From the NCBI GenBank assembly GCA_003157775.1, contig PMKP01000130.1:1767-48556 (forward strand): a stretch of 46,790 nt of DNA. Direction: 5' to 3'. Position numbers and translations under genes: made by a program. Each line of letters opens with the position of its first letter. Position 1 is the stretch's first letter. The DNA is from Myxococcales bacterium. GTDB lineage: Bacteria > Myxococcota_A > Polyangia > Fen-1088. Shown piece by piece: positions 1-46,790 of the stretch. The notes under the pieces are model-generated. The model did no database searches, was not told the origin of the DNA, and saw only the letters and a list, made by a program, of their open reading frames with translations.

Positions 1-237
1 TGGACGCAGCGGGGTACACAGCAGAGCTGGACGTCAGTGGCGTCGTCGGCCGACGGCACCGGGCTCGTCGCCGCCGCCCGCGCCGTTGGCGACATCTACA
101 CTTCTGGGGACTCCGGGGCAACCTGGGAGGAATCAGCAGCCTTGTCGCAGGACTGGATGTCAGTGGCGTCGTCGGCCGATGGCACCAAACTCGTCGCTGT
201 GAGCAAAGGCTACATCTACACCTACTGCTCTCAATAA
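1..237 (+). CDS. C-terminal fragment of a BNR/WD-like repeat protein (SVASSADGTKLVA...IYTSGDSGATW repeats)
   Basis: Frame 1 is open from the window edge to a stop at 237; two copies of the SSADGTxLVA / IYT(S)GDSGATW repeat. Confidence 0.75.
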   Translation, partial: WTQRGTQQSWTSVASSADGTGLVAAARAVGDIYTSGDSGATWEESAALSQDWMSVASSADGTKLVAVSKGYIYTYCSQ

Positions 238-515
238 TGCCGAGGACCAGTCGCGGGCGCCGAAGCGGATACCACGCAAGACAGACGTGGTGATCGAGCA
301 AAGGCTGCTGGAATTTCAAGTCCCTTCGCCCGCTCAGAAGCCATGGCCGAAGCGTGCCCGCCACCATCCGGGAGCCTGCCGCCGAACATCCCTTGCTGAC
401 ACTCCCAATCTCGGCGCCCTGAGGTTCGATTGCGTGAAGGTAAGGCTGGGCCCAGGCCCTCCTGCCATTGGTTCGGTCAACTTGGGTCCACTGTTTCCGA
501 AGGAGGGCACGATCT

Positions 516-2039
516 ATGCCGAATTCCGCCTCGCACGCAGCTTCCCCCACCGGTCCCAGCCGGCTTCCGGTTCTGCGAGTCGCCGGTTTCCTCCTGGTCG
601 CAACGACCATGGGCAACTGCTCGAACACCGCTGCACCCGCCAACCCGCCTGATTCGAGCACGGCCCGCTCGGACGCTACGTCCGCGACAGGCGGCGCCAC
701 CGCCACAGGGGGCCCATCCGGGACGGGAGGCACGCCTTCGACCGGGGGCATGGTCGCGACCGGCGGCACGACCGCGACTGGTGGAATCAGCGCGAGAGGC
801 GGCACCACCGGCAATGGCGGCAGCGCTCCGGCCGATGCCAGCCCGGCCACAACCGGCGGCGCAGCGACTGGCGGAGCTTTCGCAAGCGGGGGCGTCGGAC
901 GAACCGGGGGCACAACCGCGACAGGCGGCACCTCCCCTGCCGATGCGGCTACGAGCAACCGGGATGCGGGAAATCCTGATGGACGGCCGAATGCGGATGT
1001 AGGCGCAGGCGGGTCTCCGAGAACCGGCGGAAACACGGGCATGGGCGGCGCAACGGGCACCGGCGGAAACACGGGCACCGGCGGAAACACGAGCACGGGC
1101 GGAAACACGAGCACGGGCGGTGCTACGGCAGGTGACGCCGGCACTACCCCCGCCAATTGCACCGCCGTGCCGGTGACACCCAACGCTACCCAACAGACGC
1201 GCAACGTGCTGTGCTATCTGCACAGCATATACGGCAACGGCATCCTCTCGGGTCAGGAGGAGGACAACAACGATAACGGGATGAACACGGTCTTCGCGGC
1301 CACGGGGAAGTATCCGGCGATTCGCGCCTTCGACGTGAACAATAGTCAGGCACCCACTCAATGCGTCACGCATTGGAACAACGGTGGCATTTGCATGTTC
1401 GGCTACCACATGGGCATCAACGGAGGCAGCTACAATACCAAGACTAACATCGACAACGTGCTTGCCGCGGGCACGGCTGAGAACACGAGCTTCAATACGG
1501 ATTTGGATCGGATCGCCCAGTTTGTTCAGCCGCTGAAGACCGCTGGCGGCGTCGCGATCCTCCGGATGTTCCACGAAGCCGGCAGCGATTGCAGCTGGTT
1601 CTGGTGGTCCATGGGGACTTCAGCACAGTGGCAGAGTCTTTTCAAATACGCGTTCAACTACTTGACGGCCACAAAGGGGCTCAACAATGTTCTGTGGCTA
1701 GCGCCTCTCTGCCAGCGTCCAACTTCCGCGTACAACCCCGGCGCGCAATACATCGACCTTGGTGGAGCGGACGACTACGTGGCCGCAGGAGACACGGAAC
1801 CGCTGACCAGCATCTTCCAGCAGGCGGAAACCGCATTCCCCAACATGATGGTTGCGCTGCATGAGTGCGGCACGATTCCGGATCCCGATCAGCTCAAGTC
1901 GACAGGTACCAAGTGGCTATTCTTCAACGTTTGGGCAAACCCATTCTTCAATTCACCCTACAACACCACGGCCCATCTTCAGGCGGTCTATTCGAACGCC
2001 TACGTGATCACACGGGACAAACTGCCCAGTTTCAAATGA
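516..2039 (+). CDS. Secreted lipoprotein, TGG-rich linker plus glycoside hydrolase family 26-like (beta-mannanase) domain
   Basis: N-terminal signal/lipobox-like region (FLLVATTMGNCS), low-complexity TGG linker, then GH26-like signatures (ILSGQE, RMFHEAGSDCSWFWWS, NVLWLAP, LHECG). Start chosen at MPNSAS. Confidence 0.8.
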   Translation: MPNSASHAASPTGPSRLPVLRVAGFLLVATTMGNCSNTAAPANPPDSSTARSDATSATGGATATGGPSGTGGTPSTGGMVATGGTTATGGISARGGTTGNGGSAPADASPATTGGAATGGAFASGGVGRTGGTTATGGTSPADAATSNRDAGNPDGRPNADVGAGGSPRTGGNTGMGGATGTGGNTGTGGNTSTGGNTSTGGATAGDAGTTPANCTAVPVTPNATQQTRNVLCYLHSIYGNGILSGQEEDNNDNGMNTVFAATGKYPAIRAFDVNNSQAPTQCVTHWNNGGICMFGYHMGINGGSYNTKTNIDNVLAAGTAENTSFNTDLDRIAQFVQPLKTAGGVAILRMFHEAGSDCSWFWWSMGTSAQWQSLFKYAFNYLTATKGLNNVLWLAPLCQRPTSAYNPGAQYIDLGGADDYVAAGDTEPLTSIFQQAETAFPNMMVALHECGTIPDPDQLKSTGTKWLFFNVWANPFFNSPYNTTAHLQAVYSNAYVITRDKLPSFK

Positions 2040-2084
2040 CTTGACTCAAGGATTTCGGCTCGATCGGGTTCTCGCACTGGAACC

Positions 2085-2951
2085 CTACTGGAAGTCGCAG
2101 CAGTAGAGAGTCGCCGGGTAGCCTTCTGCGCTGACACCCGAAGACCCCGGGTCGGGACAGTGCATGGGCGGGTAGTTCTGCTCAGGCGTGTCGGGACCGT
2201 AACAGGCAAAACCGAACCTGCCCGGCTGACAATCGGGAACCGCCATGTCCTGGAGACAGGTGCCGCCAATGGGAACCAGCCCGGGGGTGTAGCAACAAAA
2301 AGTATCGTAGTTGGGGTTGCTCGCCGGCGTCGGAATGGGACAAAGCTGATAGTAGAGGTCGGCGCGGCTCTTGTTAGCACCAAGGTCCTGCGCGGTCGGT
2401 ACGTTGCCAGCCGGACAGAGCCATCCCATCAGGGCCGCCGAGCACCCGACGCTGTCGGACTGGATACAGTCCGCTGGCTGCCTTGACCCCGAGCAGCAGT
2501 ATTTGATCAAGTCACCATCCCTGACGCCCTGATTGCAGTAGACCGTGGCATTGAGTGCTTCGGGTCGGTCGGCGCCCCGACATTGGTAGCCGTAGGTGCC
2601 GGGGTCGCAGATGGCGACCGGATCGTAGGCGCAAGATGTCACCAGGGCGGAACAGCAGTAGGGTTGCGTCCCGTCGTTGCCCAACCCACCTTGGTTCGCA
2701 CACACGAGGCCCTGCGGAACCCCGTCAAGGTAGATGGGATTCTCGTCTGGCCGGGCTGTGCCTGTGCACGAATAGGCGACAAGACCGAGCGATTCGGCCG
2801 AAGCATCTCCGGCAGCACAGTCGATAGTCGCCGGATCGGGGACGCAGCCGCCGTTGGCAGGCGGTTGGTTGTCCGTACACGCACTGGCACCAAGTCCGCA
2901 CAGAAGCGGCACCATTGCGAAGTATGGCGGGTGATTCTTCGTAATCACCAT
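2085..2951 (-). CDS. Cys-rich secreted lipoprotein with repeated YCC modules
   Basis: Signal peptide ending GLGASACTD; several repeats of a C..G.YGYxCxGxDxPE...C...YCC pattern. Starts 4 nt after the GH28 stop. Confidence 0.75.
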   Translation of the reverse strand: MVITKNHPPYFAMVPLLCGLGASACTDNQPPANGGCVPDPATIDCAAGDASAESLGLVAYSCTGTARPDENPIYLDGVPQGLVCANQGGLGNDGTQPYCCSALVTSCAYDPVAICDPGTYGYQCRGADRPEALNATVYCNQGVRDGDLIKYCCSGSRQPADCIQSDSVGCSAALMGWLCPAGNVPTAQDLGANKSRADLYYQLCPIPTPASNPNYDTFCCYTPGLVPIGGTCLQDMAVPDCQPGRFGFACYGPDTPEQNYPPMHCPDPGSSGVSAEGYPATLYCCDFQ

Positions 2952-2954
2952 GTC

Positions 2955-4619
2955 CTACCGAAGCCATCCCGGAGGCACTTCCGGCGTGGGCAGGGTCGGG
3001 AAGACGCAGGGCTGGGGCGTACTCCCATCGGTTCTGATGTCGGTCACCGTGGCCCCTTGGCCGGCGGGCGTGAAGTTGACGTTTCCGGGGCCGAGCGTGA
3101 TGTTGGCAAACTCCGCTTCCACGTCCAGGGGGCCCAGGTTGTCGATGATCACGTTGTCCAGCGTGACCGGACCAACCGGTCGGGCCGCATTGAAGCCCTC
3201 GATGGTCACCACCGGCCGCTGCACACCCATGCAGGTCACGTGGTGGATGTTCTGGAAGGTCAGCGTCCTGAAGTCGGGATACAAGGTTCCAGCGAATTGG
3301 GGATTGTATGCAGTGCTGACCAAGATCGCGTTGGTCATGTCGCGCATGCAGATGTTGCTGTACGAGATATTGTTGACCAACCCTCCCCGGCTCTCGTCGG
3401 ACTTCACGCGAATCCCATTGAAATCCGACGTGGTTGCGTCGTACCCCACCGGGCGAGAATCCGCATCAATAGTGAGGTCGTAGATACTCACGTTCTCGAC
3501 CCCGACGTGGGGCACGCCGTCGTGTGAGGCGTCGGTTCCGTAGGTCTCACTGCCGATCGACATCCCGTGACCGGTTCCGAAGTGGTTGTGCGCGACGACC
3601 AACTCGGATACCAGGTGGCCACCTTTGATCGCAATTTGATCGTCCCCGGTGCTGATGGTGCTGCAGGCAATGACACCACACTGCGCGACGCTGCCCTCTC
3701 CGGGGTCGACACCGTCGGTATTGCGCGCGAAACTCGGCGTCAGCACGTCTCCCCGGCTGTTGGTCCAGCGCGAGGGCGTGAGGATGGTGATGCCCCAGAC
3801 GATGAATCCCTTGCCAGGGCTCGAACAATCCCCGTCAGCCGGGTACGAGGTCAGCTTGACGTGGAACTTGGGCGAATTGTGCAGGGTGATCCGGTACAAC
3901 AGCAAGCCTGTGGTTTTCGTGGCCGTGTTGATCAGGGTGGGATTCCCTATACTGCCGTCGATTGCGCGGAGGGCATAGGAGGACTGCCACCAGGAGTAGT
4001 CCTTCCCAAGCAACGGCTCGCCCCCTTGGCCATCAATGACCCCGTCGCCCACGATGCCGGGACTGGTGCCACCCACAGTGATGAAGTCGTTGCACGCACC
4101 CGAATCACTGATACCCAGAAGGCCACAATTCCCGGTCTTCTGATAGAGATCGGGGTTGCGCGAGGCGTACAGGGTGGTCCCGGCATCGATCCACAGCGTG
4201 ACGCTGGTGACCTGCAAATGTCCCGCGACGAAGGCATGGTTCGGGCCGTCGCTCACCAGCTTGACCGCCCGGCCCTGGCACGCGGAGAGGGCTGCTTGAA
4301 TCCGGTCCGTGTCCAGGGGGTTGTTGGGGTCGTCTTCGACTGGCGCCAATTTGGTCGCTGGCAAGGTCTGACAGACGTCGGTCGGGAGAGTTGGTTCCGG
4401 AGGTAGGTTGGGATCGTCGGCGCCACAAGCTACGCCGCCGGTCGACTCGGCCGGGGCGGGCACGGTGCCACAAACGTAGTCGATGGCCGGAATGTCGTCA
4501 TTGGTGCCGCAGGCGGTGATGCCAAGCAGTAAGACTGCCCACCCAAGGTCGAGCAGTCCCGCTCGTGACAATCGCACGAGCGCCTGCGCAACCATCAGAC
4601 CATTCCGTTGCATCCTCAT
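2955..4619 (-). CDS. Glycoside hydrolase family 28 (polygalacturonase-like)
   Basis: GH28 catalytic motifs NTDGVDP, DDQIAIK and GHGMSIGSE; N-terminal hydrophobic signal. Confidence 0.88.
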   Translation of the reverse strand: MRMQRNGLMVAQALVRLSRAGLLDLGWAVLLLGITACGTNDDIPAIDYVCGTVPAPAESTGGVACGADDPNLPPEPTLPTDVCQTLPATKLAPVEDDPNNPLDTDRIQAALSACQGRAVKLVSDGPNHAFVAGHLQVTSVTLWIDAGTTLYASRNPDLYQKTGNCGLLGISDSGACNDFITVGGTSPGIVGDGVIDGQGGEPLLGKDYSWWQSSYALRAIDGSIGNPTLINTATKTTGLLLYRITLHNSPKFHVKLTSYPADGDCSSPGKGFIVWGITILTPSRWTNSRGDVLTPSFARNTDGVDPGEGSVAQCGVIACSTISTGDDQIAIKGGHLVSELVVAHNHFGTGHGMSIGSETYGTDASHDGVPHVGVENVSIYDLTIDADSRPVGYDATTSDFNGIRVKSDESRGGLVNNISYSNICMRDMTNAILVSTAYNPQFAGTLYPDFRTLTFQNIHHVTCMGVQRPVVTIEGFNAARPVGPVTLDNVIIDNLGPLDVEAEFANITLGPGNVNFTPAGQGATVTDIRTDGSTPQPCVFPTLPTPEVPPGWLR

Positions 4620-4668
4620 CAGGTCAAGTCGAGTTCACGCTGTTGCGGCGAACCAATTGCGTACTCAC

Positions 4669-5472
4669 TCAGCATCCCTGGCCACCGGGGCATGGCCAAG
4701 CCGATGTGCTGGCACAGGTCCACTTGCCCGGCGTCCCAGCCGCTGTGGCTGGGCACACACAGTAGCCCTGCTTGGTGGCGCCGGTCGAGTCGGCGTAGTT
4801 GCCATTGAGGTTACAGGGCACACAGTCGAGCACGTTACAGGATGTGCTCGCCTGCGGTGCCACGTCCGTGGGACAAGTCGGGTCGGCGACAAATGGGGTT
4901 GCAATCTTGTAGCAGGAATAGTCCCCCGGCGGGAAACTGCAGCCCGACTGCTCGACGTAGCTTCCAGCCGTGCAGGTTTCCGACTTGAAGCCGATGCTCT
5001 TGGGCCCGCAGGTCTTGTAGCAAAGCTGCGGATCCATCGCCGTGCAGTCCCCAGCCTTGGTAGGGGAACTGCCCGCGGCCGTCATGAGCGTTGCGCACGA
5101 TGGCTGGAAGGCGCTGGTCCCGCCGTCGCCTGTGCCCGTGCTTTGACCCGCGTCGATTGTGCCGCCTGTCGCAGGCGCGCTGGTAGCACCACCCGTGCCG
5201 ATTGTGCCGCCCGTCGCAGGCGCACTGGTGGCACCACCTGTGCCGATCGCCCCGCCCGTCGCAGGCGCGCTGGTGGCACCACCCGTGTCGATGGTCCCGC
5301 CCATCGCAGGCGCACCCGTGACACCACCCGTGCCGGTCACCCCGCCCGTCAGCGTTCCGATCGTACCCCCGGCGCCGGTCGTGCTGGGATTGTTGCTCCC
5401 GCAGCCCTGAAGAAGGAACACCTGCGACAAGAGCGCCACAGTTCCAATGTACGCTGCAGTCCGTATGGTCAT
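4669..5472 (-). CDS. Lipoprotein with 15-aa TGG tandem repeats and a Cys-rich C-terminal domain
   Basis: MTIRTAAYIGTVALLSQVFLLQGCGS lipobox; tandem TGGATSAPATGGTIG units; Cys-rich C-terminus. Confidence 0.78.
   Translation of the reverse strand: MTIRTAAYIGTVALLSQVFLLQGCGSNNPSTTGAGGTIGTLTGGVTGTGGVTGAPAMGGTIDTGGATSAPATGGAIGTGGATSAPATGGTIGTGGATSAPATGGTIDAGQSTGTGDGGTSAFQPSCATLMTAAGSSPTKAGDCTAMDPQLCYKTCGPKSIGFKSETCTAGSYVEQSGCSFPPGDYSCYKIATPFVADPTCPTDVAPQASTSCNVLDCVPCNLNGNYADSTGATKQGYCVCPATAAGTPGKWTCASTSAWPCPGGQGC
5159..5338. repeat. 45-bp minisatellite, 4 units, in the lipoprotein linker
   Basis: Four consecutive near-identical 45-nt units (gtgccgcctgtcgcaggcgcgctggtagcaccacccgtgccgatt...). Confidence 0.85.
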
Positions 5473-5580
5473 CGAATCCCTCGCTTTCTTCTTTGGGGTT
5501 GTTCCTTGCTCGCATATCCAGACGGCCCCGGAGGCTCTCTGAGTCAAACATCCAGGTACCAAGGCTGCTTGTCGGTTCCA

Positions 5581-5608
5581 TTGGTGCCCGCTGCCAGGTT
5601 TTCTTTCG
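5581..5608 (-). promoter_or_regulatory. 28-nt motif CGAA-N14-CGGGCACCAA upstream of the lipoprotein-GH28 operon
   Basis: Minus strand: CGAAAGAAAACCTGGCAGCGGGCACCAA, about 109 nt upstream of the start at 5472. Confidence 0.7.
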
Positions 5609-5620
5609 CGCATTTTTGGC

Positions 5621-5648
5621 CGAAGGAGTTTGGGGCGGCGGGCACTAA
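5621..5648 (+). promoter_or_regulatory. 28-nt motif CGAA-N14-CGGGCACTAA upstream of the porin gene
   Basis: CGAAGGAGTTTGGGGCGGCGGGCACTAA, about 112 nt upstream of the start at 5760. Confidence 0.75.
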
Positions 5649-5759
5649 GCATCGGTAGGGCACCATGCGCATGCAAGTACTCAAGGCCGTTTGCCATGGG
5701 CAGAAGCGCTTTCTCTGGCTTTCTGCGTGCCCCCTCTTTCACCTCGGAGAGTTCCACAC

Positions 5760-7382
5760 ATGAAGGATCGATCGACGCCAGACTCAAGCAAGCTCCGAAG
5801 TCTCATCGCAATTGCGGTCACTCTCGGAGCGGGCGCCGGTTTTGCACGGGCAGAACAGGCTTCGGAGATCAGCCCGACGGCCGAACCACCTGCGGCGCCG
5901 GCTGATAGATCCTCGTCGGCACCTGTCGAAGCTGCGCCGTCCCCTGCGCAGGAAGCAGCCGGCGCACCGATGCCGGCCGCCGTCCCGCCAGCCCCCGCGG
6001 TGCCCCCGCCACCCCCAACGCGCCCTGCCGTCGAAGCGGCACCAGCGGAAGCGACGCCCACTTCCTGGTTCGCCCGACCGCCGTTGACCCTGGCCCTGGG
6101 CGAGGGCGCCCGAAAGTGGGCGGTCACTCTCTACGGATTCGTAGAGGCCGATGCCATCTTCGACACCACGCGGAGCTACAGTGATTCGATCGGCAGCGCA
6201 CTGGTGGCCCGCAGCGATACCTACGATGGACGCACGGGGCGCACCCAGTTCTCGATACGGAACACCCGGCTGGGCTTCGCCTTCGAGTCCCCGCTCATCG
6301 GGCAAGTGAAGCCGTCGGCGGCAGTAGAAGCTGACTTCTTCGGCCACCAGGAGGGCCCACCAACCACGTCCGAAGACACGTACTTCGACAGTCCGACGTT
6401 TCGGATAAGGCATGCATTCGTGAAGCTCGCGAATCCGTACGTGGACGTCTTGATGGGCCAGACCTACGACGTCTTCGGCTGGCAGAACTACTTTTCCCCA
6501 TGTTCAGTCGAATTCCTAGGACTGCCCAATCAGCTCTTTTCGCGCAATATGCAATTGCGTGTCTCTCATGCCTTCAATGCAGACGGCCCGGTCAGCGTCG
6601 ATGTCGCTGCTTCGGCAGTGCGCCCTGTCCAGCGTGACGCGGAAATTCCCGACGCCAACGCCGGGGTGCGCTTCAGTCTCAACGGTTGGAAGGGGATCAC
6701 CACGCCGGGAAACGTGGGGACTGTCGCGTTGCCTCTCTCCCTTGGCGTGTCAGGTACTGTGCGACAATTCAAGGCGAACGCATTCACCCCACCCCCCGTG
6801 CAGAACTCCAACAGCGCGACGGGCTGGGGATTGTCGGTAGACGCCCTCATCCCGATTATTCCCGCCGCCCGCGCGGAGGACCGGGGCAACCGGCTTACCC
6901 TGGTCGGTTCTTTCGTCAAGGGCAGCGGGATTTCCGACCTCATCACCGCGAACGGCGGGGCGCAGTTCCCGACCTTGCCCAACCCTGCCCAGGCTACCCC
7001 TCCTCCGGTGTACACCGCGAACATTGACAACGGCCTCGTGTCCTTTGACGCAAGTGGCGTTCTCCACACCATTGATTGGCAGGCCCTCCGGGTCGGGTTT
7101 CAGTATTACTTGCCGCCGTGGGGAGGGCGAATGTTTCTTTCTGCAAACTACACCCAGGCTCACTCGGGAAACCTGGCCAAGCTCTTCCCAAGGGGCGGCG
7201 CAGAGATAGAGCTGCTGGTCAACGTCGCGGACACCTCACGCTACGCCGACCTCAACCTCTTCTGGGACGCGACACCTGCGGCGCGGATTGGGCTATCTGG
7301 GCAGTACACCCAGGTCGAGTACCTCGACGGAGCCAAGCCGCACAACATCCGCGGCATGGTCCAGACGGTCTACCAATTTTAG
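5760..7382 (+). CDS. Outer-membrane porin (DcaP-like beta-barrel) with Ala/Pro-rich N-terminal region
   Basis: Signal peptide, YGFVEADAIFDTTRSY, RLGFAFESP, beta-barrel alternation, terminal aromatic F (VQTVYQF). Confidence 0.75.
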   Translation: MKDRSTPDSSKLRSLIAIAVTLGAGAGFARAEQASEISPTAEPPAAPADRSSSAPVEAAPSPAQEAAGAPMPAAVPPAPAVPPPPPTRPAVEAAPAEATPTSWFARPPLTLALGEGARKWAVTLYGFVEADAIFDTTRSYSDSIGSALVARSDTYDGRTGRTQFSIRNTRLGFAFESPLIGQVKPSAAVEADFFGHQEGPPTTSEDTYFDSPTFRIRHAFVKLANPYVDVLMGQTYDVFGWQNYFSPCSVEFLGLPNQLFSRNMQLRVSHAFNADGPVSVDVAASAVRPVQRDAEIPDANAGVRFSLNGWKGITTPGNVGTVALPLSLGVSGTVRQFKANAFTPPPVQNSNSATGWGLSVDALIPIIPAARAEDRGNRLTLVGSFVKGSGISDLITANGGAQFPTLPNPAQATPPPVYTANIDNGLVSFDASGVLHTIDWQALRVGFQYYLPPWGGRMFLSANYTQAHSGNLAKLFPRGGAEIELLVNVADTSRYADLNLFWDATPAARIGLSGQYTQVEYLDGAKPHNIRGMVQTVYQF

Positions 7383-9076
7383 AGTGTCGCGATGTCGGGC
7401 AGGCTTCCGTCGGCGTTGCGCTTGGCAGCAGACGCCTTCGCCGAAATGGCGGAGGCGGTCACGCGATTCTGAACGGTGATGCCCTGAAAGTCCCCGCCGT
7501 TTGAGTTTGTATTGTTCCACGCTCCACACTTGTCGCAGGTCATGGCAGCCGGGTTGGAGTTGTTGGTGAAGGCCCAGTCAGAGATGTGAGACCCGCCCTT
7601 GCTCTGATTGTTGTCAAAGCCAAAGTCGTTGGACATGACGTGCGCCGCGGACACCTTGTTTCCACCCATCTTGAAACCATTTCCATTGCTGCCAGACCCT
7701 GCCGTCGTGGCCCCCATGTTGAACGCCCAGGAATTTTTCACCGTCACGGGCGAAGTCCAAGCATAGAAGTCAAAGCCGTCGTCGGCATTGTCCCAGGATC
7801 GGCAGCCGTCGAAGACGTTTCCCGAGCCAGCCGTGGCCGAATTCTCCTTGGCGCAGAATCCATCTGCGTTGGCGCCGTTGCACGGCGTGTCGGCGTTTTG
7901 GTGCGAGTCACAATTGAGAATTGTGTTGTTCATCCCGCTGTTCGCATACCCCGAGCCAGCGCGGATGCTAATCCCACAGTCCCCATTATTGTGGACATCG
8001 CAGTCCTGAACGACGATATACTGGCCTTGGACGCTGATACCCCATCCATTGGCATTCTTGACCTCGAAACCCTTGAACAAGTAGTAGTCGGCAGACAGAT
8101 CGACGGCACCGTGATTGGTTTGATCGGCTGCGGCACTGCCGTCGGAATTGACCAGCGTGCTCTTGCTCATCGTACCGCCTGGATCACAAGCCTTGATCTG
8201 CGGCTGGGTCGAGAAATCGAGGACGGGCTTGCTCGTTGCGTCGGGATCTGCCTGAATTGTGATGATTCTGGATGCTGTCCCCATCCTGGTCTTCTTGGTT
8301 TGGAATCGGGCTGCGAGTTGGTAGGTTCCCGCCTTCACACACATCGTCGATAGACTGCCCGTACAGACCGCGCCGTTTGCGACACCCGTACCGGGCGGAC
8401 ACAAGAGATCATAGCCATGTGCAAGGGTCGCGACCGGGGAGGCCTGGGTACCGGGATCTGAATCGTTCCCATCCGACGCCACCCAGATATCGCAGGCACC
8501 GGAGCTGGTCGCTCCCCCGGCCGGGGATCCCGCCGTCGACGTGGCACCACCTGTCGCAGTTGTCCCGCCGGTTTTGGCCGTCCCACCCGTGCCTGTCGAG
8601 CCGCCCATGGCGCCGCCCGCGGTCGACGTTGCTCCGCCGGTCGCGCTGGTCGTGCCTCCGGTTTTTGCCGTGCTGCCACCCGTCGCGCTGGTCGAGCCAC
8701 CGGTCGCGGCAGTCGTGCCTCCGGTCGAAGCCTGTGTCCCGCCGAAAGCCTTGGTAGTCCCACCCACCGAGCTTGTGCCTCCCGATGAGGGTGTCGTGCC
8801 ACCGAGCGCGGTCGAGGTTCCGCCCGAAACAGCGGCCACACCACCCGCCGAAGCCGTAATCCCGCCCGGCGACGTGGTCGTGCCGCCCGCTGAAGTCACT
8901 CCGCCCGAGGGGCTGGTCGTCCCACCTGTGTTGGTCGTCCCGCCGCTGGCTGTGGCCCCACCATTGTTTCCAGTGCCGCCGGTTCCGGTGTCGCTGCTGC
9001 AGCCCGAGGTCATCAGGCCAAGCGAGAGCAAGGCGCCCAATCCAAGGTCAAAAACAAGACTGCGTTTCATCTTCAT
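7379..9076 (-). CDS. Lipoprotein, TGG-rich linker plus polysaccharide lyase family 9-like pectate lyase
   Basis: Lipobox LGLMTSGCSS; IWVASDGNDSDPGTQASPVATL; NADGFCAKEN...GNVFDGCRSWDNADDGFDFY; parallel beta-helix pattern. Confidence 0.83.
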   Translation of the reverse strand: MKMKRSLVFDLGLGALLSLGLMTSGCSSDTGTGGTGNNGGATASGGTTNTGGTTSPSGGVTSAGGTTTSPGGITASAGGVAAVSGGTSTALGGTTPSSGGTSSVGGTTKAFGGTQASTGGTTAATGGSTSATGGSTAKTGGTTSATGGATSTAGGAMGGSTGTGGTAKTGGTTATGGATSTAGSPAGGATSSGACDIWVASDGNDSDPGTQASPVATLAHGYDLLCPPGTGVANGAVCTGSLSTMCVKAGTYQLAARFQTKKTRMGTASRIITIQADPDATSKPVLDFSTQPQIKACDPGGTMSKSTLVNSDGSAAADQTNHGAVDLSADYYLFKGFEVKNANGWGISVQGQYIVVQDCDVHNNGDCGISIRAGSGYANSGMNNTILNCDSHQNADTPCNGANADGFCAKENSATAGSGNVFDGCRSWDNADDGFDFYAWTSPVTVKNSWAFNMGATTAGSGSNGNGFKMGGNKVSAAHVMSNDFGFDNNQSKGGSHISDWAFTNNSNPAAMTCDKCGAWNNTNSNGGDFQGITVQNRVTASAISAKASAAKRNADGSLPDIATL

Positions 9077-9150
9077 TCATTCTCCTGCTGTCAGCGTCCA
9101 CACGCCCGCACGTTGTCGGCGGTCACCTGTGTGCTGTGCCTTACCGATGC

Positions 9151-9178
9151 TTAGTGCCCGGTCCCCTGGACCTCTTCG
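9151..9178 (-). promoter_or_regulatory. 28-nt motif CGAA-N14-CGGGCACTAA upstream of the PL9 gene
   Basis: Minus strand: CGAAGAGGTCCAGGGGACCGGGCACTAA, about 75 nt upstream of the start at 9076. Confidence 0.75.
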
Positions 9179-9287
9179 GCCGAAACCTAACGGCGCCGAC
9201 GCGTTAGGCTTTTGGCCCGGGCGTTTCACGCGCCCCGGCAGCCATGCCGAATACTCCGGAACGCGAAAACGCGACACCCTTGGCGAA

Positions 9288-9315
9288 CGAAAAAACCTTC
9301 GTCGACGGGCACCAA
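9288..9315 (+). promoter_or_regulatory. 28-nt motif CGAA-N14-CGGGCACCAA upstream of the PL1 gene
   Basis: CGAAAAAACCTTCGTCGACGGGCACCAA, 54 nt upstream of the GTG at 9369. Confidence 0.7.
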
Positions 9316-9368
9316 CCAGTACAGCAAGTAGACTTGCTATCTGAACAACAGAAAGCTCAGGTGTTCCC

Positions 9369-11030
9369 GTGTCGAAGATCCTCAAATACCTCCCATGCCT
9401 CTGCTGGCTTTTCGTGTGTCACTGCAGCAGCGGATCAGGCTCGTCGTTGAGCCAACCCGACGCCTCCAACAGCACAGCCGACGCTGCAACCGCGACAGGT
9501 GGGGCGGCGGGCACCTCTGCGCTCGCAACCGGCGGTGGGCAGGGAACCGGAGGAATCACGGGAAGCGGCGGCGTCGTGAATGCAGGCGGCAGTACCTCGA
9601 CGGGCGGAAGCAATCCGCTCGGCGGGACTCTCCCCACTGGGGGCACCACCGGTGCAGGAGGGTTGACTGCCACCGGCGGTGGAGTCTCAGGTGCGGGCGC
9701 CACGTCGAACGGGGGCAGCCAGACGACCGGCGGCACTACCAACAAGGGCGGCACGACCGCGACCGGCGGCACCACGCCGAATGGAGGGACCCAGGTTCTC
9801 GGTGGGAGCACCAGCATGGGTGGCACGACAGTAGTCGGAAGCACCATGGGCGGGAACACGGCAGGGACGATGGCAGCAGGTGGGACCAAGACGCTGGGTG
9901 GTACGACCGCGAATGGCGGCACTCCTGCCAAGGGTGGTGCTGGCTCGGGTGGCGGTGCAATGGGGGGAGCCGCCGGCGCCTCGGCCGGCACCGGCGCTCC
10001 GGAAACCAGCCCGCTTGGCTATGGCAAGGCTACGACCGGAGGTGGCAGCGCCACTGCGGTTGATGTGGCCGACATGGCGGCAATGCAGGCCGCTATCGAT
10101 GGCTACTCGGGCGACGGCGGCCTGGTGCTCAAATACACCGGCAAGTTCAACTTCTCGAGTATCACCGATCCGTGCGTGCAGCACACCTTGGCGGCACAAA
10201 CCATCGAAATCAAGAAGAAGAACGACATCACTATTGTGGGTGCGGATGGCTCGGCCGCCAATTTCGGCATCCACATTGCCTCTTCTTCAAGCAACATCAT
10301 CATTCGCAACATGACCATCGCTCTGACACCAGGCGGTGGCGATTCTGACATGATTTCGTTGGAAGGCATGAGTGGCGGCGTTCCGACCAACATCTGGATC
10401 GACCACAACGAGCTCTACAGTTCAATGGCAGATTGCCCAGGCGCCGGTGACACGTCCTTCGATGGCGCGATCGACATCAAGAAGGGGGCCGACAACGTCA
10501 CTATCTCGTATAACTACCTACACGACCATCACAAGGTGTCGATGAACGGCTACAGTGATGACGACTCTGCGGTTCGGCACGTCACCTTTCACCACAACCT
10601 TTTCGAGAACGTCGGCTCGCGGACACCCCTGCAGCGCTACGGCTACTCGCATGTGCTCAATAACTACTTCTACCAGGTCTTGGTTTCTGGCATTAATGTC
10701 CGCATGGGCGGTTACTCGCTGGTCGAAGCCAACTACTTCGAGACCGTGCTGAACCCAGTGACTGCGCGTGACAGCTCGGCTATCGGCTACTGGGACCTGC
10801 GTAACAATAACCTCGCTACCAAAGCGGACGTGTCTGCCGGCAATGCTTTCGGCATCACTTGGGACGCAGGTAGTGCTGGCACTGTCAATGCAACCGACTG
10901 GACCACGACCGCGACTTTTCCGGAAGCGCTTGGCTACAGCTACACGGCGGACCCGTTCCAGTGCGTGCACGATGGGCTGCGAGCGGTAGCTGGCGCGGGC
11001 AAAGGCTTGGCTACGCTGAAGTGCAAATAG
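9369..11030 (+). CDS. Lipoprotein, TGG-rich linker plus polysaccharide lyase family 1-like pectate lyase
   Basis: GTG start; lipobox CLCWLFVCHCSS; NIWIDHNELYS, DGAIDIKKGADNVTISYNYLHDHHKVSMNG, VTFHHNLFENVGSRTPLQRYG. Confidence 0.88.
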   Translation: MSKILKYLPCLCWLFVCHCSSGSGSSLSQPDASNSTADAATATGGAAGTSALATGGGQGTGGITGSGGVVNAGGSTSTGGSNPLGGTLPTGGTTGAGGLTATGGGVSGAGATSNGGSQTTGGTTNKGGTTATGGTTPNGGTQVLGGSTSMGGTTVVGSTMGGNTAGTMAAGGTKTLGGTTANGGTPAKGGAGSGGGAMGGAAGASAGTGAPETSPLGYGKATTGGGSATAVDVADMAAMQAAIDGYSGDGGLVLKYTGKFNFSSITDPCVQHTLAAQTIEIKKKNDITIVGADGSAANFGIHIASSSSNIIIRNMTIALTPGGGDSDMISLEGMSGGVPTNIWIDHNELYSSMADCPGAGDTSFDGAIDIKKGADNVTISYNYLHDHHKVSMNGYSDDDSAVRHVTFHHNLFENVGSRTPLQRYGYSHVLNNYFYQVLVSGINVRMGGYSLVEANYFETVLNPVTARDSSAIGYWDLRNNNLATKADVSAGNAFGITWDAGSAGTVNATDWTTTATFPEALGYSYTADPFQCVHDGLRAVAGAGKGLATLKCK

Positions 11031-11042
11031 GCGGAGGGGAAC

Positions 11043-13574
11043 ATGAAACCCATCCTGTCGACGTCCATCCTGCTTGTCGGTCTGGTTTCCCTCGCGCCTT
11101 TGCTGGCTGCGGGTGGAGCCTGCACTTCGGCAAAAGTTTCGGCAAGCGGCGGCGGCGGGTGCGGTGGGACGGTTGACGGTGGCGACGTCGGCGGTAATGA
11201 TGGAGGGACCAGTGCCGGCACAGGCGGACGGATCCTGGTCGTCCCTGACGCAGGGCTGGTCGATGCTTGCGTTCCGGCCGCCCCGGCTGTCGCGTGCAAA
11301 CCCGCGGGTGGCGCGTATTGCGGCCTGATCGGTGATGGCTGCAACGGCCAGATCGACTGCGGCGACAACTGCCCGGCCGACTGGACGTGCAATGCTACCA
11401 GTCACACATGCGTCGGCGGGCCAAACTGTAATCCCCCGTTCCAATGCACTTACACGACTGGCTCCGCCAGCGGCTCCTACTGTGGCAATATCTCCGATGG
11501 CTGTGGTCACAAGCTCCCCTGCGGTGACGACTGCGGTAGCCTCAAGCCGGGCTGGGTATGCGAAAACAACCTCTGCGTGGGCAGCGCTCAGGTCTGCACA
11601 CCCACCACCTGCGATCCTGTGGCCGGGGCGCGATATTGCGGAACCGTGGGAGATAGTTGCGGGCGCGGGATTGACTGTGGCGACAATTGCGCCAGCCTCA
11701 AGACGGGCTGGGTGTGCAACACCGCCACCAGTTCCTGCGTGGGAGGGACTGACTGCAAGAAGCTCGTCTGTGACGGCAGCCCGAATGCGAGGTACTGTGG
11801 TACGGTTGGGGATGGCTGCGGCGAAACCGTCAACTGCGGAGATACCTGCTCGGCCTTCCAGGCCGGCTGGGTGTGCGACACGAACCAGGGCCTATGCACC
11901 GGCGGGCCCAGTTGTGTTCGGACCGCGTGTACCACAACGGGGGGGGGGCAGTACTGCGGTGACATTGGCGACGGATGTGGTGGGACGCTTCACTGCGGCG
12001 ACTGCCCAGGCAGCGGGACCTGCGCCAACAACGTCTGTCCTGTCCTAAGTTGCGGTTCGATGTGCATTGCGCAGGTGAAATGCACCGCCGGCACCACCAG
12101 CATCACCGGAACCGTATACGATCCAGCGGGCAAGGTTCCGCTCTACAACGTCATCGTCTACGTTCCCGATGCGCCGCTGGCCACTATCTCGACCGGCGCC
12201 TCCTGCGACAAATGCTCGGCGTCGGTGTCGGGCAAGCCTATCACCACGGCAATCACGGATTCGAGTGGCAACTTCAAGTTGGACAATGTCCCGGTGGGCG
12301 TGGACTTTCCCCTGGTTATGCAGGTGGGCAAGTGGCGCCGCCAGGTCACTATCAAGGCGTCGGAAGTCAGCCAATGCACCACCACTGCAATCGTGGACGC
12401 GTCAAGCGGCCAGGACCGACGCTTGCGCCTGCCGCGCAACAAGAGCGAAGGCAGCATCCCGAAGATGGCCATCACCGCCGGTGATGCCGACCGGCTGCAA
12501 TGCCTGTTTACCCGAATGGGCATCGATACCGCGGAGTTCACCAACCCCGACGGTGCGGGTTCTATGAATATCTATGAAGACAACTACTCAGTGAGTGCGA
12601 CGGCCGGCTACGACAGCGGGTTCAACGGCGGGGCACTCTGGCCGTCTGCTAACGTACTATGGAGCGACATCAAGACCATGATGAAGTACGACGTCATTCT
12701 CATGGCCTGCGGTGGAAGCAACGAGCGCTACGAAGGAGACAAGGACCCGCTGCTTCCCGATGCCAACGGCTACTTCCCGCCGAATGGGAGTGGCAACATT
12801 CTCACCGACGCCATGAAGTTGAACATGGTCCAATACGTGAACAGTGGCGGCCGCGCCTTTGCCGAACACTACCACTGGGGTTGGCTGAGGTCGTACCCGC
12901 CCCGCAAGGACACCACCAAGTACCCATGCGTGGCCGGGGGTACGGCCAACCCCTGCTCGATCGCGCCCGACGGACACGCCCCTTTCGGTGAGGTGGCGAC
13001 CTGGGACACGGGCGGGAGCAGCTCCCTGGGCGACAGCATCACCGCCTTGGTCGACACGTCCTTCGCCAAGGGCCAGGCCTTTGGCCAGTGGCTCGTCTCT
13101 GTCGCCGCATCGACAACCCAAGGATCGATCCTGCTCGGCAGTGACGTGAAATCCACCGCCCTTACCACCCTGCCGGGGATCTCGCAACAGTGGATCTACC
13201 AGACCACGCCTTCATCCTATGTCCACTACTTCACCTTCAACGCCCCGGTGGGCCAGCCAACCACGGCTCAGTGCGGTCGGTTCGTGTTCACCGGCCTGCA
13301 TGTGGCGACCGCGGTGATCTCGAACCCCGACGCCAAAGGCACCTTCCCCAGCAACTGTGTCATCACCCGCGACCTGTCCGGGCCGGAAAAGGCCCTGGAG
13401 TTCATGATCTTCGACCTAACCTCGTGCCTGATACCCGACAATGGCATTCCCGCGCCGCCCCCAGTCGGGGGAAGTTCTGCACCTACCACGCCGCCCGAAG
13501 CTGGCGGGGCGCCTCCGCCACCACCACCACCACCACCACCACCACCACCACCACCACCCATCAAGATCGAGTAG
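11043..13574 (+). CDS. Secreted Cys-rich repeat protein with carboxypeptidase-regulatory-like domain and poly-Pro C-terminus
   Basis: Signal peptide; several YCGxxGDGCGxxxxCGDxC...GWVCD...CVGG repeats; TSITGTVYDPAGKVPLYNVIVYVP beta-sandwich-like segment; terminal P-run. Confidence 0.75.
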   Translation: MKPILSTSILLVGLVSLAPLLAAGGACTSAKVSASGGGGCGGTVDGGDVGGNDGGTSAGTGGRILVVPDAGLVDACVPAAPAVACKPAGGAYCGLIGDGCNGQIDCGDNCPADWTCNATSHTCVGGPNCNPPFQCTYTTGSASGSYCGNISDGCGHKLPCGDDCGSLKPGWVCENNLCVGSAQVCTPTTCDPVAGARYCGTVGDSCGRGIDCGDNCASLKTGWVCNTATSSCVGGTDCKKLVCDGSPNARYCGTVGDGCGETVNCGDTCSAFQAGWVCDTNQGLCTGGPSCVRTACTTTGGGQYCGDIGDGCGGTLHCGDCPGSGTCANNVCPVLSCGSMCIAQVKCTAGTTSITGTVYDPAGKVPLYNVIVYVPDAPLATISTGASCDKCSASVSGKPITTAITDSSGNFKLDNVPVGVDFPLVMQVGKWRRQVTIKASEVSQCTTTAIVDASSGQDRRLRLPRNKSEGSIPKMAITAGDADRLQCLFTRMGIDTAEFTNPDGAGSMNIYEDNYSVSATAGYDSGFNGGALWPSANVLWSDIKTMMKYDVILMACGGSNERYEGDKDPLLPDANGYFPPNGSGNILTDAMKLNMVQYVNSGGRAFAEHYHWGWLRSYPPRKDTTKYPCVAGGTANPCSIAPDGHAPFGEVATWDTGGSSSLGDSITALVDTSFAKGQAFGQWLVSVAASTTQGSILLGSDVKSTALTTLPGISQQWIYQTTPSSYVHYFTFNAPVGQPTTAQCGRFVFTGLHVATAVISNPDAKGTFPSNCVITRDLSGPEKALEFMIFDLTSCLIPDNGIPAPPPVGGSSAPTTPPEAGGAPPPPPPPPPPPPPPPPIKIE
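13518..13556. repeat. (CCA)13 trinucleotide microsatellite
   Basis: Thirteen uninterrupted CCA units encoding the poly-Pro tail. Confidence 0.95.
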
Positions 13575-13709
13575 CCAACCAGCATCTCGTGGACCGTGGA
13601 TCAACGTTGGCGTGGCCTGTCCGTCCCGAAGTCCCCGTAGGGAAAGAGCTAGCCCGCAACGTATTGGATCGCGGTCCGCGAGATCCTGCTTGGCTTTGGT
13701 AGCAGTTGG

Positions 13710-14735
13710 CTACGGCGCAGTAGTCTTCGTCCGTGCCCGCGCCGTGACCTCCAGGCCCTTCTTGGCGCTCTCACGCACAGCCGGCGTTCGGTCGTTTTCG
13801 GCAGTGCGAAAGCGCTGCTCAGCCGCCGACCATTCGTGCGATTCGATCAACAGCCAGCCGAGCATGGCGGACACTTCACCCGCTCGGGGAGACCCTGGGA
13901 AGAGACGCAAGAACTCGTACATGGACTGGCGGGCTTTGGCGACCGAGCCCTGGCGCGCCAGCGCAACCGCTTCCCAGTATCGCGCATCCTCCGCAAGAGC
14001 TGAGGTCGGCGCGGCCTGCAACGCACGCCTCATGGCGGCGATGGCACGAGCATAGTCGCCGGAACGAAATGCCTGCCAACCCTCCGAGAAAGCCAGTTCC
14101 GCCGGGCTGGGTAGGTGCGTGGAATTCGCTGAGGGCGCTGCGGCCGACACTGAGGCCAGCGCCCCTCGTGCTCTGGCGGTAGTCGCTTGCCGCCCAGGAG
14201 CCTTTCCGATGAGGGGAATCCGGTGGCCCCACGCTTCGGCCGAAGGCTCGGTCGATGCGGCAGCAGGAGCCAAGGACGTCCCCTGTGCAGGTGCGGAGAC
14301 GGTTTCGGGCTTTGCCTGTGGCTCGAATAAGGCCTTTTCGCGTGGCCTGCCATGCTCTCGATCGCCGGCGGCCGGGGTTCCCTCTCTCTGCCTCTGCAGC
14401 CATGGGATCGCTACCTTGCCCACAGCCGCAAGCACACCAGTCGCACCAAGGACCACGGCCGCATACACGGCAGCCTGCGCCCACCGTGGCGAGACACGCT
14501 GACGCCGAACCTCGGTTGCCGCAAGCACCAGCGCACTGCGCGTCTGCTGGCGCCGTCCAAGCTCGGGCGCCTTGGTCGGAAGCTGACGGGCCGCTTCGAT
14601 GAGCCTCTTGGTAGCAGCCCATTGCGTTTGACAGTACAGGCACTCGTCCAAGTGCCGCCGCAGTTCCGGAACATCGTCGGGAGACACCGCGCGGCCGATT
14701 TCGGCGAAACGAGGACAAGAGGCGCGTTCGCTCAT
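13710..14735 (-). CDS. Anti-sigma factor: N-terminal zinc-finger (ZAS-like), one TM, C-terminal TPR-like region
   Basis: HLDECLYCQTQW (H-x3-C-x2-C); hydrophobic AAVYAAVVLGATGVLAAVGKVAI; TPR-like C-terminus (AFRSGDYARAIAAMRRALQAAPTSALAEDARYWEAVALARQG); ATGA overlap with the ECF sigma gene. Confidence 0.8.
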   Translation of the reverse strand: MSERASCPRFAEIGRAVSPDDVPELRRHLDECLYCQTQWAATKRLIEAARQLPTKAPELGRRQQTRSALVLAATEVRRQRVSPRWAQAAVYAAVVLGATGVLAAVGKVAIPWLQRQREGTPAAGDREHGRPREKALFEPQAKPETVSAPAQGTSLAPAAASTEPSAEAWGHRIPLIGKAPGRQATTARARGALASVSAAAPSANSTHLPSPAELAFSEGWQAFRSGDYARAIAAMRRALQAAPTSALAEDARYWEAVALARQGSVAKARQSMYEFLRLFPGSPRAGEVSAMLGWLLIESHEWSAAEQRFRTAENDRTPAVRESAKKGLEVTARARTKTTAP

Positions 14736-15337
14736 GGTTGCACCTCCTCAACCGCCGCGCGCAGCGCCCGCCGCGCCTCGAACAGTCGCCGACCCAAAGT
14801 TCCTGGTCGGACGTCGAGTGCCGCGGCCGCATCCGCGCCCGACGTCTCCTCGAGGTCGCACAGAACAAACGCCGCCCGCAGATCGAACGGTAGTTGCGCG
14901 AGAGCCCCTGCCACGCGTTCGACCATCTGGTGGTGCTCCGCAGCCAGGTCGGGCATCTGGCCTGGCGTCGGCTTGATCTCGCCCCACGCCTTGAGGAAGG
15001 ACCGCCTGCGCACCTGATCACGGATGTGGTGGCGCCCCACATTCGCGGCGATACCGAACAGCCAAGTTTTCACTGAGGACTTGCCACGAAAGCGCGCGGC
15101 GGAGCGGAGAGCCTCAAGAAACGTGGTGTGGACCATGTCGTCCAGATCCCACGAGTTGGCGCCCATGAGGCGCGCGAGGAATCGGTGGACGGCATCGCAA
15201 TGACGATCAAACAGTTCGGCCATCGCTCCGGGATCGCGCAAGGCACACGCTGCCACCAGCACTTCGTCGGTGGTATCCGCCAACCACACAGACTTGCGCT
15301 GGAATGGGAGCAGTTTGCCTTCGGTCCTACGGATCAT
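14732..15337 (-). CDS. ECF-family RNA polymerase sigma factor
   Basis: Sigma region 2 (AMAELFDRHCDAVHRFLARLMG...DLDDMVHTTFLEALRSAARFRGKSSVKTWLFGIAANVGRHHIRD) and region 4 (QLPFDLRAAFVLCDLEETSGADAAAALDVRPGTLGRRLFEARRALR). Confidence 0.9.
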   Translation of the reverse strand: MIRRTEGKLLPFQRKSVWLADTTDEVLVAACALRDPGAMAELFDRHCDAVHRFLARLMGANSWDLDDMVHTTFLEALRSAARFRGKSSVKTWLFGIAANVGRHHIRDQVRRRSFLKAWGEIKPTPGQMPDLAAEHHQMVERVAGALAQLPFDLRAAFVLCDLEETSGADAAAALDVRPGTLGRRLFEARRALRAAVEEVQP

Positions 15338-15417
15338 CTTCTCAATCAGCGATTACTATTTCGAGCCCAACGCCGCGTTGACCATTTCCGCGGGCATGGC
15401 CCATATCTTACAGATTG

Positions 15418-15445
15418 TTAGTGCCCGTCGCCCCGGACTTCTTCG
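15418..15445 (-). promoter_or_regulatory. 28-nt motif CGAA-N14-CGGGCACTAA upstream of the ECF sigma/anti-sigma operon
   Basis: Minus strand: CGAAGAAGTCCGGGGCGACGGGCACTAA, about 80 nt upstream of the start at 15337. Confidence 0.75.
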
Positions 15446-15526
15446 GCCAAAACCACCGCGTCAAAGACCCAGAACTGATGCCGGATCGCATTGTGACGAG
15501 ACCTGCGCAAGTCCTGCCAACAAGCG

Positions 15527-16594
15527 TCAAGGCGCATGTCCAAGGGGGCCATAGCGAAGGCCGAGTCCTGCGCGCAAGAAGCCCAGCGGTTCGCCCGGCA
15601 GATCGAATCCACCCGAAGTCAGGTGCTTCCGGTGGGCGAACGGCATGATGTCGGCCCGAAGCCCCACATCTGCCGCTAGACCCCAGGCCAGGGGCCAGGA
15701 AAGCATAATCCGGGTCTCCGCGCGTGGTCCAACCGTCGTCGCGTTACCGCCGTGATCGCCCAGTACCGCGGTTGTCGACAACCAACCTGCTCCAAGACCA
15801 ATCCCTGGGCCAAAGGTTCCGGCTCCGATGCGCAGGGGCAGATCTGCGGTCAGGAGCGCGTCGGCGTCGAGGCGGGTCAACGCGCGCTGTTGCTGTTCAT
15901 TGCAGCTTGCGCTCGAACTGTCAGGAACCGCCGTGTACAGAGCACCGATATTCCCCGTGGTGGCCGTGTCGCCAGCAACTTGGATCTCGAGTCCAAGGCA
16001 GAGCGACCGAACCCGCACGCAGGCTCCCAGCCCTGCGCCAATCCACAGAGAGCCATCGGTAGCCAACCAGGTCCCACCTGCGACGGTAACGCTGGCGCCG
16101 GAAGATGCACTTCGATGGGCTGGAACCGGTGACCGGGTCACAACCGGCGCACCTCCAATCGGTGCAGCTTCGGTCGTCGGAATCTCGTGCGGCTCAAGCA
16201 AGGGTCTGGCGAGATCGTCACGCAGCCACGATTCCACCACCGCGGCAGCGATCTCGGCATTCGCGACGATGCGTTCGACAATTTGGCCGTTCCGTTCGTG
16301 TATGGACAGCCGGATCCCCGAAGGATCGGTCTGCACGCGGACTTGCACCGCCTCCACCCCGGCTGACACCACCCGGACGTTGCGATCGGCGAGAGAATGC
16401 CCCACCGCAGATACGATCTCGCTGTCGCCAGTGAGCATCACCAGCGCGGCTCCATCCGCGGAAGCCGCGGATGCCAGAGGCGCGAAGAGCTGCAAGACAA
16501 CTACGGCGATCATGGACTCAGTCGACAAGACTGGGTCGAAACGTCTGGGGAATGCAACCATAAATGGGGTGGCGCAGTGCAAGTCGTGATACAA
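15527..16594 (-). CDS. Hypothetical secreted/outer-membrane protein
   Basis: Long ORF with signal-like MIAVVVLQLFAPLASAASA (alternative start near 16513) and a Gly-rich barrel-like C-terminal half. Confidence 0.6.
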   Translation of the reverse strand: MYHDLHCATPFMVAFPRRFDPVLSTESMIAVVVLQLFAPLASAASADGAALVMLTGDSEIVSAVGHSLADRNVRVVSAGVEAVQVRVQTDPSGIRLSIHERNGQIVERIVANAEIAAAVVESWLRDDLARPLLEPHEIPTTEAAPIGGAPVVTRSPVPAHRSASSGASVTVAGGTWLATDGSLWIGAGLGACVRVRSLCLGLEIQVAGDTATTGNIGALYTAVPDSSSASCNEQQQRALTRLDADALLTADLPLRIGAGTFGPGIGLGAGWLSTTAVLGDHGGNATTVGPRAETRIMLSWPLAWGLAADVGLRADIMPFAHRKHLTSGGFDLPGEPLGFLRAGLGLRYGPLGHAP

Positions 16595-16683
16595 AGGTCC
16601 TTACCAAAGAGGCCATCGATGCGCACATTGGACCGAACAACTGCTCTGTCCCTGGGTCTTCTCCAACAACTGCATTTGACGAA

Positions 16684-17676
16684 ATGAGACTCTTCTGTGT
16701 GCTGGCCTGGCTCATGCCCCTCGCGGGCACGGCACACGCATTCGCCGAAGAGGACGAGCCCGGTGTGAAGCTGCCTTCCGCGGCGAAACCCGCCCCGGGA
16801 CCGGCAGCGAAATCGGCTATCCCACCCGGTGTTGACTATCCGCCGGTGCAATCCCTGGGATCGGGATCAACCCTTTACCTCGACTTCACCTACGAGCGCA
16901 GCAACGATCTGTCGACCTTCTACTGGGTGAGAGGCCAAGCCGCCGGCTATCGGGTTGCACTTGGTGGAAATCTTCGGCTTGGCGGACTTCAGCTGAACGT
17001 CGAGCTGCCGGTACAGCTCACGCAGCTCTTCATCGACAGCTTGGGCAACCGGCCTCCCACTGCGTCCGATAGGGAGAAGTCCTCGTACTCCCTTGCGGAC
17101 GTGGTCACTGGCGGCAGCTACGCCTGGGAACTTGCCAAGGGCCCCATCGCAGCATTCATCGGATTGGGCATGCGGGTTCGCCTGCCGACGCACACCATGA
17201 AGTACAGATTCGCACTCACCGATGGAAGTTTCTATTCATTTGGTTTCCCGTACTACTTCCATCTGGCACCGGCTGGGCTGTTCTTCGCGTCCTATGGTCC
17301 GCTCTCGTTGACGGTCAACCAGGGTCTCCTAGCCATGCTGGCGCAGAACACCACGCTCCTCAATCTGCCGCTGAACATCCCAAACATTTTCTTCTGGGAG
17401 TCGCATTACGCGGTTGCCCTCCGGCCCGTCCACTGGCTGGGACTTTCTCTCGAGCTCATTAGCTGCGTCCAGCTAAGTCACATCGACGATCAGAATTTCC
17501 AGAACCTCAACCGCCTGAAAGCCTTCTACCTCGATCCCAGTGTGGCCTTCGACATCGGGTCCTATCGGATTTCTCTGGCGGGAAGAATCGGGCTGGGCAA
17601 GGACACCGAGAGATTCGGCGTGCTCACGTTCTCTGGATCGCAAGCCGTTCTGGCGCGTTTGTCATACCTGTTCTAG
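16684..17676 (+). CDS. Hypothetical outer-membrane beta-barrel protein
   Basis: Signal peptide MRLFCVLAWLMPLAGTAHAFAEE; amphipathic strands; terminal F (LARLSYLF). Confidence 0.65.
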   Translation: MRLFCVLAWLMPLAGTAHAFAEEDEPGVKLPSAAKPAPGPAAKSAIPPGVDYPPVQSLGSGSTLYLDFTYERSNDLSTFYWVRGQAAGYRVALGGNLRLGGLQLNVELPVQLTQLFIDSLGNRPPTASDREKSSYSLADVVTGGSYAWELAKGPIAAFIGLGMRVRLPTHTMKYRFALTDGSFYSFGFPYYFHLAPAGLFFASYGPLSLTVNQGLLAMLAQNTTLLNLPLNIPNIFFWESHYAVALRPVHWLGLSLELISCVQLSHIDDQNFQNLNRLKAFYLDPSVAFDIGSYRISLAGRIGLGKDTERFGVLTFSGSQAVLARLSYLF

Positions 17677-17709
17677 CCAGCTCGGGTGTGCTATACACTG
17701 CGAAACCGC

Positions 17710-18171
17710 ATGCGCCGATTCATCAATGGCGTGTTTCTGGTCCTTCTCAACGCAGCCTGCCAGCAAAACCAAGGTGGAGTTGGTCCTACCGACGTGCAGG
17801 TCCGAGATGGGGGCGCGGACGGAACAAACCCTGCCGACGCGCAGGTCCAAAATGGGAGTGCAGACGGAATCGTGCTCAATCTGCCGGCTGGGTGTCCGCC
17901 CGATGCAGGCAACGAGCTCAGCATCGGCAAGCCATGCAGCAAGACCGGCAACGAGTGCGCAAGCAGCAACTTGCGCTGCACCTGTGGCGATTTTGGCATC
18001 GTCTTGCCCGTCAACATGCCCTGCTATTGCACCAATGTGACGGCGGCCGCGAGCTGTCCGGCTAATTCCAACTGCGGGAGCAACGCAACCTGCTGCTCCC
18101 TCATGGGTCTGGTTACCGGTTGCGTACCCGACGTCTGCCTAGCCGGCAATCAGTGCCCGGTTTTCCAGTAG
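17710..18171 (+). CDS. Small Cys-rich lipoprotein
   Basis: MRRFINGVFLVLLNAACQQNQ lipobox; Cys-rich C-terminal domain. Confidence 0.65.
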   Translation: MRRFINGVFLVLLNAACQQNQGGVGPTDVQVRDGGADGTNPADAQVQNGSADGIVLNLPAGCPPDAGNELSIGKPCSKTGNECASSNLRCTCGDFGIVLPVNMPCYCTNVTAAASCPANSNCGSNATCCSLMGLVTGCVPDVCLAGNQCPVFQ

Positions 18172-18326
18172 CGAGCATCTGTTCAAGACCTAGTGGCCAC
18201 CCAAGACTTCGACCAACTTCGATATCACGCGACACCCGCCGCGTCTTTTGCCCTGACCGCCCCCTGACCGACGTGCTATCGCGCAGAGCGTGTTGAGTTT
18301 TCTCCAAGATCCTGAGAGAAGGTGGC

Positions 18327-19343
18327 ATGGCAAGCCAGGGCGTTGTTTTTGATCCAGAGGAATTCTCTCGTCTCGCACGCGAAGCAGGAGTTCGGCTGCG
18401 CGGATCGCGCAGGCCCCTGATGTTCATCGGGCTGGCGATCGTCGGATTGGTGGCCCTTTACAGCTCGTACTACCAGGTAGAACCGGATGAGGTCGGCCTG
18501 GTGACGCGCTTCGGGCGTTTTGTGCGGACCTGCAATCCCGGCCCGCACGCCAAGTTCCCCTTTGGCATCGAACGGGTGCAGAAGGTTCCGGTGCAGCGCC
18601 AGCTCAAGCAAGAGTTTGGCTTTCGCACTGCCCGTGCAGACATTCAAAGTTCGTTTCACAAAGACGAAAAGACCGAGGCCGAGTCGGTGATGTTGACCGG
18701 GGATCTCAACGTGGCGACGGTCGAGTGGATCGTCCAGTACAAGATTTCGGACCCGTACAAGTACCTTTTCCGAATGCGCGACGTCGAGGAGACTTTCCGA
18801 CTGATGACCGAAGCGTCCATGCGCACCGTGGTTGGCGATCACAGCGTGACCGAGCTTCTGACCGTGGGGCGTGAGGCAATCGCCTCCAAGGCCAAGGAAT
18901 TGCTTTCGCACCTGTGCAAGCTCTACGACAATGGCATTTCAGTTCAGCAACTCATCCTGCAAAACGTGGATCCCCCGGAAGCAGTCCGGCCCTCCTTCAA
19001 TGCGGTCAACCAGGCCATTCAAGAGCGGGAGCGCGCCATCAACGAGGCGTGGGCCGAATACAATCAGGAGATCCCACGCGCCCGCGGCCTGGCCGAACAG
19101 AAGATCCAGGCCGCCGAGGGATATGCCATCGACCGCGTGAACCGGGCCAAAGGCGACGCCCAACGTTTCAATGCACTGGAAGAGCAATATCGCAAGGCCC
19201 CGGAAGTCACGCGCACCCGTATCTATCTCGAAACCCTGGCCGCGGTCTTGCCCACGGCCGGCAAGAAACTGATCTTTGACGAAAAGGCCAAAGGGATCTT
19301 ACCCATGTTTCCCCTCGGCCCGGTCCAGGAGTTGAAGCCATGA
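18327..19343 (+). CDS. hflK: Band-7/SPFH protease modulator HflK
   Basis: N-terminal TM; YYQVEPDEVGLVTRFGRFVRTCNPGPHAKFPFGIERV; first of a translationally coupled HflK-HflC pair. Confidence 0.88.
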   Translation: MASQGVVFDPEEFSRLAREAGVRLRGSRRPLMFIGLAIVGLVALYSSYYQVEPDEVGLVTRFGRFVRTCNPGPHAKFPFGIERVQKVPVQRQLKQEFGFRTARADIQSSFHKDEKTEAESVMLTGDLNVATVEWIVQYKISDPYKYLFRMRDVEETFRLMTEASMRTVVGDHSVTELLTVGREAIASKAKELLSHLCKLYDNGISVQQLILQNVDPPEAVRPSFNAVNQAIQERERAINEAWAEYNQEIPRARGLAEQKIQAAEGYAIDRVNRAKGDAQRFNALEEQYRKAPEVTRTRIYLETLAAVLPTAGKKLIFDEKAKGILPMFPLGPVQELKP

Positions 19344-20317
19344 GCGGCCGCTCGAAGGTCATTCTGGCTGCCTTCGCCGTGCTGGGGCTGGCGACGCTAG
19401 CTTCGGCTCTCTACACGGTTTCCGAAACCGAACAGGTCATCATCACCCAGTTTGGCGAGCCGATGGGAGAGGCGGTCACCCAGGCTGGTCTGCACTTGAA
19501 GATCCCGTTCGCACAAGAAGCCAACGTGTTCGACAAGCGCTGGTTGGAATGGAACGGTAACGCCAACCAGGTTCCCACCCGCGACAAGAAATACATCGGC
19601 GTGGAAACCTATGCGCGCTGGCGCATCGCCAACCCGTTGCTGTTCTTCCAACGATTGCGCGACGAAGGCCGCGCCCAGTCGCGCCTGGACGACATCATCG
19701 ACGGAGAAACCCGTAACGTGATCGCGAGCCACGACCTCATTGAAGCCGTGCGCACCACCAACCGCGCCTTCGAAAAGGGCGAAGAGGCGGAAGACATCAT
19801 GGAAGCCGAGTCCATGCGCCAGATCGAGCTGGGGCGGGACAAGATCACCCGGCTGATTCTCGAGCGGGTTTCGCACGTGGTGCCGGACTACGGCATCGAG
19901 CTGGTCGACGTCCAGATCCAACGGATTAACTACATCGAGAGTGTGCAGGCCAAGGTCTTCGACCGCATGATCTCCGAGCGCAAGCGCATCGCTGACCGCC
20001 ACCGTTCCGAGGGACAAGGCAAGAGCGCCGAGGTCCGCGGCAAGAAGGAACGCGAGCTGAAAGTGATCGAATCCGAGGCCTATCGCAAGACCCAGGAAAT
20101 CATGGGGCGGGGCGATGCCGAAGCAACCTCCATCTACGCGGAGGCCTACAACCGCAATCGCGAGCTCTACCGATTCCTCAAGACGATGGAAACCTACCAC
20201 AGCACGATCGACAAGGAGAGTTGGCTGGTCTTGTCCACCAGCACGGATGTATTCCGCTACCTGCAGTCGCAAAACGCCGCTGGAAATCCTGGCAAGCCCA
20301 CAGTTCCCAACCGATGA
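19340..20317 (+). CDS. hflC: Band-7/SPFH protease modulator HflC
   Basis: YTVSETEQVIITQFGEPMGEAVTQAGLHLKIPFAQEANVFDKR; ATGA overlap with hflK. Confidence 0.88.
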   Translation: MSGRSKVILAAFAVLGLATLASALYTVSETEQVIITQFGEPMGEAVTQAGLHLKIPFAQEANVFDKRWLEWNGNANQVPTRDKKYIGVETYARWRIANPLLFFQRLRDEGRAQSRLDDIIDGETRNVIASHDLIEAVRTTNRAFEKGEEAEDIMEAESMRQIELGRDKITRLILERVSHVVPDYGIELVDVQIQRINYIESVQAKVFDRMISERKRIADRHRSEGQGKSAEVRGKKERELKVIESEAYRKTQEIMGRGDAEATSIYAEAYNRNRELYRFLKTMETYHSTIDKESWLVLSTSTDVFRYLQSQNAAGNPGKPTVPNR

Positions 20318-20826
20318 CGCCCAAGACGGAACCCGATCCCTATTCCGTTCTAGGCGTCGCGCGCACCGCCAGCGATTCCGAAATTCGCGCTGCCTACCAT
20401 GCGCTGGTGGCGAAGTACCATCCCGACCGGCACCAGGGTAATCCACTGGAAGATTTGGCTTCCGAGAAAGTGGCCGCAATCAACCGGGCCTACGAAATCC
20501 TCTCTGATCCTGCACGCCGGGCCGACTACGACAGCGGCCTTCAGCCACGCGCCACCGGCCAGCCCTATTCCACTGCCCCAGGTTCCCTCTCACGCAAGCA
20601 TATCCGCTGGCTACAGATTGTCGCAGTCCTCTTGATCCTGCCGCTCGCGTTTCGCTTCGGATCGTTCCTTGTGCGCCTGCTCGTCCGGCTGGTCCGTGCC
20701 GCGCTCGAAGTCACGCCACTTCTTCGCGGGACTCCCCTCGCTGGAGGACTCGTCCTCCTACTGATTGCGATTCTGGTGCTCGTCCTCGTCCGCCAACACC
20801 GCGCGAAACGGAAAGGCCCTGATTGA
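20314..20826 (+). CDS. J-domain (DnaJ-like) membrane protein
   Basis: DPYSVLGVARTASDSEIRAAYHALVAKYHPDRHQ with HPD motif; two hydrophobic segments at the C-terminus; ATGA overlap with hflC. Confidence 0.85.
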   Translation: MTPKTEPDPYSVLGVARTASDSEIRAAYHALVAKYHPDRHQGNPLEDLASEKVAAINRAYEILSDPARRADYDSGLQPRATGQPYSTAPGSLSRKHIRWLQIVAVLLILPLAFRFGSFLVRLLVRLVRAALEVTPLLRGTPLAGGLVLLLIAILVLVLVRQHRAKRKGPD

Positions 20827-21057
20827 CCGACGCATCCTTCAATTCTCCTGTGAGGTAGTTCCGCGAATACTACCTGCCCAAGCACCTCTGGCTGCTGGTG
20901 GCCTTTTCTATCGTCCTTATCGCCCTCACGGGCATGGTCTTCGTGGAAGCCTTCACCAAGTGGTTCCAGCTTCTCCGGATCAAGGAGAGGATCCTCGATC
21001 GCCACGGCGAGTGGGTGCTCCTCGACGCCGAGGAATGACGAAAAGGCTGCCTGCCCC

Positions 21058-23472
21058 TCACTCCGTCGAGAGGGCGAGCACCGGCAGCGGCGACAGGCGC
21101 GAGCGGACCAGGTACAGCTCTTTCTGCAGGGCCATGTCCTCTGGCCACAGCAGGGTCTGCCCAACCAGGGCGACATAGCGATCGGACAAAGAGGGATTAC
21201 TTCCCAGGCTCGCCCGCGCCGCGGTTGCGGCTTCCCGAATCCTAGATTGCTGGCCGATCCCAAAGAATCCCAGTCCGCGCAGCCAGGCCACGTTTTGTCC
21301 GAGGCACAGCAGATGCTCGGCGGGACGTCGGCGTTCACAGCTCGCCTGCGCGAAGACATCGCGTATGGCCTGCGCAGACAGGGCCGCCAGTTCGTGCGGC
21401 ATCCCGCTACCCACCGCCAGCCGAGCATCCCAGGTCAGCCGCCGCAAATGCTCAGACTGGGTCCCGTCATTCGCGTCCTTGCCCCGCTGGAGCGCGGCCT
21501 TCTCGGCCAGCCATTCCTGATGCGATAACCGCTCGATGACCTGCTCACGCATTTGCGCCAACCGGCGTGCGCGCTCTCTTGCATCGCCAGCCTTGGCTAG
21601 CAGGCCACGCGCCGCCTCGGCCCGTTGCTCCGGACTGGCAATGACGTCAATGGTGGCCAGCTTGAAGGTCCCCCGGTCCTGGTTTCCATCTTTGAGAGAA
21701 AGAGTGGCCTGGTACTGACCCGCGACGGCCGGCGCCCTGAGCAGGAACGCACGACGTTCGATTCCTGGCCCCGGCTCGCTGCCGTACGACGCCAAGCGGA
21801 TCTCATCCGAATCGTAGTCGTCCAGGCGGGCTTTGGCAAAGATTGCTCGCACGCCCTCGGCCGAATGGCGCTCCACCAGTATTTCGATGCGCAGCAAGCC
21901 CTGTGGACCAGCGATAGGAACCGTGCGATCCGAGCTATAGATGCGGCACCCGGGCAACTCGGCCAGCAGCGCGGCTTCGGGCGGGACCTGGCCCACCTCG
22001 ACCACTTCGCGTCGCACGCTGAGCTGCGAATCCGGCTGAGGCCAAAACACGCGCCCGACCAGGCTGCGATCGAATTGAAAGAAAGGGTTTGCTTTCGCAT
22101 CCGCCAGATCGGCCCGCTGCTCCTGGTGCTGGTACTGATTCACCTCTGGCCAGTGGCCCCGCACGCGTGCCATCTGGTAGTCGGTTAGGTATCCCGAATC
22201 AACCAGGCGCATGGCCCCAAAAAGCAAACTGCCGCCCGCGTCGGGCAATATCACCGTCGGATTGATGAGCCCCAGTCGGCGCTGATGGTCGAGTCGCTGC
22301 AGCCCCTGAACGTACACCACATGGCCGATGTTGACGTCGAGCAGGCGAGGTGGCGCCACTATGGGGTTGCCCGCCCGGTGCAAGAGCAGCAGCATGGTCA
22401 GCGCGAAAGCACCCGCGGTGGCGCCTGCCACAATACGAAGCCACCGACGGGAAAATCCGCTGGACAGCCCGGCACCGACGAGAAACGCGAAGGCCGCGTG
22501 CGCCAGGGCCAGCAGCGGCGTGGCAAAGCGGTGCTCGCCCATCCAGTCGTTGCCCTTGAATGCGGGCATGAGCACGCTTGCAAGCAAGAGCGCCACCAGG
22601 ACCAGGGCCACGGCACGCCAGCGGGGATGCAGAAACAGCCCCACCACGCATGCCGCAAAAATCGCAGTATAGCGATAGGGGAGGATCATATTGAGGACGT
22701 AGGCGCGAAAGTGGAGCATAAAACCCGCGCCCGGCGCCTTGGCGTAATAGGTGTTCGGCAACAGATCCCGATAGACCCAATAGCGCCACAGCAAGAACAG
22801 GCCGCCCAGCGCGACGGCCACACCCACGGCGCGAAACCACGGCCGCATGACACCCCAGCCCTCCCGGCGCGCACGCCACGCCAGCACGAACGCGAGCGCA
22901 CCGAAGAACCCCGCCGCGTAGACGATCCCCTCGGGCCGGACCAGCGCCGCTGCGAAGGCCAGCGTGCCATCAATGAGCGGACGGGGCCCTTGCTCCGAGG
23001 CCACGGCGGCCCGCCAGAGCAAGGCCAGCAGCACCGTGGTCTGCAGCGCGTTCTCCAGGCCAGAGCCGTACCAAGCCCATGTAGACGGAGTCATCAGCTC
23101 TGCCGCCGCAAAAACCACCGTGCCCACCACCGCCGACGCAAGCCCCGCTCTCCTCTTTAGAATCAGGAAGGCAAAAGCGAGGGCGCCACCGAACAGCACG
23201 GCCTCGAGCGAAAGGTGTGAGGTGATCGGGTCGAAAACCCGCACCAGCCAGAGGAGCGCCACAATCAGGCAAAGCAAGGGATTGCTGTATCCCTCCACCC
23301 GCGGGCCCTCGGGAAAAAGCGAAGCCGTCCCATGCCAGGCGAACGAGCGTGCATACGCGAAGGTGATACCCGCGTCATCTACGTTCCAGTACGCTGCCTT
23401 GGCCCGCGCCCACCGGAAAGCGAGGGCCCCCAAGACGACCACGGCGATCATCAGCACAGCCCGCCTGGCCAT
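21058..23472 (-). CDS. GT-C-like polytopic membrane glycosyltransferase with long C-terminal extension
   Basis: Multiple TM segments; WNVDDAGITFAYARSFAWHG...VEGYSNPL; RDLLPNTYYAKAPG. Start moved to MARRAVLMIAVVV because the ORF-track start lies in a palindromic repeat. Confidence 0.65.
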   Translation of the reverse strand: MARRAVLMIAVVVLGALAFRWARAKAAYWNVDDAGITFAYARSFAWHGTASLFPEGPRVEGYSNPLLCLIVALLWLVRVFDPITSHLSLEAVLFGGALAFAFLILKRRAGLASAVVGTVVFAAAELMTPSTWAWYGSGLENALQTTVLLALLWRAAVASEQGPRPLIDGTLAFAAALVRPEGIVYAAGFFGALAFVLAWRARREGWGVMRPWFRAVGVAVALGGLFLLWRYWVYRDLLPNTYYAKAPGAGFMLHFRAYVLNMILPYRYTAIFAACVVGLFLHPRWRAVALVLVALLLASVLMPAFKGNDWMGEHRFATPLLALAHAAFAFLVGAGLSSGFSRRWLRIVAGATAGAFALTMLLLLHRAGNPIVAPPRLLDVNIGHVVYVQGLQRLDHQRRLGLINPTVILPDAGGSLLFGAMRLVDSGYLTDYQMARVRGHWPEVNQYQHQEQRADLADAKANPFFQFDRSLVGRVFWPQPDSQLSVRREVVEVGQVPPEAALLAELPGCRIYSSDRTVPIAGPQGLLRIEILVERHSAEGVRAIFAKARLDDYDSDEIRLASYGSEPGPGIERRAFLLRAPAVAGQYQATLSLKDGNQDRGTFKLATIDVIASPEQRAEAARGLLAKAGDARERARRLAQMREQVIERLSHQEWLAEKAALQRGKDANDGTQSEHLRRLTWDARLAVGSGMPHELAALSAQAIRDVFAQASCERRRPAEHLLCLGQNVAWLRGLGFFGIGQQSRIREAATAARASLGSNPSLSDRYVALVGQTLLWPEDMALQKELYLVRSRLSPLPVLALSTE

Positions 23473-23479
23473 GTCAGTC

Positions 23480-23552
23480 GCGTGGGGAGCCGGCGAGCTT
23501 TGCTCGCCGCGCACCATCGCGGGAGGGTTTGGGAACCCTTTCAGGGTTCCCA
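23480..23552 (+). repeat. Dispersed two-hairpin repeat, copy 1
   Basis: GGCGAGC-TTT-GCTCGCC hairpin, TCGCGGGAGG, then GGGAACCC-TTTCA-GGGTTCCC hairpin; second copy at 26421. Confidence 0.8.
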
Positions 23553-23657
23553 TGTGACGTGAGGACATCGCGGCTCAGACTAGCACCCCAGTGGTACATC
23601 GAGACGGGATCCTGTAAGCTGGAACCCAGAACGAGGTTCCGCGTGACGGTTGGCAAC

Positions 23658-24887
23658 ATGCAAACCACCGGCAACGTCGAGCACCTTGCCGAGACTGATG
23701 ATTCCACCCGGGCGGCTGCGCCCGCGGAGGAAGTTGACGAGGACCTGTCTATTCCAAACCCACCGACCGCTCCGGGTCCGATCCTGACCCTGTCTCCGGA
23801 AGAGATCACCCGATTCTTCCTTCGCGCCCGACGGGACCAAGACACCGAGCGCTGGGACGTGCGCCTTGACGCCGCTTTGCGCGAGATCCTCGAACGCGCC
23901 AACGACTTCGTCCCCTCTGAATCGGGCGGCATCCTGCTCGACGATCCACGCGCCAAACTCGCTGGCGTCCGAACCCCCCGCCTGACGTTCATCGCCACCT
24001 TCGGCCCAGGTACTGCGCATCTCTTGGGCAAACGAATTCCCAGTGATCGCGGCTTCGTCGGACAGATCTACCGCACAGGAACACCGGTTCGCAGCGACGA
24101 CCTTTCGCCTGATGACCCGTTGTCGATCGCGATGCCGGTGCGCGGCGCTGGCCGGCCCGTGGCATCGGTGATCGGGATGCCCGTGATCGTGGGCGAATCG
24201 ATCTGCGGTGTCTTGCAGCTCATCAACCGGCGCTCGGGCGGTCCGTACAGCGCGCGAGATAATGAGCTTCTGCGTATCTTCGCGGCCTATATGTCTTCAT
24301 CGGTCCAGAACGCCCTTGACGCCATTCACGCCCGCGCTTTGGCCCGCTTGGATCACCTGACCGGCCTGTTCAACAGCCGCTATTTCCACGTGCGCTTGGA
24401 GGATGAGATCGCGCACGCTGACCACAACGCCACGGATCTGTCGTTGCTGTTCATCGACCTCGACCACTTCAAGGAAGTCAACGATCGTTACGGACACTTG
24501 GCGGGGAGTTGGACCTTGCGTGAGGTAGCGCGCCTTCTGTCTGAAAACGCGCCGCCCGCAGCGGTTCTGGCTCGCTACGGCGGAGATGAGTTTGTGGCCA
24601 TTCTGCCTGGAAGCGACATCGACCGCGCGGTGCAGACCGCGGAGGACTTGCGGCGGGTCATCGCCGAGGCGACCATGTTCGATACTGAGGCAGAAGGCGA
24701 GCAGACGGCTCAGCCCTTGCCCGGCGTACACGCCTCAATTGGAGTGGCATCATACCGCGAGCACCTGGCGCCCGGGGGCAACCAGCGTCGGCGAGAGAAT
24801 CTGCTCCTCCGCCTCGCTGATGCGGCCATGTATCGGGCCAAGGCCAACGGCCGCAACCGCGTGGAAGTAGCGGACGCGGAAGACTAG
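23658..24887 (+). CDS. GAF domain plus GGDEF diguanylate cyclase
   Basis: GAF-like region (GRPVASVIGMPVIVGESICGVLQLINRRSG); LDHLTGLFNSRYF...DLDHFKEVNDRYGH...RYGGDEFVAIL. Confidence 0.85.
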   Translation: MQTTGNVEHLAETDDSTRAAAPAEEVDEDLSIPNPPTAPGPILTLSPEEITRFFLRARRDQDTERWDVRLDAALREILERANDFVPSESGGILLDDPRAKLAGVRTPRLTFIATFGPGTAHLLGKRIPSDRGFVGQIYRTGTPVRSDDLSPDDPLSIAMPVRGAGRPVASVIGMPVIVGESICGVLQLINRRSGGPYSARDNELLRIFAAYMSSSVQNALDAIHARALARLDHLTGLFNSRYFHVRLEDEIAHADHNATDLSLLFIDLDHFKEVNDRYGHLAGSWTLREVARLLSENAPPAAVLARYGGDEFVAILPGSDIDRAVQTAEDLRRVIAEATMFDTEAEGEQTAQPLPGVHASIGVASYREHLAPGGNQRRRENLLLRLADAAMYRAKANGRNRVEVADAED

Positions 24888-25097
24888 CTATCCTCGCTTC
24901 AAGGCGCGGACCAGGATCTTCAGTGCCAGCTTCTCCGGCTGGATCTGGTATCGCCCCATCGCCACCATCTGCCGCAGTTCCTCGATCCTCGCCTGTCGGC
25001 TGATGTCAGCGCCTTGCGCTCCTGTCGCCCTGGCGAAGTCCGAGTTTGAGCGTGGCCCCAACCGACTTCCGCTTGTGAGTGCCATACCCACACACAT
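24888..25097 (-). CDS. FlgM-like anti-sigma-28 factor
   Basis: C-terminal RIEELRQMVAMGRYQIQPEKLALKILVRAL resembles FlgM; immediately downstream of the FliA-like gene. Confidence 0.7.
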   Translation of the reverse strand: MCVGMALTSGSRLGPRSNSDFARATGAQGADISRQARIEELRQMVAMGRYQIQPEKLALKILVRALKRG

Positions 25098-25163
25098 CGG
25101 CCACCCTTGCCGAATCTTAAGCCGATTCTGGAGAAATCTTCAATTTACTGTAAATTCAATAGG

Positions 25164-25922
25164 TTAGGCGGCTGCTGAATCCTCCAGATCGCCCAACGAC
25201 TCGCGCAGGCGGCGGGTGGCCTCGCCGTGAATCTGACAGACGCGCGACTCGGTGACGCCGAGCACCTGCCCGATCTCTTTCAGGTTTAGGTTCTCGCAAT
25301 AGTATAGGGAGAGAACCTGCTGCATCTTCTCGGGAAGATCATCGATGCCTGCCACCAGGTGCGCCAGGGTCTCGCGGTGGGCGGTCATTTCGAACGGGTC
25401 GGGCTGGTTTTCGTCGCGGGTGCGATCCAGAAAGTCGGGCCCTGCATCGTCGATTCCCACCACCGAGGATCCGGATAGCTTCTGCTGGCGCGCATACAGC
25501 TCTTGAACATTCAGCCCCAACGTCTCAGCCAGCTCCAGGTTGTCCGGTGTGCGGCCAAGCTGCGACTCCAACCTCCGGGTCGCTTCACGCAGCTCATTGG
25601 AAAGCCGGCGCATGTCGCGCGAGAGCGTGTCGCGCGAGCGCAGATCGTCCAGCATGGCGCCGCGAATGCGAAACTCGGCAAAGGCTTCGAAGCGGTCGAC
25701 CCGCTTGGGATCGAACCGTCCCGCAGCTTCCATGAGCCCAATGACGCCGGATGAAATCAGATCATCCATCTCAACGTGCGCGGGCAGACGACGCGCCAAT
25801 CGCCGTGCCACTTTCTCGATGCAAGGATAGAATTTCGCGGCATATTCCTCGCGTCGCGCTGCCAACATCTTTGCCGATGGCTTGCGTGCCTTTCGCCCTT
25901 TGGTTCGTTTGCGCCGAAGCAT
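25164..25922 (-). CDS. FliA-like (sigma-28 type) sigma factor
   Basis: Region 2 (MDDLISSGVIGLMEAAGRFDP...FEAFAEFRIRGAMLDDLRSRD) and region 4 (LYYCENLNLKEIGQVLGVTESRVCQIHGEATRRLRE). Start uncertain (25922 or 25979). Confidence 0.85.
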   Translation of the reverse strand: MLRRKRTKGRKARKPSAKMLAARREEYAAKFYPCIEKVARRLARRLPAHVEMDDLISSGVIGLMEAAGRFDPKRVDRFEAFAEFRIRGAMLDDLRSRDTLSRDMRRLSNELREATRRLESQLGRTPDNLELAETLGLNVQELYARQQKLSGSSVVGIDDAGPDFLDRTRDENQPDPFEMTAHRETLAHLVAGIDDLPEKMQQVLSLYYCENLNLKEIGQVLGVTESRVCQIHGEATRRLRESLGDLEDSAAA

Positions 25923-26420
25923 TGGTATGGTCGGCGACCAATGCAGCGGGCGTGCCAGAGACGAGCAAAGCCTAACCACCCAGGATCACGAGTATCCGGG
26001 AGACGGCGAGTCATCTGATCGTCATCGCAATGACGGCCGAAGCGTCGATGCACCGTCAATCAGGTGACAGTCCACCGATTCGTCTGGGAACCTTGCGAGT
26101 TCCCGCGGCCTATCAACGCCAACAAGCAAGCGAGCTTTTCTTGCCGGAATTTCCCTACCTGTGGGTTCGCTTGAGGCAGCGCTCATCAGAGCGACACATG
26201 AAGGAGGTTGAGAGAAGTTTCAGATGCCCAACGCCCATGCAAAGATCGGGATGACACTTAGAATCCGGCCGACAAGCCGGCCCGAGAGCAAGGAGGGCCG
26301 ACTAGCGCCTCCACACCTGCCACCCCTGCCCGCGGCTGCGCCGCGCGCGTCGCCGGACCGGAATGTACTGATGTACTTGAGGACCGGAAGCGCAGGCCCG
26401 ACGCAGCCATCGGGCCGGCC

Positions 26421-26490
26421 GCGTGGGCGCAGGCGAGCTTTGCTCGCCAAAGCCCGTCGCGGGAGGTGCGAAACCCTTCCAGGGTTCTGC
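26421..26490 (+). repeat. Dispersed two-hairpin repeat, copy 2
   Basis: GCGTGGG-GC-GGCGAGCTTTGCTCGCC, TCGCGGGAGG and AACCCTTCCAGGGTT; same order and orientation as copy 1. Confidence 0.8.
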
Positions 26491-26536
26491 AGTGTATCGT
26501 CGGCCGTCGTCGCCTCGGTGGTTTGAGGGAACTTAG

Positions 26537-27853
26537 CTACGCGACTGTTCGTCGGCGGAGTTTTTCCACCAAAGTCGTGCGATTCATTCCCAGCAACTCG
26601 GCTGCACGATTCTTGTTGCCGCCGGTCCTTTGCAGCGCCTGCTCGATCAGACGATCCTCGAGTTGGGCAAGCAGCAGGCGCAGGTCAACCCCGTTCGGGG
26701 GCAAGTCGACCAAGGAGGGCGAAAGGTCGCTCACGTCCGTACGTAGGCTGGCGGGCAAATCATTGACGGTAACCGGTCGGTCCTTGGCCGCCGATACCAG
26801 ACGGTCCACCGTGAGGCCGAGCTGGCGCACGTTTCCCGGCCAAGAGCAAGCTCCCATCCGGACCAAGACCTCGGGCGAGAACGGGGGCACGGTGCGGCCT
26901 CGGCGCGCGTTGGCGGCGCGGCGGAAATGCTCGACCAGGATGGGGATGTCCTCGGGCCGTTCACGTAGCGGAGGGATCTCCATCGGGATGACGTTGAGCC
27001 GGTAGTAGAGCTCTTCTAGGAATTGGCCATCGCGCGCCACCCGCTCCATGTTCTGGGTGGTGGCGGCCACGATTCGCAGACTCCGTCCCGAGGACTGCGA
27101 CAGGCTTCCCCATTCCTTCATCACCCGCAGCAGGCTCATCTGTGCCTCGCGGGAGAGCCGGGCGATGTCGTCGATGAAGAGCGTGCCGCCGAGTGATGCC
27201 AGGACATTGCCCGCAGGTTGCGCCGCGCTGTCCTCGGATCCGGCCGACGCCGGCTCTGCCGCCGTGTCCGGGCTGGTTCCGGGCTGGACCGTGACAAAGG
27301 GGCCCGCCCGGCGCGCGCTGCAGGCGTGGATGAGACGGGCGACGACTTCCTTGCCCGTGCCGTCATCGCCACGGACCAGAACGCTGGCGCCGGAGTCGGC
27401 AGCCTGAGTGATGCGCTCGAGGACCACACGCATGGCGGGGTGGTCGCCGATGAGACACGCCCCGCTGGTTCGTTCGCCCAGGGTGTCGCTGGCTTGGTCC
27501 TGCAGGACGCGCGCGACGATCCCAACCGCTAGGTCATGGTGGAACGGCCGGGGCAGAAACTCGTTCGCGCCTGCGCGAAAGGCCGTGACCACTTCAGCGG
27601 CCGTTCCCTGGCCAGCCAGAGCCACCACCGGTATCCAGGGTTGACATGCCTGCGCGGTGCCTATCACCTGCGCTCCACCGTCGGGGAGGTTCATGTCGAT
27701 GATGCAAAGATCGAAAGGCTCTGCGCGCAGCCTAGCGCGCGCTGCCTCGACGGTGGCAGCCACGACGCCTTCGCCCTCCAGCGACGTTGCGACGTGCTGG
27801 AGGGCTGCTTGTCCGACAGGATCGGCGTCAACCAGAAGGAACCGCTTTGGCAT
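26537..27853 (-). CDS. NtrC-family response regulator (receiver-AAA+-Fis HTH) lacking a recognisable GAFTGA loop
   Basis: Receiver-like N-terminus (LLVDADPVG, IIDMNLPDG, FLPRPF); Walker A GDDGTGKE; GGTLFIDDIARLS; EELYYRLNVIPMEIPPLRER; SWPGNVRQL; Fis-type HTH GGNKNRAAELLGMNRTTLVEKLRR. Confidence 0.85.
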   Translation of the reverse strand: MPKRFLLVDADPVGQAALQHVATSLEGEGVVAATVEAARARLRAEPFDLCIIDMNLPDGGAQVIGTAQACQPWIPVVALAGQGTAAEVVTAFRAGANEFLPRPFHHDLAVGIVARVLQDQASDTLGERTSGACLIGDHPAMRVVLERITQAADSGASVLVRGDDGTGKEVVARLIHACSARRAGPFVTVQPGTSPDTAAEPASAGSEDSAAQPAGNVLASLGGTLFIDDIARLSREAQMSLLRVMKEWGSLSQSSGRSLRIVAATTQNMERVARDGQFLEELYYRLNVIPMEIPPLRERPEDIPILVEHFRRAANARRGRTVPPFSPEVLVRMGACSWPGNVRQLGLTVDRLVSAAKDRPVTVNDLPASLRTDVSDLSPSLVDLPPNGVDLRLLLAQLEDRLIEQALQRTGGNKNRAAELLGMNRTTLVEKLRRRTVA

Positions 27854-28088
27854 GCCTTCTCGCAGGTATCGGCGGGAGAGATCCGGGGCTAAAGCCACGG
27901 GCTACCCACCTAGGCTTGGCGCCCAAGAGAGCACATCCATTGCTGAGAAAGCAACAGGGTTTCGCGTCTCAACCCTGCGCTGCGCAGAAGGGGCTCTATT
28001 CCGTCGCGAGACCATCATCGGCGCCTTGACGGAGAGCGTTTGACGACGGAGATTTGCGCCGAAGCAGACCTGGGAGCCAGGCGATCCG

Positions 28089-29993
28089 ATGCCACTTGAG
28101 TTTTCCGAAAAGGCGCGGCAGCAAATCGACCGCTTGCTCACGCGCTATCCCACGCGGCAAGCGACCTTGCTGGGCGTCCTGTACCTGGCACAAGACGAGT
28201 TTGGCTTCTTGTCCGACGAGGCGCTGGAACTAGTCTCACTAACCCTGGACCTCCCGCTTTCGCATGTCTTCGGCGTGGCCACTTTCTACTCCTTGTTTCT
28301 GCGCCAGCCGCCTGCCCGCTACCCACTACACGTGTGCACCAATCTGGGCTGTACCCTGCGCGGTGGTCATGATGTATTGCGCTATCTGGAAAAGCGTCTG
28401 GGCATCACATCCGGCCAGGCCACGCCTGACGGTCTGTTCAGCCTGAGCGAAGAGGACGGGCTCGGCGGTTGCGCGCATGCGCCCACCATGACTTGCGGGC
28501 TGCACCACTACGTCAGCCTCACGCCAGGGAAAGTGGACCGCATCGTGGATGAGTTGCTCCGGCAAGCGAGCGAAGCCAGCTCTTCCCCTTTGTCGTCGCC
28601 GCCTGTGCCAGCGCAAGGCGTGCCCACCCTGCCGGACTGCGGATCGGCGGGTAGCGGGTACCGCGAGACTCCAGGGCTCAAGATTGTGACCAAGAATTTC
28701 GGCGTTCCCGATATTCAGAAGCTCGACGTGTACGTGGCGCAAGGCGGGTGGCAGGCGTTTGGCAAGGCACTCGACATGGGGAGGGAAAAGGTGGTGGAGG
28801 AAGTCAAGAGGTCAAATCTGCGAGGCCGCGGCGGCGCGGGATTTCCCGCCGGAGTCAAGTGGGGTTTTCTGCCCAAAGATGTAGAGCGCGTGTATCTGGT
28901 GTGCAACGGTGACGAGTCCGAACCGGGTACTTTCAAGGACCGGGTGTTGCTGGGGAGCGACCCTCACCTGTTGATCGAGGGGGTAAGCATCTCGGCTTTC
29001 GCCCTCGGCTGCACCCACGCTTTCATCTACATCCGGGGCGAACTCCGGCGCGAGGCGGCCATCGTGCAGGCGGCGGTTGACGAAGCCTACGCGGCAGGGC
29101 GGCTGGGACAGCTGAGGCAAAGCGCGAGCGGTTCCTTCAAGCTAGACATCACCGTGCACCTGGGCGCGGGCGCTTACATTTGTGGCGAAGAAACCGCCAT
29201 GCTGGAGTCGATCGAGGGCAAGCGAGGGTGGCCGCGCAACAAGCCTCCCTTCCCTGCCATCAAAGGTCTTTTCGGCCAGCCCACCGTGGTCAACAACGTG
29301 GAGACCTTGATGAATGTTCCCGACATCGTCACCCACGGTGGGGACTGGTTCGCCAAGGCGGGCATGGGAAAGTCCGGAGGCACCCGCCTGCTGTGCGTGT
29401 CCGGGCATGTGAAGCGGTCCGGCGTGTATGAGTTGCCCATGGGCATCTCGTTTCGCGAGTTGATCTACGACCTGTGCGGCGGGATTCCTCGGGGCCGTGC
29501 CCTGCGCGGGGTGATCCCTGGCGGCAGCTCGATGCCACCGCTCGATGCTACTGAGATCGACGTGCCCATCGAGTTCGACGCGCTGACCACCGATCCGCGC
29601 ATCAAAGACGTGGAGGTGAGACCAGGCGTGCCCTTTGAGATGGGAAGTGGTCGCCGGCTGAAAACCATGGCTGGCTCGGGCGGCGTGGTGGTGTTCGACG
29701 AGAGCACCGACGTAGTGGGACTATGTGCCCGCATCATGCGCTTCTATGCCAACGAGTCCTGCGGGCAGTGCACGCCCTGTCGCGAAGGCACGGGTTGGCT
29801 GGCGCGGGTTTGCACCCGCCTGGCCGAAGGCGAGGGTCGGCCTGGCGACATCGATCTTCTGGCCGATGTGGCCAACGGGATCGCCGGCAATTCCATCTGT
29901 GCCCTGGGCGAAGCGGCTGCCTGGCCCATGCTGGGGTTCCTCACCAAGTTCCGCGCCGACTTCGAAGCCCGGCTGCCCAAGGCGGCCTCATGA
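28089..29993 (+). CDS. nuoEF: Fused NADH-quinone oxidoreductase subunits E and F
   Basis: NuoE-like N-terminus (FGVATFYSLF, HVCTNLGCTLRGG, TPDGLFSLSEEDGLGGCAHAP), then NuoF (LRGRGGAGFPAGVKWGF, CNGDESEPGTFKDR, GAYICGEETAMLESIEGKRG, SCGQCTPCREGTGW) in one frame. Confidence 0.92.
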   Translation: MPLEFSEKARQQIDRLLTRYPTRQATLLGVLYLAQDEFGFLSDEALELVSLTLDLPLSHVFGVATFYSLFLRQPPARYPLHVCTNLGCTLRGGHDVLRYLEKRLGITSGQATPDGLFSLSEEDGLGGCAHAPTMTCGLHHYVSLTPGKVDRIVDELLRQASEASSSPLSSPPVPAQGVPTLPDCGSAGSGYRETPGLKIVTKNFGVPDIQKLDVYVAQGGWQAFGKALDMGREKVVEEVKRSNLRGRGGAGFPAGVKWGFLPKDVERVYLVCNGDESEPGTFKDRVLLGSDPHLLIEGVSISAFALGCTHAFIYIRGELRREAAIVQAAVDEAYAAGRLGQLRQSASGSFKLDITVHLGAGAYICGEETAMLESIEGKRGWPRNKPPFPAIKGLFGQPTVVNNVETLMNVPDIVTHGGDWFAKAGMGKSGGTRLLCVSGHVKRSGVYELPMGISFRELIYDLCGGIPRGRALRGVIPGGSSMPPLDATEIDVPIEFDALTTDPRIKDVEVRPGVPFEMGSGRRLKTMAGSGGVVVFDESTDVVGLCARIMRFYANESCGQCTPCREGTGWLARVCTRLAEGEGRPGDIDLLADVANGIAGNSICALGEAAAWPMLGFLTKFRADFEARLPKAAS

Positions 29994-30553
29994 ACCTGAC
30001 TGCCCATAGCGCGAGCATGGCGGAGACCATCGCGTTCGCCATCCTGAGCGCCGGTGTTCTCGCAGGCGGCCTGCTGACCATCACCCGGCGCAATCCGGTC
30101 AGCGCCGTGATGTCCTTGGTGCTCACCTTCGCGGCTCTGGCCGGCCTTTTCGCCACCCTGTCGGCGCACTTTCTCGCGGTGTTGCAGATCCTGGTCTACG
30201 CCGGCGCCATCATGGTGCTGTTCGTGTTCGTCGTCATGATGGTGAACCGCGAGGAAAGCACGCCCATCGCCCGGCAGGGGCTCTGCACCCGCGCCGTCGG
30301 CGTGCTGGCGGCCGGCTACGTCTTCTACCGGGTAGCCTGGCTGGTGGGCCACGAGCGCGGCATGCCCTTGCTCGCCGCTTCGGCCACCCCGCCGGTAAAG
30401 GATTTCGGGACCGTCTCGTCGGTAGGGGCCCTGCTCTTCTCGGATTTTCTCTTTCCCTTCGAGGCGATTTCTCTGCTGCTCCTGGTGGCGGTCATAGGCG
30501 GGGTGATGCTCACCCGTCATGTTCGCGAGGACCGCCCGTCCCGGGTTTCCTGA
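29990..30553 (+). CDS. nuoJ: NADH-quinone oxidoreductase subunit J
   Basis: RRNPVSAVMSLVLTF...HFLAVLQILVYAGAIMVLFVFVVMMVN; ATGA overlap with nuoEF. Confidence 0.9.
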   Translation: MNLTAHSASMAETIAFAILSAGVLAGGLLTITRRNPVSAVMSLVLTFAALAGLFATLSAHFLAVLQILVYAGAIMVLFVFVVMMVNREESTPIARQGLCTRAVGVLAAGYVFYRVAWLVGHERGMPLLAASATPPVKDFGTVSSVGALLFSDFLFPFEAISLLLLVAVIGGVMLTRHVREDRPSRVS

Positions 30554-30852
30554 TGCCGACCTACGCGTACATTCTGGTCTCGCTGGCCCTGTTCTTCGTG
30601 GGAGCGGCGGGTGTGCTTTTGCGTCGCAACGTCCTCATCGTGCTGATGAGCGTGGAACTGCAGTTGGCGGCCGGCACGCTGGCGCTGCTCAGCTTTTCCC
30701 GGGCGCTCGGCGATCAGAAGGGACATGTGTTCGCCTTTTTCGTGATGGCGTTGGCTGCGGCGGAGGCCGCGGTGGGCTTGGCCATTGTGGTCAGCGTGTT
30801 CCGCACGCGCCGAACCGCGAGCCTGGACGAAGTGAATGGCTTGAAGGGGTAG
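30553..30852 (+). CDS. nuoK: NADH-quinone oxidoreductase subunit K
   Basis: LFFVGAAGVLLRRNVLIVLMSVELQL...AAAEAAVGLAIVVSVFR. Confidence 0.92.
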   Translation: MPTYAYILVSLALFFVGAAGVLLRRNVLIVLMSVELQLAAGTLALLSFSRALGDQKGHVFAFFVMALAAAEAAVGLAIVVSVFRTRRTASLDEVNGLKG

Positions 30853-30859
30853 GACGGCG

Positions 30860-33064
30860 ATGCCTTCCGAACTACGCATCATTCCGCTCTTGCCCTTGCT
30901 CGGCGCCGCCTACCTGATCCTGTTTGGCAGGCGCCACAGCCGCAAGGCGGTTCACCGCATCGCTTGCCTGGCGGTGGGTGCTGCCTTCTTGGTTTCGGTC
31001 GATGTGTTCTTCTTCTGGTTTCCCATGCTCGTCCAATCGGATGGGCTGACGGATTTGGTGGGGACATGGTTTGCCAGCGGCGATCTGCAGGTGGACCTGG
31101 CCCTGCGCATGGATGGGCTGTCAGGCCTGATGTGCCTGGTGGTCAGCTTTGTGGGCACGCTGATTCACGTCTACTCGACCGGCTACATGGCCCACGACAA
31201 GGACTACGTGCGCTTCTTCGCGTACCTCAATCTCTTCTGCGGCGCCATGCTGCTCTTGGTTCTGGGTGACAGTCTGCCTGTGATGTTCATTGGCTGGGAG
31301 GGCGTGGGCCTGTGTAGCTACCTGCTCATCGGTTTCTGGTACGGCGAGGCGGCCAATGCCAGCGCGGGCAAGAAGGCATTCATCACCAACCGGGTGGGCG
31401 ACCTGGGTTTCCTCATCGGCATGTTTCTGCTCTTTCGCGCTGCCGGCACGCTCGACATTCCCGTCCTCGTGGACACGGCCCGCGCAGGTAGCCCGACCCT
31501 GACAGCCACCCTGTGGTGGGGACAGCCGGTCGCTTTTTGGGCGGCGCTGTTTCTGTTCATGGGTGCGGTGGGCAAGTCAGCCCAGATCCCGCTTTACGTC
31601 TGGCTGCCTGACGCCATGGCAGGCCCCACCCCCGTCTCCGCGCTGATTCACGCGGCCACTATGGTCACTGCCGGCGTATACATGGTGGCCCGGCTGGGCG
31701 CGCTCTATCTCCTGGCCCCGGCGGCGCTGGCCATCGTGGCGGGCGTTGGCGCACTGACCGCGGTTTTCGCAGCGGTTGTCGCTCTTGGGCAGAACGATTT
31801 CAAGAAGGTGCTGGCCTACTCCACCATCAGTCAGCTTGGTTTCATGTTCGTGGGCGTGGGCACAGGCAACTTCGCGGGCGGTGTTTTCCACCTCTTCACC
31901 CACGCCTTCTTCAAGGCCGGCCTTTTTCTCTGCGCCGGCTCGGTCATGCACGCCATGGCCGGCTCTGGTGACATCTCCCGCATGGGAGGCCTGGCTCACA
32001 AGCTGCCTTGGACGACCTGGGTATTCCGGGTTTGCGGGCTGGCCATTTGCGGGGTGCCGATTTTCTCCGGATTCTTTTCCAAAGACGCGATCGTCGCGCG
32101 CGCCTTCGCCACCGCGGTGTTTGGCCCGCGACTGCACTGGATCGGCCCCACGGTGGGCGCGGGCTTGCTGGCCGCTGCCTTGGGCACGGCATTCTACATG
32201 TCACGGCTCTATTATTTGGTCTTCACAGGTGAATGCCGGGCTGACCTCCACACGCGCGAGCACCTGCACGAATCGCCTGTCGCAATGTTGGGGCCGATGC
32301 TGGTGCTGGGCCTGGGCGCGCTGCTGGCCGGGGTTGTGGGCCTGCCGTCCGCCGTGAGCAGATCGCACGGCGACCTTGTCGGCCATTGGCTGACGGACTC
32401 GGTCGGTCCTGCTCTGGAAGTTTCGTCCGGCCTGCAGTGGCGGGTGATGGCGATTTCGACTGTGATTGCCCTTGCCGGTATCGGCTTGGCTTGGCAGTTC
32501 TTCGGCGGCGGTGTGCGCGAGCCGGCGCGCCGCTTCGTCACAGCGTGGCCGCATCTCACGGCCGCGGTGCGCGGCAAGTTCTTTGTCGACGAGATCTACA
32601 ACTGGCTGGTGGTGCGGCCCCTACGCGGACTGTCGCGGGTGTTCTTCTTGGTCGTCGATCGCATCCTCATCGACCAGCTGCTGGTGGGCGGCTGGACGGT
32701 TCTGGTCGACACGGCCGGGCGGCTCTTGCGCCTGGTGCAGGTGGGTGATGTGCAGCGCTACCTGGCCATTTTCGCCATCGGGCTGGCCGCGCTGGTCTAC
32801 GTGATGGCCCGTCCCGCCGCACCCTCCGAGGTGAAAATCCGCATCGAAGGCCACAGCGCCGTGGTCGAGCTTGGCGATGGCGCCGCGGACAAGCTCGACT
32901 ATGGCTTCGACTTCGATGGCGACGGCCTAGACGATCGTTCCGGCGCGGCTGCCAGCGCGAACTGGGTCTACCCCCAGCCCGGCCACTACCAGTTGCGAGT
33001 TCGCATCACGGATCCGCGGTGGAATACCTCTCGCACGATTGAACGGACGATCGACATCCAGTAG
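30860..33064 (+). CDS. nuoL: NADH-quinone oxidoreductase subunit L with C-terminal PKD-like extension
   Basis: NuoL core (GWEGVGLCSYLLIGFWY, KSAQIPLYVWLPDAMAGPTPVSALIHAATMVTAGVY); soluble tail with DFDGDGLDD. Confidence 0.92.
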   Translation: MPSELRIIPLLPLLGAAYLILFGRRHSRKAVHRIACLAVGAAFLVSVDVFFFWFPMLVQSDGLTDLVGTWFASGDLQVDLALRMDGLSGLMCLVVSFVGTLIHVYSTGYMAHDKDYVRFFAYLNLFCGAMLLLVLGDSLPVMFIGWEGVGLCSYLLIGFWYGEAANASAGKKAFITNRVGDLGFLIGMFLLFRAAGTLDIPVLVDTARAGSPTLTATLWWGQPVAFWAALFLFMGAVGKSAQIPLYVWLPDAMAGPTPVSALIHAATMVTAGVYMVARLGALYLLAPAALAIVAGVGALTAVFAAVVALGQNDFKKVLAYSTISQLGFMFVGVGTGNFAGGVFHLFTHAFFKAGLFLCAGSVMHAMAGSGDISRMGGLAHKLPWTTWVFRVCGLAICGVPIFSGFFSKDAIVARAFATAVFGPRLHWIGPTVGAGLLAAALGTAFYMSRLYYLVFTGECRADLHTREHLHESPVAMLGPMLVLGLGALLAGVVGLPSAVSRSHGDLVGHWLTDSVGPALEVSSGLQWRVMAISTVIALAGIGLAWQFFGGGVREPARRFVTAWPHLTAAVRGKFFVDEIYNWLVVRPLRGLSRVFFLVVDRILIDQLLVGGWTVLVDTAGRLLRLVQVGDVQRYLAIFAIGLAALVYVMARPAAPSEVKIRIEGHSAVVELGDGAADKLDYGFDFDGDGLDDRSGAAASANWVYPQPGHYQLRVRITDPRWNTSRTIERTIDIQ

Positions 33065-33067
33065 GCC

Positions 33068-34693
33068 ATGACTGATCTAACGTTGATTGTGCTTGTGCCC
33101 CTGATCGGCGCCATTTGGGTGATGGTGGCGCCGTGGGGCGAACGCACCAGCCGACCGATTGGGATTATCGCGGCGTTGGTCAGTCTTGGGCAGTCACTCT
33201 TCATCCTGCACGATTTTGACAAGTCAATCGGCGCTTTTCAGATGGAGGTCGATCGGCCCTGGGTTCCCTCCTTGGGGATCCACTTCCACCTCGGCGTGGA
33301 CGGCATCTCACTGTGGCTGGTGTTGCTCACCACCCTGATGGTGTTCTTGACCCTGCTTTCGCCCCAAGCCATGGGCTTGCACAAGACGCGCAGCCGGGGA
33401 TTCACCGCGGCCATGCTGGTGCTGGAGGCCGGCATGTTGGGCACCTTCCTGGCCATCGACCTGTTCGCCTTCTACGTGTTCTGGGAGCTGATGCTGATCC
33501 CGATGTACTTCATCATCGGCATCTGGGGCGGCGAGCGGCGCCTCTACGCGGCCATCAAGTTCGTCATCTTTACCCTGGTGGGATCGCTGCTCATGCTGGC
33601 AGCCATCCTGTACCTGTACGCGCAAGTGCACGCGGTCACTGGTCAGTGGACCTTCGACTATGCGACTTGGGCAACCATCACCCTGCCGCGCGGGCCAGAA
33701 CTGCTGTGTTTCCTGGCCTTCACCCTGGCCTTCATGATCAAGGTGCCGCTCGTGCCGCTCCATACCTGGCTGCCTGATGCTCACGTTGAGGCGCCCACTG
33801 GCGGGTCGGTGATCCTGGCCTCGGTTCTGCTCAAGTTCGGCGCGTACGGCTTTCTGCGTTTTGCCCTGCCATTTTTCCCGCTGGCTGCTCAGCAGACAGC
33901 GCCGATCATCGCCTGGCTGGCAGTGGCCGGCATCATTTTTGGTGCGCTCATGGCCTGGGTGCAGGACGACGTGAAGAAGCTGGTCGCCTATTCTTCAATC
34001 TCGCACCTCGGCTTCGTGGTGCTGGGGATTTTGGTGCTTTCGCAAAAGGGAATCCAAGGCGGCATCTTCCAGATGCTGGCCCACGGAATTTCAACCGGTG
34101 GCTTGTTCTTGGCGGTGGGGATTCTCTACGACCGCCGCCACACCCGCCGACTGAGTGACTTCGGCGGGTTGTGGAAACAGATGCCGGTGTTTGGCGGCTG
34201 CTTCCTGGTCTTGGTATTGGCCTCGGCTGGGCTGCCGGGCCTGTGCGGGTTCATAGGCGAGTTCTTGGTGCTTTCGGGCACCTTCACCGCGGGCAAGGAC
34301 TGGCAGGCGTCGGGCCTGGCGGCTCCCATGTTCGGTCATCCGGCGCTGCTGGCTGGCCTGGCCGCCCTCGCGGTCATCCTGGCCGCTGTCTATCTTCTGA
34401 CCATGTACCAGCGGGTGATGTTTGGGCCGCTCGACAAGCCCGAGAACCGCGACCCGCAGGTGCGCGATCTGGGCCTGCGCGAGCGCCTGGTATTCGGCGT
34501 CCTGGTGCTGGCGGCGCTGGTCATGGGCATGGCACCCCAGCCCATTCTCGAACGCACCGCTGCCTCGGTGCAGGAGCTGACGGCAAACTATCGCGACCGT
34601 CTGGCCGAAGCGCGCGCTAATCCCATTGGGCCGGCCCGGCGTGTGATTCCGGGGCAGCGGCCGGCGCAGGCGCAGGCCGGGAGGCGCTTCTGA
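33068..34693 (+). CDS. nuoM: NADH-quinone oxidoreductase subunit M
   Basis: HLGVDGISLWLVLLTT, FYVFWELMLIPMYFIIGIWGG, KVPLVPLHTWLPDAHVEAPTGGSVILA. Confidence 0.92.
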   Translation: MTDLTLIVLVPLIGAIWVMVAPWGERTSRPIGIIAALVSLGQSLFILHDFDKSIGAFQMEVDRPWVPSLGIHFHLGVDGISLWLVLLTTLMVFLTLLSPQAMGLHKTRSRGFTAAMLVLEAGMLGTFLAIDLFAFYVFWELMLIPMYFIIGIWGGERRLYAAIKFVIFTLVGSLLMLAAILYLYAQVHAVTGQWTFDYATWATITLPRGPELLCFLAFTLAFMIKVPLVPLHTWLPDAHVEAPTGGSVILASVLLKFGAYGFLRFALPFFPLAAQQTAPIIAWLAVAGIIFGALMAWVQDDVKKLVAYSSISHLGFVVLGILVLSQKGIQGGIFQMLAHGISTGGLFLAVGILYDRRHTRRLSDFGGLWKQMPVFGGCFLVLVLASAGLPGLCGFIGEFLVLSGTFTAGKDWQASGLAAPMFGHPALLAGLAALAVILAAVYLLTMYQRVMFGPLDKPENRDPQVRDLGLRERLVFGVLVLAALVMGMAPQPILERTAASVQELTANYRDRLAEARANPIGPARRVIPGQRPAQAQAGRRF

Positions 34694-36165
34694 TGACCGT
34701 CGATCCTGCGCAGATCGCTGCCCTGATCCCGCTGTTGGTAATCGCGGGCGTGGGATGCCTGGCGCTCTTGCTGGACACGTTCAACAAGGGCCGCGCGCCC
34801 GCGCTGTGGTTGGCGCAGCTAGGCTGTCTGGCGGCCTTGGCCGCGGTCGCGAACCAATGGATGGGAGCTACCTCCAGCCAACCCATCTGGGCCGGCATGT
34901 GGGTGGTTGATCGGATGGCGCTATTTCTCGACGCCGTCCTGATCGCAACCGCTCTTCTGACCCTGCTGGTCGCGGCGCCTTTCATGCGCGAACACGACTT
35001 CGAGCACGGCGAGCACCATGCGCTGGTGCTCTTTGCCACCGCCGGCATGATGACTGTGGTCCACGCCACCCACCTTCTGTCGCTGCTCATCGGCATCGAA
35101 ACCATGTCGCTGGCTGCCTATTTGTTGGTGGCAAGCTGGCGGCGGCAGCCCGCAGGGGCCGAGGGCGCACTCAAGTACTTGTTGCTGGGCGCGTTCGCTG
35201 CTGGGTTCCTGGTCTATGGCACGGCCCTGATCTATGGCACCACCGGCGGCGAGATGTCGTACGCCGGGATTGCGGCACGCGCCGGCCGCGCCGCGGGCAA
35301 CCCACTGTTCATTGTCGGTGTGTACTTCCTGCTCACCGGCATGTTGTTCAAGATCGCAGCCGTGCCTTTTCACATGTGGGTGCCTGATGCGTATGAAGGC
35401 GCGCCCACTCCAGTGACTGGCTTTATGGCGGCGGGTATCAAGGTGGCGGCCGTGGGTGGTCTGGTGCGCCTGCTGGGCGCGGTGTTTGCCAACCCTGGAC
35501 TGGCGCTGGGCCATGCGGGCTGGGTGCGCTTGCTCGGCGGGGTAGCGTTTGTCACCATGACCTGGGGAAATCTGGCCGCGCTCCGCCAGGAGAACGTCAA
35601 GCGCATGCTGGCGTACTCGTCAATCGCCCATGCCGGCTATCTAATGATAGGTCTGGTTGCCCTGGGCCAGAAGGTGGACGGCGCGCAACCCGCGCTGTTG
35701 GTGTATCTGGCGGCCTACGCCTTTACTACTTTGGGCGTGTTCGCCGTGGTGGCTTGGGTGGGCCGGCGCGACGATGAGCGCGTGCGCGTGCGCGAGTGGG
35801 CCGGACTGGCGCGCTCGCGGCCGGCCGTGGCCCTGGCCATGACTGTGCTCTTGCTGTCGCTCGCCGGGGTGCCGCCCACCGGCGGTTTCTTCGGCAAGTT
35901 CTACGTATTTCGCGCGGCCATGCAGAGCCCGGATCTGGCCTGGCTGGTGGTGGCGGCTGTGCTCAATAGCCTGGTGAGCGTCTATTACTATCTGCGCATC
36001 GTGGTCGCGATGTACTTCAGCGATCCGGTGCGGCCGTGGCAGCCGTTTCCGTCGGTGGGCATCGCGGTTGTGCTGGTCGTGACCGTGGTGGTGGTGCTGG
36101 CACTTGGCTTGGTGCCGAGGCCGGTGGTCGAGTTGGCAGCAGGGGGCCTCATCACGCGGTGGTGA
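34693..36165 (+). CDS. nuoN: NADH-quinone oxidoreductase subunit N
   Basis: FKIAAVPFHMWVPDAYEGAPTPVTGFMA, NVKRMLAYSSIAHAGYLMIG, AGVPPTGGFFGKFYVF. Confidence 0.92.
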   Translation: MTVDPAQIAALIPLLVIAGVGCLALLLDTFNKGRAPALWLAQLGCLAALAAVANQWMGATSSQPIWAGMWVVDRMALFLDAVLIATALLTLLVAAPFMREHDFEHGEHHALVLFATAGMMTVVHATHLLSLLIGIETMSLAAYLLVASWRRQPAGAEGALKYLLLGAFAAGFLVYGTALIYGTTGGEMSYAGIAARAGRAAGNPLFIVGVYFLLTGMLFKIAAVPFHMWVPDAYEGAPTPVTGFMAAGIKVAAVGGLVRLLGAVFANPGLALGHAGWVRLLGGVAFVTMTWGNLAALRQENVKRMLAYSSIAHAGYLMIGLVALGQKVDGAQPALLVYLAAYAFTTLGVFAVVAWVGRRDDERVRVREWAGLARSRPAVALAMTVLLLSLAGVPPTGGFFGKFYVFRAAMQSPDLAWLVVAAVLNSLVSVYYYLRIVVAMYFSDPVRPWQPFPSVGIAVVLVVTVVVVLALGLVPRPVVELAAGGLITRW

Positions 36166-36206
36166 AGCCGGAAAGGAAATGTGCGGCAGGTGGTATAGTA
36201 GTAGGG

Positions 36207-37691
36207 GTGAACGTCGATCCGGTAGCTGCGGTCTCCGGCGAGAAAGCGGCGGAGGTTCTCCAGCATCTGGAGGCCCGCGGCTGGAGGCTTGAGCTGATCG
36301 TCACCCCAGGCGGTATGCAGGCATTGGTCAAGCTCGCCCAAGATGGCTCTGGAACGCCTTGTCCACCGGAAAAAGTTGTCGAACTCGTGCAGACGTCCCT
36401 GTTGATCCTGACGGATGAGGAACAGGTGGGATTGCCCGACTTGGCAGCGAGCCTGGTCAAGAATCGCCCTGCTGGCGGCATAGTCGTGTGCCGGGCCAAA
36501 GCGCCACAGTCCCCGTGGGATGGCGTGAAGTGGCTTATTCCGGTCGGTGACGACGGCAAGCCCGGGGGTCATGGCAGGGTTCGGGCCAACCCTCAGGATG
36601 TCATCCAGATCATCAACGTTGTGGCCGATCAGCCTTTGTGCGAACTCAGCCCGACCGAGGGCGGACTCGACGTGTTTGGACTGCCCATTTCCCCGGGAAA
36701 GCCTCCCGTCACGCCGGGCAACAATGTGCGGGCCGTGCCCGGCGATCCCTCACGGCTAGTTGCCGTCTGTGCGGGGGGAGTGCGCTTTGGCGAGCCCACC
36801 CTCTCGGTGGACCAGGTCATCGAGGTGAAAGGCGACCTCGACTACAAGGTCGGGAATATCGATTTCATTGGTCCTGTCGTCATCCACGGCAACGTGTGTG
36901 ACGGATTCCAGATCAAATCGGCCGAAGACATTCTGATCGAGGGGACGGTTGGCAACAGCATCATCAACGGGCTGGGGGACGTCACTATCAAGGGTGGTGT
37001 GGCCGGCCTCCATCGCGGTCGCATCATCTGCGGCAAGACCCTCAAGGCCCACTATCTGCACCAGGTCTCGGCAACCGCGGGCGGCGACATTCTGGTGATG
37101 GTCGAGTGCCATGATTCGCAGATCATCACGGGCGGCTCGATGTCGGTGACCCGGGGTGGGATCATCGGGGGCAGCGTCCAGGCCGCGGGGAGCGTCCACG
37201 CTGGCTTTATCGGCTCGGAGATGTGTGTGCCCACCAAGATTGCGGCCGGCTACCACGCCGCGCTAGCCGAGAAGGCCGAAAAGCTGCGCATGCCTCTCGC
37301 GTCGACCCAAGAACAGGTGAGAATCCTCGAAAGGGCCCTCGGTCCCTTTCGTGATGTCACCGACCGCCTGAGCCAGATTCCGCCGATTCAGCGGGCCCGG
37401 ATCGTGAGCTTGCAGTCCAGGCTCGACGACGCGAGGAAGGCATACCGGAAAGTCAGCCAAGAGTTGATTCAATTGGCCGAGTCAAATCCCCACCAGGGCG
37501 CCGCGGTGTCGGCCGTGAGGCAGGTGTTTCCTAACGTCCACGTCTCCATTGATTCCATTTGCCTGCAATCCGTTGCCGTGGAGATCAATGGCCCCGTGAA
37601 AATGGTTGCCGATCCGGTCACCGGCGAAACCAAGCTGGTTTCGGGACGCCCTGCGGTTCGTGCAAACACCGCCAAGAGCTCTCCGTATTGA
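36207..37691 (+). CDS. FapA/DUF342 family protein
   Basis: GLDVFGLPISPGKPP..., VDQVIEVKGDLDYKVGNIDFIGPVVIHGNVCDGFQIKSAEDILIEGTVG, GGIIGGSVQAAGSV; GTG start. Confidence 0.85.
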   Translation: MNVDPVAAVSGEKAAEVLQHLEARGWRLELIVTPGGMQALVKLAQDGSGTPCPPEKVVELVQTSLLILTDEEQVGLPDLAASLVKNRPAGGIVVCRAKAPQSPWDGVKWLIPVGDDGKPGGHGRVRANPQDVIQIINVVADQPLCELSPTEGGLDVFGLPISPGKPPVTPGNNVRAVPGDPSRLVAVCAGGVRFGEPTLSVDQVIEVKGDLDYKVGNIDFIGPVVIHGNVCDGFQIKSAEDILIEGTVGNSIINGLGDVTIKGGVAGLHRGRIICGKTLKAHYLHQVSATAGGDILVMVECHDSQIITGGSMSVTRGGIIGGSVQAAGSVHAGFIGSEMCVPTKIAAGYHAALAEKAEKLRMPLASTQEQVRILERALGPFRDVTDRLSQIPPIQRARIVSLQSRLDDARKAYRKVSQELIQLAESNPHQGAAVSAVRQVFPNVHVSIDSICLQSVAVEINGPVKMVADPVTGETKLVSGRPAVRANTAKSSPY

Positions 37692-37775
37692 GTTGCTAGT
37701 ACCGCCTCAGCGCAATCCTTAACCGTGCGAAGTTGCTGCCTTGACGATATCTGGACTCGCCGTTAGGGTGTAAGC

Positions 37776-38618
37776 ATGCGGTACGTTGTCGCAATGGCGG
37801 CATTACTCACGCTTTCGGCCGGCGTGGCGCGCGGGGATGACCAAGACACGGCCCGTGACCACTACATAAAGGGCACGCGGGCCTACGAACTCGGCCTGTA
37901 TGACGAGGCGATTGTCGAGTATGTGGCGGCGTACAAGGCCAAGGATGATCCCGCCCTGCTCTTCAATCTCGGGCAGGCTCACCGGCTGGCGGGCCACCCG
38001 GCCGAGGCCTTGCGCTTCTACAAGACCTATCTGGCAAAGCTGCCTGAGGCGGCCAACCGCGCCGACGTGGAGTGGAAGATCCGGGAGCTGAAGGAACTGG
38101 TCGAGAGGCAGAAATTGCGGCAAGCGGAGCCTCCTTCGGGCGCAAGCAACCAGCCGGCTGTCACTGGGCCGGCGCCACCGGGGCCACTGCCGGGTGGAAC
38201 GGGCGTCACGCTGGATGTCGGCGCCGGCAGCTCGGTCGCGGTGGCCGTGAACGAGTCTCCCCCTAAGGCAGGGCAGCCAGGCCGGGCCAAGAAGCTAGCG
38301 GGGGTCGTGCTGGCGGCCGGCGGCCTTGCCCTGGTGGGCACGGGCATCACCTTTGGCGTGCTCGCGAAGCAAGCCGGCGACCGGCTCACCCAGCTCGACC
38401 AGCAGAGGGGCGTGTTTGATCCCTCGACGGAAAGCGCTGGCCGGCGGGACCAGGTGCTCGAGGGCGTCTTCATCGGCGTTGGCGCGGCTGCGGTCGCCAC
38501 CGGTGCGATCCTCTACCTTCTCGGCGCCCGCGCTGGCCAGGACGCACCCCAGGCAATCACCCTCTCGCCGGCCATGGCCGCCCGTTGCACCGGTGCCACT
38601 TTGCGGATGGTTTTCTAA
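37776..38618 (+). CDS. TPR-containing secreted/membrane protein
   Basis: Signal peptide; TPR-like AYELGLYDEAIVEYVAAYKAKDDPALLFNLGQAHRLAGHPAEALRFYKTYL; two C-terminal hydrophobic segments. Confidence 0.75.
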   Translation: MRYVVAMAALLTLSAGVARGDDQDTARDHYIKGTRAYELGLYDEAIVEYVAAYKAKDDPALLFNLGQAHRLAGHPAEALRFYKTYLAKLPEAANRADVEWKIRELKELVERQKLRQAEPPSGASNQPAVTGPAPPGPLPGGTGVTLDVGAGSSVAVAVNESPPKAGQPGRAKKLAGVVLAAGGLALVGTGITFGVLAKQAGDRLTQLDQQRGVFDPSTESAGRRDQVLEGVFIGVGAAAVATGAILYLLGARAGQDAPQAITLSPAMAARCTGATLRMVF

Positions 38619-39640
38619 TGCCGACACGCTCTCGCTATGGTTGGGTTGCAGGCCTGCTGCTAGCGGGCTGCTATTCGCCGAGCTATCACGATGGCGATCT
38701 CCAGTGCACGCCTTCCGGTCAGTGCCCGATGGACTACCACTGCGCGATCGACGATACCTGCTGGCACAACGGTCGCGACCCCGACGCGTCCGCACCGCCC
38801 GACGCGCCGGCTTCGGCCCCGGACGCTCCAGGCGGCGGGCCGGTGGACGCGGCCATGCGGCCGGACGCGCTCGACGCGAGCGTCCCGGGCGACAGCGGAT
38901 GCGTGAGCGTGCCGCTCGACCAGCTTGCCAATGCGTACGCCACAGCCGTCTGCAGCCAGAACTTCGCCTGTTGCGCCCAGGCCGACCTGAAAGGGAAGTC
39001 GCTGGCGACTTGCGTGTCGAACATTGAGAGCGGGTTGCAGACCGGAGTCCAGGCGATCTCCGATGGGATCGGTCGCGGGCGTACGGTCTACTATCCGGAT
39101 CGGGCGTGCCAGTGTCTGCAAGGAATTGCGGGGGTAAGCTGTTCGTCTTGGCCGATAAGCGCCGCGGACGGCCTTCCTACAGGGTGTGGCGCCGTCGTAA
39201 GCCCCCAGGTCCCTCCCGGGGGCGCGTGTCAGAGTGCCGTGGAATGCACCACCGGTTTCTGCTCGGGTGCGACCTCAGCCGCCGACGGCACGTGCCTGCC
39301 CAGGGCCGGGAGCGGCGAAGTCTGCAGCCAGGTCTTGGTCCAGAATAGTTGCCAGGATGGGCTGTTCTGCGATTCGACCAACATCTGTTCCGCAACCGAG
39401 CCCGAGGGGTCTGATTGCACGCGAGCCCGGGACTGCACCAGCCGGACCTGCAGCGTCGCGCCTGGTGCGGATGCCGGCAATGTCTGTGTGCCGGCGGCGT
39501 GCTACTCGTCGGGGCCGTTTCTGGCAGCCGGGTGCTCGATGGGCGGCCGGCCGGCGGCGTTTCCCGGCGCTATTTTGCTGGTCGCAGGGGCAGCCTGCTT
39601 GCGGCGCAGGCGGTCTGCTTCGCCCCGGCTGCGTAGCTAG
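38618..39640 (+). CDS. Cys-rich lipoprotein with MYXO-CTERM-like C-terminus
   Basis: Lipobox GLLLAGCYS; Cys-rich body; C-terminal AAGCSMGGRPAAFPGAILLVAGAACLRRRRS; TAATG overlap with the upstream gene. Confidence 0.7.
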   Translation: MPTRSRYGWVAGLLLAGCYSPSYHDGDLQCTPSGQCPMDYHCAIDDTCWHNGRDPDASAPPDAPASAPDAPGGGPVDAAMRPDALDASVPGDSGCVSVPLDQLANAYATAVCSQNFACCAQADLKGKSLATCVSNIESGLQTGVQAISDGIGRGRTVYYPDRACQCLQGIAGVSCSSWPISAADGLPTGCGAVVSPQVPPGGACQSAVECTTGFCSGATSAADGTCLPRAGSGEVCSQVLVQNSCQDGLFCDSTNICSATEPEGSDCTRARDCTSRTCSVAPGADAGNVCVPAACYSSGPFLAAGCSMGGRPAAFPGAILLVAGAACLRRRRSASPRLRS

Positions 39641-39650
39641 AGTTCTGCCC

Positions 39651-41696
39651 ATGAGTTTCTTCGCGGACCTGCATGGCGCCGATGCGCCGCTGGGTGGCAA
39701 GGCCCGCTCGCTGGTGCGGCTATCCGCGGCGGGACTGCGCACCCCGATGGGATTCGTGATCAGAGACGAACTCTTCCGCGCGATCGCTCCCTCGCTCTCG
39801 CTGCCCGAGAAGATCGACGACTCGGCACTCGCCGCGCTGGACCGCGCCCGGGCTGACCTGATGGCGGCACCCTTCCCGGCAGGTTTTTCCCGGGAGCTGG
39901 CTGGGCGGCTTGCACCGGACGCGCTTTGGTCCGTGCGATCATCGTTCGCCAGCGAGGACGTTGCTGGCGGCCTGGGTGCGGGCATCTATGAATCGCGGGT
40001 GGCGGTGCGCACCGACGAGGTCGAGACAGCCATCCGCCAGGTGCTCGCCTCTGCCCTGTCCCCGGGCGCGGTGGCCTATGCCTTGGCCCATGGGCTGCGA
40101 CCGGCGGCGCCGCCCCTGTCGGTCTTGCTTCATCCCTATGTCTGCGGCGAGGCCGAAGGCGGCGCGGCCTGCGTGCCAGAACGCCCCGGCGAGCCGATCA
40201 TTCAGGTACGGGCCGGGGCCTTGGCAGCCGCAGCAGCGACCCGGCTGCGCGATGCCCTGCGCATGCTGGTGCAAACCCAGGGCGACGTCGAGGTGGAATG
40301 GGTGGCAGTGGGCGAGAATGTCGTGTTCCTGCAGATGCGACCCTTTGAGCCCCCGCCTGCGCCTGGCCCCTGGCGTGGCTGGGCTGACCTGGAAGCGGCT
40401 GGCGAATCTCAGACTCTTTGGCAATGGGACCAGGCGCACAACCCCCTGCCGCTTTCACCTGCGCATGCCGGTTTGGTTGCGCTGGTCGAAGAACGCTGCC
40501 GCATCGGAATCCGCCAGCGCGTGCTGGGGCAGTACTTGTTCTACGCGCCCGATGCGCGGCCCGGGCCTTTGCCCATCTCGGTGCAGGATGCCCCTGCGCG
40601 CTTTGCGGCTCTGCGCGCCGAGGTCGAAGCACGCCTGTGCACACTGGGCGACGAGCCGGCGCTGGAAGAAGCGCTCGATCTTCTTCTCGCGGTTGAGGAG
40701 CCGATCTTTGGGATCATTCAGCCCGCGCTGCGTGCGGCGCGCACGAATTTGCAGGAGTTCCTGCGCCAGGCAGCGCCCTCGGCGCTACCCGCACTTGGCC
40801 AGCTTCTGGCTGGGGTGAAGTCCATGGCCAGCGAGCGCCGGCAACGGGCGGCCGGGTTGCGGGCAGCCAGAACCGCGGAAGAGCGTGCGCGTGCGCGAGA
40901 CCATTATCTCGAGCTTTTTGGCGACGAGACGCCGGTGTGGGACGTAGCGGTCCCCACCTGCCGCGAGGCCGCCGAAACCTTGTGGGGCAGTGAAAACGAC
41001 CGCTTCGACGCGCCTGCGGCGGTGGTGCACGAGGAGCAGACAATCGAGCGGGTCGAGAAGCAGATCGCGCCTGCACGGCGCGAGGAATGGCGCCGGCTCC
41101 TCCGCCTGGCCCGACAGGCTGCGGGGTTGGGCGAGGATGACGACTGGCTCTACGCTCGGGTGCAGGCCGCGCTTCGCCGCGCGCTTGTTCACCTGGGCAA
41201 GACGCTAAACCGGATGGCTGCGCTGTCGGACCCCAGCGCGGCGTTCTTCTTGCCTCTGTCCCTCGCGCGATCCTTGGCCGCGGGCGCACCGCCGCCCCCC
41301 AATCTGCAAGTCCAGGCAGCAGCCGGCCGCGCAGCGTGGGAGGCTGCCGGCCGTGATCCTCCTCCTGCGCCGGCGACGCCAGACACGGTGTCAGTGCGGG
41401 GCGTGGGCACCGGTGGACGGGCGCTCGGGCGCGTGGTCTTGCACCAGCCTGCCAACCCGCGCTCGGCGCCGGGGCAGATTCTCCTGGCGCCGACCTTGCT
41501 GCCCAGCGAGCTGCCCTTGCTGGTCGCGGCCGCGCTGGTGACCGAAACCGGCGGGCCGCTCGACCATGTCGCCACCCAGGCGCGCGAGCGGCGCTTGCCC
41601 GCGGTGGTCGGCGCGGCGGGCGCGTGCCGGCTCTTCCATGACGGCGATCTGGTGCTGGTCGACGCTGACCGCGGGCTGGTGGTGAGACTGGGATAG
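39651..41696 (+). CDS. PEP/pyruvate-binding and PEP-utilising domain protein (rifampin phosphotransferase/PPDK-like)
   Basis: N-terminal GGKARSLVRLSAAGLRTPMGFVI and WSVRSSFASEDVAGGLGAGIYES; C-terminal His domain TETGGPLDHVATQARERRLPAVVG. Confidence 0.82.
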   Translation: MSFFADLHGADAPLGGKARSLVRLSAAGLRTPMGFVIRDELFRAIAPSLSLPEKIDDSALAALDRARADLMAAPFPAGFSRELAGRLAPDALWSVRSSFASEDVAGGLGAGIYESRVAVRTDEVETAIRQVLASALSPGAVAYALAHGLRPAAPPLSVLLHPYVCGEAEGGAACVPERPGEPIIQVRAGALAAAAATRLRDALRMLVQTQGDVEVEWVAVGENVVFLQMRPFEPPPAPGPWRGWADLEAAGESQTLWQWDQAHNPLPLSPAHAGLVALVEERCRIGIRQRVLGQYLFYAPDARPGPLPISVQDAPARFAALRAEVEARLCTLGDEPALEEALDLLLAVEEPIFGIIQPALRAARTNLQEFLRQAAPSALPALGQLLAGVKSMASERRQRAAGLRAARTAEERARARDHYLELFGDETPVWDVAVPTCREAAETLWGSENDRFDAPAAVVHEEQTIERVEKQIAPARREEWRRLLRLARQAAGLGEDDDWLYARVQAALRRALVHLGKTLNRMAALSDPSAAFFLPLSLARSLAAGAPPPPNLQVQAAAGRAAWEAAGRDPPPAPATPDTVSVRGVGTGGRALGRVVLHQPANPRSAPGQILLAPTLLPSELPLLVAAALVTETGGPLDHVATQARERRLPAVVGAAGACRLFHDGDLVLVDADRGLVVRLG

Positions 41697-41714
41697 CCAA
41701 CGCACAGGCAGCAA

Positions 41715-41810
41715 CCGGGGCGACCGCAGGTCGCCCCTACGGCGTACGTAGCCGCATTCCAGTCCCGCCCGCATGGCACCGCGTGTAGGGGCGACCTGCG
41801 GTCGCCCCGG
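41715..41810. repeat. REPIN/MITE-like element: 26-bp perfect inverted repeat, each arm itself a hairpin
   Basis: Left CCGGGGCGACCGCAGGTCGCCCCTAC (41715-41740), right GTAGGGGCGACCTGCGGTCGCCCCGG (41785-41810). Confidence 0.9.
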
Positions 41811-41813
41811 CGA

Positions 41814-42146
41814 TCATGCCAGCTTGACCGGCTCGGACGCGGCCGGCATCGTGCTCGGCCGTCGCTTCTCGTTGACCCGCTCGCGCAGCTCCTTGCCCAC
41901 CTTGAAGAAGGCCAGGCGCTTGGGCTTGACGTGGACGGTGGCGCCGGTGCGCGGGTTGCGACCGTCGTAGGCGCGGTACTGGCGCACGGTGAAGCTGCCG
42001 AAGCCTCGTATCTCAATGCCCTCGCCGCGCATCAGGGCGTCCGACATCGACGAGAAGATCTGATCGACCAACAGCTCCGCGCGAGCCCAAGGAAACTTGA
42101 GCTTCTCCGCGATGACGGCGATGAGGTCGGCCTTGGTCATGGTCAC
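41814..42146 (-). CDS. HU/IHF-family DNA-binding protein
   Basis: MTKADLIAVIAEKLKFPWARAELLVDQIFSSMSDALMRGEGIEIRGFGSFTVRQYRAYDGRNPRTGATVHVKPKRLAFFKVGKELRERVN. Confidence 0.93.
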   Translation of the reverse strand: MTMTKADLIAVIAEKLKFPWARAELLVDQIFSSMSDALMRGEGIEIRGFGSFTVRQYRAYDGRNPRTGATVHVKPKRLAFFKVGKELRERVNEKRRPSTMPAASEPVKLA

Positions 42147-42176
42147 AGGAAGTGTAATCTATCCAAAAACGCGCCG

Positions 42177-43049
42177 TTAGTCGAGAGGGCGTGCAGGCAA
42201 GGGGGAATTGCTGTCGGTTCGGTAGCGATAGGTCTTGAAAAACGAGTACTCGCTGCAGCTGTGGCGGGCGTAAAAATCGATGATGTCCCGCCACCCGAAC
42301 TGCTTCTCGTCGACGCCTTCCTTGAACTCGCGCCACGAAAAGGTCTGCTGGCAGACGTCATGGCCGTGGAATCCCACATGCCCGGCAAAGGTGCGTGGGT
42401 CGTAGAGAGTCGCGTTGGGCGGAAGACGTGACACGTAGTAGGCGGACAAGGCCGGCATCTCTACCACCTCGATGCGGGTCACGTCGACCGTCTCCTCCTT
42501 GCGATACAGACATTCGGTCCGCAGGATAGTCTGGTCTGGCCCGATAGCCATGGCGTTGTGGGGGATCTCGCCCTTGCTCGAGCATCGGTGCTTGTCCGGC
42601 ACACTGGTTTGAATGCGGTATGCGAGATACATCGGCGTCCGGTTCTCGATGCGCAGAATCAGATGGTCCTCGGCGATGGTCTGGCCGTCGCTGACCGAGG
42701 TGGCCTTGCTGATCTCCAGCGAGACCCGGAGGTGGCGGGTTTCGATGGGGGCCTTGAGTCGAAGGCGTTGCGTTCCCTTCAGCTCGTCGAAATACGCGTT
42801 GGGCTGCGTGATTTCGTCCCAGGTTGGGGCCTGAATTCCGTATGCCTTGGCGTCCTGTTCAAGCAGGGTGCGATAGTAGACCGGCGAGAAACGCAAGTCG
42901 GAATGGATCATCATCGCGGCAGGCGGCGGCGGACGCGGGCGCTCGGGGGTTGGTGGCGGCGCAGTGGCCGAATGCAGCACGAACACACCAACGCCGATGG
43001 CCAGGGCGCCAGCCAGCAGCACGGCAAGAGCAAGGGGTTTGCCTTCCAA
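42177..43049 (-). CDS. Hypothetical membrane-anchored protein
   Basis: Single N-terminal TM, Pro-rich linker, soluble domain. Confidence 0.7.
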   Translation of the reverse strand: MEGKPLALAVLLAGALAIGVGVFVLHSATAPPPTPERPRPPPPAAMMIHSDLRFSPVYYRTLLEQDAKAYGIQAPTWDEITQPNAYFDELKGTQRLRLKAPIETRHLRVSLEISKATSVSDGQTIAEDHLILRIENRTPMYLAYRIQTSVPDKHRCSSKGEIPHNAMAIGPDQTILRTECLYRKEETVDVTRIEVVEMPALSAYYVSRLPPNATLYDPRTFAGHVGFHGHDVCQQTFSWREFKEGVDEKQFGWRDIIDFYARHSCSEYSFFKTYRYRTDSNSPLPARPLD

Positions 43050-43055
43050 GTCCGT

Positions 43056-44321
43056 CTACCCAAGGACGTCGCGTCCCCCGAAGTATGGTCGAAGCACGGC
43101 CGGTACGTCCAGCCTTCCGTCTGCCCGCTGGTAGGTCTCCAGCACTCCGACCAGAGTGCGGGGCAGGGCCAGGCCGGATCCGTTCAAGGTGTGCACGAAG
43201 CGGGTCTTTTCCTGGCCGTCACGGAAGCGGATCTTGGCCCGCCGGGCCTGGAAGTCGCCGAAGTTGGAGCAGGAGCTGACCTCCAGCCACTCGCCGCAGC
43301 CGGGCGCCCATAGCTCCAGGTCGAACTTGACCATGGCCGAAAACGACAGGTCGCCGGTACACATTTCCACCACCCGGTAGGGCAGCTCCAACGCCTTGAG
43401 CACATCCTCGGCGTCGGCGAGCAGGCCGTGCAGCTCATCCATGGAAGATTCCGGGCGCACGAACTTGACCAGCTCGACCTTGTCGAACTGGTGGCCGCGC
43501 TTGATGCCGCGGGTGTCGCGACCGGCGGCCATCTGCTCGCGCCGGAAGCAGGCGGTACAGGCCACGTGCTTGATGGGCAGCTTGTCGCCCTCCAGGATCT
43601 CGTCGCGATAAAGGTTGGTAACCGGCACCTCGGCGGTGGGGATGAACCAGAAGTCCTCGACGGCGTCGTGGTACAGGTTGTCGCCGAACTTGGGCAGGTT
43701 GCCGGTGCCCACCAGGGCCTCGCGCCGGACCATGTAGGGCGGCAGAATCTCGGTGTAGCCGTGGCGGCTGGTGTGCATGTCCAGCATGAAACTGATGAGC
43801 GCCCGCTGCAGCCGCGCGCCCCAATCCTTGAGGATATAGAAGCGCGAACCGGAGACTTTGACCCCGCGGTCGAAGTCCAGGATGCCCCAGCGCGGGCCCG
43901 AATCCCAGTGCGGCTGCGGCGTGAAAGCGAAACTGCGTTTAACGCCTTCTTCGCGCACCACCCGGTTTTCGCTTTCGTCCTTGCCCACGGGCACCGAAGC
44001 ATGCGGCAGGTTGGGCAGCTCAAGCAGTTTCTCGTCGAGGGCCTGTTCTTGCTGGGCCAGCTCGGCGTTGAGCGATTCGATCTTCTGCTTGAGCACGGCG
44101 CCCCTGGCCTTGGCCTGTTCGCGCGCCTCGGACGTTGGCGCCTTGGCAATCTCACGCGACAGGCGGTTCTGGTCGGCCTGGATGGTCTGGGAATCGTTCT
44201 TCAGCTTGCGCACGGCCTGGTCGAGCGCCAGCACCGCGTCCAGGTCCACCGTGGATCCTAGTTTGACAAAGCCCGCGCGCACCTCGTCGGGCTTGTCCCT
44301 GATGAGTCGGATGTCGAGCAT
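43056..44321 (-). CDS. serS: Seryl-tRNA synthetase
   Basis: MLDIRLIRDKPDEVRAGFVKLG; coiled-coil arm; class II motifs (GTGNLPKFGDNLY, FRREQMAAGRDTRGIKRGHQFDKVELVKF, LNGSGLALPRTLVGVLE). Confidence 0.95.
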   Translation of the reverse strand: MLDIRLIRDKPDEVRAGFVKLGSTVDLDAVLALDQAVRKLKNDSQTIQADQNRLSREIAKAPTSEAREQAKARGAVLKQKIESLNAELAQQEQALDEKLLELPNLPHASVPVGKDESENRVVREEGVKRSFAFTPQPHWDSGPRWGILDFDRGVKVSGSRFYILKDWGARLQRALISFMLDMHTSRHGYTEILPPYMVRREALVGTGNLPKFGDNLYHDAVEDFWFIPTAEVPVTNLYRDEILEGDKLPIKHVACTACFRREQMAAGRDTRGIKRGHQFDKVELVKFVRPESSMDELHGLLADAEDVLKALELPYRVVEMCTGDLSFSAMVKFDLELWAPGCGEWLEVSSCSNFGDFQARRAKIRFRDGQEKTRFVHTLNGSGLALPRTLVGVLETYQRADGRLDVPAVLRPYFGGRDVLG

Positions 44322-44377
44322 GAGGAGCGCAGTGTACGACGACCGTGGACGGAGGGCTAGCCGGTCGGGAGGCACTC

Positions 44378-45577
44378 TCACCCCGGCAGGGCGCGCAGAG
44401 TAGCCACGACGAAATCTTGCTCCGCGGGCGACATGCCGTGGAACAGGGGCAGCAGGATGGTGTTGTCGCGGGCGTGTTCCGAGACGGGCAGGCGCAGGCA
44501 GCGTCCGGCGGCGTGGGCTGCGAGATCGCAGGGTTCTTGGCCGCAGGACCAGGCGGCCTTGGCGTAGGCAGGCTCGGCGTGGGCGTTGCCGATGCCGCGC
44601 CGGCTGGCCACGCCACGGTCGAGCAGGAGTTGCATGATCTCGATCTGTGACATGCGCCCACCCGGCCGCAGGGTCACGGGGTAGCTCTGCCAGTTGCTTC
44701 GCAGCCACGCTGGCTCGGTCGGCGGAGCCAGCAAGGGGTGGTCGGCCAGCGTCTCGTTGTAGCGAGCTGCCAGGGCGCGGCGCTCGGCGATGATGGCCGC
44801 CAGGCGCGCCAACTGCGGCCGGCCAACTGCGGCCTGCAGGTCAGTCATGCGAAAATTGAAGGCCGGCTCGGAGAAGCTCTCCAACGTCACGGAACGACTC
44901 TCGTGGCGAGCCGTGCTGGGCACCAACATGGCGTGCTGGCGCAGCAAGCGCAGACGCTCGGCCAGCGACGGGTCGGCCGTGGTGATCATGCCGCCGTCGC
45001 CGGTGGTGACCAGCTTGCGCGGGTGAAACGAGAAGCAGGCCAGCCGGCCGTGGGGCCGGCCGATGCGCTGCCAGTCGCCGTCGATGCGAATCTCGCTGCC
45101 GATGGCGCAGGCCGCGTCTTCGATGACGGGCAGGCCGCGCGGCCGAGCGATGGCCAAGATGGCGGGCAGGTCGCAGGGAAAGCCAATCTGGTGCACGCAC
45201 AAAATGGCACGGGTGCGCGGGGTGATGGCGCGCGCGAGCGCGGCCGGGTCCATGTTGTAGGTGTCGGGCTGGACGTCGACGAAGATGGGTCGCGCCCCGA
45301 CTGCCACCACCGCGTTGGCTGTAGCGATGAAGCTGTGGCTGACCGTGGCCACGTCGTCGCCCGGTCGCACGCCCGCCACACGCAGGCAGAGCTCCAGCGC
45401 GACGGTACAGTTGGACACCGCCACCGCAAAGGACGCGCCCACGGCCGCCGCGAACTCGCGCTCAAAGGCCGCCACTTCCGGGCCCTGCGCGACCCAGCCC
45501 GAACGGATAACCCTGCTGGCCGCCTCGACCTCGGCATCGCCGAGCGCCAGCCGAACCATGGGGATCTGCATGGCCAC
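44378..45577 (-). CDS. DegT/DnrJ/EryC1/StrS-family PLP aminotransferase
   Basis: VSHSFIATANAVVAVGARPIFVDVQPDTYNMDP; VIEDAACAIGSE; CFSFHPRKLVTTGDGGMITT (PLP Lys). Confidence 0.92.
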   Translation of the reverse strand: MAMQIPMVRLALGDAEVEAASRVIRSGWVAQGPEVAAFEREFAAAVGASFAVAVSNCTVALELCLRVAGVRPGDDVATVSHSFIATANAVVAVGARPIFVDVQPDTYNMDPAALARAITPRTRAILCVHQIGFPCDLPAILAIARPRGLPVIEDAACAIGSEIRIDGDWQRIGRPHGRLACFSFHPRKLVTTGDGGMITTADPSLAERLRLLRQHAMLVPSTARHESRSVTLESFSEPAFNFRMTDLQAAVGRPQLARLAAIIAERRALAARYNETLADHPLLAPPTEPAWLRSNWQSYPVTLRPGGRMSQIEIMQLLLDRGVASRRGIGNAHAEPAYAKAAWSCGQEPCDLAAHAAGRCLRLPVSEHARDNTILLPLFHGMSPAEQDFVVATLRALPG

Positions 45578-45713
45578 AGGATCGGGCCTGAGAAGCTCGG
45601 GCGCAAGTGATGTTGTGCAGTCTGGGTCGTCTTAGCGGCGACCTGCGTTTACCCCTGACCGCGCGACCGAGAGGCGATCAAAGGGAGCGTGCAAGACCCA
45701 ATCCAGGGGCCTG

Positions 45714-46139
45714 TCACTGGATTTCGGGAATGGCTGCAAGAGCCACGTAGATCGCGCGCAGATCTCCCAGCCGTTCGTCGAGGAGCTGCCAAAGTCGAGG
45801 CGATTCCATTGCCGCGTAGTCATGGACCAGTATGTTGCGCAGCCCCGCCAACCCCTCCAGGCGACCGAGCAAAGCGGTGTCGATGATCCCAGCCCGTGCG
45901 AGCGCAGGCAGCACTTCACGGTAGGTGGCAGGAACAGCCAGGCCGCGTCCCGCCAGGATGTGATGACCTATGTCGAAGATCGCTTCGGCAGCGATGTGCA
46001 TGGCCCGTTCAAGGGCAAGGTTTGCGATGGCATCCGTTTCGCGCGTGATCCGCGGCAGACCCCGCAGCCGTTCAAGATCGCGAATGACGCTGCCCAGGTG
46101 AGCAAGCCGAGCTACCACAACGGGCTTGCTGACGGTCAC
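45714..46139 (-). CDS. HepT-like HEPN RNase toxin
   Basis: HEPN motif RNILVHDY (R-x4-H-x-Y) and DUF86-like helices; ATGA overlap with the MntA-like gene. Confidence 0.85.
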   Translation of the reverse strand: MTVSKPVVVARLAHLGSVIRDLERLRGLPRITRETDAIANLALERAMHIAAEAIFDIGHHILAGRGLAVPATYREVLPALARAGIIDTALLGRLEGLAGLRNILVHDYAAMESPRLWQLLDERLGDLRAIYVALAAIPEIQ

Positions 46140-46549
46140 GGCGTCGTCTCTCCCGCCCTGACTGCCTGAGCCAGCAGGATCATCCGGTTCCGCTGTTCGT
46201 CGTCCTCGGCTTCCCAGCGTGCGCGACGCACGAAGGCCGCAACCGCCATCTCATCCTGCTCGATCAGCAAACGGCCCGTGGTGATGACCTCCCATCTGAG
46301 AACCGGTGGCGCGCTACCCATGTCGATGAGGTCCAGGTCGACGCCGATCTCGCGACCGACGATGTCCATGATTCGCGTGCGTTCAAGCCCAAGGGTTGGT
46401 TCGCAGAGCACAGCCAAGTCCAGGTCCGAATCCGCCTTGCCGGCGCCCCTGGCCCTGGAGCCGAATGCCCAGCACGCAACGATGCGACGCCCCTGCAAAG
46501 GGGCGCTGGCCAGCACGGCCTTCGCAGCCTGATCGACCAAGGGATCCAC
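46136..46549 (-). CDS. MntA-like minimal nucleotidyltransferase antitoxin
   Basis: GSRARGAGKADSDLDLAVL (GS-x10-DxD); GTG start at 46549 chosen. Confidence 0.82.
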   Translation of the reverse strand: MDPLVDQAAKAVLASAPLQGRRIVACWAFGSRARGAGKADSDLDLAVLCEPTLGLERTRIMDIVGREIGVDLDLIDMGSAPPVLRWEVITTGRLLIEQDEMAVAAFVRRARWEAEDDEQRNRMILLAQAVRAGETTP

Positions 46550-46790
46550 GGCGGCAATGTTAGCACGTGGGAACAAACTAGTGGCTTGCGGCTCTGGGCA
46601 GGCACTCACGGTCCGGGGCGACCCGGTGGGTGCCGCCGAACCCCGTCGGCTCCTGGCGAATGCTATCCTCCTCAGCCATGCCCCGTATCTTCCCTGGTAC
46701 GATACCCTCGCCCCGCAAGCTGTGAGCCCTGCTTGTGCCATCACCAACGCCTCCCCGCAAGACCACCGGCCTGAAGCAGGTCTTTCGCGC

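Follow-up and report, generated by a model that had tools for sequence, protein, structure and literature searches.

A two-box motif upstream of pectinase, porin and ECF sigma factor genes as the probable promoter of an autoregulated ECF regulon in a Myxococcales bacterium

We investigated a stretch of 46,790 nucleotides from a Myxococcales bacterium (the window), in which the pattern CGAA-N14-CGGGCACYAA recurs upstream of pectinase, porin and ECF sigma factor genes. The recurrence raises the question whether the pattern is the promoter (or operator) of an autoregulated ECF regulon for pectin degradation, as the original prediction had it. All five predicted 28-mers are present with exact coordinates and strands, and dinucleotide-shuffled versions of the window contained no match. 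Every copy is intergenic and oriented toward a start codon 53–111 nt away, inside the 50–115 nt claimed, and the distance between CGAARR and CACYAA is 16 bp, again the value proposed. The copies share two boxes only, the 14-nt interior varying from copy to copy.

Two of the copies lie back to back with 12 bp between them. One, at 5581–5608 on the minus strand (CGAAAGAAAACCTGGCAGCGGGCACCAA), precedes the lipoprotein-GH28-lipoprotein operon at 108 nt from the ATG at 5472 and is kept in the genomes G005 and G001; the other, at 5621–5648 on the plus strand, precedes the porin gene at 111 nt from the ATG at 5760 and is kept in G005, G001, G004 and G006. The copy of the PL9 pectate lyase gene (9151–9178, minus strand) is located 74 nt from the start and is kept in G001, G003 and G005, and in G004 with one mismatch. 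That of the PL1 pectate lyase gene (9288–9315, plus strand; kept in G001 and G003–G006) is located 53 nt from the annotated GTG at 9369. An alternative PL1 start, ATG 9395, would place the gap at 79 nt. The fifth copy (15418–15445, minus strand) is found 80 nt upstream of the ATG at 15337 of the ECF sigma/anti-sigma operon and was aligned in five genomes; in G004 and G006 this site has 1 bp more in its spacer, with AGGGCACTAA as the box sequence. The consensus is exact for the five window copies. It proved slightly too strict beyond them, because the box begins with TGGGCAC at a PL1 orthologue in another genome and GTAA replaces CGAA at a second GH28 gene (contig C328) of the same genome as the window.

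The genes following these copies lie in one cluster. The GH28 operon on the minus strand consists of a Cys-rich lipoprotein gene (4669–5472; lipobox in the translation, kept in G005 and G001), a polygalacturonase GH28 lipoprotein gene (2955–4619; PF00295, 6.6e-32) and, last, a gene for a secreted Cys-rich protein (2085–2951) that adjoins GH28 in G003 and G006 too. An outer-membrane porin-like protein is encoded at 5760–7382 on the plus strand; its PF13609 match (2.8e-4) is below the gathering cut-off, and its orthologues are 65–81% identical. The PL9 pectate lyase lipoprotein gene (7379–9076, minus strand) matches PF22842 at 2.3e-17, with the NCBIfam model PelN below cut-off, and the PL1 pectate lyase lipoprotein gene (9369–11030, plus strand) matches PF00544 at 4.3e-49. 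The gene for an 843-aa secreted protein (11043–13574, plus strand) starts 12 nt past PL1, probably shares an operon with it in the window, and in four sibling genomes is a neighbor of the ECF and anti-sigma genes. At the porin of G005 the ATG lies only 8 nt past the motif, leaving a short leader; if the motif is a promoter, the mRNA would be nearly leaderless. The porin of G003 has no motif upstream, and the porin upstream region in G002 is unrelated to those of the other genomes.

The ECF sigma factor itself (201 aa; 14732–15337, minus strand) was identified by PF04542 and PF08281 and by the NCBIfam sigma70-ECF superfamily model above its cut-off, while the equivalog and subfamily models listed for it were all below cut-off. 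Region 2 spans residues 42–110 and region 4 residues 142–192, separated by a linker of 31 residues, and Pfam gave no region 3 match; this is the architecture of group IV, sigma2 and sigma4 only with a linker under about 50 residues. Its gene overlaps by 4 bases with that of a membrane anti-sigma factor (13710–14735, minus strand), a pairing that is conserved among the genus genomes and recurs at many distant loci. The anti-sigma factor (P0002) contains an Hx3Cx2C zinc motif, HLDECLYC, predicted N-terminal helices, one predicted membrane helix and a C-terminal TPR domain. An AlphaFold model places helices at 83–117 and the TPR at 211–338, and the N-terminal helical domain with Hx3Cx2C makes it a predicted class I anti-sigma factor (ASDI). 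Pfam showed no FecR domain in the window protein; its distant relatives L102 and L129 do contain one. Directly upstream of the ECF gene lies gene B (15527–16513, minus strand), an arrangement kept across Myxococcota, which encodes a periplasmic domain at residues 24–106 and an 8-stranded outer-membrane barrel (AlphaFold pLDDT 79.7; Foldseek matches to NspA/OmpA). The genes annotated in the cluster include no TonB receptor.

Rather than being common and randomly scattered, the exact motif occurs five times in the source assembly of 5,478,163 bases, exclusively as the five window copies at this cluster, against a single match of the reversed control pattern. Six of the seven matches with one mismatch fall within coding sequence. 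With two mismatches the scan is dominated by chance (137 matches versus 112 for the control), and weak sites were therefore accepted only if conserved; the second GH28 site of the source genome was recovered despite this requirement. We then scanned seven genomes with a refined, slightly degenerate motif. It gave 30 matches in six genus genomes compared to one control match across all seven, and 30 of 30 sites are located upstream of PL1, PL3, PL9, GH28, porin, lipoprotein-GH28 or ECF genes, the pattern having been drawn partly from sites later counted. The original prediction is supported by these counts. PL3 and second GH28 genes, unlinked and on other contigs, were picked out by the motif alone; one of these PL3 genes is a remnant. 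In separate genomes the motif sits at the same place before orthologous genes; for the ECF gene this holds in five genomes of the genus.

The predicted conservation upstream of orthologues was seen within the genus and extends across the class. In distant Myxococcota whose ECFs are 44–54% identical, the motif recurs, its spacing unchanged, ahead of an operon that encodes a lipoprotein, an outer-membrane barrel protein, the ECF and the anti-sigma factor. It was found upstream of the ECF in 12 of 27 distant loci (antisense control 0, reversed 0, surrogates 0.09, downstream 1), about half of these loci being without it in strict form. When the spacing in CGAA-Nk-GGGCAC was varied in the distant loci, 15 matches were obtained at k=15 and 0–2 at any other k. 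GG at motif positions 5–6, which the search did not demand, is present at 12 of 13 distant sites. The motif accompanies this ECF family and its operon across 44–96% identity, with G011, a genome of the same family with an ECF of 45% identity, showing no motif.

A natural loss control is provided by G002, a genome of the same genus that is 93% complete. Its porin (67%), GH28, PL3 and PL1 are all present, no close ECF and no gene B were found, and the refined motif is absent, with no site in the porin-GH28 and PL3 loci even at two mismatches. G003 (88% complete assembly) has three motif sites, yet no close ECF or gene B was found in it; an assembly gap is probably the cause.

Taken with its rarity, its conservation and its loss in the ECF-less sibling, we consider it highly probable, reading from sequence, that the motif is the core promoter of the autoregulated ECF at 14732–15337, whose regulon in the genus is pectin degradation. 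Several observations count against this reading: the G003 sites, boxes other than the classic AAC/CGT, the lack of the motif in G011 and, in strict form, at about half of the distant loci, the short porin leader in G005, and a refined pattern drawn in part from the sites it counted. We infer that this ECF recognizes the motif, and likewise the start-site positions, the signal and the roles of anti-sigma and gene B. RNA polymerase with the ECF would read CGAARR as a -35-like box and, after a 16-bp gap, CACYAA inside the extended CGGGCACYAA as a -10-like box. The adjacent membrane anti-sigma factor would hold the ECF, its zinc domain inside and its TPR domain outside, until a signal from outside, probably a fragment of pectin sensed by way of the periplasm and gene B, releases it. 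The freed ECF would then transcribe its own operon together with PL1, PL9, GH28 and porin genes, and PL3 and the second GH28 at other loci.

An activator site can also be an oriented 28-bp element upstream of genes, and the motif might thus serve as operator for an ordinary DNA-binding regulator whose gene lies elsewhere, with the ECF and pectin genes running from housekeeping promoters; the G003 sites without a detected ECF would fit. We regard this as unlikely. Dyad symmetry is absent (4 of 28 positions self-complementary, with arms that do not outscore shuffled ones), a TATAAT-like box downstream of the motif is not above shuffled level, and the two boxes keep a fixed distance from each other in distant genomes. 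The motif is moreover missing in G002, the genome in which the ECF and gene B are missing too, and the ECF is the only recognizable DNA-binding protein in the conserved operon. Since there is no dyad symmetry and orientation and spacing are constant, a promoter is favored over an operator.

The cognate sigma factor might also be another ECF paralogue, the linked ECF being merely one target. Genus genomes carry 22–45 ECF-like genes each and motif sites occur in G003 although this ECF was not found there, but the motif tracks this family and operon over the whole identity range, and G002 contains 45 other ECF-like genes and zero motifs, which makes a paralogue very unlikely. A sigma-54 promoter is hardly conceivable and largely refuted: GGGCAC resembles the -24 element (TGGCAC) and a sigma-54 activator gene lies in the window (26537–27898), but a -12 GC at the required distance is present, according to the register used, at only 0, 2 or 4 of the 46 sites, and such a promoter has no place for a strictly conserved upstream CGAA. 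That several similar copies inside 10 kb reflect a short mobile repeat or chance composition is scarcely credible, given their differing interiors, their equivalent positions before orthologous genes, the near-zero shuffled and reversed controls and, in family genomes without the ECF, exact matches inside coding sequence in 5 of 6 cases.

The promoter of the ECF favored here departs from the classical one, which has AAC at -35 and CGT at -10 (PMC8103513); later ECF definitions drop this requirement (PMC8103513). Our collected sites read CGAAR and CACYAA. SigW/RsiW-type systems (PMC8103513, PMC7406223) share the sigma2 and sigma4 architecture with a short linker, a downstream overlapping membrane anti-sigma factor with the class I Hx3Cx2C zinc motif and, on the reading favored here, a two-box promoter before the own gene. 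They differ in that the boxes here are CGAARR and CGGGCACYAA, not AAC/CGT, and in the C-terminal TPR of the anti-sigma factor and the conserved adjoining barrel gene B. FecI/FecR/FecA likewise places an outer-membrane partner beside an ECF and a membrane anti-sigma factor, and the FecR domain recurs in distant relatives of the present anti-sigma factor. Here, however, the window anti-sigma factor is without this domain, and where FecIRA has a TonB-dependent receptor with an N-terminal signalling domain, the partner is an NspA/OmpA-like 8-stranded barrel that carries a periplasmic domain itself; FecI systems are mostly not autoregulated (PMC8103513). The Bacteroides Dma/Das dual membrane-spanning anti-sigma factors (PMC13088901) also tie a barrel to an ECF/anti-sigma pair and polysaccharide genes, but in Dma the anti-sigma factor carries the outer-membrane barrel as its own C-terminal part, whereas here separate genes in another phylum are involved. 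Sigma-I3 of Clostridium thermocellum and sigma-I11 of P. cellulosolvens (PMC6056542) would resemble our case as single alternative sigma factors with an own promoter code for pectin genes and their own gene. SigI is a different sigma family, has a distinct type of anti-sigma factor and uses an A-tract in the -35 box, and its CGAA sits in the -10 box (PMC6056542), whereas CGAA here is the upstream box. The open-licence papers searched yielded no description of this ECF family or of the motif.

Because the ECF/promoter pair of distant Myxococcota appears to drive the lipoprotein-gene B-ECF-anti-sigma operon, pectin genes seem to have been recruited to the regulon later. An evenly balanced proposal is that of a new trans-envelope module of Myxococcota, comprising a mini-barrel with periplasmic sensor, a TPR (or FecR-TPR) membrane anti-sigma factor and an ECF that reads a CGAA/CGGGCACYAA promoter of its own. 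The module would originally have targeted its own lipoprotein operon, and one fen genus would have rewired it as a pectin master switch by placing the unchanged promoter before unlinked pectinase genes. From sequence alone, an ECF of an uncultured peat-fen Myxococcota lineage can be tied to a promoter code and a regulon, and its likely substrate named. It offers a case in which a sigma factor and its promoter seem to have stayed paired through about 50% protein divergence, with a change in the genes under their control. The promoter looks orthogonal and amenable to laboratory test, and the barrel/TPR anti-sigma arrangement would widen knowledge of polysaccharide sensing by ECFs without a TonB receptor.

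Exact motif matches in G008, G010, G014 and G015 lie within coding sequence and were taken as chance. The exact match in G017 (L119:2683) falls between genes, ahead of one for a small lipoprotein, and may be a true site.

All five copies of the 28-nt motif CGAA-N14-CGGGCACYAA were recovered exactly in the window where the original prediction had placed them. Every copy is intergenic (5/5) and faces a start codon at a distance of 53, 74, 80, 108 or 111 nt, within the predicted range of 50–115 nt. No match was obtained in 100 dinucleotide shuffles. The prediction had been made to depend on the motif not being common across the genome: the own assembly (5.48 Mb, 485 contigs, 87% complete) contains five exact matches, all of them the window copies, and one match to the reversed control pattern. 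The copies at 5581–5608 and 5621–5648 lie back to back and divergent with 12 bp separating their CGAA boxes, a spacing repeated in G005, a genome of the same genus (locus L089, 4667–4694 and 4707–4734). Simultaneous occupancy of the window pair by two polymerases would hardly be possible.

Pfam assigned a polygalacturonase (GH28, 2955–4619), the pectate lyases PL9 (7379–9076) and PL1 (9369–11030) and an ECF sigma factor with regions 2 and 4 (14732–15337); the porin at 5760–7382 gave a weak Pfam match. For the left operon, the lipoprotein gene was placed at 4669–5472, and ORF 4835–5581 was rejected for this role. A GH26 enzyme at 468–2039 lies beside the pectin cluster without a motif. The gene at 11043–13574, which adjoins PL1 in the window and the ECF/anti-sigma genes in other members of the genus, encodes a secreted protein of 843 aa that combines a Cys-rich repeat region at the N terminus with a proline tail.

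The ECF factor has close relatives in G005 (96%), G001 (90%) and both G006 and G004 (88%). The exact motif occurs at 2–6 places per genome in the own assembly (G000), G001, G003, G004, G005 and G006, and the sites precede orthologues of the window's target genes, confirming the anticipated conservation. The motif also led to new targets, namely a PL3 pectate lyase (Pfam PF03211) encoded on a different contig and a second GH28, whose site has GTAA replacing CGAA. In G003 one site precedes PL9, with a pectinesterase gene and a GH28 further along the contig on the same strand. The pattern was widened to SKAARVR-N11-YGGGCACYAA, built to admit the variant sites. In seven genomes searched it gave 30 matches, in six genomes, versus 1 control match; as the pattern is partly fitted to the counted sites the total of 30 is not independent, while the zero matches elsewhere are. 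Each of the 30 precedes a PL1, PL3, PL9, GH28, lipoprotein-GH28, porin or ECF gene, the PL3 being a remnant in one case. At L101 (G006, contig C145, ~8600–9185) PL3 seems internally deleted, its C-terminal part directly following an intact promoter. The porin ATG of G005 lies 8 nt past the motif (L089, 4707–4743) versus 111 nt in the window, so that either the leader has been deleted or the assembly is wrong here; provided the assembly is correct, this mRNA would be nearly leaderless. In G005 and G001 (L088, L093) the tagaturonate epimerase gene UxaE follows the PL9/PL1 pair, and in G005 the glucuronate isomerase gene UxaC is also nearby. These galacturonate pathway genes adjoin motif-bearing genes and carry no motif themselves.

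G002, a member of the genus with a 93% complete assembly, served as a natural control. It retains the porin (67% identical), GH28, PL3 and PL1 genes. No close ECF was found in this genome (best E 1e-19 versus 1e-113 or better), nor was gene B, the gene upstream of the ECF gene in the window. A genome-wide search of G002 gave no motif, and its porin-GH28 and PL3 loci had none even with two mismatches. G002 thus keeps the targets but lacks both the motif and the ECF. G003 is the opposite exception, with three motif sites and no ECF found in an 88% complete assembly.

Since orientation and spacing of the motif are fixed, we favor a core promoter. A dyad operator and a sigma-54 promoter were rejected, as the motif shows no dyad symmetry and lacks the sigma-54 -12 box. 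In the favored core promoter GAA and CACYAA are as far apart as GAA and GTCTGA are in sigma-E promoters of E. coli, e.g. rpoH P3, which as a lead only would place transcription starts ~6–8 nt past the motif. TATAAT-like boxes were not enriched downstream of the motif. Specificity and conservation of the motif support the original prediction of a promoter of an autoregulated ECF regulon for pectin degradation; the mechanism, though an inference, is well constrained.

The gene following the ECF gene (13710–14735, minus strand) overlaps it by 4 bases. Its product, predicted from its architecture to be an anti-sigma factor, combines a TPR domain and a membrane helix with the zinc motif Hx3Cx2C, the defining signature of zinc-type class I anti-sigmas (PMC7406223). 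A FecR domain present in the relatives L102 and L129 has been lost from the window protein. Gene B (15527–16513, minus strand) lies directly upstream of the ECF gene on the same strand, an arrangement conserved in more than 20 loci. The AlphaFold model (mean pLDDT 79.7) shows a signal peptide and a beta-alpha-beta-beta-beta-alpha domain (residues 24–106), which a disordered linker joins to a barrel of eight strands (140–321), and the best Foldseek matches were NspA and OmpA. In an inferred relay, a signal would pass from gene B to the TPR domain of the anti-sigma factor and on to its zinc domain. In Bacteroidota, an anti-sigma to which a barrel is tied is known as Dma (PMC13088901).

The window sigma factor has the structure that defines an ECF. 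Classic ECF promoters follow an AAC/CGT consensus, whereas the window motif does not; later ECF definitions no longer require AAC/CGT (PMC8103513). ECF control of polysaccharide genes has been described for Bacteroides and others (PMC10766802), and in clostridia the alternative sigma factor sigma-I3 governs a pectin regulon (PMC6056542). The searchable literature gave no precedent for the combination of features in the window. Our results support the reading of this sigma factor as a probably autoregulated ECF whose promoter is non-classic and deeply conserved and which in this genus would control a pectin regulon.

A scan of GTDB genomes located close ECF family members almost only in Myxococcota. 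Loci with 44–54% ECF identity carry the motif (0–2 mismatches) followed by an operon of lipoprotein, gene B, ECF and anti-sigma genes. Across the 4.5-kb regions upstream of the ECF genes at 27 distant loci, CGAA-Nk-GGGCAC gave 15 matches at k=15 and 0–2 at any other k. The sense pattern CGAA-N15-GGGCAC was present at 12/27 loci, versus 0 for antisense, 0 for reversed, a mean of 0.09 for Markov surrogates and 1 downstream. GG occupied positions 5–6 in 12 of 13 distant sites, which the search did not demand. Mapped onto the ECF tree, presence of the motif is clustered, with 7 changes versus 12.7 when shuffled, though not perfectly so; the more divergent family members lack the motif. In G017 (74% complete), where a close ECF relative was not detected, an exact intergenic motif precedes a small Cys-containing lipoprotein gene (L119, 2683–3321). 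In G045 a second copy lies right after the anti-sigma gene and before another lipoprotein gene (L104, 13076–13825), which suggests that distant relatives also have a small regulon.
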